A DNA stretch of 64,000 bases. It comes from Parvularcula marina. Lineage in GTDB: Bacteria > Pseudomonadota > Alphaproteobacteria > Caulobacterales > Parvularculaceae. This document shows positions 1 to 64,000 of the stretch, one piece after another (the first letter of the stretch is position 1; every line of letters begins with the position of its first letter). The stretch spans positions 1,175,001 through 1,239,000 of the forward strand of contig NZ_QUQO01000001.1 in assembly GCF_003399445.1 (NCBI RefSeq). Reading direction: 5' to 3'. Made by a program: the position numbers and the translations under genes. The notes beneath the pieces are model-generated. The model worked only from the letters and a program-made list of their open reading frames with translations, was not told where the DNA came from and ran no database searches.

Positions 1-493
1 GGATCCAGAAACCGGGGACGAAATTCGCAAACAGGCGCGCAATAGACGGGCCGACCAACAAGAAGACCGTCGAGAGCATGTAACGGGCATGTCGGTCAGG
101 GAACCGCCGGTTCCTTAGACCCAGAAAATAGAGAAACGGAAAACCGATCGAGGCGGCAAGGTCCGCGACCGCGAGCGGGATGCCGAACATCGGCGTGAAG
201 GGCGACGGGCTGAGCAGCGTGATCTTCGTGACCAGCAGCCCGGCGGCAACAAACAACGGCACCAGCAGGAGGCTCGCCCGCCCCGACCAGGCATGAACGC
301 GCCACGACCGATGATGGATCGACCAGCTCTGGGTCACCAGCAGCACGATCCACAACGTTGCGGTGATCCCGTGAAAATGATGCGCGGCGGGCGCTTCGCG
401 CAGCGCCGAGAAATAGCTGGGGTGAAAGGCGATGATCGTCACCACGAAGAACGCGGCGACATAGAAATGGGCGCGAGGAAATGGCAGCGTCAC
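1..493 (-). CDS. Polytopic membrane protein of unknown function, 3' end cut by the window edge
   Basis: An open frame runs leftward from a GTG at 493 off the left edge, giving at least 164 residues without a stop. A GGAGG sits 7 nt before the GTG, which supports the start. The protein has about five hydrophobic segments (near residues 10-25, 43-56, 73-90, 108-122 and 135-150). Between them are His-rich turns such as AHHFHG, SIHHRSW and the motif HAWSGRASL. This looks like a small heme- or DUF2306-type integral membrane protein, but I do not recognise the family with certainty. It is divergently oriented to the regulator starting at 638, with about 140 bp between them. The coding potential is convincing because the hydrophobic pattern and the Shine-Dalgarno agree, while the other frames here read as Arg/Pro-rich shadow. 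Confidence 0.65.
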   Translation of the reverse strand, partial: MTLPFPRAHFYVAAFFVVTIIAFHPSYFSALREAPAAHHFHGITATLWIVLLVTQSWSIHHRSWRVHAWSGRASLLLVPLFVAAGLLVTKITLLSPSPFTPMFGIPLAVADLAASIGFPFLYFLGLRNRRFPDRHARYMLSTVFLLVGPSIARLFANFVPGFWI

Positions 494-637
494 GGGAGGG
501 CCTCCGGTTTAAACGACCGCCCCTTCATTCCCTGCCGCGCGAGGAGTGCGAAGGCGGCAAGCAAGGCTATGCCTTGGAAAACCGCTCATGGCCGCAATTG
601 GCCGCTGGGGCCGGCTTTGCTATATCGGGGGCCGGTG

Positions 638-2053
638 ATGAAGGACGAGATTTTGACCGAGACGACCCCGCCCTCCGCCGCCGGCCGCCTCGTCGGCTGG
701 AAACGAATCGCCGCGCATCTTGGCTGCGGCGAGCGCACGGCCCGGCGCTGGGGCGCCGAAGAAGACCTGCCGGTCCATCGTCAGGCCCATGAAAGCCGCA
801 GCACCGTTTTTGCCTATCCGGCGGAACTCGACCACTGGCTGGCGTCGCGGACAGCGGCGCCCGGAGTGGAGGAAGCCGCGCCGTCTTCTCAACAAGGGCT
901 GCGTTTCGGCTGGCTACGGTCGCGTCTGGTCCTCGCCCTCCTCGCAGGCCTCGCCGCTGTCATCTTCGCTGTAGTGACGCTCAGCAGGGAGCCCGCCCCT
1001 TCGGCCGACGGTTTCACCAGGGACCCAGAGGCCGCCGACCTTTATGAGCGCGGCCGTGCCCTCTGGCAGCAGCGCGGAGAAGAGCCTAACCGCAGGGCGA
1101 TCAGCCTCTTGTCAAAGGCTGTCGAGCAGGATCCCGAATTCGCCGAAGGCTGGGCCGCGCTTGCCTCGGCCTGGGCGACCCTTCCGACCTATTCGGACGA
1201 CATTTCCAACCGGCGCGCGGAAGATGAAGCAACCCTGGCAGCCAATCGCGCCCTTTCCCTGAACCCGAGACTTGCCGAGCCGCGTAGCCTGATGGTGACA
1301 TTTGCCCAGCGGCATGGCGACTGGGCCGAATCTGAACGGATCTATGAAGAAGCGCTGGCGGCGGACCCGGACAATCCGACCGTGCTCCTCTGGTATGCGG
1401 GGCATTACCGCGAGCTTGGCATGTTCGAGCAGGTCGATCTCCTCCTCGCAAAGGCACGCGCTCTTGATCCGAACGCCCCGCCGATCCGGCTCGAAACCGC
1501 GATGAACACGCTGCACAATGGTGGGCTCGATGAAGGCGAAGCGATGCTTGATGAGATCTGGTTCGATCTCGGCCTTCACTCCCCCATCGTCTGGACGGGC
1601 AAATGGCTCGCCTTTCTCAAACGCGATGACCGAGACGCCCTTGCAGCGTGGACGGATGAAATGCCGTTCAATGCACCCAAGCCCCTCTTCCGCCGCTTTG
1701 CACAAATGAGTGAAGAGGCAAGCAGTGCGGATCGAGAGGCCCTTGCCGCCGACATCGTGACGGCTTCAGCGGACAATCTTCCGCCCTGGCTTGCCTATAT
1801 CATGCTCGAGCATCTGGGCGAGACGAACCGCGCGCTCGATATTGCCGAGCGAAAGGCCGAGACCGGGCAGTTCTATAATTCAGTCGTCCTCTTTGATCCC
1901 TTCATGACCGAAACGCGGCAGACGGAACGCTTTGCGAGGATCACCGAACGTCTCGGTTTTCTTCCCTACTGGCGAGAGAATGGTGCGCCCACGCTCTGCG
2001 CCGCCGAGAAGAACGCACCGTTCTGCCGCGCCATTGCGGGCAAGGACGAATAG
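638..2053 (+). CDS. Membrane-anchored HTH-TPR one-component regulator
   Basis: This 471-residue protein has three parts. Residues about 12-65 form an excisionase/MerR-like DNA-binding region with the typical WKRIAAHLG, RTARRW, LPVHR and ELDHWL signatures. One transmembrane helix follows near residues 93-112. The rest, to the C-terminus, is a TPR-like alpha-helical region (repeats with A-x-LYERG, AEGWAALA and YEEALAADPDN). The same HTH fused to adenylate cyclase or TPR modules is widespread in proteobacteria; the ligand and target genes are unknown. The open frame extends upstream to 293, but that part reads as antisense shadow of the leftward membrane gene, so I place the start at ATG 638 (or the adjacent in-frame GTG 635). 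The orientation implies DNA binding in the cytoplasm and TPR in the periplasm, which is inference. Confidence 0.8.
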   Translation: MKDEILTETTPPSAAGRLVGWKRIAAHLGCGERTARRWGAEEDLPVHRQAHESRSTVFAYPAELDHWLASRTAAPGVEEAAPSSQQGLRFGWLRSRLVLALLAGLAAVIFAVVTLSREPAPSADGFTRDPEAADLYERGRALWQQRGEEPNRRAISLLSKAVEQDPEFAEGWAALASAWATLPTYSDDISNRRAEDEATLAANRALSLNPRLAEPRSLMVTFAQRHGDWAESERIYEEALAADPDNPTVLLWYAGHYRELGMFEQVDLLLAKARALDPNAPPIRLETAMNTLHNGGLDEGEAMLDEIWFDLGLHSPIVWTGKWLAFLKRDDRDALAAWTDEMPFNAPKPLFRRFAQMSEEASSADREALAADIVTASADNLPPWLAYIMLEHLGETNRALDIAERKAETGQFYNSVVLFDPFMTETRQTERFARITERLGFLPYWRENGAPTLCAAEKNAPFCRAIAGKDE

Positions 2054-2103
2054 GATAAGCGCCTCGCATTGGCATCCCTGCGCTCCGCGCCTAAACTCTC
2101 CCC

Positions 2104-2457
2104 ATGACCAAGCACCGCATTTTCACGACCAGCTTCGCCAGCGTCTATCCGCATTACATCACCAAGGCGGAGAAAAAGGGACGCACCAAGGCGGAAGTCC
2201 ACGAGATCATCCGTTGGCTGACGGGCTATGACGAAAAGGGGCTTGCCAAAGTGCTCAAAGACGGCACCGACTTTGAGCACTTCTTTGCCGAAGCGCCCGC
2301 CCTCAACCCCTCGCGTAAGCTGATCAAAGGCGTCGTCTGCGGCATCAGGGTCGAGGAGATCGAGGATCCGCTGATGCAGGAGCTCCGCTATCTCGACAAG
2401 CTGATCGATGAGCTGGCCCGCGGCAAGAAGATGGAGAAAATCCTGCGCACGGAGTAA
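2104..2457 (+). CDS. DUF2200 domain-containing protein
   Basis: This 117-residue soluble protein matches the small DUF2200 family along its whole length. It opens with the [13 protein letters not shown] block, followed by KAEKKGR(T)KAEV and EIIRWLTGY, and ends in a Lys/Glu-rich helix ([13 protein letters not shown]). The family has no established function. It lies 50 bp after the HTH-TPR gene and about 140 bp before the ABC exporter, so it may be transcribed alone or with the upstream gene. Only a weak ribosome-binding site is visible ahead of ATG 2104, yet the family N-terminus fits this start exactly. Confidence 0.85.
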
Positions 2458-2600
2458 TCCTTCGCTCAGCCGACGCATAACCGCTATGCGAGGAGCGCCC
2501 ACTCCCCAAGGTGACAAACCCGCCGCTCGCGCCTACATGTCCCTTGCCCGAATGGGCGGTTTCAGAGGGGCACCGGCAAGGCCGGGACCAGCGTGAACCG

Positions 2601-3449
2601 ATGATCAGGGTTGAAGATGTCGGCTTTGCCTATGGCAGCCAGCCGCCCGCAATTGACGGCCTCTCTTTCGAGATCGCGAAAGGCGAGATTTTCGGCTTTC
2701 TGGGGCCCAGCGGCGCCGGCAAGACAACGACGCAGAAGATCCTCCTCAAACTCCTCAAGGGCTACTCGGGCACCATCGAGGTGATGGGCCGCCCGCTCTC
2801 CTCATGGGGCCGCGCCTATTTCCAGAAGATCGGCGTCTGTTTCGAATTCCCCAGCAATTACGCCAAGCTGACCGCGCTTGAAAACCTGCGCTTCTTCGCC
2901 GGATTCTTCTCCGGCCCCACCGCCGACCCAATGCAGTTGCTGGAGGAAGTCGGCCTTGGCCATGCGGCAAACCAACGTGTCGAGCAGTTCTCCAAAGGCA
3001 TGCAGATCCGGCTGAATGTCGCGCGCTCCCTCCTCAACAACCCCGAGCTTTTGTTCCTTGACGAGCCGACCGCAGGGCTTGATCCCGCCAATGCAAGAGC
3101 GATCCGTGATCTGATCGCCCGTCGTCGGGATGAAGGCGCAACCGTCTTCCTGACGACCCATGACATGGCCGTTGCCGAGGCGCTATGCGACCGCGTCGGC
3201 CTTCTTGTTCATGGAAAGCTGGCCGCACTTGATGCGCCAAGGACTTTGCGGCTTGCCCATGGCGAACGGAAGGTCGAGGTCAGCTATGTGCTGGAGGGGC
3301 AGCCGGGGACGGAGATTTTCGATCTCGACGGTCTCGATACGAATGAGCGCTTCACGCATCTTCTGCACAATGCCCATATCGAGACCCTGCACACGCTGGA
3401 GCCGACGCTGGATGATGTCTTCATCAAGCTTGCGGGGCGGACGTCATGA
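2601..3449 (+). CDS. ABC transporter ATP-binding protein (ABC-2/drug exporter type)
   Basis: This 282-residue nucleotide-binding subunit carries a Walker A GPSGAGKTT near residues 35-43, a signature motif FSKGMQ near 130, a Walker B LLFLDEP near 150 and an H-loop TTHD near 183. The C-terminal 80 residues are of the kind found in DrrA/CcmA-like exporter ATPases. The frame stays open upstream to 2511, but the family begins at MIRVEDVGF, so ATG 2601 is preferred. The stop overlaps the ATG of the next gene (ATGA at 3446-3449), so it is translationally coupled to the two permease genes. The genes form a three-component exporter of the fluoroquinolone/antibiotic type; the substrate cannot be read from the sequence. 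Confidence 0.92.
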   Translation: MIRVEDVGFAYGSQPPAIDGLSFEIAKGEIFGFLGPSGAGKTTTQKILLKLLKGYSGTIEVMGRPLSSWGRAYFQKIGVCFEFPSNYAKLTALENLRFFAGFFSGPTADPMQLLEEVGLGHAANQRVEQFSKGMQIRLNVARSLLNNPELLFLDEPTAGLDPANARAIRDLIARRRDEGATVFLTTHDMAVAEALCDRVGLLVHGKLAALDAPRTLRLAHGERKVEVSYVLEGQPGTEIFDLDGLDTNERFTHLLHNAHIETLHTLEPTLDDVFIKLAGRTS

Positions 3450-4153
3450 AAGTCTTTGCGCAGGCTGTCCGGCATGATCTGCGGATCCTTTACCGCACGG
3501 GATATATCGTCACCACGGTGATCATTCTTGGCCTGCTCGCGCTCGCCGCCTCACGGCTTCATTTCACGGCCATGAGTTCAGTTGCGATGCCGCTGGCGGC
3601 GATCGTCCTCATTCTGGGGATCATGACGCCATTCCTATCGGTCAGCATCATGTTCCTCAGCGAGCGGAATGAAGGCATATTGACCAGCCTCGGGGTCATG
3701 CCCGTCCGGCCATTGACCCTGCTTCTCGCTCGCACATTGGTTCTGTCGGTTCTCGCAGGCACGGAGATGTTCGTTCTCTTCTCGATCGCTTTTGGCAGCT
3801 CGATTGATATGGGTCTCCTCATCATCGGGCTTTTGTCACTCGCGATCCCGTCGGTCCTTTTCGGGGTGACAGGCGTGTCGCCATTCACGGCGCTGCATGA
3901 ATTCATCCTGCCCATGACCTTATGGGTCCTGTTCCTCAGCCTGCCCGCCTTCCTCACCTTGCGCGGGGTCGATCCCCAATGGCTGCTCTGGCATCCCATG
4001 GCCCCGGCCCACCGGCTGATCAGCGCGGCCTTCGGCTCGACGGAGCCCGGCACTCTTCTTTTCGGGCTTGCGGGTTCGGCCATCTGGACGCTGATCGCCG
4101 GCTCACTCGCATTGCGCAGCCTTGCGCGCATGCGGCTGACAGCGGTGGAGTGA
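3446..4153 (+). CDS. ABC-2 type exporter permease (first of two)
   Basis: This 235-residue membrane protein has six hydrophobic segments: near residues 15-35, 42-65, 88-105, 115-130, 145-165 and 205-220. It also contains the short SERNEGILTSLGVMPVRP stretch, which resembles the cytoplasmic coupling region of ABC-2 permeases (E-R-x-x-G-x-L-x-S-L-x-V-x-P). It begins inside the stop of the ATPase gene and ends 3 bp before the second permease. Two short permeases plus one ATPase is the arrangement of heteromeric drug or lipid exporters. A role in export across the inner membrane is therefore likely, with unknown cargo. Confidence 0.85.
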   Translation: MKVFAQAVRHDLRILYRTGYIVTTVIILGLLALAASRLHFTAMSSVAMPLAAIVLILGIMTPFLSVSIMFLSERNEGILTSLGVMPVRPLTLLLARTLVLSVLAGTEMFVLFSIAFGSSIDMGLLIIGLLSLAIPSVLFGVTGVSPFTALHEFILPMTLWVLFLSLPAFLTLRGVDPQWLLWHPMAPAHRLISAAFGSTEPGTLLFGLAGSAIWTLIAGSLALRSLARMRLTAVE

Positions 4154-4156
4154 GCC

Positions 4157-4936
4157 ATGGCCGGACCGCCGCTCCAGTTTTTCCGCTCCCTGATCGCCTC
4201 GGATTTGCGCAGCATTTCGCGCAATAGCCTCCTGCTCCTACTCACCTTCACACCGCTCCTGATGGCGGTCGTTTTCCGCCTGACAGTACCGAATGTGGCC
4301 ATGCTCGAAGACCTTGTCGCCAAACAGGGCTATACGGATATTGAAGGCCTCCGCGGTTTTCTTGAGACGGCCCTCGGTCAGATCCACCCGGTCCTGATGT
4401 CAATCTATATCGGGCTCAGCTCCTCCCTCGTTGGCAGCGTCTACGGACTTCTTCTTGTGGAGGAGCGTGAGGACCATGTCCTGCCCAGCATCCGGGTCAT
4501 GCCGGTTGCCTTCAGCACCTATATGATCGCGCGGCTGATCCTGCCGATCCTGTTCTCGATTGCCGTCACCACTCTTGCTTATCCGATTGCCGGCATGGCG
4601 CCGCTGCCGCTCGGCACGATCTTCGTGATTGCCGCTGCCGGCGCCAGCATGGTGCCGATGGCCACCCTCGCCGTTGTGGCCATCGCGCCCGGCCGGGTGA
4701 CCGCGCTGGCTATGGTCCGTGTTCTGAGCCTTGTTGCGATCCTGCCGATCCTGACCCGGTTCATCGGCCCACCCGCCGAATGGATCTTCATGCCGATAGG
4801 CAGCTATTGGCAGATGCAGGCATTGTGGACCGCCATCGAAGGCGGCGAAATCGGCGCCCAGCTCGGCATTTGCGTGGCGGTCAATTTCCTCTTCGCTCTT
4901 GTCTTCTACGCAATATTCGCGAACAAATCCGAGTAG
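4157..4936 (+). CDS. ABC-2 type exporter permease (second of two)
   Basis: This 259-residue protein has six hydrophobic stretches and a LLLVEEREDHVLPSIRVMPV segment near residues 95-115. That segment parallels the SERNEGILTSLGVMPV region of the preceding permease, so the two probably arose by duplication and form a heterodimer. It starts 3 bp after the previous stop and closes the operon. About 118 bp of non-coding DNA follow before the FMN reductase. The substrate is unknown. Confidence 0.85.
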   Translation: MAGPPLQFFRSLIASDLRSISRNSLLLLLTFTPLLMAVVFRLTVPNVAMLEDLVAKQGYTDIEGLRGFLETALGQIHPVLMSIYIGLSSSLVGSVYGLLLVEEREDHVLPSIRVMPVAFSTYMIARLILPILFSIAVTTLAYPIAGMAPLPLGTIFVIAAAGASMVPMATLAVVAIAPGRVTALAMVRVLSLVAILPILTRFIGPPAEWIFMPIGSYWQMQALWTAIEGGEIGAQLGICVAVNFLFALVFYAIFANKSE

Positions 4937-5054
4937 AAGCCCTGCAATTTGGTCTGGTTTGTTGCGCTCTGTGCAATAGTATCATGCCGGCGAAGTGGGC
5001 GACGAGTGTTCGAAAGATTCCTAGATGAAGGTCAGAATTCAAACGGGAACGACC

Positions 5055-5603
5055 ATGAACATCATCGCCTTTGCCGCCAGCAACAGCTCGGCCTCGATCA
5101 ACAAACAGCTGGCCAGCCATGCCCTCAGCCTGCTGACCGAAGAGATCTCACCCGATGCGGGTGGAGATCTGCTCGACCTCAATGACTTTGAAATGCCGAT
5201 CTATAGTGAGGATCGGGAAAAGGCAGACGGTATTCCGGAGCAGGCGGTCAGTTTCCGCCGGAAGGTCGCAGAAGCGGATGCCGTTATCATCGCCTTTGCG
5301 GAGCACAATGGCAGCTATTCGGCGGCCTATAAGAATATCTTTGACTGGGCATCCCGGCTCGAAGGGAAAGTTTATCAGGACAAGCCTGTCCTTCTTCTCT
5401 CGACTTCACCAGGCGGCAGAGGCGCAAAATCGGTGCTGGAGCAGGCCACCGCCGCCATGCCGCATTTCGGCGCAACGGTCGTGGGGGCCTTGTCCGTGCC
5501 CAGTTTCCACGACCATTTTGACAAATCAGAAGATCGGCTTACGGATGAAGCCCTCTCAACAGAGCTTCGCGCCCTGCTCAGCCAGCTTGCTGAGCAAGGT
5601 TAA
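5055..5603 (+). CDS. NAD(P)H-dependent FMN reductase family protein
   Basis: This 182-residue flavodoxin-fold protein starts with a beta strand and a Ser/Asn-rich phosphate-binding loop (AFAASNSSASINKQL). It then has the family-defining EHNGSYSAAYKNIFDWASR block near residues 80-98 and the LSTSPGGRGAKSVLEQ segment near 115-130. Such enzymes reduce FMN, quinones or azo compounds with NAD(P)H in the cytoplasm. An in-frame ATG lies 30 nt upstream at 5025, but residues IIAFAASN at the very N-terminus fit the family better from ATG 5055, which has a GGGA ahead of it. It converges with the M28 peptidase gene, 12 bp between stops. Confidence 0.88.
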   Translation: MNIIAFAASNSSASINKQLASHALSLLTEEISPDAGGDLLDLNDFEMPIYSEDREKADGIPEQAVSFRRKVAEADAVIIAFAEHNGSYSAAYKNIFDWASRLEGKVYQDKPVLLLSTSPGGRGAKSVLEQATAAMPHFGATVVGALSVPSFHDHFDKSEDRLTDEALSTELRALLSQLAEQG

Positions 5604-5615
5604 AACCGGCCCAGC

Positions 5616-7061
5616 CTATTGCGCGCCGTCGGCGACATCTTCCGTCGGCGCCGCTTCCTCAGCAGGCGGCTCACGGAACGGCCCCGGCATATTCGCCGCC
5701 ATCCACGTAAAGGCGGCATAGGCCGCGACATTCTGGGCAAGTTCATCAGGGTCGATCTTGTCCAGCGTGTCATCGGGCGTGTGGTGAAGATCGAAATAGT
5801 CCCAGCCATTCTGGCGAAGTGACGTGACCGGGACGCCAGCGATCCGCAGCGGGATCACGTCCGGACCACCGCCCGCCATATTGTCACCGCGCGCAATGCC
5901 AAGCGGCTCGAGTACGCGCGCCATGGCCGCCGCCTTGTCGAGCTGGCTTTCACCATAGCGTGTCTGGAACTGATAAATCTTGCCGGCGCCGAAATCGCTT
6001 TCCGCGCCCATTACATGCTTGTCGAGTTCCGCCGCATGCGCCCGCGCATATTCAAACGCACCCAGCAGGCCGACTTCTTCTGAACCGAACAGCACGATAC
6101 GGATCGTCCGCTCCGGTTTTTTACGCTTGTCGAGCATCAGCTTGCCCGCCCCGACAACGATGCCGACACCTGCACCATCATCAACGGCGCCCGTGCCAAG
6201 ATCCCAGCTATCGAGATGCGCGCCAATCAGGACAATTTCGTCCGTCCGCCCCGGTATTTCCGCGATCACATTGCCTGAGGGTGCTTTCTCGCGAGTCTGA
6301 ACCGATAGCTCGAATAAAACCGTCACCGGTCCGTCACTCATCTCCAGGGCGCGTGCCAGCTGGTCAGAATCAGGCGCAGACAGCGCCGCCGTCGGCACTT
6401 TCGTGACATCCTTTTCATAAGACATCAGGCCTGTATGCGGGAAGCGGTGGTGATCCGTCCCCACACTGCGGATCAGGGCCGCCTTCGCGCCGCGCTTGCC
6501 GGCTTCATTGGCAGCTCCGGAGCGTTTAGCAACGGCGACACCGTAGCCCGAGCCATCTTGCGTGCGCACCATGGGCTCATCGACAAAGACGATCTTGCCC
6601 GCCAACGTGTCCCCTTCAGGATAATTTTTCAGCTCGGTCATCGTCTCAAAACGGACGACCTCACCTGTCACACCGCCTTCAGGCGTGGCGACTGACCCAC
6701 CGAGACCCGTAATCTCCAACTCTTGCGGAAAAGGAGAAACGATTGCAGCGGCTTCCTTCTCGCGCGCCCAATATGGGATCTCGAAAGTCTCGATACGAAC
6801 ATTCTTGAAACCGAGGGATTTGAGGTGATCAACAGCCCAGTCACGTGCCCGCGCTTCCGCCTCGGACCCTGCGAGCCGCGCCCCGACCTTGGTCGTCAGT
6901 TCTTCGACCGTTCTATATCCTTGATCGTCCGCGAGCGCTTTCTCGATCAGCTTCTTCGCATCCGCCTCAACTTTCGGCGGCAGCGGGCTTTCGGCTTGCG
7001 CAAAAGCAGACGCCGTCAGGGCGGTCGTGGCGGCCATCAGGGCCAGAAAGGTTTTCGGCAT
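5616..7061 (-). CDS. Secreted M28-family zinc aminopeptidase
   Basis: This 481-residue protein has an N-terminal signal peptide (MPKTFLALMAATTALTASAFA). A PA-like insert follows (GYGVAVAKRSGAANEAGKRGA region), then the M28 catalytic domain. The expected di-zinc ligands are visible: His in GAHLDSWD near residue 283, Asp in AVDDGAG, the Glu pair in FGSEEVGL near 327, Asp in GAESDFG, and His in DLHHTPDD near 424. This is the layout of plasma glutamate carboxypeptidase/aminopeptidase Q-like enzymes acting on short peptides in the periplasm. The frame is open 15 nt further upstream, but ATG 7061 gives a clean signal peptide. The C-terminal 20 residues are an acidic, low-complexity tail (PPAEEAAPTEDVADG). 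Confidence 0.9.
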   Translation of the reverse strand: MPKTFLALMAATTALTASAFAQAESPLPPKVEADAKKLIEKALADDQGYRTVEELTTKVGARLAGSEAEARARDWAVDHLKSLGFKNVRIETFEIPYWAREKEAAAIVSPFPQELEITGLGGSVATPEGGVTGEVVRFETMTELKNYPEGDTLAGKIVFVDEPMVRTQDGSGYGVAVAKRSGAANEAGKRGAKAALIRSVGTDHHRFPHTGLMSYEKDVTKVPTAALSAPDSDQLARALEMSDGPVTVLFELSVQTREKAPSGNVIAEIPGRTDEIVLIGAHLDSWDLGTGAVDDGAGVGIVVGAGKLMLDKRKKPERTIRIVLFGSEEVGLLGAFEYARAHAAELDKHVMGAESDFGAGKIYQFQTRYGESQLDKAAAMARVLEPLGIARGDNMAGGGPDVIPLRIAGVPVTSLRQNGWDYFDLHHTPDDTLDKIDPDELAQNVAAYAAFTWMAANMPGPFREPPAEEAAPTEDVADGAQ

Positions 7062-7118
7062 TGGGCTCTCCCTCATTTGGGCGCGGAAGGTAGCCGGTGT
7101 CGTCCGGCACCTCTTGCG

Positions 7119-8012
7119 TCACTTGCCCGCATGTCTAGGCCCCGCCTCCGCCCCGGGCAAGACCGAGGCCGCAAGGCAAAGAGCGCCAGTGATCCCCGCA
7201 TCATCCCCCAAAGACGGCGCCGCGATATAATCACGGACCGACGGAATGGAGACATAGCCAGCCAGAAGGCTTTCCATCTGCTCACGGATGACATCAATCA
7301 GGCCCGGCGTCTTCATCACCCCGCCGCCGAAAAGGATCCGGTCGGGCCGGTGTGTCAGTGTGAGAGTCAGAGCGAGCTGCGCCAGATATCCGCCGATCAG
7401 CTCAATCGCCGGGCCAGGGTCGGCCATTTCATTTAGCCCCATCCCCCATCGCGCCTTGATCGCAGGCCCCGACGCCAGCCCCTCAAGACAATCCCCATGG
7501 AACGGGCACGCGCCTTCGAACGGATCGCGCTCACCGTCCCTGACCGGACGAATATGGCCCATTTCATAATGCCCTGCACCATTCAAAGATTGTCCATCCC
7601 GCAGCACACCTGTACCGATACCTGTGCCGACCGTCACATAAGCGAGCGTGCGGCACCCCTGCCCCGCCCCGTGACGCCATTCGGCAAGCCCCGCACCATT
7701 CACATCCGTATCAAGATCAATGGGGCAATCAAGCCCCTCAAATGCATCGAGATAACTCACCCCCGTCCAGCCGGGCTTGGGTGTTTTCAACATCTCTCCA
7801 AATTGCGGTGAAGACGGATCGATATCTACAGGTCCGAAACTTGCAATCCCAAGCGCATCAAGCACTCCGTGCCCCCGGAAAAATTCCCGTACCGCCTTCA
7901 GCGTCTCATCCGGACTCGTCGTTGGAATGACGCATTTTTCCAGCGGGCCGTCCGTCCGGTCCGCAACGGCACAGATAAATTTCGTGCCCCCTGCTTCGAT
8001 GCCTCCCAGCAT
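7119..8012 (-). CDS. ROK-family fructokinase
   Basis: This 297-residue sugar kinase has the ROK N-terminal ATP motif (GGIEAGGTKF), a VTVGTGIGTG phosphate loop, the sugar-binding GHYEMGHI with its His ligand, and a zinc cluster of the type CPFHGDCLEG. The N-terminal GIEAGGTK and CPFHGDC motifs are typical of Mak/ScrK-like fructokinases rather than glucokinases. It should convert fructose to fructose 6-phosphate in the cytoplasm. It is divergent from the Tat-exported oxidoreductase starting at 8099. The 86-bp gap holds a LacI-type operator candidate at 8074-8087, so both genes could answer to one sugar-responsive repressor not encoded in this window. Confidence 0.9.
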   Translation of the reverse strand: MLGGIEAGGTKFICAVADRTDGPLEKCVIPTTSPDETLKAVREFFRGHGVLDALGIASFGPVDIDPSSPQFGEMLKTPKPGWTGVSYLDAFEGLDCPIDLDTDVNGAGLAEWRHGAGQGCRTLAYVTVGTGIGTGVLRDGQSLNGAGHYEMGHIRPVRDGERDPFEGACPFHGDCLEGLASGPAIKARWGMGLNEMADPGPAIELIGGYLAQLALTLTLTHRPDRILFGGGVMKTPGLIDVIREQMESLLAGYVSIPSVRDYIAAPSLGDDAGITGALCLAASVLPGAEAGPRHAGK

Positions 8013-8073
8013 GACTGTATTTCCTCCCCGCCCCGCCCCTGACAGGCGCGCGGTCTTCGAATATGCTGCCCTA

Positions 8074-8087
8074 TGTGAACGCTAACA
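8074..8087. promoter_or_regulatory. LacI-family-like operator between fructokinase and oxidoreductase genes
   Basis: The 14-mer TGTGAACGCTAACA has inverted symmetry at 10 of 14 positions around a central CG, the hallmark of LacI/GalR-family sites (idealised TGTTAGCGCTAACA). It lies 12 bp before the ATG of the oxidoreductase and about 60 bp from the fructokinase start, in the divergent gap. The assignment is by resemblance only. Confidence 0.4.
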
Positions 8088-8098
8088 AAGGGCCGTCC

Positions 8099-9331
8099 AT
8101 GACACAGTACACGCCTTCGCGCCGCCATCTACTAGGGGCCGCCGCCAGCGGGATCGCCGCCGCGCCGTTCCTCTACGGCCCTGCCACTGCCCGAAATATC
8201 GCAGCCAGCGCCCCGCCTAAAGCCGAGGGCCAGCCCATGCCGCGCGGGGTCCGGCTGCCCGCCTCCCCGCCGCCTGCCCCCAAAGGACAGAGCATCGGCC
8301 TCGCCATTGTCGGGCTCGGCGGTTACGCGCTGAACCAGATAATGCCGCGCATTGCGGAGGCCGATCATTGCCACCTCGCGGCCGTCGTCTCGGGCAATGC
8401 GGAGAAAGCCGCCACGGTCGCCGCGGCCTATGGCCTGCCCGAAGACGCGATCTATTCCTATGACAGTTATGAAGAGATCGCGGGCGATGACCGGATCGAC
8501 GCTGTCTATGTCATCCTGCCGACCGGTCTTCACACAGAGTTTGTGCTCAAAGCCTTCACCGCGGGCAAGCATGTCATCTGCGAAAAGCCAATGGCACTCA
8601 CATCTGCGGAATGCGAGGACATGATTGCGGCGGGCAAGGCAGCAGACCGCAAACTGATGATCGGCTATCGCTGTCATTTTGAGCCCTATAACCTCAAAGC
8701 CATGGAGCTGATGCGCGAAGAGGCCCTCGGCCCCTTGCGTGTGATCCGTACCGCGCATCATTACCGCTCCGGCCCTTCGACCCCGGCAACGAACTGGCGG
8801 CACAATCGCGCGCTGGCTGGCGGCGGGCCGCTTGAAGATTACGGCCTCTACGGCATCCAGGCCGGGCTTTATCTCTCCGGCGAGATGCCCGTGCGGATCA
8901 GCGCCAGCACGCAGCAGCCAGCAAATGACCCGCGTTTTGCCGAGATATTCGCTCATACGGCGAGCCAGATGATCTTTCCCTCCGGTGCCACCTCCCAACA
9001 TTCAACTTCCTATGATGGGGCGGGCGCAAATATGGTGACCGTCCGTGGACAGACGGGCTTTCTAACTATGGAGCCGGCAACAGGGTATGGCGGGCACGAA
9101 ATGATGCTGCGCAAGGGCCGCTCGACCGAGACCCTGACGCCGGGTAATCCTTCGATCCAGTTCGCCGCCATGCTCGATCATTTCGGCCTGTCGGTGATGG
9201 AGGGGACTGAAATCCTCACACCCGGCGAGATGGGCCTGCGTGATACGCGGCTGATCGAGGCGATCTATCGTTCCGCCGAGACTGGCCGGACGATGGCGCT
9301 CAATCCCGATGCGACCATGACGGAAGGCTGA
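8099..9331 (+). CDS. Tat-exported Gfo/Idh/MocA-family oxidoreductase (glucose-fructose oxidoreductase-like)
   Basis: This 410-residue protein begins with a twin-arginine signal: SRRHLLG near residues 7-13, then a hydrophobic Ala-rich core. A Pro-rich linker follows, then the NAD(P)-binding Rossmann fold starting at AIVGLGGYA. The Gfo/Idh/MocA signatures are clear: VYVILPTGLHTEFVLKAF and then CEKPMA, with a C-terminal domain ending near residue 400. Tat export with tightly bound NADP is the arrangement of periplasmic glucose-fructose oxidoreductase. The fructokinase encoded divergently fits a fructose or sorbitol connection. I chose ATG 8099 over the upstream in-frame codons because it places the twin arginine near the N-terminus. 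The true substrate is not provable from sequence. Confidence 0.87.
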   Translation: MTQYTPSRRHLLGAAASGIAAAPFLYGPATARNIAASAPPKAEGQPMPRGVRLPASPPPAPKGQSIGLAIVGLGGYALNQIMPRIAEADHCHLAAVVSGNAEKAATVAAAYGLPEDAIYSYDSYEEIAGDDRIDAVYVILPTGLHTEFVLKAFTAGKHVICEKPMALTSAECEDMIAAGKAADRKLMIGYRCHFEPYNLKAMELMREEALGPLRVIRTAHHYRSGPSTPATNWRHNRALAGGGPLEDYGLYGIQAGLYLSGEMPVRISASTQQPANDPRFAEIFAHTASQMIFPSGATSQHSTSYDGAGANMVTVRGQTGFLTMEPATGYGGHEMMLRKGRSTETLTPGNPSIQFAAMLDHFGLSVMEGTEILTPGEMGLRDTRLIEAIYRSAETGRTMALNPDATMTEG

Positions 9332-9425
9332 CGCGCGGAGGCGCCGAACGCCGTCCTAAGTCACTGGCCCGCAGGCCGCTTTCTCCCTTGCCTGTGCAAG
9401 GAGCCTGCGTCTTCCCCTCTATTAC

Positions 9426-9447
9426 ATAACATGTTATATAACATGTG
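9426..9447. promoter_or_regulatory. Tandem palindromic operator in front of the marR-GNAT operon
   Basis: ATAACATGTTAT (9426-9437) is a perfect 12-bp palindrome. ACATGTTATATAACATGT (9429-9446) is a perfect 18-bp palindrome overlapping it. Viewed another way, ATAACATGT occurs twice, exactly 12 bp apart. The site is 18 bp upstream of the MarR start codon and is strikingly AT-rich in a GC-rich genome. MarR proteins typically bind such sites and repress their own operon, so autoregulation is the likely reading. Confidence 0.8.
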
Positions 9448-9464
9448 TGATTGAGGGAGCATCC

Positions 9465-9962
9465 ATGTCGGACGACATCATTCGGGATCTCGGGCTCTTA
9501 TGCCTTGGCACACGGCTCAAGCGCTTGGGCGAGCGGCTGCAGGGTGAGACTTTGGGCATGATCGATGAGGCGGACCTGACGATCCAGCCCAATCAGTGCC
9601 CGGTCATTGTCGCGCTCCACCGGCTCGGCCCTCTCTCGATCGGCGAGCTGGTCGGCACGCTCGGCATCAGCCAGCCGGCCGTCACCCGCACGGTCGGCCT
9701 TCTCACCGAACAGGAGCTGGTCGAGATCAGGCGAAGCACGGAGGACCAGCGGCGGCGCGAGGTTCACCTGACCGCCGAAGGCGCCAATTTCGCCCGGCGG
9801 GCGGACACGCATCTCTGGCCCGTCATCGAAGCGGCGGTGACCGAGCTGTGTACGGATCTAAAAGGCCCCCTCCTCCGCCAGCTTGCAGAGATCGAAGACC
9901 GCCTCGACGCCCTGCCACTGCGCGATCACCTGACCGCGAAGAAGGAGGCGAAAGCAAGATGA
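9465..9962 (+). CDS. MarR-family transcriptional regulator
   Basis: This 165-residue protein has the MarR winged-helix fold. The recognition region is LGPLSIGELVGTLGISQPAVTRTVGLLTEQELV, followed by the wing RRSTEDQRRREVHLTAEG. Long N- and C-terminal helices would provide the dimer interface. ATG 9465 has a GAGGGAG ribosome-binding site, better than the GTG at 9447. The stop overlaps the ATG of the GNAT gene (ATGA at 9959-9962), so the two are translationally coupled. The palindromic operator immediately upstream suggests it represses its own operon. The ligand is unknown; MarR-GNAT pairs often deal with toxic small molecules. Confidence 0.93.
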   Translation: MSDDIIRDLGLLCLGTRLKRLGERLQGETLGMIDEADLTIQPNQCPVIVALHRLGPLSIGELVGTLGISQPAVTRTVGLLTEQELVEIRRSTEDQRRREVHLTAEGANFARRADTHLWPVIEAAVTELCTDLKGPLLRQLAEIEDRLDALPLRDHLTAKKEAKAR

Positions 9963-10669
9963 CCGACACACTCCTTGATCGGCCAATCTGGTCCGCGCTC
10001 GCCACCCGCCAGGCCCATCTCGCTCTCGCCCATGGGAAGGCCCGCCGCTATCTGCCCCAGATTAGCCCGCTTGCTGCAATTGAAGATCCGGACGACGCTG
10101 ATGCGCTGGGACGTCTCTGTCTGCCCGACGCTTCCATTATCATCCTTGATCGGAAGGGTATCACTGTGCCGCGCCATATGCAGGTGCTGCGCCGCGCAAC
10201 CGGCCTGCAGATGGTCGCGCACGACCCTGTGCCGGCACCGGAACCAAGAGACGACATCCTTCCCCTCGGGGCCACGGACGCCGCAGAGATGGTTGCGCTC
10301 GCTAAACTGACCGAACCCGGCCCGTTTGAAATGCGCACCCATGAATTTGGCGGTTTCATCGGTATCCGCATCGATGGCCGTCTCGCTGCCATGGCGGGTG
10401 AGCGGATGAAACTGCCCGGTTTTACGGAGGTCAGCGGCGTCTGCACCCATCCTGATTTCAGGGGCCGCGGCTATGCCGCTCATCTTTCCACCATCGTCGC
10501 CGCGCGGATCGCGGCACGCGGTGAGACAGCCTTCCTTCATGCTTATGCGGATAATCAGGCCGCTACGTCCCTCTATGAAAAACTGGGGTTTTCACCGCGC
10601 TGCGAGATGAAAGTTGCCATGCTGGGCCCCGCCGAATGGCGGCATGACGGGGCGCGCGAACAGGGTTAG
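9959..10669 (+). CDS. GNAT N-acetyltransferase
   Basis: This 236-residue protein carries the acetyl-CoA binding region near residues 158-175: VSGVCTHPDFRGRGYA with its R-G-x-G-x-A loop. It then continues with HAYADNQAATSLYEKLGF, the motif B helix of FR47-like GNATs. Residues 1-120 are a divergent N-terminal half typical of this two-lobed group. The frame is open upstream to 9596, but that portion is shadow of marR. ATG 9959 overlaps the marR stop and has AGGAGG upstream. Co-expression with MarR suggests it modifies a compound sensed by that regulator, which is inference. Confidence 0.88.
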   Translation: MTDTLLDRPIWSALATRQAHLALAHGKARRYLPQISPLAAIEDPDDADALGRLCLPDASIIILDRKGITVPRHMQVLRRATGLQMVAHDPVPAPEPRDDILPLGATDAAEMVALAKLTEPGPFEMRTHEFGGFIGIRIDGRLAAMAGERMKLPGFTEVSGVCTHPDFRGRGYAAHLSTIVAARIAARGETAFLHAYADNQAATSLYEKLGFSPRCEMKVAMLGPAEWRHDGAREQG

Positions 10670-10706
10670 GCAGGGACGAATCATTTTCGTAACCCTGACC
10701 GCTCCT

Positions 10707-11702
10707 ATGATACAGCCTGCCCCTGACCTTCCGACCCTGCCCGAAAAGGCTGTCCTCTACGCCTATGACATCTTTCCCGACGGCACCTCTTCGCCGGTCG
10801 AGCGCGAAGGACTTATAGCCACTGCGGCGGATGGCGCGGCCTATCGCTGGATCCACCTCAACCTTGCCTGTCCGGAAATCGTGCCATGGATAGAGCATGA
10901 GGCGGATGACGTTGTTGCGACTTCTCTGACGCTGGAGGACACGCGCCCGCGATGTGCGCAGCACAAGGACGGGTTTCTCGTGAACCTCCGCGGAGTGAAC
11001 CTCAACCCGGAGAGCAAGCATGAGGACATGGTCTCGATCCGCCTGTGGGTCACGGAGCGCCTGATCGTTTCTGTCCGTATCCGGAAGCTGATGGCTATCG
11101 TTGCCATTCATGAGCAGGTTGACCGGAACGCCTCCCCCCATTCAACCGCCAACTTTCTCTCGCGGCTGGCTGCGGGGCTGACCTCCAAGATGGATCCGGT
11201 CATCACCGACCTCTCCGACACTGTCGATGAATTTGAGACCCATACGCTGGATGAAGAAAACATCTCACGCAGTGATCTTGCCACCATTCGCCGCAAGGCG
11301 ATCATCCTCAGGCGGTATATTGCGCCCCAGCGTGATGCGCTGAACACGCTTGCCTTTTCTGCAAGCGACATGATCGATGACCGGACACAAGCCAGCCTGC
11401 GCGAGGCCACCGACCGAGTTATGCGCATGGTCGAGGAACTTGATGCTGTGCGCGAACGCTGTACCATTCTGAAAGATCAGCTGACGGACCAGCGTGCTGA
11501 GGAAATGAACGCAAGGCTGATGGTTCTGTCGGTTGTGACCGCCATCTTCCTGCCCCTGGGCTTCCTGACAGGGCTTTTCGGCATCAATATTGGCGGGATG
11601 CCGGGGACCGAGAACGCAGCGGCTTTCTGGATATTTGCAAGCGTGTTGACCGCCCTCGGCCTCATCCAACTATGGTGGTTCCGCCACAAGAAATGGTTCT
11701 GA
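10707..11702 (+). CDS. zntB: CorA/ZntB-family divalent metal transporter
   Basis: This 331-residue protein has a large cytoplasmic N-terminal domain with long coiled helices. Two C-terminal transmembrane helices follow (about residues 270-290 and 302-322) around the loop GLFGINIGGMPG. CorA magnesium channels have GMN; the GIN here, together with the WIRF-type start (RWIHLNL) and the ISRSDLATIRRKAI segment, matches the ZntB branch associated with zinc. The frame extends to 10614, inside the GNAT gene; ATG 10707 starts after the GNAT stop. A weak inverted repeat (ACGAA-5-TTCGT, 10676-10690) lies just upstream and might be regulatory. It converges with the alpha/beta hydrolase, 3 bp apart. Confidence 0.85.
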   Translation: MIQPAPDLPTLPEKAVLYAYDIFPDGTSSPVEREGLIATAADGAAYRWIHLNLACPEIVPWIEHEADDVVATSLTLEDTRPRCAQHKDGFLVNLRGVNLNPESKHEDMVSIRLWVTERLIVSVRIRKLMAIVAIHEQVDRNASPHSTANFLSRLAAGLTSKMDPVITDLSDTVDEFETHTLDEENISRSDLATIRRKAIILRRYIAPQRDALNTLAFSASDMIDDRTQASLREATDRVMRMVEELDAVRERCTILKDQLTDQRAEEMNARLMVLSVVTAIFLPLGFLTGLFGINIGGMPGTENAAAFWIFASVLTALGLIQLWWFRHKKWF

Positions 11703-11705
11703 CAC

Positions 11706-12599
11706 CTAGAGTGTACGGTGAAAATCCATCACCGCCCGGAAGACCTCTCGCGGCGCTTCGACCTGCGGGTAATGCCCCACGCCTTCGAGCGGCACGACAT
11801 CCGCATCCGGGATTAGTCGCGCAAATTCCTCGAGCAGATGCCGGCCGGAGACAGGATCCTCGAGCCCGTTGATGAGCCGCATGGGCACGGCAGGTGTCTT
11901 GATCGGGTCCGTCCAGCGCGCCTCATTCGCGCGCCGCTGCGCCATGTAATCAAGGAGCGCCGGGATAACCTTCACGCCGTCTTCTGTGCAGATCAGCGAC
12001 CAGTAAGCATCAAGCTCTTCATCCGTGGGCTGTGTATCCGGCCCGAAGATCGCCGAGAAGCTTTTGCCAAAGGACCGTCGCGACATGAACCGCGCGATCA
12101 AGGGCCCCAGCGGCCCTGCCATCAGTTTCTGGATCGGCCGTGGCCGGTGCGCATGGGGGAAAAGCCCGCCATTGAGGAAGACGATGCTTTTGATCGTGAT
12201 GCCCTCGAGCGAGCCTTCAGCTGCGCGTGCCAGCAGCTCCTGACCGACCGTACACCCATAATCATGAACGAGGAGATGCACTTCATGCACGCCCCGCGCC
12301 CGCAGCAGTGCGGCATACGCCTCAGCCTGGTCGGCGATCAGATAGCGGTGGCCGCGCGGCTTATCGGAGAGCCCGAAGCCGAGCATATCCATCGCATGAA
12401 GACGGAAATGCCATGAGAGCGGCCCCCAAAGGGCCGCCCAGTCCCAGCTAGATGTCGGAAAGCCATGGATCAGGAGGAGGTCCGGCCCCTCGCCTGTTTC
12501 CCAGCACGCATATTGGTGCCCGCCATGGACAAAGCTGCTCGCTGAGTCAACGCAAGAGCCAACAGGAATGACCGGGCCGGGACAGACGGAAAACGTCAC
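11706..12599 (-). CDS. Alpha/beta hydrolase, MEST/haloalkane-dehalogenase-like
   Basis: This protein of about 297 residues has the alpha/beta-hydrolase order. The oxyanion segment is LLIHGFPTSSWDW, followed by DMLGFGLSDKPRGHRY. The nucleophile elbow is HDYG, where Asp replaces Ser, as in epoxide hydrolases and haloalkane dehalogenases. Acid-region and His motifs (GLEDPVSG, GHYPQVEAP) come last. The NGGLFPHAHRP block and HDYG-x-x-VGQELL strongly resemble animal MEST/PEG1 and its bacterial relatives, whose substrate is unsettled. The open frame begins at 12662, inside nuoG, but GTG 12599 lies after the nuoG stop (12616) and is preferred; GTG 12608 is an alternative. It sits directly downstream of nuoG and may be co-transcribed with it. 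Confidence 0.82.
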   Translation of the reverse strand: MTFSVCPGPVIPVGSCVDSASSFVHGGHQYACWETGEGPDLLLIHGFPTSSWDWAALWGPLSWHFRLHAMDMLGFGLSDKPRGHRYLIADQAEAYAALLRARGVHEVHLLVHDYGCTVGQELLARAAEGSLEGITIKSIVFLNGGLFPHAHRPRPIQKLMAGPLGPLIARFMSRRSFGKSFSAIFGPDTQPTDEELDAYWSLICTEDGVKVIPALLDYMAQRRANEARWTDPIKTPAVPMRLINGLEDPVSGRHLLEEFARLIPDADVVPLEGVGHYPQVEAPREVFRAVMDFHRTL

Positions 12600-12615
12600 C
12601 CCGGGCACGTTGATA

Positions 12616-14718
12616 TTATTCCGCAGCCAGCATTTTGGGCGCCGCCGCAAACATCGCGGCACATTCAGCCATTGTCTTGCTCGCCCGAGCGACCGGGTTG
12701 GTCAGCCAATAGCCATCGAGCCCCGGTGTGAAGACTGGATCGCCGCTCACGCTTGCATAAAGATCCGCAGACGGCGCGTCGGCCATCTCGACCGTGCCGA
12801 TGGAGCCGAAAATCTCGTTATCCTCGATCAGCGCCTGACGCAGCGTGAAGAGGTCATCATAGGGCAGCGTCTTGCCAATGACCTGGCTGAGCGCCCGCAG
12901 GATCGCCCAGTTCTCACGCGCTTCGCCGAAGGGGAAATAGGCGCGCATCGCCATCTGCACGCGGCCTTCGGTATTGGTGAAGATACCGGATTCCTCGGTG
13001 TAGGCCGCCCCCGGCAGGATGACATCGGCAACCCGCGCGCCTGCATCGCCATGATGGCCCTGATAGATCACAAAGGCATTCTCAAGCCGCGATGTGTCAA
13101 ACTCATCCGCGCCGAGATTATAGACGATCTCGATGTCACCGGCCTCGACTGCATCGATAATGCCGCCAAAGGACTTGCCGCCCTCGCCCGGCACGAAGCC
13201 AAGATCGAGTGCCGCCACCCGGCTCGCCGCGGTGTGAAGGATATTGAGCCCGTTCCATTCGTCGCCGATTGCCCCAACACGGGACGCCATATCGAGCACC
13301 GCTTTGTACGCGGCCCCGCCATCGCGCAGCGCGCCCTGGCCGACAATGATCATCGGCTTTTCAGCCTTGCAAAGCTTGTCAAAGAAGTCCTGATCCATAT
13401 TACCGATCACGGACGGATCAGCGCCCAGATAGGCATAGTCATAGGTCAGGTCCGTCGCCTCACCGATCACGCCGATTTCAAGGCCCATCTTGTCGAGGAA
13501 ATTCTTCCGGATACGGGCATTGAGAACCGGTGCTTCGATCCGCGGATTGGTGCCGACCAGCAGGATCATGTCCGCTTCGTCGATCCCGGCAATGGTCGAG
13601 CCAAAGACATAAGAGCCGCGTGGTGCGCGCGTGCCATCAGGCAGAACGCCCAGCGCCGAGCCGTCCTGACGGCAATCGCGGTTCACAACACCCAAGGCAT
13701 CGGTCAGGTCTTTGAGCGCCTTGATCGCCTCTGCGGAGACAAGGTCGCCAACCAGCGCGCCGATTTTCTCAGGCGCCGTCCCGTCGATCTTTGCACGGAT
13801 CGCTTCGAAGGCTTCGCTCCAGCTTGCGGGGCGCAGCTTGCCGTCTTCGCGGATATAGGGCGTGTCGAGCCGCTGGCGGCGCAGGCCGTCCCAGATGAAG
13901 CGCGACTTGTCGCCGATCCACTCTTCATTGATGTCGTCATGAATACGCGGAAGGATCCGCAAGACTTCGCGGGCCCGCGCATCGACGCGGATATGGCTGC
14001 CGAGCGCATCCATCACATCGATGGTCTCGGTTTTCTTCAGCTCCCAGGGCCGCGCATTAAAGGCATAGGGTTTCGAGGTCAGCGCACCGACCGGGCAGAC
14101 ATCGATCAGGTTCCCGGCAAGCTCCGTCTCGACCGCTTTTTCAAGATAGGTCGTGATCTGCGCATCCTCACCGCGATTGACGAGACCAAGATCGCTGACG
14201 CCCGCAACTTCGGTCGCAAAGCGCACACAGCGGGTGCACTGGATGCAGCGGGTCATGATCGTCTTGATCAGCGGGCCCATATATTTCTCATCGACCGCGC
14301 GCTTGTTCTCTTCGAAGCGCGACGTGCCCCGGCCATAGGTGATCGCCTGATCCTGCAGGTCACATTCGCCGCCCTGATCGCAGATCGGGCAGTCGAGCGG
14401 GTGGTTGATGAGGAGAAACTCCATCACCCCTTCGCGGGCCTTCTTGACCATCGGCGTGTTGGTGAAGAGCTCGGGCGGCTGGCCGTCCGGGCCGGGCCGC
14501 AGATCGCGCACATTCTGCGCGCACGAAGCCACGGGTTTGGGCGGCCCGCCCTTCACTTCGATCAGGCACATCCGGCAATTGCCCGCGATCGAGAGGCGCT
14601 CGTGATAGCAGAAGCGGGGGATTTCCTCGCCCGCGGCCTCACAGGCCTGCAGCAGGGTGAGCGCCGGATCGACGTCAATTTCTTCGCCATTGACTTTGAT
14701 GGTGCGGAGATCGGTCAT
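12616..14718 (-). CDS. nuoG: NADH-quinone oxidoreductase subunit G
   Basis: This 700-residue complex I subunit has the following parts. Residues 1-80 form a 2Fe-2S ferredoxin domain (CYHERLSIAGNCRMC, then CAQNVR). Next is the His/Cys region DCPICDQGGECDLQD. The 4Fe-4S ligands are RCIQCTRCVRF, with later Cys (LIDVCPVGALT). A molybdopterin-oxidoreductase-like domain runs from about residue 220 to the end. It transfers electrons along the peripheral arm of complex I on the cytoplasmic face. nuoF lies about 8.3 kb and nuoE about 21 kb to the right, all on the same strand, whereas these genes are normally adjacent. nuoH and nuoI, usually next, are replaced here by the hydrolase gene. A long open frame on the opposite strand (12568-14736) is shadow. 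Confidence 0.97.
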   Translation of the reverse strand: MTDLRTIKVNGEEIDVDPALTLLQACEAAGEEIPRFCYHERLSIAGNCRMCLIEVKGGPPKPVASCAQNVRDLRPGPDGQPPELFTNTPMVKKAREGVMEFLLINHPLDCPICDQGGECDLQDQAITYGRGTSRFEENKRAVDEKYMGPLIKTIMTRCIQCTRCVRFATEVAGVSDLGLVNRGEDAQITTYLEKAVETELAGNLIDVCPVGALTSKPYAFNARPWELKKTETIDVMDALGSHIRVDARAREVLRILPRIHDDINEEWIGDKSRFIWDGLRRQRLDTPYIREDGKLRPASWSEAFEAIRAKIDGTAPEKIGALVGDLVSAEAIKALKDLTDALGVVNRDCRQDGSALGVLPDGTRAPRGSYVFGSTIAGIDEADMILLVGTNPRIEAPVLNARIRKNFLDKMGLEIGVIGEATDLTYDYAYLGADPSVIGNMDQDFFDKLCKAEKPMIIVGQGALRDGGAAYKAVLDMASRVGAIGDEWNGLNILHTAASRVAALDLGFVPGEGGKSFGGIIDAVEAGDIEIVYNLGADEFDTSRLENAFVIYQGHHGDAGARVADVILPGAAYTEESGIFTNTEGRVQMAMRAYFPFGEARENWAILRALSQVIGKTLPYDDLFTLRQALIEDNEIFGSIGTVEMADAPSADLYASVSGDPVFTPGLDGYWLTNPVARASKTMAECAAMFAAAPKMLAAE

Positions 14719-14901
14719 GAAGAACTGTCAGCTTGATTACGATGGATTCCGGCCCGTTTACGCCAAATCGCGCCGGATGGAAGGGCCCCAGTGACGCGGG
14801 GCGCGGCTTTTAGCGGGAATGCTCCAAAGCCCACTCATCTCATGGTCCGGGACGAGGAATGAAGGAGCCAGAGCGCCCCTCTCTCCGCCCGCACATCCCC
14901 G

Positions 14902-14951
14902 GCCCGGATCAGGTCCGGGCTAAACTCCGGCGGGGATCTGCCTCGAAGGCA
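14902..14951. repeat. Intergenic palindromic repeat (two small inverted repeats)
   Basis: GCCCGGA-5-TCCGGGC (14902-14920) is a perfect 7-bp stem. TGCCT-CGA-AGGCA (14939-14951) follows. Sequences of the type CCCGGATCAGGTCCGGG are common dispersed intergenic repeats in alphaproteobacteria. I infer the same here, but only one copy is seen in this window. Confidence 0.5.
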
Positions 14952-15011
14952 CCGATCTCTCATCTTCGATAAGCGAAAAGACAGAACCCAGAGCTCATCA
15001 CTCAAAACCAG

Positions 15012-15031
15012 ATGCCCGCCTGCGCGGGCAT
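15012..15031. repeat. Intergenic palindrome ATGCCCGC-4-GCGGGCAT
   Basis: A perfect 8-bp inverted repeat encloses a 4-nt loop (CTGC). It resembles the very common alphaproteobacterial intergenic repeat built on CCCGC..GCGGG. No U-run follows on either strand, so a terminator role is unlikely. Confidence 0.5.
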
Positions 15032-15146
15032 GAGCGGAGGGAAGGAAGGGCTTTAAACTCCTCCTCCACCCCAAAACCCGCCTGAAAACCCCTCTCCCAC
15101 CCCTTTCAACCGCCCGGATTTCCTCACTTCCTCAAAAAAGTTTTGA

Positions 15147-15175
15147 TGAACTAGTTTACTTCATGAACTGGTTCA
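15147..15175. promoter_or_regulatory. Double operator upstream of the acyltransferase / winged-helix operon
   Basis: TGAACTAGTTTA (15147-15158) and TGAACTGGTTCA (15164-15175) are two copies of a 12-bp TGAAC-2-GTTCA palindrome, 17 bp apart start to start. The second is perfect and the first has one mismatch. They lie 45-73 bp before ATG 15220. The third gene of the operon encodes a small winged-helix regulator, which is the natural candidate to bind here. Confidence 0.6.
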
Positions 15176-15219
15176 CCCACATAGAGCCGGCACACACTCA
15201 ACCACGGGAGGGGAGAGGC

Positions 15220-16404
15220 ATGTCCTCCACCACGTCACGCATTCACGCACTCGATCTTGTCCGCGGGCTCGCCCTGATCATGGGCATCGCCTTTCACGCC
15301 GGGCTCAGTTTCTATCCGGGCCAGCAGGTCTGGGTCGTCATGGACAGCCAGCGCGCCGAAGGCATCGCCTGGACCGGCTACTGGCTTCACATGTTCCGCA
15401 TGACGACATTCTTTCTGATGGCCGGCTATTTCGGCCATATGGTCTATCACCGCCGGGGTGCAGGATATTTCATCCGCAGCCGCCTCAAGCGGATCGCCCT
15501 TCCGATGGTCGCCTTCTGGTTCCCGCTCCTCGTCGCCATGGGCACGGCAATGGGCTGGGGCTTCAGCAAGCAATATGGCATCCCGATGGATCAGCTGCCG
15601 CCCCCGCCGCCACTGACGGCTGAGACCTTCCCGCTGACCCATCTGTGGTTCCTCTACCTGCTGCTCGTCTTCTATGTCGTGATGCTGGTCGCGCGCCTGC
15701 CGCTGGCGCTCCTCGATCGCAATGGGACGCTTCGGCAGTCTGTCAGTAGCCTGATCTCCAAACTGCTCGGCTCGCCCCTCCTCGTGCTCCTGCTCTCTCT
15801 CCCCGTGGCAGCGAGCCTGTTTATGCATGAAGGGTGGGTCGAGTGGTTTGGGGTCCCAACCCCTGACATCGGCTTTGTGCCGAATACCCCGGCGCTTGTG
15901 ACTTATGGTCTGGCCTTCTGGCTCGGCTGGGTGCTCCAGCGCGAAAATCACGGGCTGATCCGGCTTTCAAAGCTCTATCTGCCTTATCTGGCAGTCGCGC
16001 TCGCGCTCACGGTTGGCGCGCTTTACATCCTGCACGGCATGGAGCGCACGAGCCCCCAGCTCGATGGGAATGACAAGCTCATCTACACAGGGCTCTATGC
16101 ACTCGCCATCTGGTTCTGGACCTTTGGCTTCATCGGTCTTGCCCTTCGCTTCTTCAATCGCCGTGGGCCGGTCGCGCGCTATATCGCCGACTCATCCTAT
16201 TGGCTCTATCTCATCCACCTGCCGATCATCATGGCGATGCAGGTCTGGATGCTGGACTGGAGCTGGCCGGCATATGCAAAATACGCCTTCATCCTGGGTA
16301 CCTCGATCCCAGTCATGCTGCTGAGCTATCAGATCATGGTCCGGCACACGATCATCGGTAATCTGCTCAACGGCCCGAGAAAGAAGAAGGAAGCATCATC
16401 ATGA
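15220..16404 (+). CDS. Acyltransferase 3 / OpgC-like membrane acyltransferase
   Basis: This 394-residue inner-membrane protein has about ten hydrophobic segments. It opens with the acyltransferase-3 signature RIHALDLVRGLALIMGIAFHAG (conserved R, D, R and His). It continues with FFLMAGYFG, the RLKRIALPM arginine motif and, near the end, SYWLYLIHLPI. These proteins acylate periplasmic glucans, polysaccharides or lipids. ATG 15220 has a strong purine-rich ribosome-binding site (GGGAGGGGAGAGG). The frame opens at 15163, but that codon lies within the double operator. Its stop overlaps the start of the next gene (ATGA), so it is coupled to a membrane protein and a winged-helix regulator. The acceptor is unknown. 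Confidence 0.88.
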   Translation: MSSTTSRIHALDLVRGLALIMGIAFHAGLSFYPGQQVWVVMDSQRAEGIAWTGYWLHMFRMTTFFLMAGYFGHMVYHRRGAGYFIRSRLKRIALPMVAFWFPLLVAMGTAMGWGFSKQYGIPMDQLPPPPPLTAETFPLTHLWFLYLLLVFYVVMLVARLPLALLDRNGTLRQSVSSLISKLLGSPLLVLLLSLPVAASLFMHEGWVEWFGVPTPDIGFVPNTPALVTYGLAFWLGWVLQRENHGLIRLSKLYLPYLAVALALTVGALYILHGMERTSPQLDGNDKLIYTGLYALAIWFWTFGFIGLALRFFNRRGPVARYIADSSYWLYLIHLPIIMAMQVWMLDWSWPAYAKYAFILGTSIPVMLLSYQIMVRHTIIGNLLNGPRKKKEASS

Positions 16405-17060
16405 CGGCGGAAAACGAAGTCTCGCAGGACGCCCCTTCGATTGATCAGGCCCGCGACGATCTTGCTTATCTCAGCTCGATCGTCGCCGACCGGAAGCCCT
16501 CGCTTCATGCCGCAGGCGTCCTTTATGGCTGGGCCGGCATTCTCTACGGCGCACAATGCCTGATCTCCTGGATCGGCATGGTGACGCCGCTCGAATATCC
16601 CCCCCTCCTCCATCTGGCCATCGGCATCCTGCCGACGGTCATTTTCCTTGTGATCTGTGTCGTCGTTTCTCGCACGAACAAGGTCAAAGGCTATGGCACG
16701 GGCTTCACCACCCGTGCCATCAGCAGCGTTTTCGGCGGGGCGGGCCTTGCCAATTTCGCGCTGGTCGCGGTCTTTGCGCTCGCGGCCTTCCGTCGGGAGG
16801 ATTACACGCTTTGGCTCTTCTACCCGGTCAGCGTCTGCGCCCTGCAAGGGGCCGTCTGGTATGCCGCCGCCGTCATGCGGCGGCGCTGGTGGATGGGATT
16901 TGTCGCGGCTGGTTGGCTCGTCTCAGCCGTCGTTGCCAGCCTCTTCACAGAGATGCCGCAGCATTACCTCCTTGTCCTGACCATTGCGCTCTTCGTCCTA
17001 ATGGCGTTTCCGGGCTATGCGTTCATGCGGATCAGCCGGACTGAGGAGGCCAGCGCGTAA
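16401..17060 (+). CDS. Integral membrane protein of unknown function
   Basis: This 219-residue protein has a soluble N-terminus with a helical DQARDDLAYLSSIVADRK segment. Six hydrophobic segments follow, near residues 38-58, 66-88, 105-130, 135-158, 163-183 and 188-205. The N-terminal motif (residues 20-45, ending SLHAAGVLYGWAGILYG) recurs in small membrane proteins encoded next to HTH_34-type winged-helix regulators. That fits here, because the regulator gene starts 2 bp after this stop. It overlaps the acyltransferase stop by 4 bp. No enzymatic motif is visible. It could be a partner that senses or anchors the regulator, which is speculation. Confidence 0.8.
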   Translation: MTAENEVSQDAPSIDQARDDLAYLSSIVADRKPSLHAAGVLYGWAGILYGAQCLISWIGMVTPLEYPPLLHLAIGILPTVIFLVICVVVSRTNKVKGYGTGFTTRAISSVFGGAGLANFALVAVFALAAFRREDYTLWLFYPVSVCALQGAVWYAAAVMRRRWWMGFVAAGWLVSAVVASLFTEMPQHYLLVLTIALFVLMAFPGYAFMRISRTEEASA

Positions 17061-17062
17061 AC

Positions 17063-17371
17063 GTGGCCGACTCAAGCATCGAAAAGATTGACGACATTAT
17101 CCACGGTCGTCTGCGTATGGGCATCATGGCCTATCTGATCAATGCTGATGCCGCTTCCTTCAGTGAGCTGAAAGAGGCGCTGTCCGCCTCTCAGGGCAAT
17201 CTGTCCGTGCAGATCAGGAAGCTGGAGGATGCAGGTTATATCTCCGTTGATAAGCGGATCGCCGACCGAAAACCCCTGACGACCGTGCGTCTCACCGATG
17301 AAGGCGAGAAGGCGTTCAAGGAATATATCAAGGCGCTGACGGATGTGCTCGGCCTGCCGCCAAAGACGTAA
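17063..17371 (+). CDS. Small winged-helix (HTH_34-like) transcriptional regulator
   Basis: This 102-residue protein consists almost entirely of a winged helix. Helix 1 is IIHGRLRMGIMAYL, the helix-turn-helix is SFSELKEALSASQGNLSVQIRKLEDAGYI, and the wing is KRIADRKPLTTVRLTDEG. A short C-terminal helix follows. It resembles the PF13601-type family, relatives of MarR/ArsR. It starts with GTG 17063, 2 bp after the membrane-protein stop and with GAGGAGG about 15 nt upstream. It probably autoregulates the three-gene operon through the paired TGAAC..GTTCA sites at 15147-15175. Confidence 0.88.
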   Translation: MADSSIEKIDDIIHGRLRMGIMAYLINADAASFSELKEALSASQGNLSVQIRKLEDAGYISVDKRIADRKPLTTVRLTDEGEKAFKEYIKALTDVLGLPPKT

Positions 17372-17386
17372 GCTCTGATCAGAGCT
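17371..17386. terminator. Bidirectional hairpin between convergent genes
   Basis: AGCTCTGATCAGAGCT is a perfect 16-bp palindrome (6-bp stem with GATC loop, or longer as DNA). It overlaps the stop codons of the winged-helix gene and the convergent GNAT gene. A short CTTT follows on the plus strand. It may act as a weak shared terminator. Confidence 0.45.
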
Positions 17387-17837
17387 CTTTCGTCATGCAC
17401 ATGCTGAAGCCGTTGTCCTCATACTCGCCAAAGGGTGGACATTCGACAAACCCGAACTTGCGATAAAGCGCGTGCGCGGCATGAAAGGGCGCCGTCCGGC
17501 CAGTCTCAAGACTGATCCGCGTAGCGCCATCATCAGTCGCAATCTCAAGAAGATGCGCAAGAATCATCCGGGCGACACCGCGGCGGAGTTGATCAGGCGC
17601 CGAGCGCATCGACTTGATCTCGGCATGATCTTCACTGAGCTTTTTAACCGCGCCAATGCCGAGGAGCATCTCCCCTTCCCAGACGCTGAAGAAGCGGACA
17701 CCAGGCTGACGCAAGCCTTCTTCGGGCAGGGCAAAAACCATGTCGGGCGGCGAGTTCCGCCGGGCCTCTTCAATGTGAAAGATGAGCAGCGCTTTTACCG
17801 CCGGATGATCAAGCCCGCCTTCAGTGATCTTCATCAT
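17379..17837 (-). CDS. GNAT N-acetyltransferase
   Basis: This 152-residue single-domain GNAT has the central strand GIGAVKKL, the acetyl-CoA loop near residues 78-95 ([24 protein letters not shown], with RRGVA in place of R-G-x-G-x-A) and the C-terminal LYRKFGF helix. The family member closest by eye is YsnE/PaiA-like. Its ATG overlaps the ttcA stop (ATGA at 17834-17837), so it is translationally coupled to ttcA, a common arrangement with no evident functional link. The substrate is unknown. Confidence 0.87.
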
Positions 17838-18670
17838 GCCCCACCCGGCCTGAGCCCGGCAAAATCGAACAGTTCGGGATCAAGCAGATGCCCCGGACGG
17901 GTAGTGGTAAGCGCCCTGAAGATCGTCTCTTTGCGTCCCGGATGGCGCTCTTCCCACCGGGCCAGCATCTCTTTGACCTGCTGGCGCTGCAGCCCATCCT
18001 GTGAACCACACAGCGTACACGGAATGATCGGATAGGCCATGGCGCGCGCAAACTGAGCGATATCCTCCTCCCCGGCCAGCGCCAGCGGGCGCAAGGTGAG
18101 AAGATCGCCTTCATCATTCAGGAGCTTGGGCGGCATCGCCTCTAAGCGACCGCCAAAAAAGAGATTGAGGAAGAAGGTCTCAAGGATATCATCACGGTGA
18201 TGGCCAAGCACGATGGCCGAACACCCCTCCTCCTGCGCCACGCGATAGAGATGCCCCCGCCGCAGACGCGAGCAGAGCGAACAGAGGGTTGCTCCCTCCG
18301 GTGTCTTCTCAATAACGGTGGAATATGTGTCTTTCGTCTCGATACGGAGTTTGATGTCGAGCGCATCAAGATAGTCCGGCAGGACATGTTTGGGGAAACC
18401 CGGCTGGCCCTGATCGAGATTGCAGGCGACCAGATCCGCCGATAACCGCCCCTGCGCGATCAGGTCGAGAAGCACCGTCAGAAGCGCATACGAGTCCTTC
18501 CCGCCTGACAGGCAGACCAGCCAGCGCGGCCGCGCCTCTCCGGCCGTCATGCCGTAGCGGTTGATCGCTTCTTCTGCCTGCCGCGCCAGACGTTTGCGCA
18601 GGCGGCGAAAGCCAACCGTGTCAGGGGCATTACTGAACAGCCGGGAAAGGGGCTTGGTGTCAGACATCAT
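17834..18670 (-). CDS. ttcA: tRNA 2-thiocytidine(32) synthetase TtcA
   Basis: This 278-residue PP-loop ATPase has the nucleotide loop [11 protein letters not shown] near residues 52-62. Two CxxC motifs that bind the Fe-S cluster are CSLC near 131 and CTLC near 215, followed by [33 protein letters not shown] is the other TtcA hallmark. It thiolates cytidine 32 in several tRNAs. Two Met codons open the frame (18670 and 18667). The GNAT gene follows with a 4-bp overlap; rlpA is 73 bp upstream on the same strand. Confidence 0.96.
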
Positions 18671-18743
18671 CGCGGCACATCAACATCATCAAACAATTCA
18701 TCGAGCATCATCTCCTCCCGGAGACCTCTCAACAAGCAAAGAA

Positions 18744-19265
18744 TTATCTGATGTAGATGCAGACTTCTGTCGTACCGTCAATGACAAGGCCGATATCCTC
18801 TGCCGCGACGCGCGAAATATCCGTGATCCTGCCGGGCGTGAACGGCCCCCGGTCATTGACGACGACATTGACGGAGCGATTATCATCCGTCCGCACAACA
18901 CGTATTTTTGTGCCGAAGGGCAGCGTCTTGTGAGCGGCTGTATATTTCAGCGGATCATAGGGCTCGCCGCTTGAAGTCCCGTTCCCGGCGAGAGAATCCG
19001 CATAGTAGGATGCCCGGCCGCATTCAAAGGGATCCCCAGAGGGCTGCGGCACCGGCGTCTTGATGACTTCCGGTTTGCTCGTCGTCTCAGGCACAGTCTC
19101 GCGAGTGGCAGGTTTCTCGACTTGATCCGTGGCCACATCATCTGCCGCCGCCGGCAAAGATACAGGATCATTATCGATGCCGAAAAACTCCGCACCGAAC
19201 GGCACGAGGAAAGCCAATCCCCCGATGATCAGGGATGCTCGTATCCGTCCAATAAAGCTCTTCAC
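18744..19265 (-). CDS. RlpA-family septal ring lytic transglycosylase-like protein
   Basis: This 173-residue protein has an N-terminal membrane anchor or uncleaved signal (residues 8-28), a Pro/Thr-rich linker of about 50 residues, and a C-terminal double-psi beta-barrel. The barrel carries the RlpA signatures GRASYYADSLAGNGTSSGEPYD, LPFGTKIRVVRTDDNRSVNV, NDRGPF and ISRVAAEDIGL. RlpA proteins cleave denuded peptidoglycan glycan strands at the septum. There is no C-terminal SPOR domain and no lipobox, so localisation may depend on the N-terminal helix. The start is GTG 19265 with GTGAGG just upstream. A CCCCC-8-GGGGG hairpin (19273-19290) lies right against that ribosome-binding site. Confidence 0.88.
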   Translation of the reverse strand: MKSFIGRIRASLIIGGLAFLVPFGAEFFGIDNDPVSLPAAADDVATDQVEKPATRETVPETTSKPEVIKTPVPQPSGDPFECGRASYYADSLAGNGTSSGEPYDPLKYTAAHKTLPFGTKIRVVRTDDNRSVNVVVNDRGPFTPGRITDISRVAAEDIGLVIDGTTEVCIYIR

Positions 19266-19329
19266 GGCCTCACCCCCGCAAAACAGGGGGCTAGAATACG
19301 CCTAAAAGGGGCTTACTGGCAAATTGGCG

Positions 19330-19641
19330 TTAAACTATCACAGACCAGGCGGCCTCATCGCCGACCACCGTCATCCACTCGCGGATCGACCAGGAGGTCA
19401 CAAGACCGTTGGTGACGTAAGGATCTGCCTGAACAAAAGCCCGTACATCACTGTCATCAGGGCATTTGAAGATCAGAACTGCCTTATCCGCAGGGTCGAC
19501 CAGGGCTCCCCCTAGCACGAGCCTCCCATCGGAAGCGTAGAGCTGCGCGAGGCCGAGATGTTCAGCCCGATAGCCGCCACGACGATCAAGATAATCGCTC
19601 GACAGCTCATAAGTCAGGAGGAAATGTTTATCGTCAGTCAT
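19330..19641 (-). CDS. YciI-like (YCII domain) protein
   Basis: This protein of about 103 residues has the ferredoxin-like YCII fold. It starts with KHFLLTYELSSDYLDRR, followed by R-x-EHLGLAQ with the family His, then GALVDPADKAVLIFK, and an FVQADPYVTNGLV segment containing the conserved Asp-Pro-Y/F. The family is small and mostly uncharacterised; some members are dehydrochlorinase-like. ATG 19641 (MTDDK) is preferred over the upstream ATG 19650. It is encoded between the serine hydrolase and rlpA on the same strand. Confidence 0.88.
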   Translation of the reverse strand: MTDDKHFLLTYELSSDYLDRRGGYRAEHLGLAQLYASDGRLVLGGALVDPADKAVLIFKCPDDSDVRAFVQADPYVTNGLVTSWSIREWMTVVGDEAAWSVIV

Positions 19642-19683
19642 CTCCTCCATCTAGGGACGGAGGAGATGATCGCCAAGTTGTGA

Positions 19684-20790
19684 TTAGCGGGCCGCGTCGA
19701 GCTTCCGCTCGATCAGGGGCTGGATCGCCTGCTCGAGCTTCACGCTCTCTGTTGCTGGGCGCAGACCGCCCTTAGGGCGTTCCTGAATGGCAATGACACC
19801 ATAATAGCCGCGCCCCATGTCGATCCAAGGAGTCCAGCCGAATGCGCCGGGGCTTGAGACGATCGGAGTTTGGGCACAGCTCTCCGTAAACGTCCCATCA
19901 CATTCAACCCACATGCCATGCGCATAGTGCCAGTCGAGCCCTTCCGTCCCGGCGGTCACCGGCCGCACTTCAAACCGCGCATCCGCCGTGCGGTCCTTCG
20001 TCCAGTCATCAAGATCCGTGACAATCTTCCCTTCAAGGATCGATTGAAGAAGGCGCGCTGTATCTTCCGCCGTTGACCTGGCCCCACCGGAGGCACGCGC
20101 GTTTTGCGGGCTCGGTGCGATGAATTGCGTCTTGGCGCTCAACCCGGCAGGCCGGGCGACAGTTTCGCGGAACAGCTGGTGATAGGCTTTGCCCGTTGCC
20201 TGTTCGGCCATGGCGGCGGCAATCTGCATATGAGCCGGGCCATAGAAAAAGGCTTCACCCGGCGCTGTGCCCTGTCCCTTATTATAGAACTCCATGGCGC
20301 AGGCATCGACCGAACTCTTCCGGTCACGGATGCATCCGCGCGACTCCGCGCCATCATTAAACCCGGAGGTGAAGGCGAGAAGCTGGCTGAGCGTGACGTC
20401 CGAGCGGGGATCCGCCGGATCTTTCGTCCACCAGTCGAGATAATCCTGCGGCTGATCATCCCATGACATCACCCCTTCTTCTACGAGGCGGGTGAAGGTC
20501 AGCCCGGTCAGCATCTTGCTCGCCGAGGCGATGAAATACGCCTCATCACGGGGCAGATTGCCTTTCTCATATTCGTAGAAAATGCCGTCCGTCGTGCCGA
20601 TGATGACGCGGATATTCTCAAACGGCGCCGCCTCAATCGCGGCATCGACATCGCGCCACTCGGTTGCGGCAGGTAGCGACGAAGCGGCGGGCATTTGTGA
20701 GGAAGCCGCTTCGCCGCTGGCTGCACAGGCGGAGACCATGCCTGTCGCCAGGCCAAGAAGAAGTAGTGAGACGCGATTTCTAGTGGGCAT
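19684..20790 (-). CDS. Class C beta-lactamase-like serine hydrolase, lipoprotein
   Basis: This 368-residue exported protein has a lipobox (VSAC) after a hydrophobic signal at residues 8-22, so it should be lipidated. The beta-lactamase/transpeptidase-like domain shows the SxxK motif in IASASKMLTG near residue 90 and a Tyr motif YGPAHMQIA near 200. A C-terminal region replaces the usual KTG with a Gly-rich FGWTPWIDMGRGYYG segment. Family members include esterases, D-aminopeptidases and EstB-like enzymes, so antibiotic hydrolysis should not be assumed. ATG 20790 is chosen because it gives the compact signal peptide; an in-frame ATG lies at 20811. A strong inverted repeat at 20833-20850 sits in its promoter region. 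Confidence 0.85.
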   Translation of the reverse strand: MPTRNRVSLLLLGLATGMVSACAASGEAASSQMPAASSLPAATEWRDVDAAIEAAPFENIRVIIGTTDGIFYEYEKGNLPRDEAYFIASASKMLTGLTFTRLVEEGVMSWDDQPQDYLDWWTKDPADPRSDVTLSQLLAFTSGFNDGAESRGCIRDRKSSVDACAMEFYNKGQGTAPGEAFFYGPAHMQIAAAMAEQATGKAYHQLFRETVARPAGLSAKTQFIAPSPQNARASGGARSTAEDTARLLQSILEGKIVTDLDDWTKDRTADARFEVRPVTAGTEGLDWHYAHGMWVECDGTFTESCAQTPIVSSPGAFGWTPWIDMGRGYYGVIAIQERPKGGLRPATESVKLEQAIQPLIERKLDAAR

Positions 20791-20832
20791 TTCGGTTCCT
20801 CCCTTGGCCACGGCTTCACACTGCCGGGCCTA

Positions 20833-20850
20833 TGTAACTTGAGTGTTACA
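20833..20850. promoter_or_regulatory. Inverted repeat TGTAAC-6-GTTACA upstream of the serine hydrolase gene
   Basis: A perfect 6-bp inverted repeat with a 6-bp spacer lies 43-60 bp ahead of ATG 20790. A second, weaker copy (TGTACC..AGTAACA, 20855-20871) sits directly beside it. The layout suits a TetR-type dimeric repressor. No regulator gene is adjacent. Confidence 0.55.
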
Positions 20851-20875
20851 TCTATGTACCGAAGAGTAACAGACC

Positions 20876-21919
20876 TCAAATCCCGAAGGCAGGGGCGTAA
20901 TGAAGCTTTGCCCCACTAATGCCTGTGAGTTGACCGTTCGGATCCGAAAGCATGAAGGCATCGCCCACTTCGGCAAAGGGGGATTGAAGGTGTGCCCGCG
21001 CCGCCGCGGCGGAAAATCCGAACCTCGGATAATAGGCGGGATGCCCGAGAACGACCGTCACACCGGCGCCTTGCCCCTGCCACCAGCTCAGCGCCGCCTC
21101 GCACAGGATCATGCCGAGGCCTTTCGACTGTGCATCAGGCCGCACCGAGACCGGCGCCAGTGACGCCGCCATGATCTCACCGTTCAGCGTCTCAAGCGGC
21201 AGGCGGGAAAGCGCGACATGCCCGGCGACCTGTCCGCCCTCAATCGCTACAGCTTCGAACAGCATGTCATCATCGGCACGAAGACGGGAGACGAGGTCCG
21301 CTTCGTCCTCCTGCCCGAAAGCGGCACGGATCACATCGAGAGAAGCAGCTGCGCTTTCGTTCGTCAGCTCTGTGACGATCTTCGGACCTGCCCGTCCCTC
21401 ACGGCGGAAGATAAATTCATGATCCTCATGAGCGCCGACAAGAAATGTGTACTCGCCGCATTTCTCGAAGCCAAAGCGACGATAGAGTTTCTGTGCACCG
21501 TCATTATCGGAATAGACACCAACATAGAGCGGATCATGTCCCCTCCCCTCCAACCAGGCGAGCATGGCGCGGTGCAATCGTGAACCTAGCCCCTGCCCCT
21601 GATGGCCCCCGCGGACATAGATCCGCTTGACCTCTCCGTCCAAAGAGCCCGGATCTTCGACCGGTAATGTGTTGGGACCAGCAACGCCGTAGCCTGCCAG
21701 CGGCCCGTCGCCATTGCGGATCACCCAGATCGCAACATCGCGCTCTGATAGAGCGTGGGCGTACCATTCAGGCGAGTGAAACTCGCTGAGGAAGGCTTCC
21801 AGATTTTCAGGGGTATAAAGATGACCGAATTTTTCGGTGAACGTCTCCCGGCCGATATCGGAGAGGGCTAGGGCATCTTCTGCATCGGCGCGGGAGAGTA
21901 GGAACGGAGACTGCGTCAT
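20876..21919 (-). CDS. Protein with two fused GNAT acetyltransferase domains
   Basis: This 347-residue protein carries two GNAT domains in tandem. Domain 1 (about residues 5-165) has RIYVRGGHQGQGLGSRLH as its acetyl-CoA loop and KLYRRFGFEKCG as its C-terminal helix. Domain 2 (about 180-345) is YhbS-like, with LAPVSVRPDAQSKGLGMILCEAAL and GHPAYYPRFGFSAA. Both loops keep the Q/R-x-x-G-x-G/A pattern, so both may bind acetyl-CoA. Tandem GNATs include mycothiol synthase-like enzymes and some antibiotic acetyltransferases, but the substrate here is unknown. It lies upstream of the serine hydrolase on the same strand, with the operator-bearing gap between. Confidence 0.87.
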   Translation of the reverse strand: MTQSPFLLSRADAEDALALSDIGRETFTEKFGHLYTPENLEAFLSEFHSPEWYAHALSERDVAIWVIRNGDGPLAGYGVAGPNTLPVEDPGSLDGEVKRIYVRGGHQGQGLGSRLHRAMLAWLEGRGHDPLYVGVYSDNDGAQKLYRRFGFEKCGEYTFLVGAHEDHEFIFRREGRAGPKIVTELTNESAAASLDVIRAAFGQEDEADLVSRLRADDDMLFEAVAIEGGQVAGHVALSRLPLETLNGEIMAASLAPVSVRPDAQSKGLGMILCEAALSWWQGQGAGVTVVLGHPAYYPRFGFSAAAARAHLQSPFAEVGDAFMLSDPNGQLTGISGAKLHYAPAFGI

Positions 21920-21937
21920 GCAGTCTCCGTAATCGAG

Positions 21938-22633
21938 TTACATGCTTTTGCCGACCGAAAAGACCAGCGTGGACGTATTATCCATGAGGGCCGTCGTGCC
22001 GTAGTAAGTCAGGCCAAGATCAAGACCCGTCTTCGGACAGGAGTATGTCGCACCAGCGCTATAGTCCTGATAATCCTGGTTCATATTCTCTTCGAAGCTG
22101 CTGACACCATAAGTGAAGTCGACAGAGACGTTCTCGCCGGCCGCATAGCTGAGCGAGCCGAGATAATAGAGAGACTCACCGGTCTCGCCGTAGAATTCCG
22201 GCGAATAGGCAACCGAGATGCCAGCATCGAGGACGCCGCCGAACGATTTCGACAGGCCGCCATAGATTTCATAGAAATCCTGCTGGCCGCCGCCGATATC
22301 CGGGGAGTCCGGATAGGCGTAGTAGATTGCGCCCACATCATAGGAAATCGTCTCGGTGATGCTGCCCGCATAACCACCATAGAAGTCGATCTCCATCGTG
22401 GTGTCGTCGCCGAAATCGACGCTCGATGCCCAGGTGCCGCCATACCAGCCGCCATAGGAGACATCGAACCCGCCCTGAATGGCAGGTCCGTCATCCGTCT
22501 GGGTGATCCCGCGATAGACATAGTTGGTCGTGAGCGCGACATTCGCGCTGACTTCCGCCTCCTGGGCCTGAACGCCCGTTACTGATGCCACGATGGCGCC
22601 AAGCGCCACGACAGCCCGCAAACCCTGCTTCAT
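21938..22633 (-). CDS. TorF-family putative porin
   Basis: This 231-residue outer-membrane protein has a cleavable signal (hydrophobic core near residues 6-18, VQA cleavage). A beta-barrel with alternating aromatic strands follows and opens with the TIGR02001 signature NVALTTNYVYRGITQTD. Repeated amphipathic strands such as GGFDVSYGGWYGG and DFYGGYAG are visible. These proteins are thought to be porins in alpha- and gammaproteobacteria. ATG 22633 has AAGGAG a few nt upstream; the frame is open to 22699, but that part lacks signal character. Expression could involve the perfect palindrome CACAATATTGTG at 22758-22769. Confidence 0.9.
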   Translation of the reverse strand: MKQGLRAVVALGAIVASVTGVQAQEAEVSANVALTTNYVYRGITQTDDGPAIQGGFDVSYGGWYGGTWASSVDFGDDTTMEIDFYGGYAGSITETISYDVGAIYYAYPDSPDIGGGQQDFYEIYGGLSKSFGGVLDAGISVAYSPEFYGETGESLYYLGSLSYAAGENVSVDFTYGVSSFEENMNQDYQDYSAGATYSCPKTGLDLGLTYYGTTALMDNTSTLVFSVGKSM

Positions 22634-23065
22634 TTTACCGCTCCTTGCTTGTTCCGGCGAAATTTCCCGCCCCGCCGGTCCCCCGGCCGAATCCAGCAAA
22701 AGCTAAATGCCGCACTGCACACTCGTAAAGCATTTTTTGCTAAGTGATGCTGTAACGCACAATATTGTGGCATTTTTGCACGTATTATTGGCGCGTTTTC
22801 GCGACTAACGGGCACAGAATAGCCATTCTGCGCATTAATCGGCGAGGATTCATGCCGGTCACATTGATTTCTGAATTGGAGTCCGCGCGGCGTTTGGCAC
22901 GCAGTGCGCCCACGCGAGTCGGCTGGCGATCAGCCTTCGCGGTCTATGCGAACCGCGCAGCTTTGAGATCCCACCGGGTTGCTACCGGCAGGATGAAGTA
23001 AATCAACAGAACCGCGATTCCATAGATAAAGAGAATGAAGAGGCCGCAGCACAAGAGTGCAGCGT
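22634..23065. other. Intergenic region upstream of the porin, downstream of nuoF
   Basis: About 430 bp lie between the porin start and the nuoF stop. The left half is AT-rich (22700-22850) and should contain the porin promoter. It includes the 12-bp palindrome CACAATATTGTG (22758-22769) and A/T runs. The right half contains a possible small membrane ORF on the minus strand (22944-23054). A plus-strand frame (22853-23001) overlaps it and is Arg/Ala-rich without family resemblance, so I leave it out. Confidence 0.6.
22944..23054 (-). CDS. Possible 36-residue single-pass membrane peptide after nuoF
   Basis: Immediately after the nuoF stop, in another frame, the minus strand encodes a compact peptide. 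It has a strongly hydrophobic stretch (CCGLFILFIYGIAVLLIYFI), then a short polar tail ending DLKAARFA. The best start I can see is TTG 23054; no ATG or GTG is available unless initiation occurs inside nuoF. Small membrane ORFs are known within alphaproteobacterial nuo operons between nuoF and nuoG, so this could be such a gene or a remnant. The lack of a standard start keeps confidence low. Confidence 0.3.
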   Translation of the reverse strand: MCCGLFILFIYGIAVLLIYFILPVATRWDLKAARFA

Positions 23066-24364
23066 CTATTCCGCCGCCATCACCGCCACATGCGGCTTGT
23101 TCGCGCGATAGGCCGTGATCTTGTCTTCGATCTCATGGCGGAAATGCTGGATCAGGCCCTGAATCGGCCAGGCCGCGGCATCGCCGAGCGCACAGATCGT
23201 GTGCCCTTCGATTTGCCCTGCCACATCGAGCAGCTTGTCGATCTCCCACATCTCCGCATCGCCCTTGGCCATGCGGGTGAGAACCCGCCACATCCAGCCT
23301 GTCCCCTCGCGGCAGGGCGTACACTGACCGCAGGATTCGTGCTTGTAGAAATAGGCAATCCGGGCAATTGCTTTGACCATGTCGGTCGATTTATCCATGA
23401 CGATAACGGCGGCGGTGCCAAGGCCCGACTGATGCTCACGCAGGGCATCGAAATCCATCAGCACATCATCGCAGATGTCTTTAGGCAGACAGCGCACGGA
23501 CGATCCGCCGGGGATCACCGCTTTGAGATTATCCCAGCCACCCTTCACGCCGCCGCAATGGGTTTCCAGCAGGTCTTTGAGCGAGATCGACATCTCCTCT
23601 TCGACATTGCAGGGCTTGTTCACGTGACCTGAGATACAGAAAAGCTTCGTGCCCGCATTATTCTCGCGACCAAAGCCCTTGAACCAGTCGGCCCCGCGGC
23701 GAAGGATCGTGCCAACAACAGCGATCGATTCCACATTATTGACCGTGGTCGGACAGCCATAAAGCCCCGCGCCCGCCGGGAACGGCGGTTTCAGGCGCGG
23801 CTGGCCTTTCTTGCCTTCAAGGCTTTCAAGAAGGGCCGTTTCCTCGCCGCAGATATAGGCGCCGGCGCCATGGGAAAGATAAAGGTCGAAATCCCAGCCA
23901 TGAATATTGCCCGGCCCGATCAACTTCGCCTCATAGGCTTCGTCGATGGCTTTCTGGAGCTGCTCGCGCTCGAAGATATATTCGCCGCGGATATAGATGT
24001 AGCAGGCATTCGCCTTCATCGCGAAGCTGGCGATCAGGCACCCTTCGATGAAGAGATGCGGATCATGCCGCATGATCTCGCGGTCCTTACAGGTGCCGGG
24101 CTCAGACTCGTCGGCATTGACGACGAGGTAATGCGGCCGGTCCTTCACTTCTTTGGGCATGAAGGACCATTTGAGACCCGTCGGGAAGCCCGCCCCGCCC
24201 CGGCCGCGAAGCCCTGAATCCTTGATCTGCCCGATGATCCAGTCTGGGCCCATATCGAGCATGTCCTTGGTCGCATTCCATGCGCCGCGCTTTTTCGCGC
24301 CTTCAAGGAAAGGGTCCTGAAGGCCATAGAGATTGGTGAAAATGCGGTCTTTATCCTGGAGCAT
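23066..24364 (-). CDS. nuoF: NADH-quinone oxidoreductase subunit F
   Basis: This 432-residue complex I subunit has the FMN/NADH site [16 protein letters not shown] near residues 52-68, [11 protein letters not shown] near 90-100, and the NAD-binding region [19 protein letters not shown]. The 4Fe-4S ligands are in [11 protein letters not shown] near 355, with a fourth Cys in [12 protein letters not shown]. It accepts electrons from NADH. It forms the input module with NuoE and NuoG, encoded about 11 kb to the right and 8 kb to the left on the same strand. The upstream neighbour is the divergent three-repeat secreted protein, so nuoF must have its own promoter in the ~150-bp gap. Confidence 0.97.
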
Positions 24365-24511
24365 CGAAGGGTCCGGTCATCAGAATTGTCGATTGGCCGC
24401 GACGGTTAGGCGGAAACGGCGTGACGGGCAAGGCGGCACAGGCGCGCGAACTTGTCCACAAGGCCCGAATTGGGCTTATTCTCTCACCTGATTGGGACAG
24501 GGGAGAACATT

Positions 24512-25636
24512 ATGAGCAGGTCGTTGAAGGGTCTGTTGGCGGGACTGGCGGCAGTCAGCATCGGTGTGATGAGCGCGCAAGCCACTGAACCCGATTATGG
24601 GGATGCCGCGACCTGCTACCCGCTCTATTTCGCCGCTCAGGATAATATCGACAGCCTGCGACTGCTGGGTGCCGAGGACTGGGACCATCTGGGCGAAGCC
24701 CAATTCGACCAACGCGCCGCAAAGGCCAGTGAATTTCTAGGTTTTGCCAGCATGGCGTCTGCCGAATTCACCAGCCAGAATGAGTCCCAACGGCTCCGCC
24801 TCGCGCTCATTCAGACAAACAGGCCGACGATCAACGGCATGATGGCGCAGCTCGCTCATTGCGACAGAGTTTTCGGCATGACCCCGGTCATCACCCCGAA
24901 AAGCGATCGCGCAAAGGAGATCGTCTCTCGTCAGGACCGCATGCGTGACATCCCGGCAGCGGAAATTGTCGCCTGTTATCGGACATATGACGGCGGTGCG
25001 AAAACTCAGGCCGTGAAGCAGTCCCCTGTCGCCATGCTGTGGAACAATGGCGCCACGATCAATTTCAGCCTGCGCCAGTCCCAGCTTGAGCAGCGCGTGG
25101 ATGTGCAAAGCGCTTTTGCCAACATCCCGATGAGCGAAGTGAATGCAGACAAGGCCACCCTATGGGAAGGCAAACTGCCCGCCGCCGTCGAGGGGCAGGA
25201 CAATGCGGCCCAGAACGCCTTCTGGAAGGATGTCGCCGCCTGTGACGCGAAATTCGAGATGGGCGCGCGGATTGAGCCAAGCAAGCTTGCCAATCCTAAT
25301 CCATCGCATGCGGAATGTTCGTCGTCCTATGCAGCATTGCGCGGTATCTACCAGACGAACCCGCAGGCGGCAGGCTACTTCCAGCAGCGCGGCATCCATG
25401 CCGCCCGGTTCATCAAACTACTTGATCCATCAAAGACGGATCAGGAAATCATCGCCGCACTCGACGCCAAGGCGATGGAAAAACTGAGCACTTTCCAGCT
25501 GCCTGACGGCCAGATGGACTACCGCCAGGTCGCCCGAACCTTTGCAGAGGTCGAAACCTGCGACCATCTTTACGGGTTGGAGCCGACCCAGATGCCAGAG
25601 GACGTCTACAGACAATCGCGTATGCAGCGGGATTAG
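24512..25636 (+). CDS. Secreted protein with three internal cysteine-paired repeats
   Basis: This 374-residue protein has a clean signal peptide (MSRSLKGLLAGLAAVSIGV, cleavage after AQA). I do not recognise the family. The mature part reads as three ~105-residue repeats. Each opens with C-x3-Y (ATCYPLY, VACYRTY, AECSSSY) and closes with a CD-x-x-[FY] motif followed by Pro (HCDRVFGMTP, ACDAKFEMGA..P, TCDHLYGLEP). The paired Cys in each unit suggest a disulfide, fitting periplasmic folding. Between them the repeats are mostly alpha-helical and polar. ATG 24512 has GGGGAGAA upstream; the longer open frame to 24452 lacks a signal. It is transcribed away from nuoF. Confidence 0.75.
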   Translation: MSRSLKGLLAGLAAVSIGVMSAQATEPDYGDAATCYPLYFAAQDNIDSLRLLGAEDWDHLGEAQFDQRAAKASEFLGFASMASAEFTSQNESQRLRLALIQTNRPTINGMMAQLAHCDRVFGMTPVITPKSDRAKEIVSRQDRMRDIPAAEIVACYRTYDGGAKTQAVKQSPVAMLWNNGATINFSLRQSQLEQRVDVQSAFANIPMSEVNADKATLWEGKLPAAVEGQDNAAQNAFWKDVAACDAKFEMGARIEPSKLANPNPSHAECSSSYAALRGIYQTNPQAAGYFQQRGIHAARFIKLLDPSKTDQEIIAALDAKAMEKLSTFQLPDGQMDYRQVARTFAEVETCDHLYGLEPTQMPEDVYRQSRMQRD

Positions 25637-25749
25637 AAGTGAGCCTTCATCGCGAAGGCCCAGCGAAGTTGCAGGAGAGGTCAGCCATCCTCAATCGGCA
25701 CGGGAATTTCCGGCCCACCTCCCCCACTTCTCCGCTTGGGGCTATGGGG

Positions 25750-27807
25750 TCAGAATTGCCAACCAACCCCTGCCGAAGCGCCGAGATTGTTCGCTGAATT
25801 GTAGTTGGCCCCGACTTTCAGCAAGGCATGACCTTCAGCAAAAGCCCGTGAGAAGCCGAACGCGACCCCGTGTTGGTTTTCATAGAGACCGACGCCGAGC
25901 GCGAGCATGCTCTTGCCTCGCTCATTTGCCTGAGGCAGGCCAGCTGCGGCCAACGCACTGGCGGTGCCAGCATTTGAATGCCGCTCGAGCGCATCGAAAC
26001 TGAGATTAATGTTCTCAATCTGCTGGTCCGTATACGCCATCGACTGAGCCACTGCATCGTTCAGCCCCTCATTGAGCTGCTCGACATTGACCGCATCCGT
26101 CGGCGCAACGCCTCTTGCGACATTCTGCAGCCGAACAGGATCGCCTCCCGGACCAAAAGTCACAGCCTGCCCTCCCGCATCATACTGGACGGAATTTGCA
26201 GAAAGAACGAGCGCCTGATCAGCCGTTGCCTGTGCTGAGGCGACATTCTGATTGGTCTGCCATAGCTGGCCGCCATTGACGGCCTGTGTTGATCCCTCAC
26301 TGACGTCTCCGTCCGCCACATTGCTGACGACAACAGCTCCGCCAGAAGCCCCGACAAAGGTGACATTATCTGTCTGCGTTCCATCATTAGGCTGATCGGG
26401 CGTAGCAGGATCCGCGTAGACGACAGCTCCCGTGCCGCCGCTGGCCGTGAAGTTGTTGAACTGCTGCTGCAGATTATTGATCGCTGTTGTGTTGAAGGTA
26501 ACCGCCTGGTTGGTGGCAAACAGCTGCGCACCCGTGACAGCATCGCTTGATGCTGCTGACAGGGAACCGTCAATAAGGTTGGTCAGGCGCGTTCCCCCTG
26601 CCCCGGCCAGGGTGACCGTACCGAAGCTGCCGTCATCATACTGAACGCTATTGGCGGTCTCCCCATCGATCGCTGCTTCGATTGTGGTGTAGGATGTTCC
26701 ATCCACGGTGAAGGGTCCGTCCACCTGTTGGCTCACCGGGTTGAACGATACGCCGCCCCCGATGAGTGCCGCAACAGAGACACCAACCGGGCCCAGATCG
26801 CCCGTTGGCGTCCCGCCAGCCGCAGCATTGAGCGCAGCAATCGCTCCGCCTACGGTATTATAGCCTACGCCGTTGACCGTATAGGAAGGCGCAGAAATCT
26901 GGGCCGTCAGCCCGTCGTAAGACGCCCCGCCGCCCAGATGGGCTGCAATATCCGTCCCCAGGGTATCAATGCTGATATCCAGAGCTGATGCGACGCCTGT
27001 GAGCTGCGCGACATTGACGGCATCGGTATCCGCAGACCCAGCTGCGAGATTAGTAAGCTGTCGGGCCGCACCCGCACTGCCAATGGAGACTTCACCGACT
27101 GAGCTTTGAGCGCCTGTTACACCGATGGCGGTATAGCTGGCTGTCCCTCCCCGAAGCGCGATTGAGTTCTGCCCAAGGGCGGCAGAGTTCGCAGCATCGA
27201 CCGATGCCCCAGCGCCTAGCGCAAGACTCCCAACGGCATTAGCTGCAACATTCGCATCTGTCCCGAGCGCAATCGACTGGGTCGCGGTCGCATCCGTGAC
27301 GGCGTTATTCCCGAAAGCGATCGAGTCTGCCTCGCCCGCAATAGCCGCCTCGCCTCCCGTCCCAAGTCCGGTAATCTGGTTGCCACCAATGGAGATGCCG
27401 CCTTCGGTGTCCAGTTGGAATGCATCAGCTGTTGCCGCGCACATGTCAGCCGGCCCAACGAGATCGCCGTCGAGAGCAACAACCTGCAAAGAGATATTCC
27501 CGCCTGCTGCGGCGTCAGATAGCAACGTCGTCGTATCAATCGATAAATCCGGAATCGTCGCACCAACAATTGGGATAATCTCTATAATCCCCAAAGCATT
27601 GTTGACCGTATTTTCTGTCGGCGCGACAATCCCTTCTATAATAGGTGTGATGACATCCGTTATGGTACTTCTACTGAGAGAAACACCGGAACATACACTT
27701 ACAGCATCACCTGGCGCTATTTGAGCACTAGCCGGATTATTATAGAATAATGCGGATATTGCACTCACACCAACACACAAACGGAAGCGCATGATACGCT
27801 TTGACAT
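25750..27807 (-). CDS. Trimeric autotransporter adhesin (YadA-like)
   Basis: This protein of about 685 residues has a signal peptide (VGVSAISALFYNNPASA region). A head with YadA-type hexad repeats follows (residues about 160-220, patterns SIALGTDA, SLALGAGA). A stalk contains four neck or ISneck-like units, recognisable by LTNLAAGSADTDAVNVAQL, LTNLIDGSLS.., VSNVADGDVSEG.. and LQNVARGVAPTDAVNVEQL. A C-terminal YadA anchor ends ASAGVGWQF, four beta strands from about 600. It should trimerise and mediate attachment or autoaggregation without a separate secretion partner. Base composition around its start is clearly lower in GC than the neighbours. The long AT-rich leader upstream carries clustered GANTC sites. 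ATG 27807 is chosen over the in-frame codon at 27819. Confidence 0.93.
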   Translation of the reverse strand: MSKRIMRFRLCVGVSAISALFYNNPASAQIAPGDAVSVCSGVSLSRSTITDVITPIIEGIVAPTENTVNNALGIIEIIPIVGATIPDLSIDTTTLLSDAAAGGNISLQVVALDGDLVGPADMCAATADAFQLDTEGGISIGGNQITGLGTGGEAAIAGEADSIAFGNNAVTDATATQSIALGTDANVAANAVGSLALGAGASVDAANSAALGQNSIALRGGTASYTAIGVTGAQSSVGEVSIGSAGAARQLTNLAAGSADTDAVNVAQLTGVASALDISIDTLGTDIAAHLGGGASYDGLTAQISAPSYTVNGVGYNTVGGAIAALNAAAGGTPTGDLGPVGVSVAALIGGGVSFNPVSQQVDGPFTVDGTSYTTIEAAIDGETANSVQYDDGSFGTVTLAGAGGTRLTNLIDGSLSAASSDAVTGAQLFATNQAVTFNTTAINNLQQQFNNFTASGGTGAVVYADPATPDQPNDGTQTDNVTFVGASGGAVVVSNVADGDVSEGSTQAVNGGQLWQTNQNVASAQATADQALVLSANSVQYDAGGQAVTFGPGGDPVRLQNVARGVAPTDAVNVEQLNEGLNDAVAQSMAYTDQQIENINLSFDALERHSNAGTASALAAAGLPQANERGKSMLALGVGLYENQHGVAFGFSRAFAEGHALLKVGANYNSANNLGASAGVGWQF

Positions 27808-28362
27808 AGTATAAACCACACTCCACCTCCCAGATATATATATACATCATGCAATAATCCAAAATCTTGACTCTGATTATGACAAATATATGCCTTGTTT
27901 GGAGTCATGCAGAGTCGAATTGAATCGACTATTAATTAGAATCAGAGACTATATTTGTGTGCACTGCACATTTTTGGTCGATGGAATCTACTGCTTTGAT
28001 ATTCAATCACACTTTGTGACACAACCTATTTGTGTGTCTAATATTATTTCTCTACCTTAGTTTGTGACTGCGACTCAATATCGCCGCCAGTGGCAGCAGC
28101 CCTGCGTCAACGCTCTGAACTGCCGGCACTTATATGCTATTATTTGGATTTATCGATATACATAAAAGCTATTTCGCCTTCACATCGCGTACCACTACCA
28201 GTACGGGCAAGAGCAGTTTATGCCACCCTATGGTTGCGTCAGAATGTCGCAATTATAACCAGATGTTAGCCATCGGCGCGCGGACCAATAGCCCTTTTAA
28301 CTGCATTACGAACGCGCGCAGTCATCTATACTTGAACGTCAGTAATCCCCATTCACCAGGGG
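27808..28362. other. AT-rich leader region upstream of the adhesin gene, no gene called
   Basis: About 550 bp separate the adhesin start from the end of the M28 peptidase gene. The first ~250 bp are markedly AT-rich with many inverted repeats: AGTCGA-6-TCGACT (27913-27930) nested in CTCTGATT..AATCAGAG (27871-27947); TGTGCA-C-TGCACA (27958-27970) followed by a T-run; and GACACAA..TTGTGTGTC near 28018-28037. The plus-strand frame at 28134-28466 runs antisense into the peptidase gene and has no recognisable features. Confidence 0.7.
27869..28076. promoter_or_regulatory. Cluster of seven GANTC (CcrM-type) methylation sites
   Basis: GANTC occurs at 27869, 27902, 27912, 27922, 27939, 27984 and 28072. 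By base composition fewer than one would be expected in this length. GANTC is the target of the alphaproteobacterial cell-cycle methylase CcrM, and promoters with such sites can be controlled by GcrA. The cluster lies 60-270 bp upstream of the adhesin start codon. Confidence 0.6.
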
Positions 28363-29724
28363 TCAAAACGCGCCCGCTGCGCCGGGGAAGACAACTGGCG
28401 TTTCAGAGCCGTCCTTTGCGACAGCAGAGACACCGAAATAGTAATTGTCGATCACGATGTTCGTGAAATCCCACACTGTGACATTCCCGACGAAACGGGA
28501 ATTCGTCCATTGCGGCGCTGTCGTCTCACGCCAGTAAACCCGGTATCCGGCAAGGTTCTTCATCGCCTTTTTGTCTCCGCCATGCTCCCAGGTGAGCTTG
28601 GCGGAGGGCTGGACCGCCCCTTCGGCTTTGACATTGGCAGGGAATGGCGGCGCGCCAGCGATCCCGGCAAGCGTCACCATGTTGAGCGCCGTCAGCTTGG
28701 CGGCATATCCCGCATCGACTCCATCGAGCGTATCGCCATATTCACGGCCCTCCTCTGTCCGAAGGTCCTGATGCTGACGGTCATAATGCTCATGGGTTTC
28801 CATGATCCGCACGCCCGGAATGCCAACTGCATTGAAGGGCCGGTGATGCCCACCCCGCCCGAACCGGTCGAGACGGTAGATCATCATGACATCGAGATTG
28901 GTCAGATACTGATCCGCCATGCGGTCAATATAGCGCGCAAGGTTCCGCGACGGGCTGTCGACTTCGCCACCGGTAAAGCGGCGGGCGCGTGCTTCTTCGG
29001 GCGTCTCGACTGCCCGCGTGCCCTCTGAGAATACCCGTGCCACCGTATTATCCGTAACCCCATCAATGCCGGAGATATTCGAGATCATGTCATTGTTGAG
29101 GACGGCCTTGATCTGCCAGCCCTCATCGAGCGCATGTTGCGCAACGATCTTGCCGCCAAACAGCCCCTGCTCTTCACCCGCAAGGCCGGCATAAATGATC
29201 GTCCCATCGAACTCATATTTTGAGAGGATGCGTGCGGCTTCAATCGTCCCCGCCATGCCGCTGGCATTATCATTCGCCCCCGGACTGTCGGACGTTGCGT
29301 TCATGGCGTCCGTTACCCGGCTGTCGATATCGCCCGACATCATGACCATGCGGTTCGGGTCGCGCTTGCCGCGCTGGATCGCGAGCACCGAGACGACCTC
29401 GACCGGATCTGGGATGCGCGTCTCGCCGGAGACCGTGTCCCCGACATAGATCACCTCAAGGCAGCCGCCGCATTCATCTGAAATCTTCTCGAACTCGGCG
29501 AAAATCCAGCGCCGGGCCGCGCCGATGCCGCGCGTGTCGCTCTCTGTTTCTGACGCCGTGTGCCGCGTGCCGAAACTCACCAGCTTTTCAATGTCGGCAT
29601 AAATCCGGTCCGCCGATGGCGCCTCGGCGATGTCATAAAGCTTCATGACCTCCGAAGGCGGCGCGGTCTGGGCAGTTGCGGCGGCGCCCAGCATCAGGGC
29701 GGTGGTGATGGCGGCAAGTCTGAT
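28363..29724 (-). CDS. Secreted M28-family metallopeptidase with C-terminal beta domain
   Basis: This protein of about 453 residues has a signal peptide (LAAITTALMLGAAATAQ) and a zinc-peptidase domain. A C-terminal fibronectin-like segment contains the GYRVYWRETTAPQW strand pair. Metal-site motifs are present: PGANDNASG, AGEEQGLFG, NNDMIS and ETHEHYDRQHQDL. The first ligand motif reads MSGDIDSR where most M28 enzymes have GHxDS, so the usual His is Asp. Such peptidases act in the periplasm or outside the cell on peptides. The start is MIRLAAI at 29724; an in-frame upstream ATG at 29742 is possible. It is unrelated in detail to the other M28 enzyme at 5616-7061. Confidence 0.87.
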   Translation of the reverse strand: MRLAAITTALMLGAAATAQTAPPSEVMKLYDIAEAPSADRIYADIEKLVSFGTRHTASETESDTRGIGAARRWIFAEFEKISDECGGCLEVIYVGDTVSGETRIPDPVEVVSVLAIQRGKRDPNRMVMMSGDIDSRVTDAMNATSDSPGANDNASGMAGTIEAARILSKYEFDGTIIYAGLAGEEQGLFGGKIVAQHALDEGWQIKAVLNNDMISNISGIDGVTDNTVARVFSEGTRAVETPEEARARRFTGGEVDSPSRNLARYIDRMADQYLTNLDVMMIYRLDRFGRGGHHRPFNAVGIPGVRIMETHEHYDRQHQDLRTEEGREYGDTLDGVDAGYAAKLTALNMVTLAGIAGAPPFPANVKAEGAVQPSAKLTWEHGGDKKAMKNLAGYRVYWRETTAPQWTNSRFVGNVTVWDFTNIVIDNYYFGVSAVAKDGSETPVVFPGAAGAF

Positions 29725-29783
29725 CATGGAGGCAATCCTCATTTTTGCCGGACCATGCGATATTCGGGCGAGCGCCGCAAATC

Positions 29784-30212
29784 CTAGCGTGAGGGATAAT
29801 ACCAGACCCGTCGGATCAGCCCCTCGTCGAGCTGATAGACCGCGATGGAGGACTGCTCTTTTTCCTCGCCATCGGCGCCTGTCCAGCTCGCGGTTTCCGT
29901 GACAGCAACGAAGTCGTCATTGACCGACCAGTTTGAAAGCTCACCATGCGGAAAAGTGGCGGAGACGAAATGCCCCGTCATCTCTTCTGCCAGCGCCGCT
30001 GTCCCTGCGGAAAAGACCTCGCTCTCTGATCCATCGACCGCGATCCATTCGATATCGGGATGGGCGAGAGCCATCATGCCGTCGAGATCCTTGGCATTAT
30101 ACGCTGCCACAAAGCCCTCAATCACGTCGCGGCTCGCCGGCATCTCATCCGGCTCGGCATGCCCCATCCCGGTGAGCAACAAGATCGCAGCGATCATCGC
30201 AAGAGGTTTCAT
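29784..30212 (-). CDS. Secreted SnoaL/NTF2-like protein
   Basis: This 142-residue protein has a short signal peptide (MKPLAMIAAILLLTGMGHA) and an NTF2-like cone fold. The first helix is VIEGFVAAYNAKDLDGMMALAHPDIEW, the strands include SESEVFSAGTAALAEEMTGHF, and the C-terminal sheet ends LIRRVWYYPSR. The fold is used by enzymes and binding proteins alike, so no activity can be assigned. ATG 30212 has AAGGAG at good spacing; the frame stays open upstream to 30296. It is divergent from the CoA-transferase and upstream of the M28 gene on the same strand. Confidence 0.85.
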   Translation of the reverse strand: MKPLAMIAAILLLTGMGHAEPDEMPASRDVIEGFVAAYNAKDLDGMMALAHPDIEWIAVDGSESEVFSAGTAALAEEMTGHFVSATFPHGELSNWSVNDDFVAVTETASWTGADGEEKEQSSIAVYQLDEGLIRRVWYYPSR

Positions 30213-30323
30213 GGCGCGCTCCTTCTTCCTCTCCTTCAGCCTATCGAAGCCCCCCGGCCGTGACGAGTCTGCGATGCGGTGCCCAGTTGTCGTCACACCG
30301 ACGCGCTGTGCTAGTCAGCCCGG

Positions 30324-31676
30324 ATGAGAGAGATCAGCGACGCCTTAGGGCTGGAGATATCGCCGCGGGTCACCGGCAGCGGGCAATTGCCCTCCTGCTA
30401 TGCGGTGACGGATCTGGCCGTTCATTCCTTTGCCGCGATCGGGACGGCGCTTGCTGGCCTGATGATGGAAATGGGCCTGACGCGAGAGCCCGCGCCAGTC
30501 ACCGTTGACCGGCGGCTCGCCTCCCTCTGGTTTGGCTTCTCGATCCATCCGCAGGGCTGGGAGCTGCCGCCCGTCTGGGATCCCATGGCAGGGGATTATG
30601 AGACAATCGACGGGTGGATTCGTCTTCACACGAACCTCCCCCATCACCGGCAGGCAGCTTTGCGCGTTCTTGGCACCGAGCCGACCCGTGACAGCACCGC
30701 GCCTGCCGTCCGTGAATGGCAGAAGGATGATCTTGAAGCCGCCATCGTGGCCCAAGGTGGCGTCGCTGCCGCCATGCATTCCCGCGCCGAATGGCAGGCC
30801 AATCCGCAAGGCATGGCCGTCGCCGCCGAACCGCTGATCGGTTGGAGTGATCCGGTTCAATCCGCCCCCAGACAATGGGAAGGCACAGCAGACCGCCCGC
30901 TGAAGGGACTGCGCATACTCGACCTCACTCGCGTCCTCGCAGGGCCCGTCGCAACCCGCACCCTTGCCGGCTATGGCGCGGAAGTCCTGCGCATCGATCC
31001 GCCCGGCTGGGATGAGGCCAATGTCATTCCCGAAGTGACGCTGGGCAAACGCTGCGCCCATCTCGACCTCAAAACCCCGCAGGGGCGCGAGATTCTCGAA
31101 GACCTGCTCTCGCAAGCAGACATCCTTGTTCACGGCTACCGGCCGGGCGCGCTGGAGGCGCTAGGTCTCGATGCCTCGCGCCGGCGATTGCTTTCCCCCG
31201 GCCTGATCGAGATTACACTCGATGCCTATGGCTGGACCGGGCCCTGGGCGGGACGGCGCGGTTTTGACAGCCTTGTGCAGATGTCTTCGGGTATCGCCGA
31301 TCAGGGCATGAATTGGGCGAGCACGGATAAACCTCACCCCCTGCCCTGTCAGGCCCTCGATTTTGCCACAGGCTATCTGATGGCCGCCGCCGCCATGGTC
31401 GCGCTCCGAAAATCCCTTTCAGGCAGCGTTCATTCCGCCCGGTTCTCCCTCGCCCGGACGGCAGAACTCCTCGCATCCTATCCGGCACCGGAGATACAGA
31501 CCTTCCCCATGTCATCGTCTACGGACGATCTTGATGAGAAGATCGAGGAAACCAGCTGGGGCCCCGCAAAAAGATTGAGGCCGCCCTTGCACGGGAGCGG
31601 CCTCATTTGGGGTTGGGACCGTCAGGCCACCGAGTTGGGCGCCTCCCTCCCCCAATGGGCAGGACGCACCCCGTAA
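30324..31676 (+). CDS. CaiB/BaiF-type (class III) CoA-transferase with permuted domain order
   Basis: This 450-residue protein has the usual class III N-terminal signature (LKGLRILDLTRVLAGPVATRTLAGYGAEVL) only from residue about 193. TPQGREILEDLLSQADILVHGYRPGALEALGL, PGLIEITLDAYGWTGPW and RRGFDSLVQMSSGIADQ follow. The first 190 residues contain pieces that in classical members come late (GDYETIDGWIRLHTN, RAEWQANPQGMAV). So the two halves appear swapped relative to formyl-CoA transferase, as in a known ~450-residue subgroup. It should transfer CoA between carboxylic acids in the cytoplasm; substrates are unknown. It faces away from the NTF2-like gene and converges on the TonB receptor, 2 bp between stops. 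Confidence 0.85.
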   Translation: MREISDALGLEISPRVTGSGQLPSCYAVTDLAVHSFAAIGTALAGLMMEMGLTREPAPVTVDRRLASLWFGFSIHPQGWELPPVWDPMAGDYETIDGWIRLHTNLPHHRQAALRVLGTEPTRDSTAPAVREWQKDDLEAAIVAQGGVAAAMHSRAEWQANPQGMAVAAEPLIGWSDPVQSAPRQWEGTADRPLKGLRILDLTRVLAGPVATRTLAGYGAEVLRIDPPGWDEANVIPEVTLGKRCAHLDLKTPQGREILEDLLSQADILVHGYRPGALEALGLDASRRRLLSPGLIEITLDAYGWTGPWAGRRGFDSLVQMSSGIADQGMNWASTDKPHPLPCQALDFATGYLMAAAAMVALRKSLSGSVHSARFSLARTAELLASYPAPEIQTFPMSSSTDDLDEKIEETSWGPAKRLRPPLHGSGLIWGWDRQATELGASLPQWAGRTP

Positions 31677-31678
31677 CG

Positions 31679-33775
31679 CTAGAACGTCTTCGAGAAATTG
31701 ATCCCGACAATCGGATTGAAGGCAAATTCGCGCGCCTCACGGAACAGGAACTCACCATCCGGCCGCTGGCCATCATAGACGTCGCGGCGGAAATCTTCCG
31801 TGTAGTTCAGAATGTTGAACACATAGATTTGCGCATTCATGCCAAAGAAATCCTTGTGCTCTGCATAAATCTCACATGTCGGGGCGCTCTGGTCATAAAG
31901 GCTAACCTGAGTGCCAAAGAAGGCTTCTGAATTTTCAAAATCCTCGATCGACATGCCCCAGGCATAATCCGTATCCGGTATGTCGTGCCGGTATTCAAAG
32001 CGGTAGAACCATTTTGTCTCGTCATTCAGGCGGCGAAGGGCCCCTGAGAACGGATCGGCAATTTCGCTTTCTCGATAGAAAACGCGGTAGTCGAACTGGC
32101 CGCCCTTGACGCCCATCTTCTCGAGCATCTGGGTCCCCTGCAGCTCAATCCGCCAGCGCGTGGCCTCGGGAACATTGCCAAAGCCTTCGCTCATCACCGT
32201 ATCCATCGTCATCGGATCAGTGACGGCAATCGGGATACGCTGGACGATGTCCTCAATGTCTTCATACTGGAAGGACAGCGTCACCTGACTTTCGTCCTTA
32301 AACGTCTTTTCGATCGCCGCCTCATAGAACCAGGATTGCTGGGGTGAGAGGTCGGTGTTCCCGGCCCGGTCATTGCCGTCCTGAAGATCGACAGAGCTGG
32401 CAAAGGCAAAGAAATCGAGCTGACCGACACGGCGGTCGACCCGCGCACGCAGCTCAACATTCTCTGACCAGTCATAGGTCGCGGAGACAAAGCCCTTGGG
32501 CCGTGTGAAGGACCGCTTATTGCCATTATCGCCGGTCTGTTCGAGCTCGGAATATTCCATGGCCAGCGAGGCCTGAATGTCGAGTTTCTTGCCCAGCGGG
32601 AAATTATAGGTCCCGGAGATTTCGCCGCGGCGCTCTTCGATCTTGGTGTTCCCGCCCGGAACATCGAATTCCATTTCGGTGCCGTCTTCAGCAATGTCAA
32701 AGAAAGCGGATTCAGCTTCGTTGAAATTATAGACAGCTTCTGCGCCAAGCTCGAAAGACTTGCCCTCGCCCATCGGCCAGTTCTGCTCGATACGGAGGAT
32801 ACTCTCCCCCTCATCGACCGTCCGCTCGAACCGTTCAGAATAGACAAATCCGTTCTCGTCATGCAGGCGGCCTTCAGATTTGAAGGGGCTGTGTTCGAGA
32901 TACTGAAAGCCGATCAGCTTCATCCGCCCGCCAAAGGCATCAAAGGCGTAATCGCCGCTGATCTCCGTGTTCCACTCATCCTCATAATCATCAATGACAC
33001 GATAGCTGTCAGGGATCATCGGATCGGTCGGGGACCGGCGAGAAATCTCGGAGAACTCAAAATCGAAAAGCGCAAAGCTGGCATTGAAATTGGCTTCGCG
33101 GCCGGCGGCATCCTTGTGACCCAGGCTCAGCGTGACTTCCGGATTCTCCCCATAGGGCTGGACGTCATCGTAACGGGTTTCAAGGATCTCCCCGTTCGGA
33201 CCCGTCACAAGCTCTGGTCCCCATGCGCCATTGCGGAAGGCATCATTCTCAAAACCGAGCGTATAAGAGACGCCCTTCGCCGTCCCGGAGACAGAGACCG
33301 AGCCATTGGTCCAGCGGGTCGCAAGGCCTTTACGGAATTGCGGGCGCCATTCGAAATTGCCCGTCGTTTTGGTCGTGTTCAGAACGACATTCGCAACCGG
33401 TCCGGATAGCCCTGAGATCCCCAGCGTTGCGCCGTCGAGAATCTCGATACGGACGACCGCCTCGCGCGATGTCCGGGAGAGAACATCAAGCGGATCTGTT
33501 GATTTGCCAGACACCCGCGAGCCATTGATCAGCACATTGGTGCCGCCCTGCCCCAACCCGCGCTTCTGATCTGCTGAACGAACCTGAAAGCCCGGCACAT
33601 TGAAGATCATGTCCCGCGCTGTTTGCGGGGCATACCGATCAAAATATTCCGGCAGGAAGATCTGCTTACCATCTTCCTCATAGGTCAGCTGGCCTGCGTC
33701 CTGAGCGGCATATGCTGGCGCGAGCGCCATCATTGCGGCGCACACGGCGCACGCTGTCGAATTCAACAATTTCAC
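31679..33775 (-). CDS. TonB-dependent outer-membrane receptor
   Basis: This 698-residue protein has a signal peptide (CAVCAAMMALAPAYA), a compact plug domain near residues 45-140 (ARDMIFNVPGFQVRS, GGTNVLINGSRVSGKS, VVRIEILDGATLG) and a beta-barrel. Barrel strands alternate aromatic residues and end with NPIVGINFSKTF, the terminal Phe signal for outer-membrane insertion. No TonB box is obvious. The ligand cannot be inferred, although the plug resembles the group lacking a carboxy-terminal siderophore signature. The start is GTG 33775. A perfect 18-bp palindrome (33861-33878) lies 86-103 bp upstream. Upstream on the same strand is a small membrane protein and a polysaccharide deacetylase, hinting at carbohydrate-related import. 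Confidence 0.92.
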   Translation of the reverse strand: MKLLNSTACAVCAAMMALAPAYAAQDAGQLTYEEDGKQIFLPEYFDRYAPQTARDMIFNVPGFQVRSADQKRGLGQGGTNVLINGSRVSGKSTDPLDVLSRTSREAVVRIEILDGATLGISGLSGPVANVVLNTTKTTGNFEWRPQFRKGLATRWTNGSVSVSGTAKGVSYTLGFENDAFRNGAWGPELVTGPNGEILETRYDDVQPYGENPEVTLSLGHKDAAGREANFNASFALFDFEFSEISRRSPTDPMIPDSYRVIDDYEDEWNTEISGDYAFDAFGGRMKLIGFQYLEHSPFKSEGRLHDENGFVYSERFERTVDEGESILRIEQNWPMGEGKSFELGAEAVYNFNEAESAFFDIAEDGTEMEFDVPGGNTKIEERRGEISGTYNFPLGKKLDIQASLAMEYSELEQTGDNGNKRSFTRPKGFVSATYDWSENVELRARVDRRVGQLDFFAFASSVDLQDGNDRAGNTDLSPQQSWFYEAAIEKTFKDESQVTLSFQYEDIEDIVQRIPIAVTDPMTMDTVMSEGFGNVPEATRWRIELQGTQMLEKMGVKGGQFDYRVFYRESEIADPFSGALRRLNDETKWFYRFEYRHDIPDTDYAWGMSIEDFENSEAFFGTQVSLYDQSAPTCEIYAEHKDFFGMNAQIYVFNILNYTEDFRRDVYDGQRPDGEFLFREAREFAFNPIVGINFSKTF

Positions 33776-33860
33776 CTGTTCGGCTCCCCGATATCTGCCC
33801 GGTCGTACTCTGTGCGGTACGATCCCTCACTTACTGGATATCGATAACGGGAAACGAATT

Positions 33861-33878
33861 AGACTACACGTGTAGTCT
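33861..33878. promoter_or_regulatory. 18-bp palindrome with BlaI/CopY-type core upstream of the TonB receptor
   Basis: AGACTACACGTGTAGTCT is perfectly palindromic. Its core TACA-CG-TGTA matches the TACAnnTGTA box recognised by the BlaI/MecI/CopY repressor family. It lies between the stop of the upstream small gene and the receptor start. No BlaI-type gene is visible in the window. Confidence 0.6.
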
Positions 33879-33902
33879 TGGAAAGGTTCCAGTCAGACTT
33901 GG

Positions 33903-34124
33903 TTAATCACCTGAATTTTCGTCACTATTTCTCTTCGCCCGGGTCAGCACCTTAGGCAGAAGATAAGTCGACCCGATCAACGCGATTAGGACCACTGAGA
34001 AGACGAGATAGCTGAAATTCCGGTGCCCGAAATACCACCAGGCAACCGCCAGAATGAGTGCTGTTCCCTCGATCAGGCCATACCACATGAAGAATTTTGT
34101 ATCGTCCTGCTGCTGATCACTCAT
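33903..34124 (-). CDS. Small two-helix membrane protein
   Basis: This 73-residue protein has two transmembrane helices (about 14-31 and 38-55), a polar N-terminus (MSDQQQDDTK) and a basic/acidic C-tail (TRAKRNSDENSGD). I do not recognise the family. Its ATG lies inside the 3' end of the deacetylase gene (8-bp overlap), so it is translationally coupled to it. It precedes the palindrome and the TonB receptor. Hydrophobic periodicity and coupling support a real gene. Confidence 0.7.
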   Translation of the reverse strand: MSDQQQDDTKFFMWYGLIEGTALILAVAWWYFGHRNFSYLVFSVVLIALIGSTYLLPKVLTRAKRNSDENSGD

Positions 34125-35058
34125 CGGTCACTTCTCCAAAAATGCCGCGCGCCTCGATCTCCGAATCGATGCGGGCTTCATCTGATGCCCAATAGTCAAA
34201 AGTGCGCGGGCTGCGGCCATTATCGGCGGCCAGCGCAGCCACCCGCCCCTGCCCGGTGAAAAGCGTCTCGGGGATCATCTGCGCGATGGAATCGGCAAAG
34301 GCCTCATCGGGGCTGACGATCTCCCAGCCAGCTTCGCGCAGCGCGGTCACAAGATCATCCGCATAGAGCGCGGCAATGTCATTTTCATGAAGAAGGAGCA
34401 CATGAATGGGCGACCGGCCGAGCGTGTCTACCGCCGCCTCATCGAAGAAATCCGCTGCACCCAGTAACATATCCGTATAAAGCTGGCCGAGCTTTTCGAA
34501 ATCGACCTCGCGGCCCTCTTTCAGGGCCTTTTGCATCTGGCTGTCGATATACCAGTCATAGTTATCGATGGTGACATAGCCATTGCTGAGCCCTCTCTCC
34601 GCCAGCCCCGCTGCAATGACATCCCGCTTTTCAATCTCCCGCCCTTCATCAAGATAGGGATAGCGATACCAGGGCCGCCAGTTCTCAAACCCCTCCAGCC
34701 GGACAATCGCCTCGTCGATATCGGCAAGATAGTCCTCAGCAGAAACTCTGTGCGCCCATTGATGCGTATGGGAATGATTGCCAATGAGGTGCCCTGCCGC
34801 CGCATAGCGCTCCATCCGCGCCTTGCCGCCCGGCAATTGATCAAACCCGTCCGTCGTCACGAAAAATGCGACGGGTCCTGCCTCAACGCCCTTGAGCGCC
34901 GCGATCAGCGCTGTTGCCCGCTCATCGCCGGTAAAGACCCGCCCATCCTCACGTGGCCCGTCATCATAGGTGAGCGCAATGCGCCGGGGCGCAGGCTCCG
35001 CTGCGGCCAAGGAAAAAGCGGCGATCAGGGCGGTCAGCAGGGAGAGAAAGGTTTTCAT
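34117..35058 (-). CDS. Secreted polysaccharide deacetylase (NodB-like, carbohydrate esterase 4 type)
   Basis: This 313-residue protein has a signal peptide (FLSLLTALIAAFSLAAA) and the NodB fold. The catalytic-base/metal motif is LTYDDGPRE near residue 32, the metal His pair is IGNHSHTHQ near 85, RYPYLDEG is motif 3, and IHVLLLHEND near 225 supplies the charge-relay region. Enzymes of this type remove acetyl groups from chitin-like oligomers or peptidoglycan in the periplasm. ATG 35058 gives the signal; the frame is open to 35094 without one. The small membrane protein overlaps its 3' end. The thioesterase gene ends near 35091, 32 bp upstream. Confidence 0.9.
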   Translation of the reverse strand: MKTFLSLLTALIAAFSLAAAEPAPRRIALTYDDGPREDGRVFTGDERATALIAALKGVEAGPVAFFVTTDGFDQLPGGKARMERYAAAGHLIGNHSHTHQWAHRVSAEDYLADIDEAIVRLEGFENWRPWYRYPYLDEGREIEKRDVIAAGLAERGLSNGYVTIDNYDWYIDSQMQKALKEGREVDFEKLGQLYTDMLLGAADFFDEAAVDTLGRSPIHVLLLHENDIAALYADDLVTALREAGWEIVSPDEAFADSIAQMIPETLFTGQGRVAALAADNGRSPRTFDYWASDEARIDSEIEARGIFGEVTDE

Positions 35059-35090
35059 ACCAGCCAGTCTAGGCCGGTCATGACCTTCTG

Positions 35091-35549
35091 TCACTTTTGC
35101 GGCGGGCTGAAAGGCAGCATCATTGCGGTCTGGATCGCGCTTGCCAGCAGCTTTCCCTTGTCATTGAAAAGCTCCGCCGAGGACGTGCACAGGGTCGCCC
35201 CCATCCGCGTGATCCTTGCCGTGCACCGCATCGGTCCGGGCAGGCCCGGGCGGTGGAACTGGGTGTGAATGTCCGTGGTCGACGGCATCATGCGCCCGGC
35301 TGACATGATATGCATCAGCGGGCCCATCGTATCGTCCATCATCGCGGTCAGGATGCCGCCCTGCACTTTTTGCGCAGGGTTCAGCATACGGTCCGTTGCC
35401 AGAAAATCGATGGTCGCCGTGCCGGCCTCGACATCGATCTCGACAACATCAAAGCCGAGGAACTGCGCCGAGGTCGGCGTCGGAAACCCGGCCATGAAGC
35501 GGTCTCGATAGGCGGTGAGTTCCTCCAGCGTCGGAGGCTTCGTCACCAT
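35091..35549 (-). CDS. PaaI-family hotdog thioesterase
   Basis: This 152-residue hotdog-fold protein has the PaaI pattern. An N-terminal helix precedes FDVVEIDVEAGTATIDFLA, then NPAQKVQGGILTAMMDDTMGPLMH with the catalytic Asp in the central helix, and THIQFHRPGLPGP-like strand ITDIHTQFHRPG. It probably hydrolyses acyl-CoA thioesters in the cytoplasm. The ATG lies 3 bp after the nuoE stop, so it is likely co-transcribed with nuoE, the position where nuoF would normally begin. There is no known functional link with complex I. Confidence 0.9.
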   Translation of the reverse strand: MVTKPPTLEELTAYRDRFMAGFPTPTSAQFLGFDVVEIDVEAGTATIDFLATDRMLNPAQKVQGGILTAMMDDTMGPLMHIMSAGRMMPSTTDIHTQFHRPGLPGPMRCTARITRMGATLCTSSAELFNDKGKLLASAIQTAMMLPFSPPQK

Positions 35550-35552
35550 GGC

Positions 35553-36218
35553 TCAGCCGGCTTCTGCGGGCTCGGAATTGGGCAGCTTGCCGATCTTCTT
35601 CGCCGCCGATCCATCATAAAGCGACGCCTCGGTCAGCGAGGTATTGTCGCCCTCAGGATCGGAGGTGTGACGGCCCGGATTGAACACACCCGGCTCGACA
35701 TATTCCCCGCGATCGAGCTTGCCGAGGATCTCCTCGAGTTTCTCCGGGGTCAGATCTTCGTAGTAATAGTCATTGATCTGGGCCATCGGCGCGTTGCAGC
35801 AGGCGCCAAGGCATTCGACTTCGAGCCAAGAGAGATTGCCGCTCTCATTGACCGTGTTCTGCGGGCCGATGACCTTTTCGCAGACTGCCGCCAGATCCTC
35901 TGCCCCGCGCAGCATGCAGGGGGTCGTCCCGCAGAGCTGGACGAAATAGGTGCCGACCGGCCGCAGATTGAACATCGTGTAAAAGGTCGCGACCTCATAG
36001 ACCCGGATATAGGGCATGCCGAGTTGCGAGGCGATCGCCTCCATCGCCGGGATCGAGACCCAGCCTTCCTGCTTTTGCGCACGCCACAGGAACGGAATGA
36101 CGGCAGAGGCCTGACGCCCTTCAGGGAATTTGGCGATCTGCGTCTCGCACCAGGCTTTGTTCTCTTCGGTCCAGGCGAAACTGTCGGGCTGCTGTCGGGC
36201 GGGTTTACGGTCGGCCAT
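35553..36218 (-). CDS. nuoE: NADH-quinone oxidoreductase subunit E
   Basis: This 221-residue complex I subunit has a helical N-terminus (KFPEGRQASAVIPFLWRAQKQEGW, AIASQLGMPYIRVYEVATFYTMF) and a thioredoxin-like 2Fe-2S domain. The four ligands lie in QLCGTTPCM near residue 95 and ECLGACCNAP near 137. A C-terminal extension of about 55 residues is typical of alphaproteobacterial NuoE. It starts divergently from the DUF885 gene, so nuoA-D are not upstream here. Downstream comes the thioesterase instead of nuoF, which is about 11 kb away on the same strand. Promoter elements must lie in the 165-bp gap to 36384. Confidence 0.96.
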   Translation of the reverse strand: MADRKPARQQPDSFAWTEENKAWCETQIAKFPEGRQASAVIPFLWRAQKQEGWVSIPAMEAIASQLGMPYIRVYEVATFYTMFNLRPVGTYFVQLCGTTPCMLRGAEDLAAVCEKVIGPQNTVNESGNLSWLEVECLGACCNAPMAQINDYYYEDLTPEKLEEILGKLDRGEYVEPGVFNPGRHTSDPEGDNTSLTEASLYDGSAAKKIGKLPNSEPAEAG

Positions 36219-36383
36219 GGAATATCCGTCGCGTTAGGAGATTGTCTTGTGGCGGGCCTTTTCGTGATGTCGCCCGTGAATGTCCAGCGCAGATCATGCT
36301 ACAGGGTGTCTCAAGGATACCTTGCATCGAAATTCGATAAGACTATCTTGGATCTAGCGATCACCGGAATGAGGGATAAATTC

Positions 36384-38252
36384 ATGCGCGCATTTCTGCT
36401 TACACTTCTCGGCACGACGGCTCTTGTCGCCTGTAGCGGCGACAAAACGCCGGCGGAGACCGGCAAGACCGAGACCAGCAAAGAGGTCTCCTACACAAAA
36501 GCTGAGATCGAAGCGGAATCCGCCCGGCTCAATGAATGGTTCGAGGATCGCTGGCTGGAGCAGCTGGAGTTCTCGCCGATCACCAAGGCCTCCCTTGGCA
36601 TCAAGGACGAAGATTACGGCAAGATCGACGATGTTTCCGAAGCTGCCGAGGACGAACAGCTCGAATGGCGCCGCCAGACCGTCGCCGATCTGAAAGCGAA
36701 TTTCGACTACAACAAGCTGAGCCCCGAGGCGCAGACCTCCTATGACATCTGGATCTATGAGCTCAAACGCGCAGAAGACGCCCTGCCCTTCCGGCGCATG
36801 GGCTATGTCTTCTCCCAGATGCAGGGGCCGCAAAGCTCGCTGCCGAATGTCATCATCAATTTCCATTCGGTCGAGACCGAGCAGGACATGGCCGATTACG
36901 TCTCGCGGCTTTCGGAACTCGGGCGCGCCCTCAACCAGCTCATCGACCGGGCCGAGCTAAGCGCCGCCGAAGGCATCCACCCGCCGAGCTGGGCCTATGA
37001 AGCCGTGATTGAGCAGTCAAAAGCGCTCTCAAGCGGCGCGCCGTTCGAGGGCGAAGGCGAAACCCCGCTCTATGCTGCCGCCAACCAGAAACTGGCAGGC
37101 CTCCTCGAAGCCGGCGTCATTGATGAGGCGGAGGCGGAGGAATTCCGCGCAGCGGCCCGCACCGCCCTCCTCGAGGACGTCAAACCCGCCTATGACCGTC
37201 TCATCGCCTTTGCTGAAGGCGATCTTGAGAACAGCCCCGAAGTCGCGACCGGCTTCTGGCAGTTCGAGAATGGCCGCGAATTCTATGCCGAGCGGCTCGC
37301 CTTTGCGACGACAACTGATCTGACGGCGGACGAAGTCCATGAGATCGGCCTGTCGGAAGTCGCCCGCATCCGCGCCGAGATGGAAGCCATCAAGGAGCAG
37401 GTCGGCTTTGAAGGCACGCTGCAGGAGTTCTTCGCCTTTGTCCGCGACGATGAACAATTCTATTTCCCGAACACGGATGAAGGCCGTCAGGCCTATATCG
37501 ACGCCGCCGATGAGCACCTCGCATTCATCAATGATAAGCTGCCTGAGTATTTCGGCCTGCTCCCGAAAGCTGATCTCGTCGTAAAACGGGTCGAAGCTTT
37601 CCGCGAACAGGATGGCGCTGCCCAGCATTATTATCCGGGCACGCCGGATGGCTCGCGCCCGGGCGTATATTACGCCCACCTCTCGGATATGAGCTCGATG
37701 CCGATCCCGCAGCTGGAGGTGATCGCCTATCACGAGGGCAATCCGGGCCACCACATGCAGATTTCGATCGCGCAGGAACTGACCAGCGTGCCGACCTTCC
37801 GGACGCAGTCTTTCTTCAACGCCTATGCCGAAGGCTGGGCCCTCTACTCCGAACTCCTCGCCAAGGAGATGGGCGCCTATGAAGACCCCTATTCAGATTT
37901 CGGCCGGCTGACGACCGAGATCTGGCGGGCTATCCGGCTCGTCGTCGATACGGGCGTCCACCACAAGGAATGGACCGAGGAAGAGGCCATCGCCTATTTC
38001 CGTGACAATTCCCCGGCTGCGACCCAGCAGATCGTCTCAGAGGTCCGGCGCTATATCGTCTGGCCGGGTCAGGCGACCTCCTACAAGATTGGTATGCTGA
38101 AGATCCTCGAAATCCGCGCCAAGGCCGAAGCAGAGCTTGGCGATGATTTCGACATCAAGGGCTTCCACGACACCGTTCTTGGCGGCGGCGGTCTGCCGAT
38201 GAACCTGCTCGAAAAGCGCGTCGATCAGTGGATCGAAAGCCAGAAGGGGTAA
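36384..38252 (+). CDS. DUF885 family lipoprotein (putative metallopeptidase)
   Basis: This 622-residue protein begins with a lipoprotein signal (LLTLLGTTALVAC, lipobox LVAC), then an acidic linker and the DUF885 domain. The diagnostic HEGNPGHHMQ motif starts at residue 450. FNAYAEGWALYSELLAKEMG and YIVWPGQATSYKIGMLKI follow, all features of this family, which is believed to be zinc-dependent but poorly characterised. The frame is open upstream to 35310, but that portion is antisense of nuoE. ATG 36384 has GAGGGA upstream and gives the lipobox. A small inverted repeat ATCGAA-A-TTCGAT lies at 36326-36338, upstream of the start. Confidence 0.88.
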   Translation: MRAFLLTLLGTTALVACSGDKTPAETGKTETSKEVSYTKAEIEAESARLNEWFEDRWLEQLEFSPITKASLGIKDEDYGKIDDVSEAAEDEQLEWRRQTVADLKANFDYNKLSPEAQTSYDIWIYELKRAEDALPFRRMGYVFSQMQGPQSSLPNVIINFHSVETEQDMADYVSRLSELGRALNQLIDRAELSAAEGIHPPSWAYEAVIEQSKALSSGAPFEGEGETPLYAAANQKLAGLLEAGVIDEAEAEEFRAAARTALLEDVKPAYDRLIAFAEGDLENSPEVATGFWQFENGREFYAERLAFATTTDLTADEVHEIGLSEVARIRAEMEAIKEQVGFEGTLQEFFAFVRDDEQFYFPNTDEGRQAYIDAADEHLAFINDKLPEYFGLLPKADLVVKRVEAFREQDGAAQHYYPGTPDGSRPGVYYAHLSDMSSMPIPQLEVIAYHEGNPGHHMQISIAQELTSVPTFRTQSFFNAYAEGWALYSELLAKEMGAYEDPYSDFGRLTTEIWRAIRLVVDTGVHHKEWTEEEAIAYFRDNSPAATQQIVSEVRRYIVWPGQATSYKIGMLKILEIRAKAEAELGDDFDIKGFHDTVLGGGGLPMNLLEKRVDQWIESQKG

Positions 38253-38265
38253 GTCCCTCATCATG

Positions 38266-38341
38266 GTAGGGCGGAACGCCGAAGGCGCTCCGCCAGTTAC
38301 ACATCGCCCAAAGTGGCGGATGGCATTGCCATCCGCCCTAC
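38266..38341. repeat. REPIN-like element (two inverted REP hairpins)
   Basis: A 76-bp element lies between the DUF885 gene and ubiA. The outer inverted repeat GTAGGGCGGA / TCCGCCCTAC is at 38266-38275 and 38332-38341. Inside are two hairpins, GGCGGA..CGCC-GAA-GGCG..TCCGCC (38270-38294) and GGCGGATGGC-ATT-GCCATCCGCC (38315-38337). This is the architecture of a REP doublet. A T-rich stretch follows at 38367-38376, so the right hairpin could also assist termination. Confidence 0.65.
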
Positions 38342-38405
38342 GCATTGTTTCTGTAGGGGCCTTTTTCTTTTATCTCACCCCCAACCCCTGCTACCGGTCA
38401 AGCCC

Positions 38406-39314
38406 ATGAGCGAGACCGACACCAAAACGCCTGACGCCGTGCCGACCTTCGTCGACAGGCTGCCCCGCCCGATCCAGCCCTATCTGCGCCTCATGCGTGC
38501 TGACCGCCCAGTCGGGGTCTGGCTCCTTCTCATCCCCTGCTTCTGGGGATCGCTGGTCGCGCGGCCCAACCCGACACCGGCCCATGAGATGTTCGGTTTC
38601 TGGTTTCTCTTCCTCGTCGGCAGTTTCGTCATGCGCTCGGCGGGCTGCATCTATAATGACATTATCGACCGCGACATCGACCGGCAGGTCGAGCGCACCG
38701 CCGCCCGGCCCCTCGCCAGCGGCCGGATTAAACCCGCCGCCGCTTGGGTGCTTCTCGTTCTTCTCTGCCTGATCGGTCTTGCCGTCCTCCTCCAGCTTGG
38801 CCTGCCCGCGATCATTACAGGGCTCTGCTCGCTGATCCTTGTCGCGGGCTACCCCTTCATGAAGCGGATCACCTGGTGGCCGCAGGCCTGGCTCGGGCTG
38901 ACCTTTAACTGGGGCGTGCTGGTCGGGGCCGCGACCCTTGCCGGGACGATTCCCGTCAGTGCGATGATGATCTATGCCGCCGGCATTTTCTGGACGCTCG
39001 GCTATGACACGATCTACGCCCATCAGGACCGGGAGGATGACGCGCTGGTCGGGGTCAAATCCTCCGCCCGGCGTCTGGGTCAGCATTCCGCCACCGCCAT
39101 CGCCGCCTTTTTCGGGCTGACCCTCGTTCTTTTTGCCTTCGCCCTTATCGCAGAAGACGCCCTTCACGGGCTCCCCTTCCTTCTGCCCGCAGCGCTCCAT
39201 TTCATCTGGCAGATCCGCAAACTTGATATCGAGGACCCGGCGCTTTGCCTGAAGCTCTTTAAATCGAATGTCCTGACCGGGATCCTCCTGACCCTGCCCC
39301 TTTTTGCCGCATGA
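38406..39314 (+). CDS. ubiA: 4-hydroxybenzoate polyprenyltransferase
   Basis: This 302-residue membrane enzyme has about eight hydrophobic segments. It carries the two Asp-rich prenyl-diphosphate motifs of UbiA: NDIIDRDIDRQVERTAARPLASG near residues 85-108 and YAHQDREDD near 205-215. The start region PYLRLMRADRPVGVWLLLIPCFWG is also canonical. It attaches the polyprenyl chain to 4-hydroxybenzoate in ubiquinone synthesis. The frame is open upstream to 38313, but that part crosses the REPIN element; ATG 38406 matches the family N-terminus. DUF423 and msrB genes follow on the same strand. Confidence 0.95.
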   Translation: MSETDTKTPDAVPTFVDRLPRPIQPYLRLMRADRPVGVWLLLIPCFWGSLVARPNPTPAHEMFGFWFLFLVGSFVMRSAGCIYNDIIDRDIDRQVERTAARPLASGRIKPAAAWVLLVLLCLIGLAVLLQLGLPAIITGLCSLILVAGYPFMKRITWWPQAWLGLTFNWGVLVGAATLAGTIPVSAMMIYAAGIFWTLGYDTIYAHQDREDDALVGVKSSARRLGQHSATAIAAFFGLTLVLFAFALIAEDALHGLPFLLPAALHFIWQIRKLDIEDPALCLKLFKSNVLTGILLTLPLFAA

Positions 39315-39359
39315 CGCGTAACCTTGAGCGCGCCCGCCCGAACAGGCAGGTGTAGAGCC

Positions 39360-39719
39360 ATGAGCAAGACCCTCACCTTCGCCGCTGCCCTCCTCGGATT
39401 TCTGGCCGTCGCGGCTGGCGCTTTCGGCGCCCATGCCCTTGATGGCCAGCTCACCGAAAAGGCGGCGGACTGGTGGCAGACCGGGACGTTCTACCTTCTG
39501 ACCCATGCCGTGGCGGCCTTTGCCGTCGGGGTGTCGGGACAAAAGGGCCTGTTTGTCACCGGCGGATGGTGCCTCGCCCTCGGCTGCACCGTCTTTGGGG
39601 CCTCGCTTTATGCTCTCGCTCTTGGAGCGCCGTCGATCCTCGGGGCCATCACCCCGATCGGCGGCATCCTGATGCTGGCGGGATGGGCCCTTGCGGCCAT
39701 CGGCGCGATAAGGAGATGA
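39360..39719 (+). CDS. DUF423 family small membrane protein
   Basis: This 119-residue inner-membrane protein has four transmembrane helices. The family signature appears at the start (FLAVAAGAFGAHALDG) and in the middle (WWQTGTFYLLTHAVAAFAVG), and the C-terminus has the GITPIGG-like ITPIGGILMLAGWALAAIGA. DUF423 (YgdD-like) has no established function. ATG 39360 follows the ubiA stop by 45 bp. The stop at 39717-39719 is directly followed by the msrB start. Confidence 0.9.
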   Translation: MSKTLTFAAALLGFLAVAAGAFGAHALDGQLTEKAADWWQTGTFYLLTHAVAAFAVGVSGQKGLFVTGGWCLALGCTVFGASLYALALGAPSILGAITPIGGILMLAGWALAAIGAIRR

Positions 39720-39722
39720 GTG

Positions 39723-40235
39723 ATGCATTTTGCGATGACACGACGGACCATGCTTCTGGGGTCGGCGGCGCTGATCGGCGCGGCCTGCACTTCTGGAGAT
39801 GCGCGCGAGGCAAAGGAGGATTCCATGATAACCGATGACAGCAATATCGACTGGGCGAACCTCACCGAAGCTGAGTGGCGCGAGCGGTTGAGCGAAGAAG
39901 AATTCCGTGTCCTGCGCAAGGAAGGCACCGAGCGTGCCGGCACCTCTCCTCTTAATGATGAGAAACGCGAGGGCACATTCGTTTGCGCAGGGTGCGAGCT
40001 GCCGCTTTTTGCGTCTGAGACCAAGTTCGAATCAGGCACGGGCTGGCCGAGCTTTTACGACCACCTCCCCGGCGCGCTTGAAACCAAGCGCGACTTCAAG
40101 CTGGTTGTCCCGCGCACGGAATATCATTGCTCGCGTTGCGGCGGGCATCAGGGCCATGTCTTCAAGGACGGCCCTCGCCCGACGGGGCTGCGCTATTGCA
40201 ATAATGGCGTGGCGCTGAAATTCGTCCCCGCCTAA
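39723..40235 (+). CDS. msrB: Exported peptide-methionine (R)-S-oxide reductase, lipoprotein-like
   Basis: This 170-residue protein has an N-terminal twin-Arg/hydrophobic signal (TRRTMLLGSAALIG) with a Cys at AAC that fits a lipobox, then the MsrB domain. Zinc is bound by CAGC and CSRC pairs. The catalytic Cys is in LRYCNNGVALKF near the end, and SGTGWPSF and EYHCSRCGGHQGHVF are the family blocks. It repairs methionine-R-sulfoxide. Export points to a periplasmic protein-repair role rather than the usual cytosolic one. GTG 39720 and ATG 39723 are both possible starts. It converges on the spike-like gene with a 4-bp overlap of the 3' ends. Confidence 0.92.
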   Translation: MHFAMTRRTMLLGSAALIGAACTSGDAREAKEDSMITDDSNIDWANLTEAEWRERLSEEEFRVLRKEGTERAGTSPLNDEKREGTFVCAGCELPLFASETKFESGTGWPSFYDHLPGALETKRDFKLVVPRTEYHCSRCGGHQGHVFKDGPRPTGLRYCNNGVALKFVPA

Positions 40236-42652
40236 GCCGGTCCGTAGATTTCCTTCCAGGCGCCGGGCGGGATCGTCAGACTCCCGCCCGACAGAATCAC
40301 ATTCGTTACGCTGTCATCCGTCGCGGTGAAGCGGACCGTCTGGCCGTCGAGCAGGCCGAGGGCGGATAAATCCTCATAGCTCCACACATCATCTGCGGGT
40401 GATTGCGCCGGGCCGGTCGTCACAGCCGCACCTGAGGCAAAGCCATCTGTGCCGCTACCAGCGGCATAGTCCGCCATATCGAGCGACGCAGAATGACTGC
40501 CCAATGACGGGTCCGTATAAAGCGGATCGGTGATTGTCGTGCCGACCTCTGCTGCGCCGGCCGTTCCCAGATCGCTGGTATTGCCAAAGAAAGTCGATGA
40601 GGTGATCGCCGATCCAGAGGCCTGCCAATAGCCAACTGAAAAGCTTTCATCGAGATCTATAGCTTTCGTGTAGCCTGTAAAAATGCAGTCATCGATCGTC
40701 AGCTCACTGAAGCCCCCGGGATCGTAATTGGCGAACAGGAAGCTGGTGCTGACCCCTGCGGCAGGACCGGTGAAGACACAATTCTCGAAAACGGGCACGG
40801 CACTCGCCCCCTGCCGCAACCTCACACTTCCCTTTCCATAGCATCGGGTCATGACGCCCTCGAATGTGTTCATTTGGGCATAGAAGTGCACAAAACTATC
40901 CGTCACCTCCGCGGCTGTGAGCTTAACATAGTCCGTTAACGTCCCGAACTGGCATTGATCGAAGACGGCAATTGCGCCGCCGCCAACATCGTTGACTGCC
41001 CCGCTGGGACTCGGCAGAATCCGGCAACGGAAGAATTCATGACCCCCCAGCGAGCCTTCGAACCCGCCAATAATACCTGCGGGCGCTCTGACATCCTCAC
41101 CGCCATGTCCTTCGCCGCCGATGAAGGTGCAATCTTCGTGATAGGACGTGCTGTCATTGACGTGGACAGCTGCGTATTTGTGACAGTCTTCAACCCAGCA
41201 TCTATAGGCTTCCAGTCTGCCGTCAGCATGTGCCGTCAGGCCATCGCCGCAGTTGGACACCTTGACATCATGCACGGTCAGATCACCTGATCCGTGCACG
41301 GCAAGACCATTTGATGAGCTCTGGAAATCATCCGAAGCGATTTCGTCGAGGCCTTGCCAATCACGGATATGAAGCCCGTTCCCATATAGGATAACGGTGC
41401 CGTCCGTCATATCGAATGCTTGCGTCGACCCAACACCGGTGAAGGTTGAGCGAAGTGTTGTCCCCGGCTCAAACACTAATGTGATCGTATTGGTATCGAT
41501 GGAATAAACCAGCAGTGGATCATCCACATAGTCGCCCTGCTTGATCCGTACATTGACGGATGCACTCGTGGCAAGGCTTCCTAGTCGGCTTGATAGTTCT
41601 GAAAGCGTCGCCAGAGGCGCAGCCGGCACGCCTGTATTGCCATCACTGCCAAGCACCGTATCAACGACAAAATCAAAAGTCAGATCAAGTCCTAGCAACG
41701 CTGGAGGCGTGGGTGCGCCATTCGGCAGCGCGGGCGTCTCCGCCTCGATCACATATCCCCATGCTCCCTCTGCTACATCATAGGATCGTCTCGGCGCGCC
41801 TGTGGCCGCGGCAGCCGGTTTGCCTGTGTCGAGAAGAATAAGCGGATTGCTCCCAGCACTGAATTCAGCATCCTCGGGTGACAAGAGGTTTGAAATAGGG
41901 CCCGTCGCTTCGGTCCAGACCGCCGCTTCCTCTGCAGAGATTGCAAAACTCGCACCTGCGGGCACCCATGCAGGCGCAGAAGGCCCGCCAATGCCTGTCG
42001 AGTTGGGAAAGCTGACTTCCCCCGTCTCGTGATCAATCAGGATCGCATCAACAAATGTCTCGCCGTCCGCACTGACCCGAATGGTCAGATCGTCCGAGCC
42101 CGTCAGGCCGATCTCGACACGGCCCGACGCCCCAGTCTGAAAGACAAGTGAGGCCGTATCACTCGCACTCGCCTTGTTGATCGACTGACGCATGTCCCCC
42201 GTCCCCGGCGTAACGTCATCATGGGAGAAGAGGACAGCATCAGTCTTCACGGCCAGCCGATTGGTATCATCCGGCCCCGTATTGATCCCGAAGCGGGCCG
42301 CCTCTTCACTTCCGAAAGCACCCCATTCAGAGCCGTCCCAGACAATGTGCCGCCCTTCGTCAGCGACATAGGCCGTGATGCCTTCAATCGCGGGATATTC
42401 CCGCCAGGCATTATCCTGCCAGACAGCGATTACATCATCAGCAAGACCAGACCAGCTTTCGCCCGTTTTGCCAGACGGCAGGATATACCCCTCGCCTTGA
42501 GCAGGTTCTTCAGGCTCTTCGCTGACCGTCCGGGAGCTGACAGATAAATGCACCAACGCATCAAGAGACCGGATCGTTTCATTGACCGTGACATGCTTTT
42601 GCGCCTGGGCTTCCATCACGTAAGGGAAAGAAAGTCGGGTCGAGTTGTCCAT
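40232..42652 (-). CDS. DUF2793 plus beta-helix spike/tail-fibre-like protein
   Basis: This 806-residue protein has an N-terminal DUF2793 domain: residues 1-115, with RLSFPYVMEAQAQKHVTVNE, SLDALVHLSV and IAVWQDNAW. A middle beta-rich region follows, then from about residue 345 a right-handed parallel beta-helix. The helix shows repeated short strands ending in CW/CxF turns, for example AYRCWVEDCHKY, FFRCRILPS, FDQCQFGTL and FENCVFTG. The C-terminus is another small beta domain. DUF2793 is known from prophages and alphaproteobacterial gene-transfer-agent spikes, and beta-helices are typical of polysaccharide-binding spikes. No other phage or GTA gene is present here, so it is an orphan. It has no signal peptide, consistent with release by lysis. 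Confidence 0.8.
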   Translation of the reverse strand: MDNSTRLSFPYVMEAQAQKHVTVNETIRSLDALVHLSVSSRTVSEEPEEPAQGEGYILPSGKTGESWSGLADDVIAVWQDNAWREYPAIEGITAYVADEGRHIVWDGSEWGAFGSEEAARFGINTGPDDTNRLAVKTDAVLFSHDDVTPGTGDMRQSINKASASDTASLVFQTGASGRVEIGLTGSDDLTIRVSADGETFVDAILIDHETGEVSFPNSTGIGGPSAPAWVPAGASFAISAEEAAVWTEATGPISNLLSPEDAEFSAGSNPLILLDTGKPAAAATGAPRRSYDVAEGAWGYVIEAETPALPNGAPTPPALLGLDLTFDFVVDTVLGSDGNTGVPAAPLATLSELSSRLGSLATSASVNVRIKQGDYVDDPLLVYSIDTNTITLVFEPGTTLRSTFTGVGSTQAFDMTDGTVILYGNGLHIRDWQGLDEIASDDFQSSSNGLAVHGSGDLTVHDVKVSNCGDGLTAHADGRLEAYRCWVEDCHKYAAVHVNDSTSYHEDCTFIGGEGHGGEDVRAPAGIIGGFEGSLGGHEFFRCRILPSPSGAVNDVGGGAIAVFDQCQFGTLTDYVKLTAAEVTDSFVHFYAQMNTFEGVMTRCYGKGSVRLRQGASAVPVFENCVFTGPAAGVSTSFLFANYDPGGFSELTIDDCIFTGYTKAIDLDESFSVGYWQASGSAITSSTFFGNTSDLGTAGAAEVGTTITDPLYTDPSLGSHSASLDMADYAAGSGTDGFASGAAVTTGPAQSPADDVWSYEDLSALGLLDGQTVRFTATDDSVTNVILSGGSLTIPPGAWKEIYGPA

Positions 42653-42782
42653 GACGTCTCCGGAGAAGGCTCGTTTCAGCGTTCAAGATAAGTCAGGCGC
42701 GAGGTGCGGGGATAAGTTTGCGGCGGCGGGCAAGATTGACCCCGCCCCTCTCGACTGTTCTAGTCAGGACAGGAGAAATTGA

Positions 42783-43322
42783 ATGCTGATTTCATTATTG
42801 GGCCTCATCGCCGCCAGTTCCACGATAGCCCAGGAACCCGGCTCACCGCCTCAGGACGGCTGGGAAATTGGCGCTGTCTCCTTTGAGCTGACCATCAATG
42901 GAAAGCGCGGGAAGAGCGAGCCCATCCCCACCGTTTTTACGGTCAGGGAAGACGTCCCCGGCGTCCTCTTTATGTGTGACCAGTCTTCCTATCGTGTACG
43001 GATCGCCGAGAAGCCGATGCCGATGCACAATGTCGTTCACGGCACACAAAAACGTAACGTGCCGAATGTCCGGTTTTTCCTGTTCCTGGATGATGAGAAA
43101 GTGCTGACCGGAAGGGCTGATCGCTGGACGCAACTTGACGCCATCGCACCGGTGGGACGCGAACCAGCCGCAAACCTCTTCAATGCGATCATCACCGGCC
43201 AAAAGGCTGAATACGCCTTGCGCCGGGAAAAGAACCGTCAGCTGCTCCATCTGCCGCCCGTCGATGAAAACTTCCGTGCCTTTGCCGATGCCTGCAAGGC
43301 GCTCCAGTCATCGTCTGAATAG
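42783..43322 (+). CDS. Secreted protein of unknown function
   Basis: This 179-residue protein begins with a signal peptide (LISLLGLIAASSTIAQ). The mature region opens with beta strands (GWEIGAVSFELTINGKRGK, PTVFTVREDVPGVLFMCD) and ends with helices (AANLFNAIITGQKAEYALRREKN, NFRAFADACKAL). Two Cys (near residues 65 and 170) may pair. I do not recognise a family. ATG 42783 has AGGAGAA upstream. It stands alone between the spike-like gene (divergent) and the first small lipoprotein. Confidence 0.75.
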   Translation: MLISLLGLIAASSTIAQEPGSPPQDGWEIGAVSFELTINGKRGKSEPIPTVFTVREDVPGVLFMCDQSSYRVRIAEKPMPMHNVVHGTQKRNVPNVRFFLFLDDEKVLTGRADRWTQLDAIAPVGREPAANLFNAIITGQKAEYALRREKNRQLLHLPPVDENFRAFADACKALQSSSE

Positions 43323-43485
43323 AGCGAACTCCCGCAACCTGATTATTTTTCGCAGTTGCAAAATAAAGGTGGTCATCTGCGCGAAAATATGCGCTCATGC
43401 CCCATCGAAACATGACGGGAATTCAAAGCCTTACTTCCAGCAGCTTCGAAATCACTTTCTCGTCATTCCACTTCCAAAAGGATCA

Positions 43486-43650
43486 ATGCCTGTGTTCAAG
43501 CGTCTCGCCCTTATGGCCATTTTTGTTCTTACCGCCGCTGCCTGCGCCACGACGCCGGAAGAAGGCGAGACTGAAAAAGACGATGATGGCACGCATTGCA
43601 CCGTCGAACGCGACATGGGCTCCCGCATGGGCACCAAGGTCTGCCGCTAA
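43486..43650 (+). CDS. Small lipoprotein, paralogue 1 of 3
   Basis: This 54-residue protein has a lipoprotein signal (LALMAIFVLTAAAC). After the lipidated Cys the mature part is TTPEEGE, an acidic/Lys stretch, a Cys in GTHC and the ending MGTKVCR. Two mature Cys could pair. It is one of three paralogues in 2.6 kb (with 43787-43957 and 45946-46110) sharing the TP(P)EE start and C-terminal VCR/ICR ending. ATG 43486 has AAAGGA upstream; GTG 43492 is an alternative. A stem-loop (CCGGGATG-15-CATCCCGG, 43662-43692) follows the stop. The function is unknown. Confidence 0.75.
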   Translation: MPVFKRLALMAIFVLTAAACATTPEEGETEKDDDGTHCTVERDMGSRMGTKVCR

Positions 43651-43786
43651 GACACGATTTGCCGGGATGACTGTCATCTGACTGCATCCCGGTCTGTCAT
43701 GCCTCCCCTCGAATGGTAGGAAGTCAGAGCCGCCGGCAACACCGGCGGCTTAAACTTGTTGCTGCCCAATTCCGGAGGAAGCCCGC

Positions 43787-43957
43787 ATGACACGCCGTCT
43801 CATCTTCACGACATTCGCCGCTCTATTGCTTGGCGCCTGTACGACGCCGCCCGAAGAGAAGAAAACGGCTGAAACCGAAGACCCTGAGGGGCTCACCTGT
43901 ACCGAAGATGCGCTCGTCAACACGCCGCGTGATCCGGTGAAAATCTGCCGCGACTGA
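43787..43957 (+). CDS. Small lipoprotein, paralogue 2 of 3
   Basis: This 56-residue protein has the signal LIFTTFAALLLGAC. The mature part starts TTPPEEKK, is rich in Glu/Thr, has a Cys in LTCTED and ends VKICRD. The layout matches the neighbouring paralogue: lipidated Cys, TPPEE, one central Cys, then Val/Ile-Cys-Arg near the end. ATG 43787 follows a good ribosome-binding site (GGAGGA). A GC-rich hairpin (43729-43749) lies between the two genes. The function is unknown; the acidic linker and paired Cys suggest a periplasmic or outer-membrane small protein. Confidence 0.75.
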   Translation: MTRRLIFTTFAALLLGACTTPPEEKKTAETEDPEGLTCTEDALVNTPRDPVKICRD

Positions 43958-43987
43958 CGCCTCCGGCATTCATGAACACATGAAAAA

Positions 43988-44015
43988 AGGGCGGCTTTCT
44001 CCCAGAAGCCCCCCT
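43988..44015 (-). terminator. Rho-independent terminator for the leftward membrane-protein gene
   Basis: Read on the minus strand, a 10-bp stem with one mismatch (AGGGGGGCTT / AAGCCGCCCT) and an 8-nt loop is followed by a run of six T (43983-43988 region). It lies about 60 bp beyond the stop at 44077. It also closes the region behind small lipoprotein 2 on the other strand. Confidence 0.75.
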
Positions 44016-44076
44016 TCCCTTGCCTCATCAAGATCGAGAAACGGTCAAACGAGGCGTTCGTGATCCAGCGAAAAAC

Positions 44077-44778
44077 TCAGAGTCTTTTCATCAGGACGGA
44101 AGCGTAAGGTGCCTTTGTCGGCTTTGCGCCACCAAAAAACTGGGCCCCGAGCTGACCGAAAAACCCAATCACGAGTGCTGTTGCCAACTGCTCAGTATCA
44201 AGGTTCGGGATCGGCAGCGGTTCACCACCAGGAAGGGTCGTTGGTACCCCAACGATCTTCGCCACCAAAAGAAGCACGATGACTGTGATCAGAAGATTGA
44301 TCACGTAGCCGAGGAAAAACTGCTTTTTGACGTCATTTTTTTCCTGTGGCGTCAGCCCCTCGCCTGTAAATTGTCGCTTCTGTGCCTCCAAGCGATTGAG
44401 AATATTCGGCATATTGACGAACCAGCCCAGCAGGAAGAGCAAGAAGATTACCCCGCCGCCGAAATAGGCGAAGGGTACCCCCACCACTTTCATCAACAAC
44501 CAGCCAAAGAACCAGATCGCAAGAAACTGCGCGACAAATTCGATCAGCATCAGGATGACCAGACCCGCGATCATGGTGCCCATCGAGACGCTTTCACCAG
44601 ATGCGGCATTGGCTGCGACGTACGGGCTCTCGCCCCCTTGTATCACGCCTTTGAAGCCAACGACCTCCGCATAATCGGGGTCTTCTAGAAACGCATTATC
44701 GAGAGCTTCCTGACGGCGTTTGAGCGCACGGAATTGGTTCAGCGATACCATGGCGCTGGTCGCGAAGATCGAATACAT
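44077..44778 (-). CDS. Multi-pass membrane protein of unknown function
   Basis: This protein of about 233 residues has a soluble N-terminus (about 60 residues, LNQFRALKRRQEALDNAFLEDPDY). Four hydrophobic segments follow: near 68-95, 100-122, 150-175 and 195-215. A basic loop (ILNRLEAQKRQFTGEGLTPQEKNDVKKQ) separates the pairs. I do not recognise the family. The open frame reaches 44829, but ATG 44778 (MYSIFATS) fits a GGGAA upstream; the start is uncertain. It lies between small lipoproteins 2 and 3 in the opposite orientation and ends in a strong terminator. Confidence 0.7.
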   Translation of the reverse strand: MYSIFATSAMVSLNQFRALKRRQEALDNAFLEDPDYAEVVGFKGVIQGGESPYVAANAASGESVSMGTMIAGLVILMLIEFVAQFLAIWFFGWLLMKVVGVPFAYFGGGVIFLLFLLGWFVNMPNILNRLEAQKRQFTGEGLTPQEKNDVKKQFFLGYVINLLITVIVLLLVAKIVGVPTTLPGGEPLPIPNLDTEQLATALVIGFFGQLGAQFFGGAKPTKAPYASVLMKRL

Positions 44779-44861
44779 TGGAATTTCCCACCCAACTATT
44801 GCCCCAGAACTCTTGTCTAGCCTCTGCAATGTGCAACTTCAAGGCTAGGAAGAAGACTGGC

Positions 44862-45806
44862 TCAACTCCCCAATTGGCGTAAGATGAGGATCCAGATCGG
44901 CGCGGTGATCAACGACCCGACGGTTGCAAACATCACTGCACTGGCCGCCGCGCCGGTGGCCCTTCCGTAAAGCTGCGCAAAGACAAATGCGATGAGCCCT
45001 GATGGCATCGCCGCCGTCAGGACGGCCGATTGCGTGACCTCAAGCGGCAGATGCATCGGCCCTGTCGCGAGCCCAATGACAATCAGCGGATGAATGATCA
45101 GTGAGAGACCGGCGACCATGGCGGCCTCGCCGAAGGCCCGCTTGGGTTCGCACTTTGTCAGCACGCCGCCTAATCCGAAAATGGCCGCAGGCAACGCTGC
45201 TTCTGCCAGCATATCGACGCTGTCCATGATTGGCGACGGGACGGTCAGCCCGGACAGATTGACGATAAAGGCCGCAGCCAGCCCGATCATCAACGGGTTG
45301 CGTACGACCTCTCGCGTAATGAGTTTCAGCGATGCCGCAGAGAACTGCCCATCCGCCTTGGCCAGCTCCATTGCCGTGATCCCGACCAGGAAGCAGATCG
45401 GTGAGTGAATGGAGATGATTGCGAAATTCGGGCCGAGCGTGTCGGGGCCGAAAGCTCGTGCCGTGATCGGCACCCCCAGCATCAGGCAATTGGTAAAAAG
45501 CGCGGCAAAACCAATTACGACACTATCCGTCCAGGGACGGTTGAAGATCAGCCGAGCGCCCAGCATGCCGAGCACGAAACAGCTGAGTGCACCGGTATAG
45601 AATGATACGAACAGCGCCGGATCGAACGCCGCGGCCAGGTCCAGACGGGATATCTTGCTGAAAAGAAGACAGGGAAAACCGAAGGTCAGGATAACTTTCA
45701 TCATCCCGTCAATCGCGGCGATCGGGATCACGCCCGTCCGGACCGCGGCAAAGCCGGTGCCAATAATAATAAAGATCGGCGAGATGATCAGCAGGATTTC
45801 CAACAT
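44862..45806 (-). CDS. AEC-family (auxin efflux carrier) transporter
   Basis: This 314-residue membrane protein has ten hydrophobic helices in two inverted halves. It shows AEC features such as FPCLLFSKISRLDL in helix 2, FTNCLMLGVPITARAFGPD in the first crossover, and TAAMPSGLIAFVFAQLYGR in the second half. Bacterial AEC proteins export small organic acids such as malate or malonate. The substrate here is unknown. The ATG lies about 60 bp into the gap facing the third small lipoprotein gene, and the membrane-protein gene is next downstream. Confidence 0.9.
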   Translation of the reverse strand: MLEILLIISPIFIIIGTGFAAVRTGVIPIAAIDGMMKVILTFGFPCLLFSKISRLDLAAAFDPALFVSFYTGALSCFVLGMLGARLIFNRPWTDSVVIGFAALFTNCLMLGVPITARAFGPDTLGPNFAIISIHSPICFLVGITAMELAKADGQFSAASLKLITREVVRNPLMIGLAAAFIVNLSGLTVPSPIMDSVDMLAEAALPAAIFGLGGVLTKCEPKRAFGEAAMVAGLSLIIHPLIVIGLATGPMHLPLEVTQSAVLTAAMPSGLIAFVFAQLYGRATGAAASAVMFATVGSLITAPIWILILRQLGS

Positions 45807-45945
45807 CCACCCGCCATGCGCGCGCCGTGCGGGAAGGTCAATCTCTGCTGCGCTCGGCGCCTGACAGGTCGCAAGACGAATGATAGATTGCAGCCGTCAT
45901 GCGGCCCCTCTCTTAACGCCGCCGAACTCGAAAAGGAGTTTCATC

Positions 45946-46110
45946 ATGGTACAGCGTATTCTTCTTGCCGCCCTTCTTGTCCTTTCGGCTACGGCCTGCG
46001 TCACGCCGCCCGAAGAGGGAGAGAAAGAAGCGAAGAAAGAGCCCGATGCCAAATATTGCGACACCGACGCCGATGACCGCCTCGGCACGGAAGTCTGCCG
46101 ACAATACTGA
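45946..46110 (+). CDS. Small lipoprotein, paralogue 3 of 3
   Basis: This 54-residue protein has the signal LLAALLVLSATAC. The mature sequence begins VTPPEEGEKE, continues as a Lys/Glu linker, has a Cys in AKYCDTD and ends LGTEVCRQY. It shares with the first paralogue the TP-x-EEGE start and the GT-x-VCR ending. ATG 45946 has AAAAGGAG upstream; the frame is open to 45880 but without a signal. A strong hairpin terminator follows directly (46117-46148). It diverges from the AEC transporter gene. Confidence 0.78.
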   Translation: MVQRILLAALLVLSATACVTPPEEGEKEAKKEPDAKYCDTDADDRLGTEVCRQY

Positions 46111-46116
46111 TTTTTC

Positions 46117-46156
46117 CCGGCCTTGCGGCAGTAGGACAGCAAGGCCGGTTCTTATT
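46117..46156 (+). terminator. Rho-independent terminator after small lipoprotein 3
   Basis: CCGGCCTTGC (46117-46126) and GCAAGGCCGG (46139-46148) form a perfect 10-bp stem with a 12-nt loop. TTCTTATT follows on the plus strand. The hairpin begins 7 bp after the stop codon, so the lipoprotein mRNA is short and self-contained. Confidence 0.85.
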
Positions 46157-46700
46157 CCGATGGCGTCATGACTTCTTCGAAATAGATTGCCCAGCTCTCA
46201 CCCTGGTCGAGCGAGTAATCGACCGTGAATGTCTTGGGAGCACCAAGGTCCCAACGCAGACGAAAATGCATCTTCTGATCATCACCGAGTGGGAAGTGGG
46301 TGTCGCTGCGCAGATTGGTGACCTCAAGCATTTCAGGTTCGGTGAAACGCCCCTCATAGATGTCCATCAGCCCCCAGGTGTCATCGACGACAGCCACGCG
46401 ATATAGCTGTCTGTACTGATCATAGCTCATTTGGGTCTTGAGGGTGATCAGCTCTTCCAGACCAAGATCCGACGTCCGTTCTTCTTCCAGAACCCGGCCA
46501 TTCAGCACGAAATGAGAAGTGCTCGTCGCTTTGCGCAATTCAATCGGGCCATCAGGCGTATGCCGGACGCCGGTGATGACGAACTCCCCTTCGAGCGGCG
46601 CCAGTCTTGCCATGGCCTCCAGAACCGGATCCTCGTCAGCAGTGGCGGACCCGATCCCCAGACCGAGGGCGAGCATGAAGGGCAGGAATTTGCGGAACAT
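46152..46700 (-). CDS. Secreted protein with DUF1579-like character
   Basis: This 182-residue protein has a signal peptide (FLPFMLALGLGIGSATA). A beta-barrel-like mature part follows, with APLEGEFVITGVRHTPDGP, STSHFVLNGRVLEEERTSD, YRQLYRVAVVDDTWGLMDIYEG and a C-terminal strand WAIYFEEVM. The pattern (start GxW/EF, then LNGRVLEE, then YDQYRQLYRV) recalls DUF1579/lipocalin-like proteins, but I am not certain. ATG 46700 has GAGGT upstream; the frame extends into uvrB without signal features. The palindrome TTATCGATAA (46714-46723) lies just upstream. The gene follows uvrB on the same strand. Confidence 0.7.
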   Translation of the reverse strand: MFRKFLPFMLALGLGIGSATADEDPVLEAMARLAPLEGEFVITGVRHTPDGPIELRKATSTSHFVLNGRVLEEERTSDLGLEELITLKTQMSYDQYRQLYRVAVVDDTWGLMDIYEGRFTEPEMLEVTNLRSDTHFPLGDDQKMHFRLRWDLGAPKTFTVDYSLDQGESWAIYFEEVMTPSE

Positions 46701-46755
46701 AGCGACCTCACAATTATCGATAAACGATACATTGCGCAGCGCTGACGTCAAGCTC

Positions 46756-48915
46756 TTACCGCGTCTCCAGATCGAGTTCCTCGAGCTTGCGGATCTCATC
46801 ACGGATACGCGCCGCGTCCTCGAATTCGAGATTGGCCGCGGCCTCGCGCATCTGTTTTTCAAGCGCAGCAATATGGGTTTTCATATTGTCGCCATGCTCG
46901 AATTTCGTAGCCTCCTCGGCCATGCCGCCCGCGCCGGTCAGTCTTTGCGAACTGAAGGTCGTCCCGGCGGCCGCTTTCAGCGCCTCATCATCGCTGTCGG
47001 TGATTTCAGCGATCTTCGCCTTCACCGTTCTCGGCGTGATGCCATGCTCCTCATTATGGGCGAGCTGTTTCTCGCGGCGGCGTGAGGTTTCGGCGAGCGC
47101 CCGCTCCATCGACCCCGTCATGCCATCCGCATAAAGAATGACACGGCCATCGACGTTCCGCGCTGCCCGGCCGATCGTCTGAACCAGTGATGTTTCTGAG
47201 CGCAGGAAGCCTTCCTTATCGGCATCGAGAATCGCCACCAGCTCGCATTCCGGGATGTCGAGCCCTTCGCGCAACAGGTTGATGCCGATCAGCACATCGA
47301 AGGTGCCGAGACGCAAGTCACGGATGATCTCGATGCGTTCAATCGTGTCAATGTCCGAGTGCATGTAGCGAACGCGGACGCCCTGCTCATGCATATATTC
47401 GGTCAAGTCCTCGGCCATCTTTTTCGTCAGGGTCGTGACGAGCACCCGACCGCCTTTGGCCGCGACCTTCTTGCACTCATCAATGACGTCATCGACCTGA
47501 TTGATCTGTCCCTTGGAGACGGGCCGGATTTCGACCGGCGGATCGACAAGCCCCGTCGGACGGATCACCTGCTCAACGAAAACACCGCCCGTGCGGTCCA
47601 GCTCCCACGGCCCCGGCGTGGCGGAGACATGCACCGTCTGGGGCCGCATCGCGTCCCATTCCTCGAATTTGAGCGGCCGGTTATCCATGCAGCTCGGCAG
47701 GCGGAAGCCATATTCCGCCAACGTCCTTTTTCGCGCAAAGTCACCTTTGAACATGGCGCCGATCTGCGGGATCGTCACATGGCTTTCGTCGCAGAAGACC
47801 AGCGCATTCTCCGGCAGATATTCAAAAAGCGTCGGGGGCGGATGACCCGGCTTCCGGCCTGTTAGATAGCGGGAGTAGTTCTCGATGCCGTTGCAGACCC
47901 CTGTCGCCTCCAGCATCTCAAGATCAAACGTCACCCGTTCGCGCAGGCGCTGCGCCTCGATCAGCCGGCCTTCGGCCTCCAGAACCGGCAGAGTTTCGGC
48001 CAGCTCCTTCTTGATCCCCTCCAGCGCGCGGCGGATCGTCGGGCGCGGCGTCACATAGTGAGAGTTCGCATACATCTTGATCTGGTCGAGTTCTGCGATC
48101 TTTTGTCCCGTCAGCGGATCAAATTCCGTGATCGCCTCAACCTCGTCACCGAACATGCTGACCCGCCAGGCGACATCCTCGAGGTGCGCCGGGAAGATCT
48201 CGATGACATCGCCCCGTGCCCGGAAACAGCCCCGCGCGAAAGCAACATCATTGCGCTTATATTGAAGCGCCACGAGGTCCGCGAGCAATTGCTGGCGCTC
48301 AATCTCCTGCCCTTTCTCTAGGGTGAAGGTCATCTCCGTATAGGTCTCAACCGAGCCGATACCGTAAATACAGGACACCGACGCAACGATGATTACATCA
48401 TCGCGTTCGAGCAGCGCCCGGGTGGCCGAGTGGCGCATCCGGTCGATCTGCTCATTGATCGTGGATTCTTTCTCGATATAGGTATCCGTGCGCGGAACAT
48501 AGGCTTCGGGTTGGTAGTAGTCGTAATAGGATACGAAATACTCGACCGCATTATTCGGAAAGAAGCTCTTGAACTCACCATAGAGCTGCGCGGCGAGCGT
48601 CTTGTTATGCGCAAGGATCAGCGCGGGCCGCTGCATCGCTTCGATGATCTTGGCCATGGTGAAGGTCTTGCCCGACCCCGTGACCCCGAGCAGCACCTGA
48701 TCGTGCTCCTGCTCTTTGATGCCTTCAACGAGTTCAGCGATCGCCGCCGGCTGGTCGCCCGCCGGCTCGTAATCCGAGACGACCTCGAGCCGCTTGCCGC
48801 CTTCGAGCTTGTCCGGGCGGGCGGGCCTATGCGGCGCCCACTGCCCCTCCATCCGGTCATGATAGGAGACAACGGCTTCGGAAAATCCAAGGTCTTCGGG
48901 CAGGGTCTTGCTCAT
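46756..48915 (-). CDS. uvrB: Excinuclease ABC subunit B
   Basis: This 719-residue DNA-repair helicase-like protein is complete. Walker A is [12 protein letters not shown] near residue 70, followed by the beta-hairpin region with [23 protein letters not shown]. The helicase motifs include [24 protein letters not shown] and QTIGRAARN. The C-terminal UvrC-binding domain reads [25 protein letters not shown]. UvrB loads on damaged DNA with UvrA and recruits UvrC for incision. The upstream 130 bp show no alphaproteobacterial LexA box (GTTC-N7-GTTC), so SOS control is not evident. Confidence 0.98.
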
Positions 48916-49049
48916 GGGGAAGAGTTAGGCGCGAGGGGCGGCCGGAGCAATGCGTCAGACCCCCATGCTGCAACCAAAGCTTCGCGTGATGCGTTAAATG
49001 CGTTACGGAAGATGCTGGGCGCCGGGGGGCCCCTGTTGGAGAGAGACCT

Positions 49050-50126
49050 GTGAAACCTGTCATTGGATGGCTGGCCGCCTTGGCCGCCGCGTTTAGTTGT
49101 GTTCACGCCCAGACGGTCGATCAGGAGCAACCCCTGTTCGATACGGCCCTTCCCCCGCAAGCGATTGGCGGTAGCTCAGAGCAGAAACTGGCGCAGACTT
49201 TTACCGTCGGTGTGACCGGCGGCCTGACCGCCATCGAAATCCCCGTCGGTTGCAGCGATGGCCAGCTTACCGTTGAGATCCAGGGGCAGACGGCTACTGG
49301 TGAACCCAATGGCATTGCCCAGCGCCGGGCTATCGTAAATGCCGATGAAGTGCCCCCGCCGCCAGACGATTTTGTCCGCATTCATCTCCCAACAGACCTG
49401 CCCGTGAGGGCGGGAGCGAGGCTGGCCCTCGTCCTGACGAACACCAGCGGCACTTGTGGCCTCGCCCGCGCGCCTGCCGGCGAAACCTATTCTGGCGGCG
49501 GACTATTCTTTGATGCCCGCCCCAATCCACCGGGCTGGATTTCCAACAAGACCTTTTTCGGGCCAGATGCGGATGTACCGCTGGACCTGCCGTTCCGCAC
49601 CCTGATGGCCACGGGCGCGAGAGGCGGCGCGGACGATGATCGCTGCACTGTCATCACCAATGACGGCCCGCAAACACTACCGATCCCGGATAGCGTGCCG
49701 CTTTGCCGGTGCCTTGAAGATGCCGGAGCCCGAGAGCTGCGCTGTCGGCTCATCCATCCTGATTTCCTTTTGACCCGCCGCATCCAGACGCCATTTGAGC
49801 CCGGCTCGCCGTTTGAAGAGGAATGGATGTTCACGCCGCTGAAAGAGCTGAAGACACCTGTCATGATCGAATTGGCTGGCGCGGGGCTCGACAAGCCGGC
49901 ACGCCATGTCTTCGGCAAGAAAAGCAAACCCGGCACGTTCGAGAGATGGACGGTCAAAGGGATCGCGCCGAAGACCGAGAAGACACTCGGCGGTGTCGCG
50001 ACGGTCCTTTACGAGGGTTTGAGCCTCGGCAATTCCGACGGCCCGGTAGAGTTCCGCTTTGACCGCACCTTGCCCGATAGCGCGCTGGGTAACTGGCCGG
50101 AGCTGATGTCTCCCCCGAAACCCTGA
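49050..50126 (+). CDS. Large secreted protein of unknown function
   Basis: This 358-residue protein has a signal peptide (VIGWLAALAAAFSCVHA). An N-terminal beta-sandwich-like half runs to about residue 185 (KLAQTFTVGVTGGLTAIEIPVG, TGEPNGIAQRRAIV, ARLALVLTNTSGTCGLA), resembling jelly-roll choice-of-anchor modules. A Cys-rich middle follows (PLCRCLEDAGARELRCRL), then a second beta domain to the end. I do not recognise the full architecture. It starts with GTG 49050 after GGAGAGAG. The patatin-like lipoprotein follows 88 bp downstream, so the two could be co-expressed. Confidence 0.7.
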   Translation: MKPVIGWLAALAAAFSCVHAQTVDQEQPLFDTALPPQAIGGSSEQKLAQTFTVGVTGGLTAIEIPVGCSDGQLTVEIQGQTATGEPNGIAQRRAIVNADEVPPPPDDFVRIHLPTDLPVRAGARLALVLTNTSGTCGLARAPAGETYSGGGLFFDARPNPPGWISNKTFFGPDADVPLDLPFRTLMATGARGGADDDRCTVITNDGPQTLPIPDSVPLCRCLEDAGARELRCRLIHPDFLLTRRIQTPFEPGSPFEEEWMFTPLKELKTPVMIELAGAGLDKPARHVFGKKSKPGTFERWTVKGIAPKTEKTLGGVATVLYEGLSLGNSDGPVEFRFDRTLPDSALGNWPELMSPPKP

Positions 50127-50213
50127 CGGAATCAGCATTCCTCGCCACTTGCGTTTGCGAGTGGCGAAATCCTGCCCAGATGCTAGGCTCCACCGTCGCT
50201 GGATGGGGGATCT

Positions 50214-51518
50214 ATGGGGACGACGAGAAAAAGTCTGTTCGGACGCATGGGCGCAATGGCGGGGCTCGGCCTTGCCCTTTCGGGCTGTGTCGCCTTCATG
50301 CCGGACCGCATCCATTATGTGTGGGAGCCGGATGAGACTGCCGCTCCGACCACGGAGATAGTTTCACACGACCAATTTGTCGGCCTTGCCTTCTCCGGCG
50401 GGGGCAGCCGCGCGGCTTATTTTGCTGCCGCCGGGGCCGAAGCGCTGAACGAAGCGGGCCTCCTCGAAGAAGTCACCCATATCTCCAGCGTGTCGGGCGG
50501 GTCGATGGCGGCCTCCTATCTTGCGACGCGCCCACCGGAAGCCTGCGGCCCCCGCGATGTTCCCTGCACCCGCGCCTATTTTGATGCCTACAAGGCGACG
50601 ATGCGCGAGAATTATTTCTGGCCGATGGAATGGGGGCAGATCACCAAACCCAACCGGTTCCTCAGCCCGACGCGCCGCATCTCCTCCCTGCAGAATGCTT
50701 TCGATACGAAATATCTTGATGAGAAGACCTTTGGCGATTTGCCCTCCTCGCGCGTCCTCCTGATCAATGCGGCGAGCTATGATGACGGGCGGCGTTTTGT
50801 CTTCTCCAACCGGCCGATTGCCAATGGCGGACAGACTGACCTGCCCTTGAGCAAGGACACGCTCCGCTCTCGCAATTTCAGCACCTCGGCTTGCGCTTAT
50901 CCGACGCCGGACGATTTCCCTATCGCGCTGGCTGTTGCCTCTTCTGCCGCCTTCCCGCCCGCTCTGGGGCCGGTCGCCATCGAAGTGCCGCCCGCCTGCG
51001 GCGAGACGCAAACGCAATACTGGCATCTCGGCGATGGCGGCATCCTCGAGAACAAGGGCGTTGAGACGCTGCAGGAGATCCTGCTGCTTAATACCCAAAC
51101 GCCTGCGCCGCCCAAACGCGCCGTCATCTTCTCCTTTGATGCGGGCAAGCAGGATTCGCTCGAACGCAATCTTGCCAATCGGGATTTACGGCTGTGGACC
51201 AGTGACCCCGGCCGTGTCGTCAGCATCACCAACCAACGAGCCGATGCCTATTGGCAGATCGTCTGGGAGCAGGCGAAAGCCCGGCTCGATATCCCCGTGA
51301 CGATCATCAATATCCGCTATACGGATCATATCCCGACGGAATGGCCGGAAAGCTGCAAAGGCCGCATCCGCAAAGGCTCGATTGAGGATGCCCTCAATGC
51401 CGTGCCGACACGATTCTCCATCACCCCTTGCGATGCCGGTCTGATCGAAGCCTCCGCACGCCTTGGCGTCGCCCGTGCGGTCGCTGAGCATCGGGACACA
51501 CTGGTCGAGCTGAAATAA
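50214..51518 (+). CDS. Patatin-like phospholipase, lipoprotein
   Basis: This 434-residue protein has a lipobox (LALSGC) after a short signal, then a patatin domain. The oxyanion loop is FSGGGSRAAYFAAAGAEAL near residue 60. The nucleophile Ser is in ISSVSGGSM near 90, where the family has GxSxG, and the catalytic Asp is in GDGGILENKG near 280. These make the Ser-Asp dyad of patatin lipases. Lipidation implies action at the periplasmic face of a membrane, on phospholipids or lipoproteins. ATG 50214 has GGGGGA upstream. It lies between two other secreted proteins on the same strand. Confidence 0.9.
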   Translation: MGTTRKSLFGRMGAMAGLGLALSGCVAFMPDRIHYVWEPDETAAPTTEIVSHDQFVGLAFSGGGSRAAYFAAAGAEALNEAGLLEEVTHISSVSGGSMAASYLATRPPEACGPRDVPCTRAYFDAYKATMRENYFWPMEWGQITKPNRFLSPTRRISSLQNAFDTKYLDEKTFGDLPSSRVLLINAASYDDGRRFVFSNRPIANGGQTDLPLSKDTLRSRNFSTSACAYPTPDDFPIALAVASSAAFPPALGPVAIEVPPACGETQTQYWHLGDGGILENKGVETLQEILLLNTQTPAPPKRAVIFSFDAGKQDSLERNLANRDLRLWTSDPGRVVSITNQRADAYWQIVWEQAKARLDIPVTIINIRYTDHIPTEWPESCKGRIRKGSIEDALNAVPTRFSITPCDAGLIEASARLGVARAVAEHRDTLVELK

Positions 51519-51551
51519 CGGGATAGCCCTCACCACAAGAAGGACAAAAGC

Positions 51552-52193
51552 ATGCGCGCACGATCTGGACGGAAAGTCATCGGCCTGCTGACTGGCACTT
51601 TCATCGCCTTCGCGCTGCCCGCCGCAGCCCAGGATATCCAGTTCGCCACTTTCCCGGTCGAAGGTGACACGGCTTATGCGCAAGGTGAACTTGGCGAGCC
51701 GACACCTGCGATCATCGAAAAGCTGCTCAAGGACAATCCCGGCCTCAAGAAAATCGTCATGACCAATGTACCGGGCTCGGATGATGATGAAGCCAATATT
51801 AAGGCCTCGATCATGGTCCATGAACATGGCCTGACGACTTATGTGCCCGCCTCAGGCATGATCGCGTCGGGCGGTGTCGATTTCTTCCTCGCTGGCAAGG
51901 AGCGCGTTATCGAGGAAGGCGCCTGCATCGGCGTGCATGCGTGGCAGGATGATGATGATCCGACGCCCTCCAGCGAATTGCCCCGCGATCACCCGGGCCA
52001 CAAGGTTTTCCTAGATTACTTCAAAAAGATCGGCATGGATGAGGAATTCTACTGGTACACGCTGCGCGTTGCCAAATTCGATGACATGTATTGGCTGAGT
52101 ACGGAAGAACTCCTGAAATATGGCGTCGTCACGAAAATTATTGCCCCGCCCGAAGGGACATCAAGCTTTCAGCTGATCTGCGATCATCGCTGA
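51552..52193 (+). CDS. Secreted ClpP/crotonase-fold-like protein
   Basis: This 213-residue protein has a signal peptide (GLLTGTFIAFALPAAAQ) and a ClpP-like periplasmic domain. A turn with LKKIVMTNVPGSDDDEANIKAS precedes a strand and the segment PASGMIASGGVDFFLAGKERVIEEGACIGVHAWQD, where ClpP-type enzymes have the catalytic Ser before a helix and the His in GVH. The expected SAC-type nucleophile is replaced by ASGG, so catalysis is uncertain. It resembles COG3904-type predicted periplasmic proteins. It follows the patatin gene by 33 bp and converges on the TPR gene. Confidence 0.72.
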   Translation: MRARSGRKVIGLLTGTFIAFALPAAAQDIQFATFPVEGDTAYAQGELGEPTPAIIEKLLKDNPGLKKIVMTNVPGSDDDEANIKASIMVHEHGLTTYVPASGMIASGGVDFFLAGKERVIEEGACIGVHAWQDDDDPTPSSELPRDHPGHKVFLDYFKKIGMDEEFYWYTLRVAKFDDMYWLSTEELLKYGVVTKIIAPPEGTSSFQLICDHR

Positions 52194-52198
52194 CCGCC

Positions 52199-53770
52199 TC
52201 AAGGGGCGGGATATAAAATCGCCTCCGCATCAGCCATCAGGGCCCGGACTTCCGGCGAATAGCGACCCTCCGCCTTCAGTCTGTCGATAATGCCGCGGGC
52301 CTCCTCGGCATAGGCATCATCGCCCGTCCCGTCCGCTGTCCGCGCCAGCGCTTCAGCGAGCAATAACTCACCGCGGAGAACTGTCTCCTGTTCACCCGCA
52401 AGCCCCCGCATGATCGCCAACATCTCAATGAAGGTCGCCTTGGCTGCCTGATCATTGCCAACGGCTCGATACGCCCCGCCGGTCTGCGCAAGCGAGAACG
52501 CCACATCCTCCCGGAACTGAGCGTTCAGCGGATGGCTCGCCATCAGCAGACGGGAGATCTGAAGGCTTTCCCGATAATGGCTCAACGCCTCTGCCGGGCG
52601 CTCTAGTTCCATCAGGACGTCACCATACATCTCAAGCGACACAGCCAGATTTCGCTGCGCGCGCAGACTGTCCGGCTCATTGGTCGCCAACTGACGATCA
52701 ATCGCTAGGCTTTCGGCAAACAGAGCTTCCGCCCGCGGAAAATCTCCCGCCTCTAACGCCAGCTCTCCAGCACTTTCCAGTGCGCTAGACAGATCCCGGC
52801 GGCGCGCAGGCTCATCAGGTTGAGCGGCCAGTCTTTGCCGCCGCAGGACCAACACTTCCTCATGAGAGGTGCGAGCCGCATTCGGGTCTCCCAGCATCGC
52901 CTCAACATCGGCCAGTCCTTCCAGGGTATCCGCCAATATCAAAAGGTATTCATCATTACCCGGCTCCGCTTCATTCAGAGGACGGACAATCTGGAGGATC
53001 TGCTGGAAGCGCTGTCTTGCAAGCTCCAGCTCTCCAGCCTCAAATTCAAGGAAAGCAAGCTCACTCAATGCCGTCAGCCTTTTATCAAGGTCGTCGGCCA
53101 CATCAGCCGCCGAGGCGGCCGCTGCTTTCGCAGCCCTCACATCGCCGTTTTGCTCATATTCAAGTGCACTCAGCGCTATCCAGGTTTCATAATGTCCGGG
53201 GTCAATCCGAGCGGCCTGTTGATAAGCCTCAAGCGCGATCGCAGGATCACGGTCATAAGCCAACGCCCCAAGGTCACGCCACGCAATGGCGGCATCCGCG
53301 GAGAGGTCATCGGCTCGCGCCTGCAGCGCCCTAAAGCCCGTTCTGAAATCTCCATTTGCGATTGCCTGTGCCGCAGCAGGATCAGCATTCGCAACGCGCA
53401 TCGCTGCGTCTCGCCGCTCCGCCACACGTGAGGGCGATAACTCGGCAGGGTCTGAAGGCGCCGTTTGTTCAAGTAATTGCGCGATCATCAGACGCTGGGC
53501 GGCAAGCTCGCTCTGCAAGTCCTCGACCTGTTTTGAGGATGCCGTAGACGGCTGGAACATGCTGACGATCGTCGCAAAATTGCCGAAGAAAGACACTGCC
53601 CCCACAAAGGCAACGCCGGCTGCACTCCACCGGACAACCCTGCTCCTGATAAAATCCTGCACGATTTGGGAGCGTGTCTTGGGACTCAAGTCGTCAATCT
53701 GAGACTCGACGCCATCAGCAGGGAGATCTTCTTCCCCGGCCTTTTCCTCCTGCGTCTGATTTTCCGTCAC
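52199..53770 (-). CDS. Membrane-anchored TPR protein
   Basis: This 523-residue protein has an acidic cytoplasmic N-terminus and one transmembrane helix (about residues 48-70, VRWSAAGVAFVGAVSFFGNFAT). A short coiled coil follows (QVEDLQSELAAQRLMIAQLLEQ), then at least nine TPR-like helix pairs (for example AIALEAYQQAARIDPGHYETWIALSAL, ALSHYRESLQISRLLM). TPR arrays bind partner proteins; the periplasmic location is inferred from the anchor. It starts with GTG 53770 and shares the intergenic region with the first YdcH gene, which contains an FNR-type box at 53830-53843. Confidence 0.82.
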   Translation of the reverse strand: MTENQTQEEKAGEEDLPADGVESQIDDLSPKTRSQIVQDFIRSRVVRWSAAGVAFVGAVSFFGNFATIVSMFQPSTASSKQVEDLQSELAAQRLMIAQLLEQTAPSDPAELSPSRVAERRDAAMRVANADPAAAQAIANGDFRTGFRALQARADDLSADAAIAWRDLGALAYDRDPAIALEAYQQAARIDPGHYETWIALSALEYEQNGDVRAAKAAAASAADVADDLDKRLTALSELAFLEFEAGELELARQRFQQILQIVRPLNEAEPGNDEYLLILADTLEGLADVEAMLGDPNAARTSHEEVLVLRRQRLAAQPDEPARRRDLSSALESAGELALEAGDFPRAEALFAESLAIDRQLATNEPDSLRAQRNLAVSLEMYGDVLMELERPAEALSHYRESLQISRLLMASHPLNAQFREDVAFSLAQTGGAYRAVGNDQAAKATFIEMLAIMRGLAGEQETVLRGELLLAEALARTADGTGDDAYAEEARGIIDRLKAEGRYSPEVRALMADAEAILYPAP

Positions 53771-53829
53771 AACCGTCCCCGCCGCTGTCGCACGCCCCTC
53801 AAACAGGTTTCTTCCTTCTACGCTGCGCT

Positions 53830-53843
53830 TTGATCTTTCTCAA
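53830..53843. promoter_or_regulatory. FNR/FixK-type box upstream of the first YdcH gene
   Basis: TTGATCTTTCTCAA matches the TTGA-N6-TCAA consensus of the FNR/FixK/ANR family. It ends 60 bp before ATG 53904. A -10-like hexamer CATAAG starts 21 bp after the box end (53864-53869), which fits a class II site centred near -41.5. It is also 60 bp from the divergent TPR gene. Confidence 0.65.
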
Positions 53844-53903
53844 ATCGCTGGCTCTTCCTCCCTCATAAGGGTGCAGTCAGATAAACAGTAGGAAGGTGCC
53901 CAG

Positions 53904-54146
53904 ATGACCCACACGCCACATGAGCTGTCCGAGGAATTTCCTGAATTCACCGACACCCTCCACCGGCTGAAAACCGGCGATCTTCATTTCCAGAAGCTCT
54001 CGGAGGAATATCACAGCCTTAACCGTGACATTCATCGCGCCGAAACGGACGTCGAGCCGACTTCTGATGACCATCTGGAAGAGATGAAAACGCGCCGCGT
54101 CAGGCTGAAAGACGAAATCTATACGATGCTTAAGGCTACCGTCTGA
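53904..54146 (+). CDS. YdcH/DUF465 family small protein, paralogue 1
   Basis: This 80-residue, mostly alpha-helical protein has the YdcH pattern: an N-terminal HELSEEFPEFTDTLHRLKTGDLHFQKL, the EYHSLNRDIHRAE turn, then EPTSDDHLEEMKTRRVRLKDEIYTML. DUF465 proteins are short two-helix proteins of unknown function, common in proteobacteria. A good ribosome-binding site (AGGAAGG) precedes the ATG. The next gene is a close paralogue, and both have FNR-type boxes at matching distances, suggesting induction under low oxygen. Confidence 0.9.
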   Translation: MTHTPHELSEEFPEFTDTLHRLKTGDLHFQKLSEEYHSLNRDIHRAETDVEPTSDDHLEEMKTRRVRLKDEIYTMLKATV

Positions 54147-54233
54147 GAGTTCGGGTTCTTCTCATCAGGAATATATCGGGAGCGGATGGGAAAATGCAGA
54201 AACGCTAAGGTTAATGCTTTTTCGACGGCCAAT

Positions 54234-54247
54234 TTGATCTGCGTCAA
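54234..54247. promoter_or_regulatory. FNR/FixK-type box upstream of the second YdcH gene
   Basis: TTGATCTGCGTCAA is a near-ideal alphaproteobacterial FnrL/FixK site (TTGAT-N4-GTCAA). It ends 62 bp before ATG 54310. A -10-like hexamer GCTAAC begins 21 bp after the box end (54268-54273), the same spacing as in front of the first paralogue. Confidence 0.78.
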
Positions 54248-54309
54248 AGCGCCTCGTCTCTTTTTCAGCTAACCGTCCGGTTCACGACTCTTTTGAAGAC
54301 GGATTGGGC

Positions 54310-54609
54310 ATGTCTCATACGCCATTTGAACTTTCAGAAGAATTTCCGGAATACGCGCCCCTTATTCAGAAAATGAACAAGGGAGATGCGCATTTCCAGC
54401 GTTTGACTGAGGCCTATCACACACTGAACCGATACGTTCATCGGGCAGAATCCGATATTGAGCCGACATCGCATCAATATCTCGAAGAGATGAAAGTCCG
54501 CAGGTCTCATCTCAAAGATGAGATCCTTCAGATGCTCAAGACCGGCAGCGAGAAGCCGGAATCAGACACGCCGTCTTCAGAAAATCCGTCAATTCATTCA
54601 GACTTCTGA
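54310..54609 (+). CDS. YdcH/DUF465 family small protein, paralogue 2
   Basis: This 99-residue protein is closely related to the preceding gene product. It shares the SHTP-x-ELSEEFPE start, then GDAHFQRLTEAYHTLNRYVHRAESDIEPTS and EEMKVRRSHLKDEILQMLK. It adds a polar, disordered tail of about 22 residues (SEKPESDTPSSENPS). The tandem copies are about 70 % similar by eye over the core. ATG 54310 is preferred over the in-frame TTG 54304. The upstream gap of 163 bp carries its own FNR-type box, so the gene has a separate promoter. Confidence 0.9.
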   Translation: MSHTPFELSEEFPEYAPLIQKMNKGDAHFQRLTEAYHTLNRYVHRAESDIEPTSHQYLEEMKVRRSHLKDEILQMLKTGSEKPESDTPSSENPSIHSDF

Positions 54610-54749
54610 TCATTGAAACCAGCGTATCTCTTTCGGATAAGAAGGAGAAATCCGTGGACCCGGACGGCATTTGCCCCTCCGGACGGGCATTCATATAGTC
54701 CTCTCTGTTTTTGGCGGATCCCCGCCGGGTGTTTCTGGAGAGAGATTGT

Positions 54750-56246
54750 ATGCGCCACGTCACCTCGTTCCTGATGATTTCAGGAGCCGTTATCGCCCTT
54801 GCCGGCTGTGCCGAGCGCGCATCTGACGCCCCCGCCAAAAGCCATATCGATGTGACCGCCGCTGGGGATCTCCTCACCGCACCCTATACGGGCCGGGTCT
54901 ATGTCACGGTCTCTGCTGATGCCTCTCGTGAGCCGCGCCTGCAGAGCCGCTGGTTCAACCCGCCCCTGACGGTGATTGAAGACGTCGAGAACTGGTCCGG
55001 CAGCAAGCCGGTCAGTCTGGATACGGATGATGCTGCCCATCCCGGATCGCTGGGCGATCTTGAGCCCGGCACCTATCAGGCGCAGGCCTATATCCGGCTC
55101 AGCCCCACCTCCCCCGATGCCGGGCGTGGTGCAGGCGATCTCTACAGCGAGCCCACCGAACTGGTTGTCGCCGAAGACGGCACATTCGACCTCGATCTCA
55201 GCCTTTCAAAGGTGGTCGAGGAAGAGGCTTTTGACGCCCCCGATCAGGTCAGCGTCATCAACCTCCCCTCGAACCTCCTCTCGGCATTTCATGGCGAGGA
55301 CTATGCGGTCGATGTCTCTATCCGTCTGCCCAAGGACTGGTCCGCCGACAGTGAAGAGACATGGCCGGTGCTCTATTACATCGGCGGCTTTGGCAGCGAT
55401 CACACCGCACTTTCGTTCCTCGTGCGCGACGAGTTCGCCCCGGCGCTCGATGAGATGATCCTCATTGTGCCGAATGCGCTCAATTATTGGGGCCATTCGG
55501 TTTTCGCCGATTCAGTGAATACCGGCCCATGGGGCGAAATGTTCGTGAGCGAACTGGCACCCTATATCGATGCGACCTATCACGGCGCCGGACCGGACGA
55601 GCGCTATGTCACCGGCATCTCTTCGGGGGGCTGGTCGTCACTCTGGCTGCAGGTCGAATACCCCGAAGCCTTTGCGGGGGTCTGGTCCTTTGTCCCTGAC
55701 CCGGTCGATTTCCGAGATTTCCAGCAGATCGATCTTTATGCCGAAGGCAGCAACATGTTCACGGACGAGCAAGGACACCCGCGCCCGCTCGCCCGGCAGA
55801 ATGGCGAAGCCATCCTGTTCTACGAGGATTTCGTCAATGCCGAGACGATCTACGGGCCGGGCGGGCAGATCCGCTCTTTCGAAGCCGTGTTCAGCCATCA
55901 GGATCAGGACGGCCTGCCGCAGCGGATCTTTGACCCCAAGACGGGTGAGGTTTTCACAGATGTTGTTGAGGACTGGAAGCCCTACGACATCAACCTGAAA
56001 ATCCAAGAAGAATGGGACACGATCGGCCCGGCGCTCGAGGGCAAGATCCGCATCTATGCGGGCGGTGAGGATACGTTCTACCTCGAAGGCGCAACGGAGC
56101 TTCTGGCGGTCACGCTCGAAGAGCTGGGGTCAGATGCGCATGTAGAAATCGTCCCCGGCCTGCCGCACCGGCCCAAACCGGGCGTTGCCGCAGAAATGCT
56201 CGAAGAGATTACCGGCGTTTCTCTCAGGCCTGACGGAGGCGAGTAA
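54750..56246 (+). CDS. Putative esterase lipoprotein (esterase D/Fes-like)
   Basis: This 498-residue protein has a lipoprotein signal (LMISGAVIALAGC). Residues 20-170 form a beta-rich N-terminal domain with TGRVYVTVSAD and GTYQAQAYIRL, as seen in Fes/putative-esterase proteins. The alpha/beta-hydrolase domain has VLYYIGGFGSDH as oxyanion loop, the nucleophile in VTGISSGGWSSLW near residue 295, and a C-terminal His in GLPHRPKP. Likely substrates are acyl or siderophore-like esters in the periplasm. ATG 54750 has GGAGAGAG upstream. It converges with the TolC gene. Confidence 0.87.
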   Translation: MRHVTSFLMISGAVIALAGCAERASDAPAKSHIDVTAAGDLLTAPYTGRVYVTVSADASREPRLQSRWFNPPLTVIEDVENWSGSKPVSLDTDDAAHPGSLGDLEPGTYQAQAYIRLSPTSPDAGRGAGDLYSEPTELVVAEDGTFDLDLSLSKVVEEEAFDAPDQVSVINLPSNLLSAFHGEDYAVDVSIRLPKDWSADSEETWPVLYYIGGFGSDHTALSFLVRDEFAPALDEMILIVPNALNYWGHSVFADSVNTGPWGEMFVSELAPYIDATYHGAGPDERYVTGISSGGWSSLWLQVEYPEAFAGVWSFVPDPVDFRDFQQIDLYAEGSNMFTDEQGHPRPLARQNGEAILFYEDFVNAETIYGPGGQIRSFEAVFSHQDQDGLPQRIFDPKTGEVFTDVVEDWKPYDINLKIQEEWDTIGPALEGKIRIYAGGEDTFYLEGATELLAVTLEELGSDAHVEIVPGLPHRPKPGVAAEMLEEITGVSLRPDGGE

Positions 56247-56249
56247 GCC

Positions 56250-57599
56250 CTATTCTGCCGCCAACGTGCCGGTCGCAAATGCGACCTGCCAGCTGGCGCG
56301 GATGACCTGGGCTTTCGCATTCACATCGCCGACCTGCGCGGCGAGGAGGTCTTCCTCCACGCGCAATACGTCGAGCACGGAACGCTGGCCGACTTCACGC
56401 TCAAGCTGCACGCCCCGCCAGGCAAGCTCTGCTGCTTCCAGCCGGGCACTTGCGGCCTCGGCTGCCCGAAGGGAGGCCTGATAGCCTGCCATCGCTGTCT
56501 GGATGTCGGCGGTCACCCGGCGCAGCGTATCGGTCTCGGCAAAGCGGGCGGCCCGATCCTCGGCCCGCGCCTGCCTAATCCGTGAACTGATCGCTCCGCC
56601 TTCAAAAAGCGGCACCTGCACCTCTGCAGCGATCGAAGCGTTACTGGAGCGATCGCCTTCAAAGAACTGCCCTTCGGCATAGGAGTAAGCGCCGCGAAGC
56701 TGGACCTTGGGGGCGCGGCTGCCCCTTGCCCCTTTGACCGCGGCCTGCGCGGCATCCCGGTCAAGGGCGGCCGCAGCAAGTTCTGGATGCTCTCTCACCG
56801 CGATGCTCATCGCCTCATCAACGCTTGCCGGTACGGCGGCGCCCGTCTCGGGCAGGACAAAATTCTGGATCCCGTCACCACCGACAACAGCGAAAGCCTG
56901 ACGCGCAGCAATGGCATCGGCCTGCGCGCCGGCAAGCTGCGCGCGAACAGCGGCGAGCCGCGACTGGGCGAGCGCGACATCCGTCCGGGTCGACTGCCCG
57001 GCCTCAAAGGAAACTTCCGTCGCGCGATGCGCCTGCATCAGGGACTGAACGCTTTTCTCGACCGCGCGGATTTCCGCCTCCGCCGAGACGACCCGCAGAT
57101 AGGCATCGGCGATCTGGTAAGCATAGCCCTGCCGCACGCAGTCCAGTCGGGCGGATGCTGCCTCGACACTCGCTTGCGCTTCACGGATGCCGTTGAGGAT
57201 CTGAAAACCGGTGAAGATAGGCTGGGTGACAGCAATCTGCGCCTGATTGGAGACCCGCCCGTCGCCGGGACCGAAACTGTCCGCAAGGTCAGGGCCCATC
57301 TCATCCATGCCGCCATCGCCCATCGGCGAGCTGAAGACCGAAGCAATCGCCGCCTCGGCCTCATCACCGGGGTCAAAGCTGCCTTCGGAGTAAGTTGAGC
57401 TGCCCATGATCTCGACATTGGGCAGGCCTTGCGCCCGCGCCTGCACGATGGCTTCGCGCGCCGCTTCAAGCCGGGCCGTGTCCGCGGCCAGCGCCGGATT
57501 ACTGGCCAGCCCCTCCTCGACCGCGACCGAAAGAGGCTGCGCTGTCGCGACTGATAACCCGGCCATCAGAACCGGCATTAGAATTGCGAGATGCCTCAT
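56250..57599 (-). CDS. TolC-family outer-membrane efflux protein
   Basis: This 449-residue protein has a signal peptide (LAILMPVLMAGLSVATAQ) and the TolC twofold-repeated layout. The start is LSVAVEEGLASNPALAADTARLEAARE, followed by an extracellular/beta segment near 90-125 and ITQPIFTGFQILNGIREAQASVEAA. The second repeat runs from about 255 (MSIAVREHPELAAAALDRDAAQAAV, VPLFEGGAISSRIRQARAEDRAARF), with a C-terminal QRSVLDVLRVEEDLLAAQ helix. It forms the outer-membrane channel for type I secretion or RND efflux; its partner pump is not in this window. The frame is open to 57641, but ATG 57599 gives the signal peptide. Confidence 0.92.
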   Translation of the reverse strand: MRHLAILMPVLMAGLSVATAQPLSVAVEEGLASNPALAADTARLEAAREAIVQARAQGLPNVEIMGSSTYSEGSFDPGDEAEAAIASVFSSPMGDGGMDEMGPDLADSFGPGDGRVSNQAQIAVTQPIFTGFQILNGIREAQASVEAASARLDCVRQGYAYQIADAYLRVVSAEAEIRAVEKSVQSLMQAHRATEVSFEAGQSTRTDVALAQSRLAAVRAQLAGAQADAIAARQAFAVVGGDGIQNFVLPETGAAVPASVDEAMSIAVREHPELAAAALDRDAAQAAVKGARGSRAPKVQLRGAYSYAEGQFFEGDRSSNASIAAEVQVPLFEGGAISSRIRQARAEDRAARFAETDTLRRVTADIQTAMAGYQASLRAAEAASARLEAAELAWRGVQLEREVGQRSVLDVLRVEEDLLAAQVGDVNAKAQVIRASWQVAFATGTLAAE

Positions 57600-57756
57600 C
57601 AGAAATTCCAGTTGCTGTCTTTCCCTAACAGGGGTTGCCATTTCCCGGCTATGCCCTTGATAGGCAAGACGCCCCGGCCTATGCGCCGGAAGTTGTGCAT
57701 GTGCGAACGCTGCCCCACAGTATCAATATGGGACGGCAGGAGAGGATTAAGGGCGG

Positions 57757-58653
57757 ATGTCACTCACCCATCTCGACCGGCTAGAGGCCGAAAGTATTCA
57801 TATCATGCGGGAAGTAGCCGCCGAATGCGACAATCCGGTCATGCTCTATTCGGTGGGCAAGGACTCATCGGTGATGCTGCATCTGGCGCTCAAAGCCTTC
57901 TATCCGTCGGTCCCGCCCTTCCCCTTCATGCATGTCGATACGACGTGGAAATTCCGGGAGATGATCAAGTTCCGGGATGAGACAGCGAAAAAGCTCGGCC
58001 TCGATCTCGTCGTGCACATCAATGAGGATGGCGTGAAGGAAGGCGTTGGCCCCTTCACCCATGGCAGCGCCTATCACACCGACGTGATGAAGACCCAAGG
58101 GCTTAAACAGGCCCTCGACAAATACGGTTTTGATGCCGCCTTTGGCGGCGCGCGCCGTGATGAGGAGAAATCCCGCGCCAAGGAACGCATCTTCTCCTTC
58201 CGCGCGCCGGGTCACCGCTGGGATCCGAAGAACCAACGCCCGGAGCTCTGGTCGCTCTACAACACGCGCATTCACAAGGGCGAGTCGATCCGTGTCTTCC
58301 CGCTGTCCAACTGGACCGAGCTTGATATCTGGCAATATATCTACCGCGAGAACATCGAGATCCCGTCGCTCTATTTCGCGGCCGAACGCCCGGTCGTCGA
58401 TATTGATGGTACACTGATCCTTGTTGACGATGACCGCATCCCGCTTGAGGGCCGTGAGCCCGAGATGAAGTGGGTGCGCTTCCGGACGCTCGGTTGCTAC
58501 CCGCTGACCGGTGCGGTCGAGAGCCGCGCGGCGACACTCCCCGACATCATCCAGGAGACGCTGCTGGCGACGAGTTCAGAGCGTCAGGGCCGGGTCATCG
58601 ACCATGACCAGGCCGCCTCCATGGAGAAGAAAAAGCAGGAAGGGTATTTCTAA
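57757..58653 (+). CDS. cysD: Sulfate adenylyltransferase subunit 2
   Basis: This 298-residue PP-loop enzyme has the loop [14 protein letters not shown] near residues 31-44. Other CysD blocks are [42 protein letters not shown] and [13 protein letters not shown]. It is the catalytic subunit that makes APS from sulfate and ATP, with the GTPase CysN. Only one nt separates its stop from the cysNC start, so the two are coupled. The upstream 157 bp face the TolC gene. No cysB-type site is obvious by eye. Confidence 0.97.
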
Positions 58654-58654
58654 G

Positions 58655-60568
58655 ATGTCCATGAGCTCTAAGGACACCGCCCTGATCGAACAGGATGTCG
58701 TCGCCTATCTGACGCGGCACGAGAACAAATCCCTGATGCGCTTCATCACCTGCGGCTCGGTGGATGACGGCAAGTCGACCCTGATCGGCCGCCTGCTCTA
58801 TGATTCCAAGATGCTCTATGAGGATCAGGTCGCCGCACTTGAGGCGGATTCAAAGAAATCCGGCACGCAAGGGCAGGATATCGACTTCGCCCTTCTCGTT
58901 GACGGCCTCGCCGCCGAGCGGGAACAGGGCATCACGATCGATGTCGCCTACCGCTTCTTCTCGACCGAGAAACGCAAATTCATCGTCGCCGATACGCCGG
59001 GTCATGAGCAATATACCCGCAACATGGCAACGGGCGCCTCGACGGCGGACCTTGCCGTCCTGCTGGTTGATGCCCGTGCGGGCCTGATGACCCAGACACG
59101 GCGCCACAGCTTCATCTGTTCGCTCGTCGGCATCCGCCATGTCGTCCTTGCCGTGAACAAGATGGACCTCGTCGATTATTCCGAAGAGCGCTTCAACGAG
59201 ATCACGGCCGAGTACCGCAAGTTTGCTGAAAAGCTCGGCTTTGAGAGCATCCTCTGTGTGCCGATGAGTGCGCTCGGTGGCGACAATGTCACCGAAGCCT
59301 CTGACAAGACCCCCTATTATGACGGCCCACCGCTCCTCACCTATCTTGAGGAGCTTGATATCGGTTCGGATACGGATGCGCCGTTCCGCCTGCCGGTCCA
59401 GTGGGTGAACCGCCCGAACCTCGATTTCCGCGGTTTCTCCGGCACCGTCGCAAGCGGGCATATTGAAGTCGGCGATCCGATCATCGCGATCCCGTCGGGC
59501 CGACGCTCGACGGTGAAATCAATCGTCGTCATGGGCGATGATGAAAAGCAGCGCGCCGAAAAGCGCGAAGCCGTCACGATCACCCTCAATGATGAGATCG
59601 ATATCTCCCGCGGTGACATCATCTGCGGCAAGGATCATCCGGCGCATCAGACAGACCAGCTCTCCGCACACGTCATCTGGATGGCGGATGAAGCCCTGCT
59701 GCCTGGCCGGCAATATGTCATCAAGACCGCCAACCGGCTGGTCAATGGCGTCGTCACCGATCTGCGGAACAAGATCGATGTGAACACGCTGGAAGAACGC
59801 CCCGGCAAGACGCTCAGCCTCAACGAGATCGGTGTCTGCAAGTTCAACCTCTCCCATCCGGTCGCCTTCGATCCGTATCAGGAGAACCGCCAGACCGGCA
59901 GTTTCATCATCATCGACCGCCAGACCAATTCGACGGTCGGCGCCGGGATGATCGATCACTCACTGCGCCGCGCGGAAAACGTCGTCTGGCAGGACCTCGA
60001 AGTCGGCAAGGCTGAACGCGCAGGCATGAAGCACCAGAAACCGGCTCTGCTCTGGTTCACTGGGCTTTCGGGCGCTGGCAAATCGACCATTGCCAACCTC
60101 GTTGAGAAGAAACTGCACGACCTTGGGCGCCATACCTATATTCTGGATGGGGACAATGTCCGGCACGGGCTCAACAAGGATCTCGGCTTCACCGATGCCG
60201 ACCGCGTTGAGAACATCCGCCGGGTGGCCGAGACCGCCAAGCTGATGGTCGATGCGGGCCTCATCGTGCTTTCCGCCTTCATTTCTCCGTTCCGGGACGA
60301 ACGCCAGATGGCCCGCTCCCTCATGGGCGAAGGTGAGTTCATCGAGGTCTATGTCGATACGCCGCTTGAGGTTGCCGAACAGCGCGATGTGAAAGGCCTC
60401 TACAAGAAGGCCCGCGCCGGTCAGATCAAGAACTTCACCGGTATCGACAGCGCCTATGAGCCGCCGCGCCATGCGGAGATCACGATAAACACGGTTGAGA
60501 TGACGGCAGCAGAAGCCGCCGAAGTCATCGTCAAACGGCTGACCGAAGGCGGTTATCTGGAGGCATAA
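58655..60568 (+). CDS. cysN/cysC: Bifunctional sulfate adenylyltransferase subunit 1 / adenylylsulfate kinase
   Basis: This 637-residue fusion has a CysN GTPase (about 1-440) followed by APS kinase. G1 is [18 protein letters not shown]3 is [12 protein letters not shown], and G4 is [10 protein letters not shown]. Translation-factor-like beta domains follow, then the CysC domain from about 450, with P-loop [12 protein letters not shown] and [10 protein letters not shown]. It makes APS with CysD and then phosphorylates it to PAPS. The fusion is common in alphaproteobacteria. ATG 58655 starts right after the cysD stop; the frame is open upstream to 58511 inside cysD. Confidence 0.97.
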
Positions 60569-60633
60569 GGGTTCGGGCCCGGATTGCCGATCATCCGTGA
60601 TCCCCATTCAGGATTTCTGAGCACGCCGCTCCT

Positions 60634-61947
60634 TCAATGAGGAGATGGGTGAGCAGGCAATCTGATGCCCGCCCGAAAGCCGCCTTCTTGCCGGTTTGAC
60701 AGCTCCAGCTGGCCGCCATGCGCGCGTGCCGCGCCATCGGCGATGGCAAGGCCGAGGCCCGCCCCGCCAGTCTCACGATTGCGCGAGCCCTCGCCCCGCC
60801 GGAAGGGCTCCCGCAAGGCATCAAGCTGCGCTTCAGGGACGCCTGGTCCGTCATCATCGACCGCGATCAGGATGCCGCTCTCCTCGTTCAGGAGGCGCAA
60901 GGTCACATCGCCGCCATAGCGAAGTCCATTCTGGATGAGGTTGCGCAAGGCCCGTTTGAGGAGCGCGGGATAAACTGGCGTGATCAGTGGTGGCGTATCG
61001 TCATCGAACGACACTTTCCTGTCACCCGTCCCCATATCATCGGCGAGCTGCCTGCAGAGCGATGAGAGATCGAGCTCTTCCTGCTCCGTGCCCGGCGCAC
61101 CATCGCGCGCAAGGATGAGGATGTCCTCCAGCATGGTCGACAGCTCATCAATCGAAATGATCATCCGTTCGCGAAGCTGATCATTCGCGACCTGCTCGAC
61201 CCGGATGCGCAAAGAGGTCAGCGGGGTGCGCAGATCATGCCCGATCGCGCCCAGCATGGCGTCCTTTTCGGTGAAGGCCCGGCGCAGGCGCCCGCGCATC
61301 TGATCGAACGCCGCCGTCAGGGAACGGATATCGCTCGGGCCTTCTTCGGTCAGGGCAATGTCCTGACTATCGAGCCGGAACCGGTTCGCGGCATCCGTCA
61401 GCCTGCGGAGCGGACGCGCCAGCCTTGCCGTCACCAGAAGCACAGCCGCCATCAGGCCGATATAGATGAGCACCGTCTGCAGGATCAAGGGTTTGACATC
61501 GAGCGAGCCGCCCTGCGGCGCCGGCGAGACGGCATTAAACCATTGCCCGCCCTCAATTGCGGAAGAGAGAACGATGGCGAGTTCCTCGCCTTCCCGCATC
61601 GGCCGCATCATGCGGGCGGCCATGGCGCCGTCTGCATTCAACCCCGCCTCCCGTAGTTTCTCCTGAAGCCGCAAGGTCAGTTTTTCGTCGACATCGCCAA
61701 GGGTGGCGAGCGGCGCATTCGTCACGCTGACCGGCACGCGGCGGCGGCGCGGACGATCTTTGATGCGTTGCAATGCCTGATCATTCTCCGCGCCCGCGAC
61801 AAAACGTTCGATCTGCGTGTCCTCACGAGCCGTCCGCACACGTTCCCGTGCTTCGAGCAGAAAGAAGAAATTGACTGCCTGCGCGGCCAGCAACGCAATC
61901 GCCAGCACGACCGCCATCTGGGCCGCAAAAGATGCGCGGCGGATCAT
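60634..61947 (-). CDS. Sensor histidine kinase (EnvZ/OmpR-group)
   Basis: This 437-residue inner-membrane kinase has a first transmembrane helix (about 10-30), a periplasmic sensor region (about 35-150), a second helix (about 152-172), and HAMP (RLARPLRRLTDAANRFRLD). DHp has the H-box GHDLRTPLTSLRIRVEQV. ATPase motifs are N (LLKRALRNLIQNGLRYG), G1 (VDDDGPGVP), F (PFRRGEG) and G2 (TGGAGLGLAI). The ligand is unknown. Its ATG overlaps the response regulator stop (ATGA at 61944-61947), so the pair is coupled. It converges on cysNC. Confidence 0.95.
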   Translation of the reverse strand: MIRRASFAAQMAVVLAIALLAAQAVNFFFLLEARERVRTAREDTQIERFVAGAENDQALQRIKDRPRRRRVPVSVTNAPLATLGDVDEKLTLRLQEKLREAGLNADGAMAARMMRPMREGEELAIVLSSAIEGGQWFNAVSPAPQGGSLDVKPLILQTVLIYIGLMAAVLLVTARLARPLRRLTDAANRFRLDSQDIALTEEGPSDIRSLTAAFDQMRGRLRRAFTEKDAMLGAIGHDLRTPLTSLRIRVEQVANDQLRERMIISIDELSTMLEDILILARDGAPGTEQEELDLSSLCRQLADDMGTGDRKVSFDDDTPPLITPVYPALLKRALRNLIQNGLRYGGDVTLRLLNEESGILIAVDDDGPGVPEAQLDALREPFRRGEGSRNRETGGAGLGLAIADGAARAHGGQLELSNRQEGGFRAGIRLPAHPSPH

Positions 61948-62669
61948 TCTTTGGTGACCTTGGCGGCCAGCACATAGCCCCCGCCCCGTACCGTCTTGAT
62001 GATGGTCGGATCCTTGGGATCTGGCTCGATCTTCTTCCGCAGGCGGCTGATCTGGTTATCGATCGAGCGGTCAAAGACATGCGCCGAGCGGCCTTGGGTG
62101 ATATCGAGCAACTGGTCTCGATTGAGGACGCGGCCCGTCCGTTCCGTCAAAGCGAGCAAAAGCTCATATTCCCCGCCGGTCAGCTTGACCTCCTCACCGG
62201 CAGCATCGAGCAGGCGGCGGCCTTCGATCTCAAGCGTGAAACTCTCAATACGGAATTTCGTCCCGCCGGGGGTCAGAGGCTCGCTCGGGCTATCCTTGCT
62301 GCGGCGCAGGACCGCCTTCACCCTTGCTAGGAGCTCGCGCGGATTGAACGGCTTGGTCACATAATCATCCGCGCCAATTTCAAGCCCGACAATGCGGTCG
62401 GTATCCTCGGCCCGCGCGGTCAGCAGGATCACGGGCAGCGTGCCCTTTGCGCGCAGATCACGGCACAGGCTGAGGCCATCCTCGCCCGGCATCATGATAT
62501 CAAGGAGGACGAGATCGATGCCCCCCTCTTCGATCAGGCTGCGTGCCGCATCGGCACGGCCCGCCGTTTTGATCTCATAGCCATTACCGCCCAGATACTC
62601 CGCCAGCGGATCACGGATCGAGGGTTCGTCATCAACGACGAGGAGCACAGGTTTGCTTGCGCCGGACAT
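61944..62669 (-). CDS. OmpR-family response regulator
   Basis: This 241-residue protein has a receiver domain (VLLVVDDEPSIRDPLAEYL, the phospho-acceptor Asp in LLDIMMPGEDG near residue 54, TAR switch Thr, KPFNPRELLARV). A winged-helix C-terminal domain of the OmpR/PhoB class follows (LTGGEYELLLALTERTGRVLNRDQLLD, SIDNQISRLRKKIE, IKTVRGGGYVL). It is the cognate partner of the overlapping kinase gene. The ATG is at 62669; the frame opens earlier, but the region upstream encodes yacG in another frame, with its stop at 62671. Confidence 0.96.
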   Translation of the reverse strand: MSGASKPVLLVVDDEPSIRDPLAEYLGGNGYEIKTAGRADAARSLIEEGGIDLVLLDIMMPGEDGLSLCRDLRAKGTLPVILLTARAEDTDRIVGLEIGADDYVTKPFNPRELLARVKAVLRRSKDSPSEPLTPGGTKFRIESFTLEIEGRRLLDAAGEEVKLTGGEYELLLALTERTGRVLNRDQLLDITQGRSAHVFDRSIDNQISRLRKKIEPDPKDPTIIKTVRGGGYVLAAKVTKE

Positions 62670-62670
62670 G

Positions 62671-62838
62671 TCAGTCCTCCTCTGTCGGCGCGCTTTCATC
62701 CGCAGCGCCGGGGATCGCATAGCCCTCTGAGAGCCAGCGATTGAGATCGACCTTGCGGCACCTGTCTGAACAGAACGGCCAGTCTTCCTTGCTGGCCGAC
62801 TTGCCGCAGATCGGGCATTTGGGGTCAGGCTTTGACAT
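62671..62838 (-). CDS. yacG: DNA gyrase inhibitor YacG-like zinc protein
   Basis: This 55-residue zinc-binding protein has the YacG pattern CPICGKSASKEDWPFCSDRCRKVDLNRWL, with C-x2-C then C-x3-C as ligands. An acidic tail follows (ADESAPTEED). E. coli YacG binds GyrB and inhibits it. ATG 62838 lies inside the RNase E/G 3' end (14-bp overlap). The response regulator gene starts directly after the stop. The RNase G-yacG order is common in alphaproteobacteria. The frame is open to 62895, but that part is shadow. Confidence 0.93.
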   Translation of the reverse strand: MSKPDPKCPICGKSASKEDWPFCSDRCRKVDLNRWLSEGYAIPGAADESAPTEED

Positions 62839-64000
62839 GGAAGTCTCCGTGGGGGTCTCCGTCTCCAAGGGCCTCGACACGCAGGCGGGGGCCAAAACGC
62901 GCAGTCAGATCGTGCATCGGACTACCCGCCTCATCAAGCAACGCTATGGCGCGTTGTGTAACAAAGAGTGTCACCTGGCCCGTGCGGTTTTCTTCCAGCG
63001 CTCGTTCAGCCGCGCGGAACGCCTTTGCGGCGATGACATCGGCGCAGAAGCGGCGGCCGGGGAAAGTGTCCGTCCCTGGCTCGGTCAGGATTTCGCGCAA
63101 TGACGGCCGTGGCCGCGGGGCGATGATCGTGCACAGCCCTTCTGGCGTGACCGCCGGCACCGAGACCCGGCCCAGCGGTTTGAGCGCCCGTGTGATCTGG
63201 TCACGGACGATCTTTGGCGCGGCAATCGCCCCGCGCGGCACATCGATAATGACCTGCCCGCCAAGGCCCATGACGCCGCCAATCCGCCCGAGCGTTGAGA
63301 GCGCCTCGCCCAGCAGTTTCGTGCCCGCGCCTTTTTTGGATTGCCCGCCCTGCGAGCCGAGATCGAGATCGACAGCGAACAGCGCCTCTGTCTCCTCAAT
63401 CGTTAGCCTGCCGCCGCCGGGAAGGTCATGGCTGCGCGCCAGTGCTTCTTCCTCTGCCGCATCAAGCCATTCGGCGATCCCTCGCGCGGGGCCGACATCA
63501 ATCGGGAAATCGGACGGCATCCCTGCCGCGAGCCGGGACTTTGTGTCGGCCCGCGTCACCTCGATGAAGGAGATCTCACTCGTCAGCAGGCCGAGCATCA
63601 GGCGGGACAGAGGCGCGAAAGGATCAATCAGGCCGATAGGCCCTTCCGGGGTAAGCTTAGCCTTGAACTCTGGCGGGAAGGTGTCTTCCCCCAGCGGGCC
63701 GGCCCGTTCTTCCTCATCGCCAATGCGCCAGCTTGCCATGGCGCCGCGCAGGACGGGTTTGTCCGAGACATCCGCGCCCTTGGTGCCGATCGGCTCGCGC
63801 TTGACCTCAACGATCAGGGTACGCCCGACAACGGGCAGAGGGCCGCTCCTGCGCAAGAACCCTTTGGTGCCCCCAAGATCGAGATAGACAGCGCCGAGGC
63901 GCTTATCGACATCGGTGACTTTCGCGCGATAGAGCGCGCCCAGCATCGGGTCCGCGCGGCCCGGGAACCAGTGCCGCAGGGCGGTGACCTCGTCATCCTC
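62825..64000 (-). CDS. rng: Ribonuclease E/G family protein, 5' end beyond the window
   Basis: The frame runs from the right window edge (64000) to the stop at 62825, giving 391 visible residues with the N-terminus missing. The S1-like start of the visible part is GALYRAKVTDVDKRLGAVYLDLGGTKGFL. The middle and C-terminal regions carry the RNase G features LPGGGRLTIEETEALFAVDLDLGS. A metal-binding acidic site is recognisable as AVDLDLG. It processes rRNA ends and mRNA. Codon 18 after the edge is an in-frame ATG (63946), but the family has more sequence ahead, so I treat it as truncated. yacG overlaps its 3' end. Confidence 0.9.
   Translation of the reverse strand, partial: EDDEVTALRHWFPGRADPMLGALYRAKVTDVDKRLGAVYLDLGGTKGFLRRSGPLPVVGRTLIVEVKREPIGTKGADVSDKPVLRGAMASWRIGDEEERAGPLGEDTFPPEFKAKLTPEGPIGLIDPFAPLSRLMLGLLTSEISFIEVTRADTKSRLAAGMPSDFPIDVGPARGIAEWLDAAEEEALARSHDLPGGGRLTIEETEALFAVDLDLGSQGGQSKKGAGTKLLGEALSTLGRIGGVMGLGGQVIIDVPRGAIAAPKIVRDQITRALKPLGRVSVPAVTPEGLCTIIAPRPRPSLREILTEPGTDTFPGRRFCADVIAAKAFRAAERALEENRTGQVTLFVTQRAIALLDEAGSPMHDLTARFGPRLRVEALGDGDPHGDFHVKA

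Follow-up and report, generated by a model that had tools for sequence, protein, structure and literature searches.

Two DUF465 genes and their upstream boxes

The window, i.e., the whole 64-kb stretch of DNA analyzed here (C1:1175001-1239000, in a genome of 3.40 Mb and 35 contigs), contains two DUF465/YdcH genes arranged head to tail on the plus strand. Gene 1 (53904..54146) encodes 80 aa and gene 2 (54310..54609) 99 aa, including an additional C-terminal tail. Their products are 60% identical, and both exceed the Pfam gathering cut-off for DUF465 (PF04325; 25 bits), with 65.6 bits (E 4.1e-18) and 48.4 bits (E 9e-13), respectively. Each gene follows an FNR/FixK box on the same strand that matches TTGA-N6-TCAA exactly. 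The spacings given by the original prediction were reproduced to the base: box 1 (TTGATCTTTCTCAA, 53830..53843) ends 60 bp before the ATG at 53904, and box 2 (TTGATCTGCGTCAA, 54234..54247) ends 62 bp before the ATG at 54310. The inner AT of the second half-site, as in a TTGAT-N4-ATCAA-like palindrome, is kept in neither box. On the minus strand, a divergent gene for a TPR protein (52199..53770, 523 aa) begins with a GTG located 59 bp from box 1.

The window contains three TTGA-N6-TCAA sites against a mean of 0.73 in shuffled sequence, so their number is mildly unusual; the unusual part is their placement. The third site, at 53219-53232, lies within the TPR coding sequence. Genome-wide, the pattern occurs at 34 places (14 for a reversed-pattern control), two of which stand 60 and 62 bp ahead of two adjoining DUF465 paralogues. 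The other two DUF465 genes of the genome (C1, 98.8 kb and 100.3 kb), also above the Pfam cut-off, have no box within about 1.5 kb.

The pair had been attributed to a tandem duplication, and the phylogeny agrees: in a tree of 90 proteins and 80 columns, with many unresolved forks, the window copies are each other's closest relatives (support 99/97). Neither the alignment nor the tree includes locus L091, whose frame enters Ns. The terminal branch of copy 2 measures 1.05 and that of copy 1 0.08, with dN of 0.30 between them and dS saturated; copy 1 lies near the family consensus, and copy 2 is fast-evolving and diverging. It is plausible that the promoter was duplicated along with the gene, but the upstream regions of the two copies align around the box only, with a local score of 26 that was matched by 10 of 500 shuffles. 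The GC contents of the genes (0.53 and 0.46, against 0.595 for the window) and their pairing would fit acquisition jointly with the oxygen system described below. Tandem DUF465 pairs also occur in two genomes from another family of the order (G037, L157/L168; G041, L158/L169), where the second copy is strongly divergent and the pair has no FNR boxes.

Conservation of the box and its tie to FNR-like proteins

Conservation of the boxes in relatives, on which the original prediction had staked itself, was examined and found in samples of named genomes, of the class and of the order. The named-genome set comprised 80 loci, the best 80 of at least 542 confirmed candidates, with many congeners among them. 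In these best 80, a perfect TTGA-N6-TCAA stands 53-65 bp ahead of the gene in 49 relatives, the placement also seen for box 1, and a box matching at 7 of 8 positions stands at 54-65 bp in a further 10. Two relatives have a perfect box farther away, at 115 and 154 bp, and in 10 the gene lies just downstream of a same-strand ppk2 that itself carries a perfect box. The remaining 9 of the 80, i.e., Hyphomonas-type relatives, Ponticaulis and Xanthobacter, have no box of any of these classes. As a control, 250-bp windows were placed at random in the same loci; 9 of 1468 had a perfect box, and 118 of 1468 had 7 of 8 as their best match. E. coli ydcH is likewise without an FNR box and, given the boxless relatives, FNR control is not common to all YdcH genes. 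Among plasmid-borne DUF465 genes, no perfect box was seen ahead of the gene in the 4 records opened of 24 found, one of which carries no gene table. One of these plasmids, the conjugative Sphingopyxis plasmid pDB-2 (L153), carries its YdcH gene, without a perfect box, among genes for universal stress proteins, a cytochrome c and a calcium/sodium antiporter.

Evenly drawn sampling of the class (385 alphaproteobacterial genomes, gene called at E up to 1e-15) revealed the gene in 50 genomes. In 33 of these 50, a site that matches at 7 or all 8 positions lies 50-80 bp upstream, 19 of them perfect, compared with 102 of 8080 control windows, 14 of them perfect. The box was found in 32 of the 39 gene-bearing genomes that have an FNR/FixK-like protein and in 1 of the 11 that lack one; the Fisher p of 1.8e-5 is optimistic, since the genomes share ancestry and are not independent. 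When ten relatives from the order were added, the counts became 36 of 45 and 1 of 15. The exceptions are G178, which has a perfect box without an FNR-like match, and 7 of the 39 genomes that have an FNR-like protein and are unboxed at 50-80 bp. The FNR-like label was assigned manually to matches starting at query residue 15 or earlier, some of which are weak, for example G204 with 24% identity and G013 with a truncated gene; G382, whose gene start is miscalled, was scored as unboxed.

The order sample comprised 61 genomes, in which the gene was called at E up to 1e-8 and a close FNR was defined by at least 47% identity; the gene was present in 13 and a close FNR in 16. In all six genomes with both gene and close FNR the box is perfect; it lies at 55-60 bp in five of them and at 106 bp in the sixth. 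None of the seven genomes with the gene and without a close FNR has the box, one of these seven genes being truncated. Ten of the 16 relatives with a close FNR have no copy of the gene at all. Among nine congeners, the gene is missing in all and a close FNR is present in one (G004), so the whole oxygen system appears to be accessory within the genus. Genomes without the regulator appear to lack the presumed oxygen-responsive promoter or to have lost it.

Regulator, promoter and alternative readings

The genome's own FNR candidate is encoded on contig C2 (L020 ORF); it is a protein of 228 residues with a cNMP-binding and a Crp helix-turn-helix domain (PF00027 and PF13545) and cysteines at positions 5, 15, 18, 26 and 114. 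The ligands of E. coli FNR are C20, C23, C29 and C122 in the part of the report consulted (PMC5398030); C15, C18, C26 and C114 fit the same arrangement of C-x2-C, a third and a distant fourth cysteine, with a longer second gap, and they are expected to carry an Fe-S cluster. Beside the FNR gene lie genes for a radical-SAM protein, cytochrome oxidase subunit I, FixO, FixP, FixG and a P-type ATPase (Pfam matches, named by eye); the radical-SAM protein was identified by eye as HemN-like. Farther along the same locus stands an OmpW gene with a box of its own (TTGATCTGGATCAA, 59 bp to the ATG). The region C2:62266-74202 (L043) thereby brings together the FNR gene, the HemN-like gene, the cbb3 oxidase genes and ompW with its box. 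The FNR core regulon, in the portion of PMC2908626 consulted, includes OmpW, HemN, cbb3 genes and UspA. The window genes resemble the FnrL/FNR regulon of Alphaproteobacteria such as Rhodobacter sphaeroides, R. capsulatus and Dinoroseobacter shibae in their box and, judging by the relatives, may share its class II spacing; the same genome also holds that regulon's cbb3 oxidase, HemN-like gene and ompW. An FnrL ChIP consensus of (T/C/A)TGA-N6-TCAA is given for R. capsulatus in the consulted part of PMC4634722, and several of the 7-of-8 boxes fit it too.

Within the promoters, the hexamers CATAAG and GCTAAC, which had been proposed as -10-like elements 21 bases past the boxes, are indeed present, but not in the -10 register: in the 49 boxed relatives (from the best 80 of at least 542), the conserved -10-like signal begins at +23 after the box, with A at +24 in 38 and T at +28 in 34. 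A -10 element that begins at +23 has the spacing of a class II site centred at -41.5. Read in this register, the plus-strand hexamers are TAAGGG behind box 1 (53866..53871) and TAACCG behind box 2 (54270..54275), which would place transcription starts at about 53878 and 54282. Both lack the final T and are poor -10 hexamers. All 49 of these boxed relatives have a G at +2 past TCAA; box 2 has this G and box 1 has a T.

FNR, FixK and DNR have one target sequence in common (PMC2908626, consulted in part). Instead of an Fe-S FNR, the main reader of the boxes might be another member of the CRP/FNR family, a FixK- or Dnr-like protein that answers to a FixL relay or to nitric oxide. In this genome there are eight HTH_Crp-type matches, five above the cut-off, and many of the FNR-like proteins across the class are just 31-42% identical and were called from the match alone. 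However, a single protein of the genome combines an alignment with FNR over its full length with the four cysteines, the cysteine pattern differs in the two other CRP-like proteins that were read as complete ORFs, and within the order the box tracks the close FNR; we consider a different reader quite unlikely. Box 1 is palindromic and lies at a comparable distance from the GTG of the TPR gene, so it could in principle serve that gene, with the spacing to ydcH being incidental. This seems very improbable, as the -10 register toward the TPR gene reads CCTGTT, no recurrent TPR-like neighbour of ydcH was found among the inspected neighbour clusters of the best 80 of at least 542 relatives, and box 2 as well as the boxes of most relatives occur without a TPR gene. 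Box 1 could act on the TPR gene in addition to ydcH.

A further alternative is that the boxes arose by chance in intergenic DNA that is richer in AT; three sites were reached in 4 of 100 shuffles of the window, and the GC content of the genes is below that of the window. This is extremely improbable, because the position of the box is conserved across families and the box is associated with the regulator; random placement was rejected on the position-specific conservation.

Based on these comparisons, both DUF465 genes are very probably members of an FNR-type low-oxygen regulon with class II promoters, expanded by tandem duplication, and the oxygen reading is well supported. As oxygen falls, the four-cysteine FNR with its expected oxygen-labile Fe-S cluster would dimerise, bind each box at about -41.5 and activate a class II promoter there, with a separate short transcript for each gene. 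The cell would thereby produce, alongside the cbb3 oxidase and OmpW, two small cytosolic proteins of three helices, their genes having presumably arisen by local duplication within the lineage. As the same low-oxygen site precedes the gene in many relatives, the protein is probably part of the response to oxygen shortage. DUF465/YdcH proteins are widespread and have no assigned function, and a conserved oxygen-responsive promoter would supply a condition under which to search for a phenotype.

Neither Table 1 of PMC2908626 nor Table 1 of PMC4634722, the parts consulted, lists DUF465 by name, although the hypothetical proteins there could include it. A search of titles and abstract starts found no paper that ties the family to FNR. 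DUF465 is therefore probably a new member of the conserved FNR regulon, unnamed in earlier reconstructions and perhaps already among the hypothetical targets of published sets. One such target, rcc00901 of R. capsulatus (box TTGACACGGGTCAA), was considered as a DUF465 gene, and a pattern search of 394 genomes did not establish the link. This box was found 40-70 bp before an ATG in 14 genomes; in one of them, G680, it stands directly ahead of a DUF465 gene, and the G680 stretches read appear, by eye, roseobacter-like and unlike R. capsulatus.

Protein fold and gene neighbours

The AlphaFold model of the gene 1 product has a mean pLDDT of 90.5 and helices at residues 7-11, 13-25, 27-47 and 55-79. 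Sequence comparison gave a single convincing relative of solved structure, HP1242 of H. pylori (PDB 1ZHC; E 1.2e-7), which is also the top Foldseek match of the model (probability 1.00, 37% identity), at a weak E of 0.021; beyond it, Foldseek returned generic helical hairpins, none with E < 0.001. The gene 1 product is thus predicted to share the helical hairpin fold of HP1242, which the consulted part of PMC3397514 describes as all-helical, resembling a coiled coil and functionally uncharacterized. Twenty columns are invariant in an alignment of 81 rows, including H28, Y36, N40, H44, R45, E47, E51, P52 and L68-K69-D70. In contrast to E. coli YdcH and HP1242, the window subfamily carries an N-terminal M(S/T)H(T/V)PHEL...EFP segment, in addition to the FNR box. 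In the consulted portions of three reports, E. coli ydcH is linked to OxyR and peroxide in one transcriptome (PMC4207228), appears in a table on pH and oxygen (PMC1626474) and has its product listed as a stationary-phase protein (PMC6904343). Our best guess is that YdcH, as a helical hairpin, serves as an adaptor or in a chaperone-like manner, binding a partner while cells survive at low oxygen with limited energy.

A first candidate for such a partner comes from the ppk2-ydcH pairs. In the 10 named loci with this arrangement (from the best 80 of at least 542), the two genes are separated by 9-39 bp; the PPK2 identity rests on Pfam for 4 and on tblastn for all 10 (78-84% to L143). In an eleventh pair, that of G213, ppk2 is likewise preceded by a perfect box. 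The ppk2 gene of R. capsulatus, RCC02684, is a direct FnrL target that is upregulated 2.25-fold (PMC4634722, consulted in part), and an FNR-boxed ppk2 is similarly found in the 11 roseobacter-type loci, with ydcH shortly downstream. By contrast, the ydcH genes of the window stand alone, and the ppk2 of their own genome sits with another DUF465 paralogue. There, overlapping same-strand ORFs at C1:97205-99023 (L054) encode that paralogue, distinct from the window genes, together with a cyclophilin-type isomerase and PPK2; no FNR box was seen in the stretch read. From these two arrangements PPK2 is the best candidate partner of YdcH, the second of them lending indirect support as it involves another DUF465 paralogue. 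A more specific proposal, on balance unlikely, is that this DUF465 subfamily is a conserved core member of the low-oxygen programme of Alphaproteobacteria and acts with PPK2, as a helical-hairpin partner that would help PPK2 or its clients to maintain nucleotide pools when oxygen is short; DUF465 and PPK2 are coupled twice independently, in the boxed roseobacter pairs and in the overlapping DUF465-cyclophilin-PPK2 set of this genome.

Otherwise, gene neighbourhood was rejected as a clue to function, as it appears to reflect lineage synteny with the exception of ppk2 in roseobacters and of pyruvate dehydrogenase genes in some Rhizobiales. Across about 1.5 kb of flanking DNA in the 50 class loci, there were two recurrent clusters of non-DUF465 neighbours, in 3 to 5 genomes each; a further cluster from 17 genomes is, by eye, apparently an antisense frame of ydcH. 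In four loci (L076, L098, L127 and L131), the boxed ydcH lies inside a pyruvate dehydrogenase cluster, with E1-type genes on one side and a dihydrolipoamide dehydrogenase-like gene on the other, with Pfam assignments made on one example of each.
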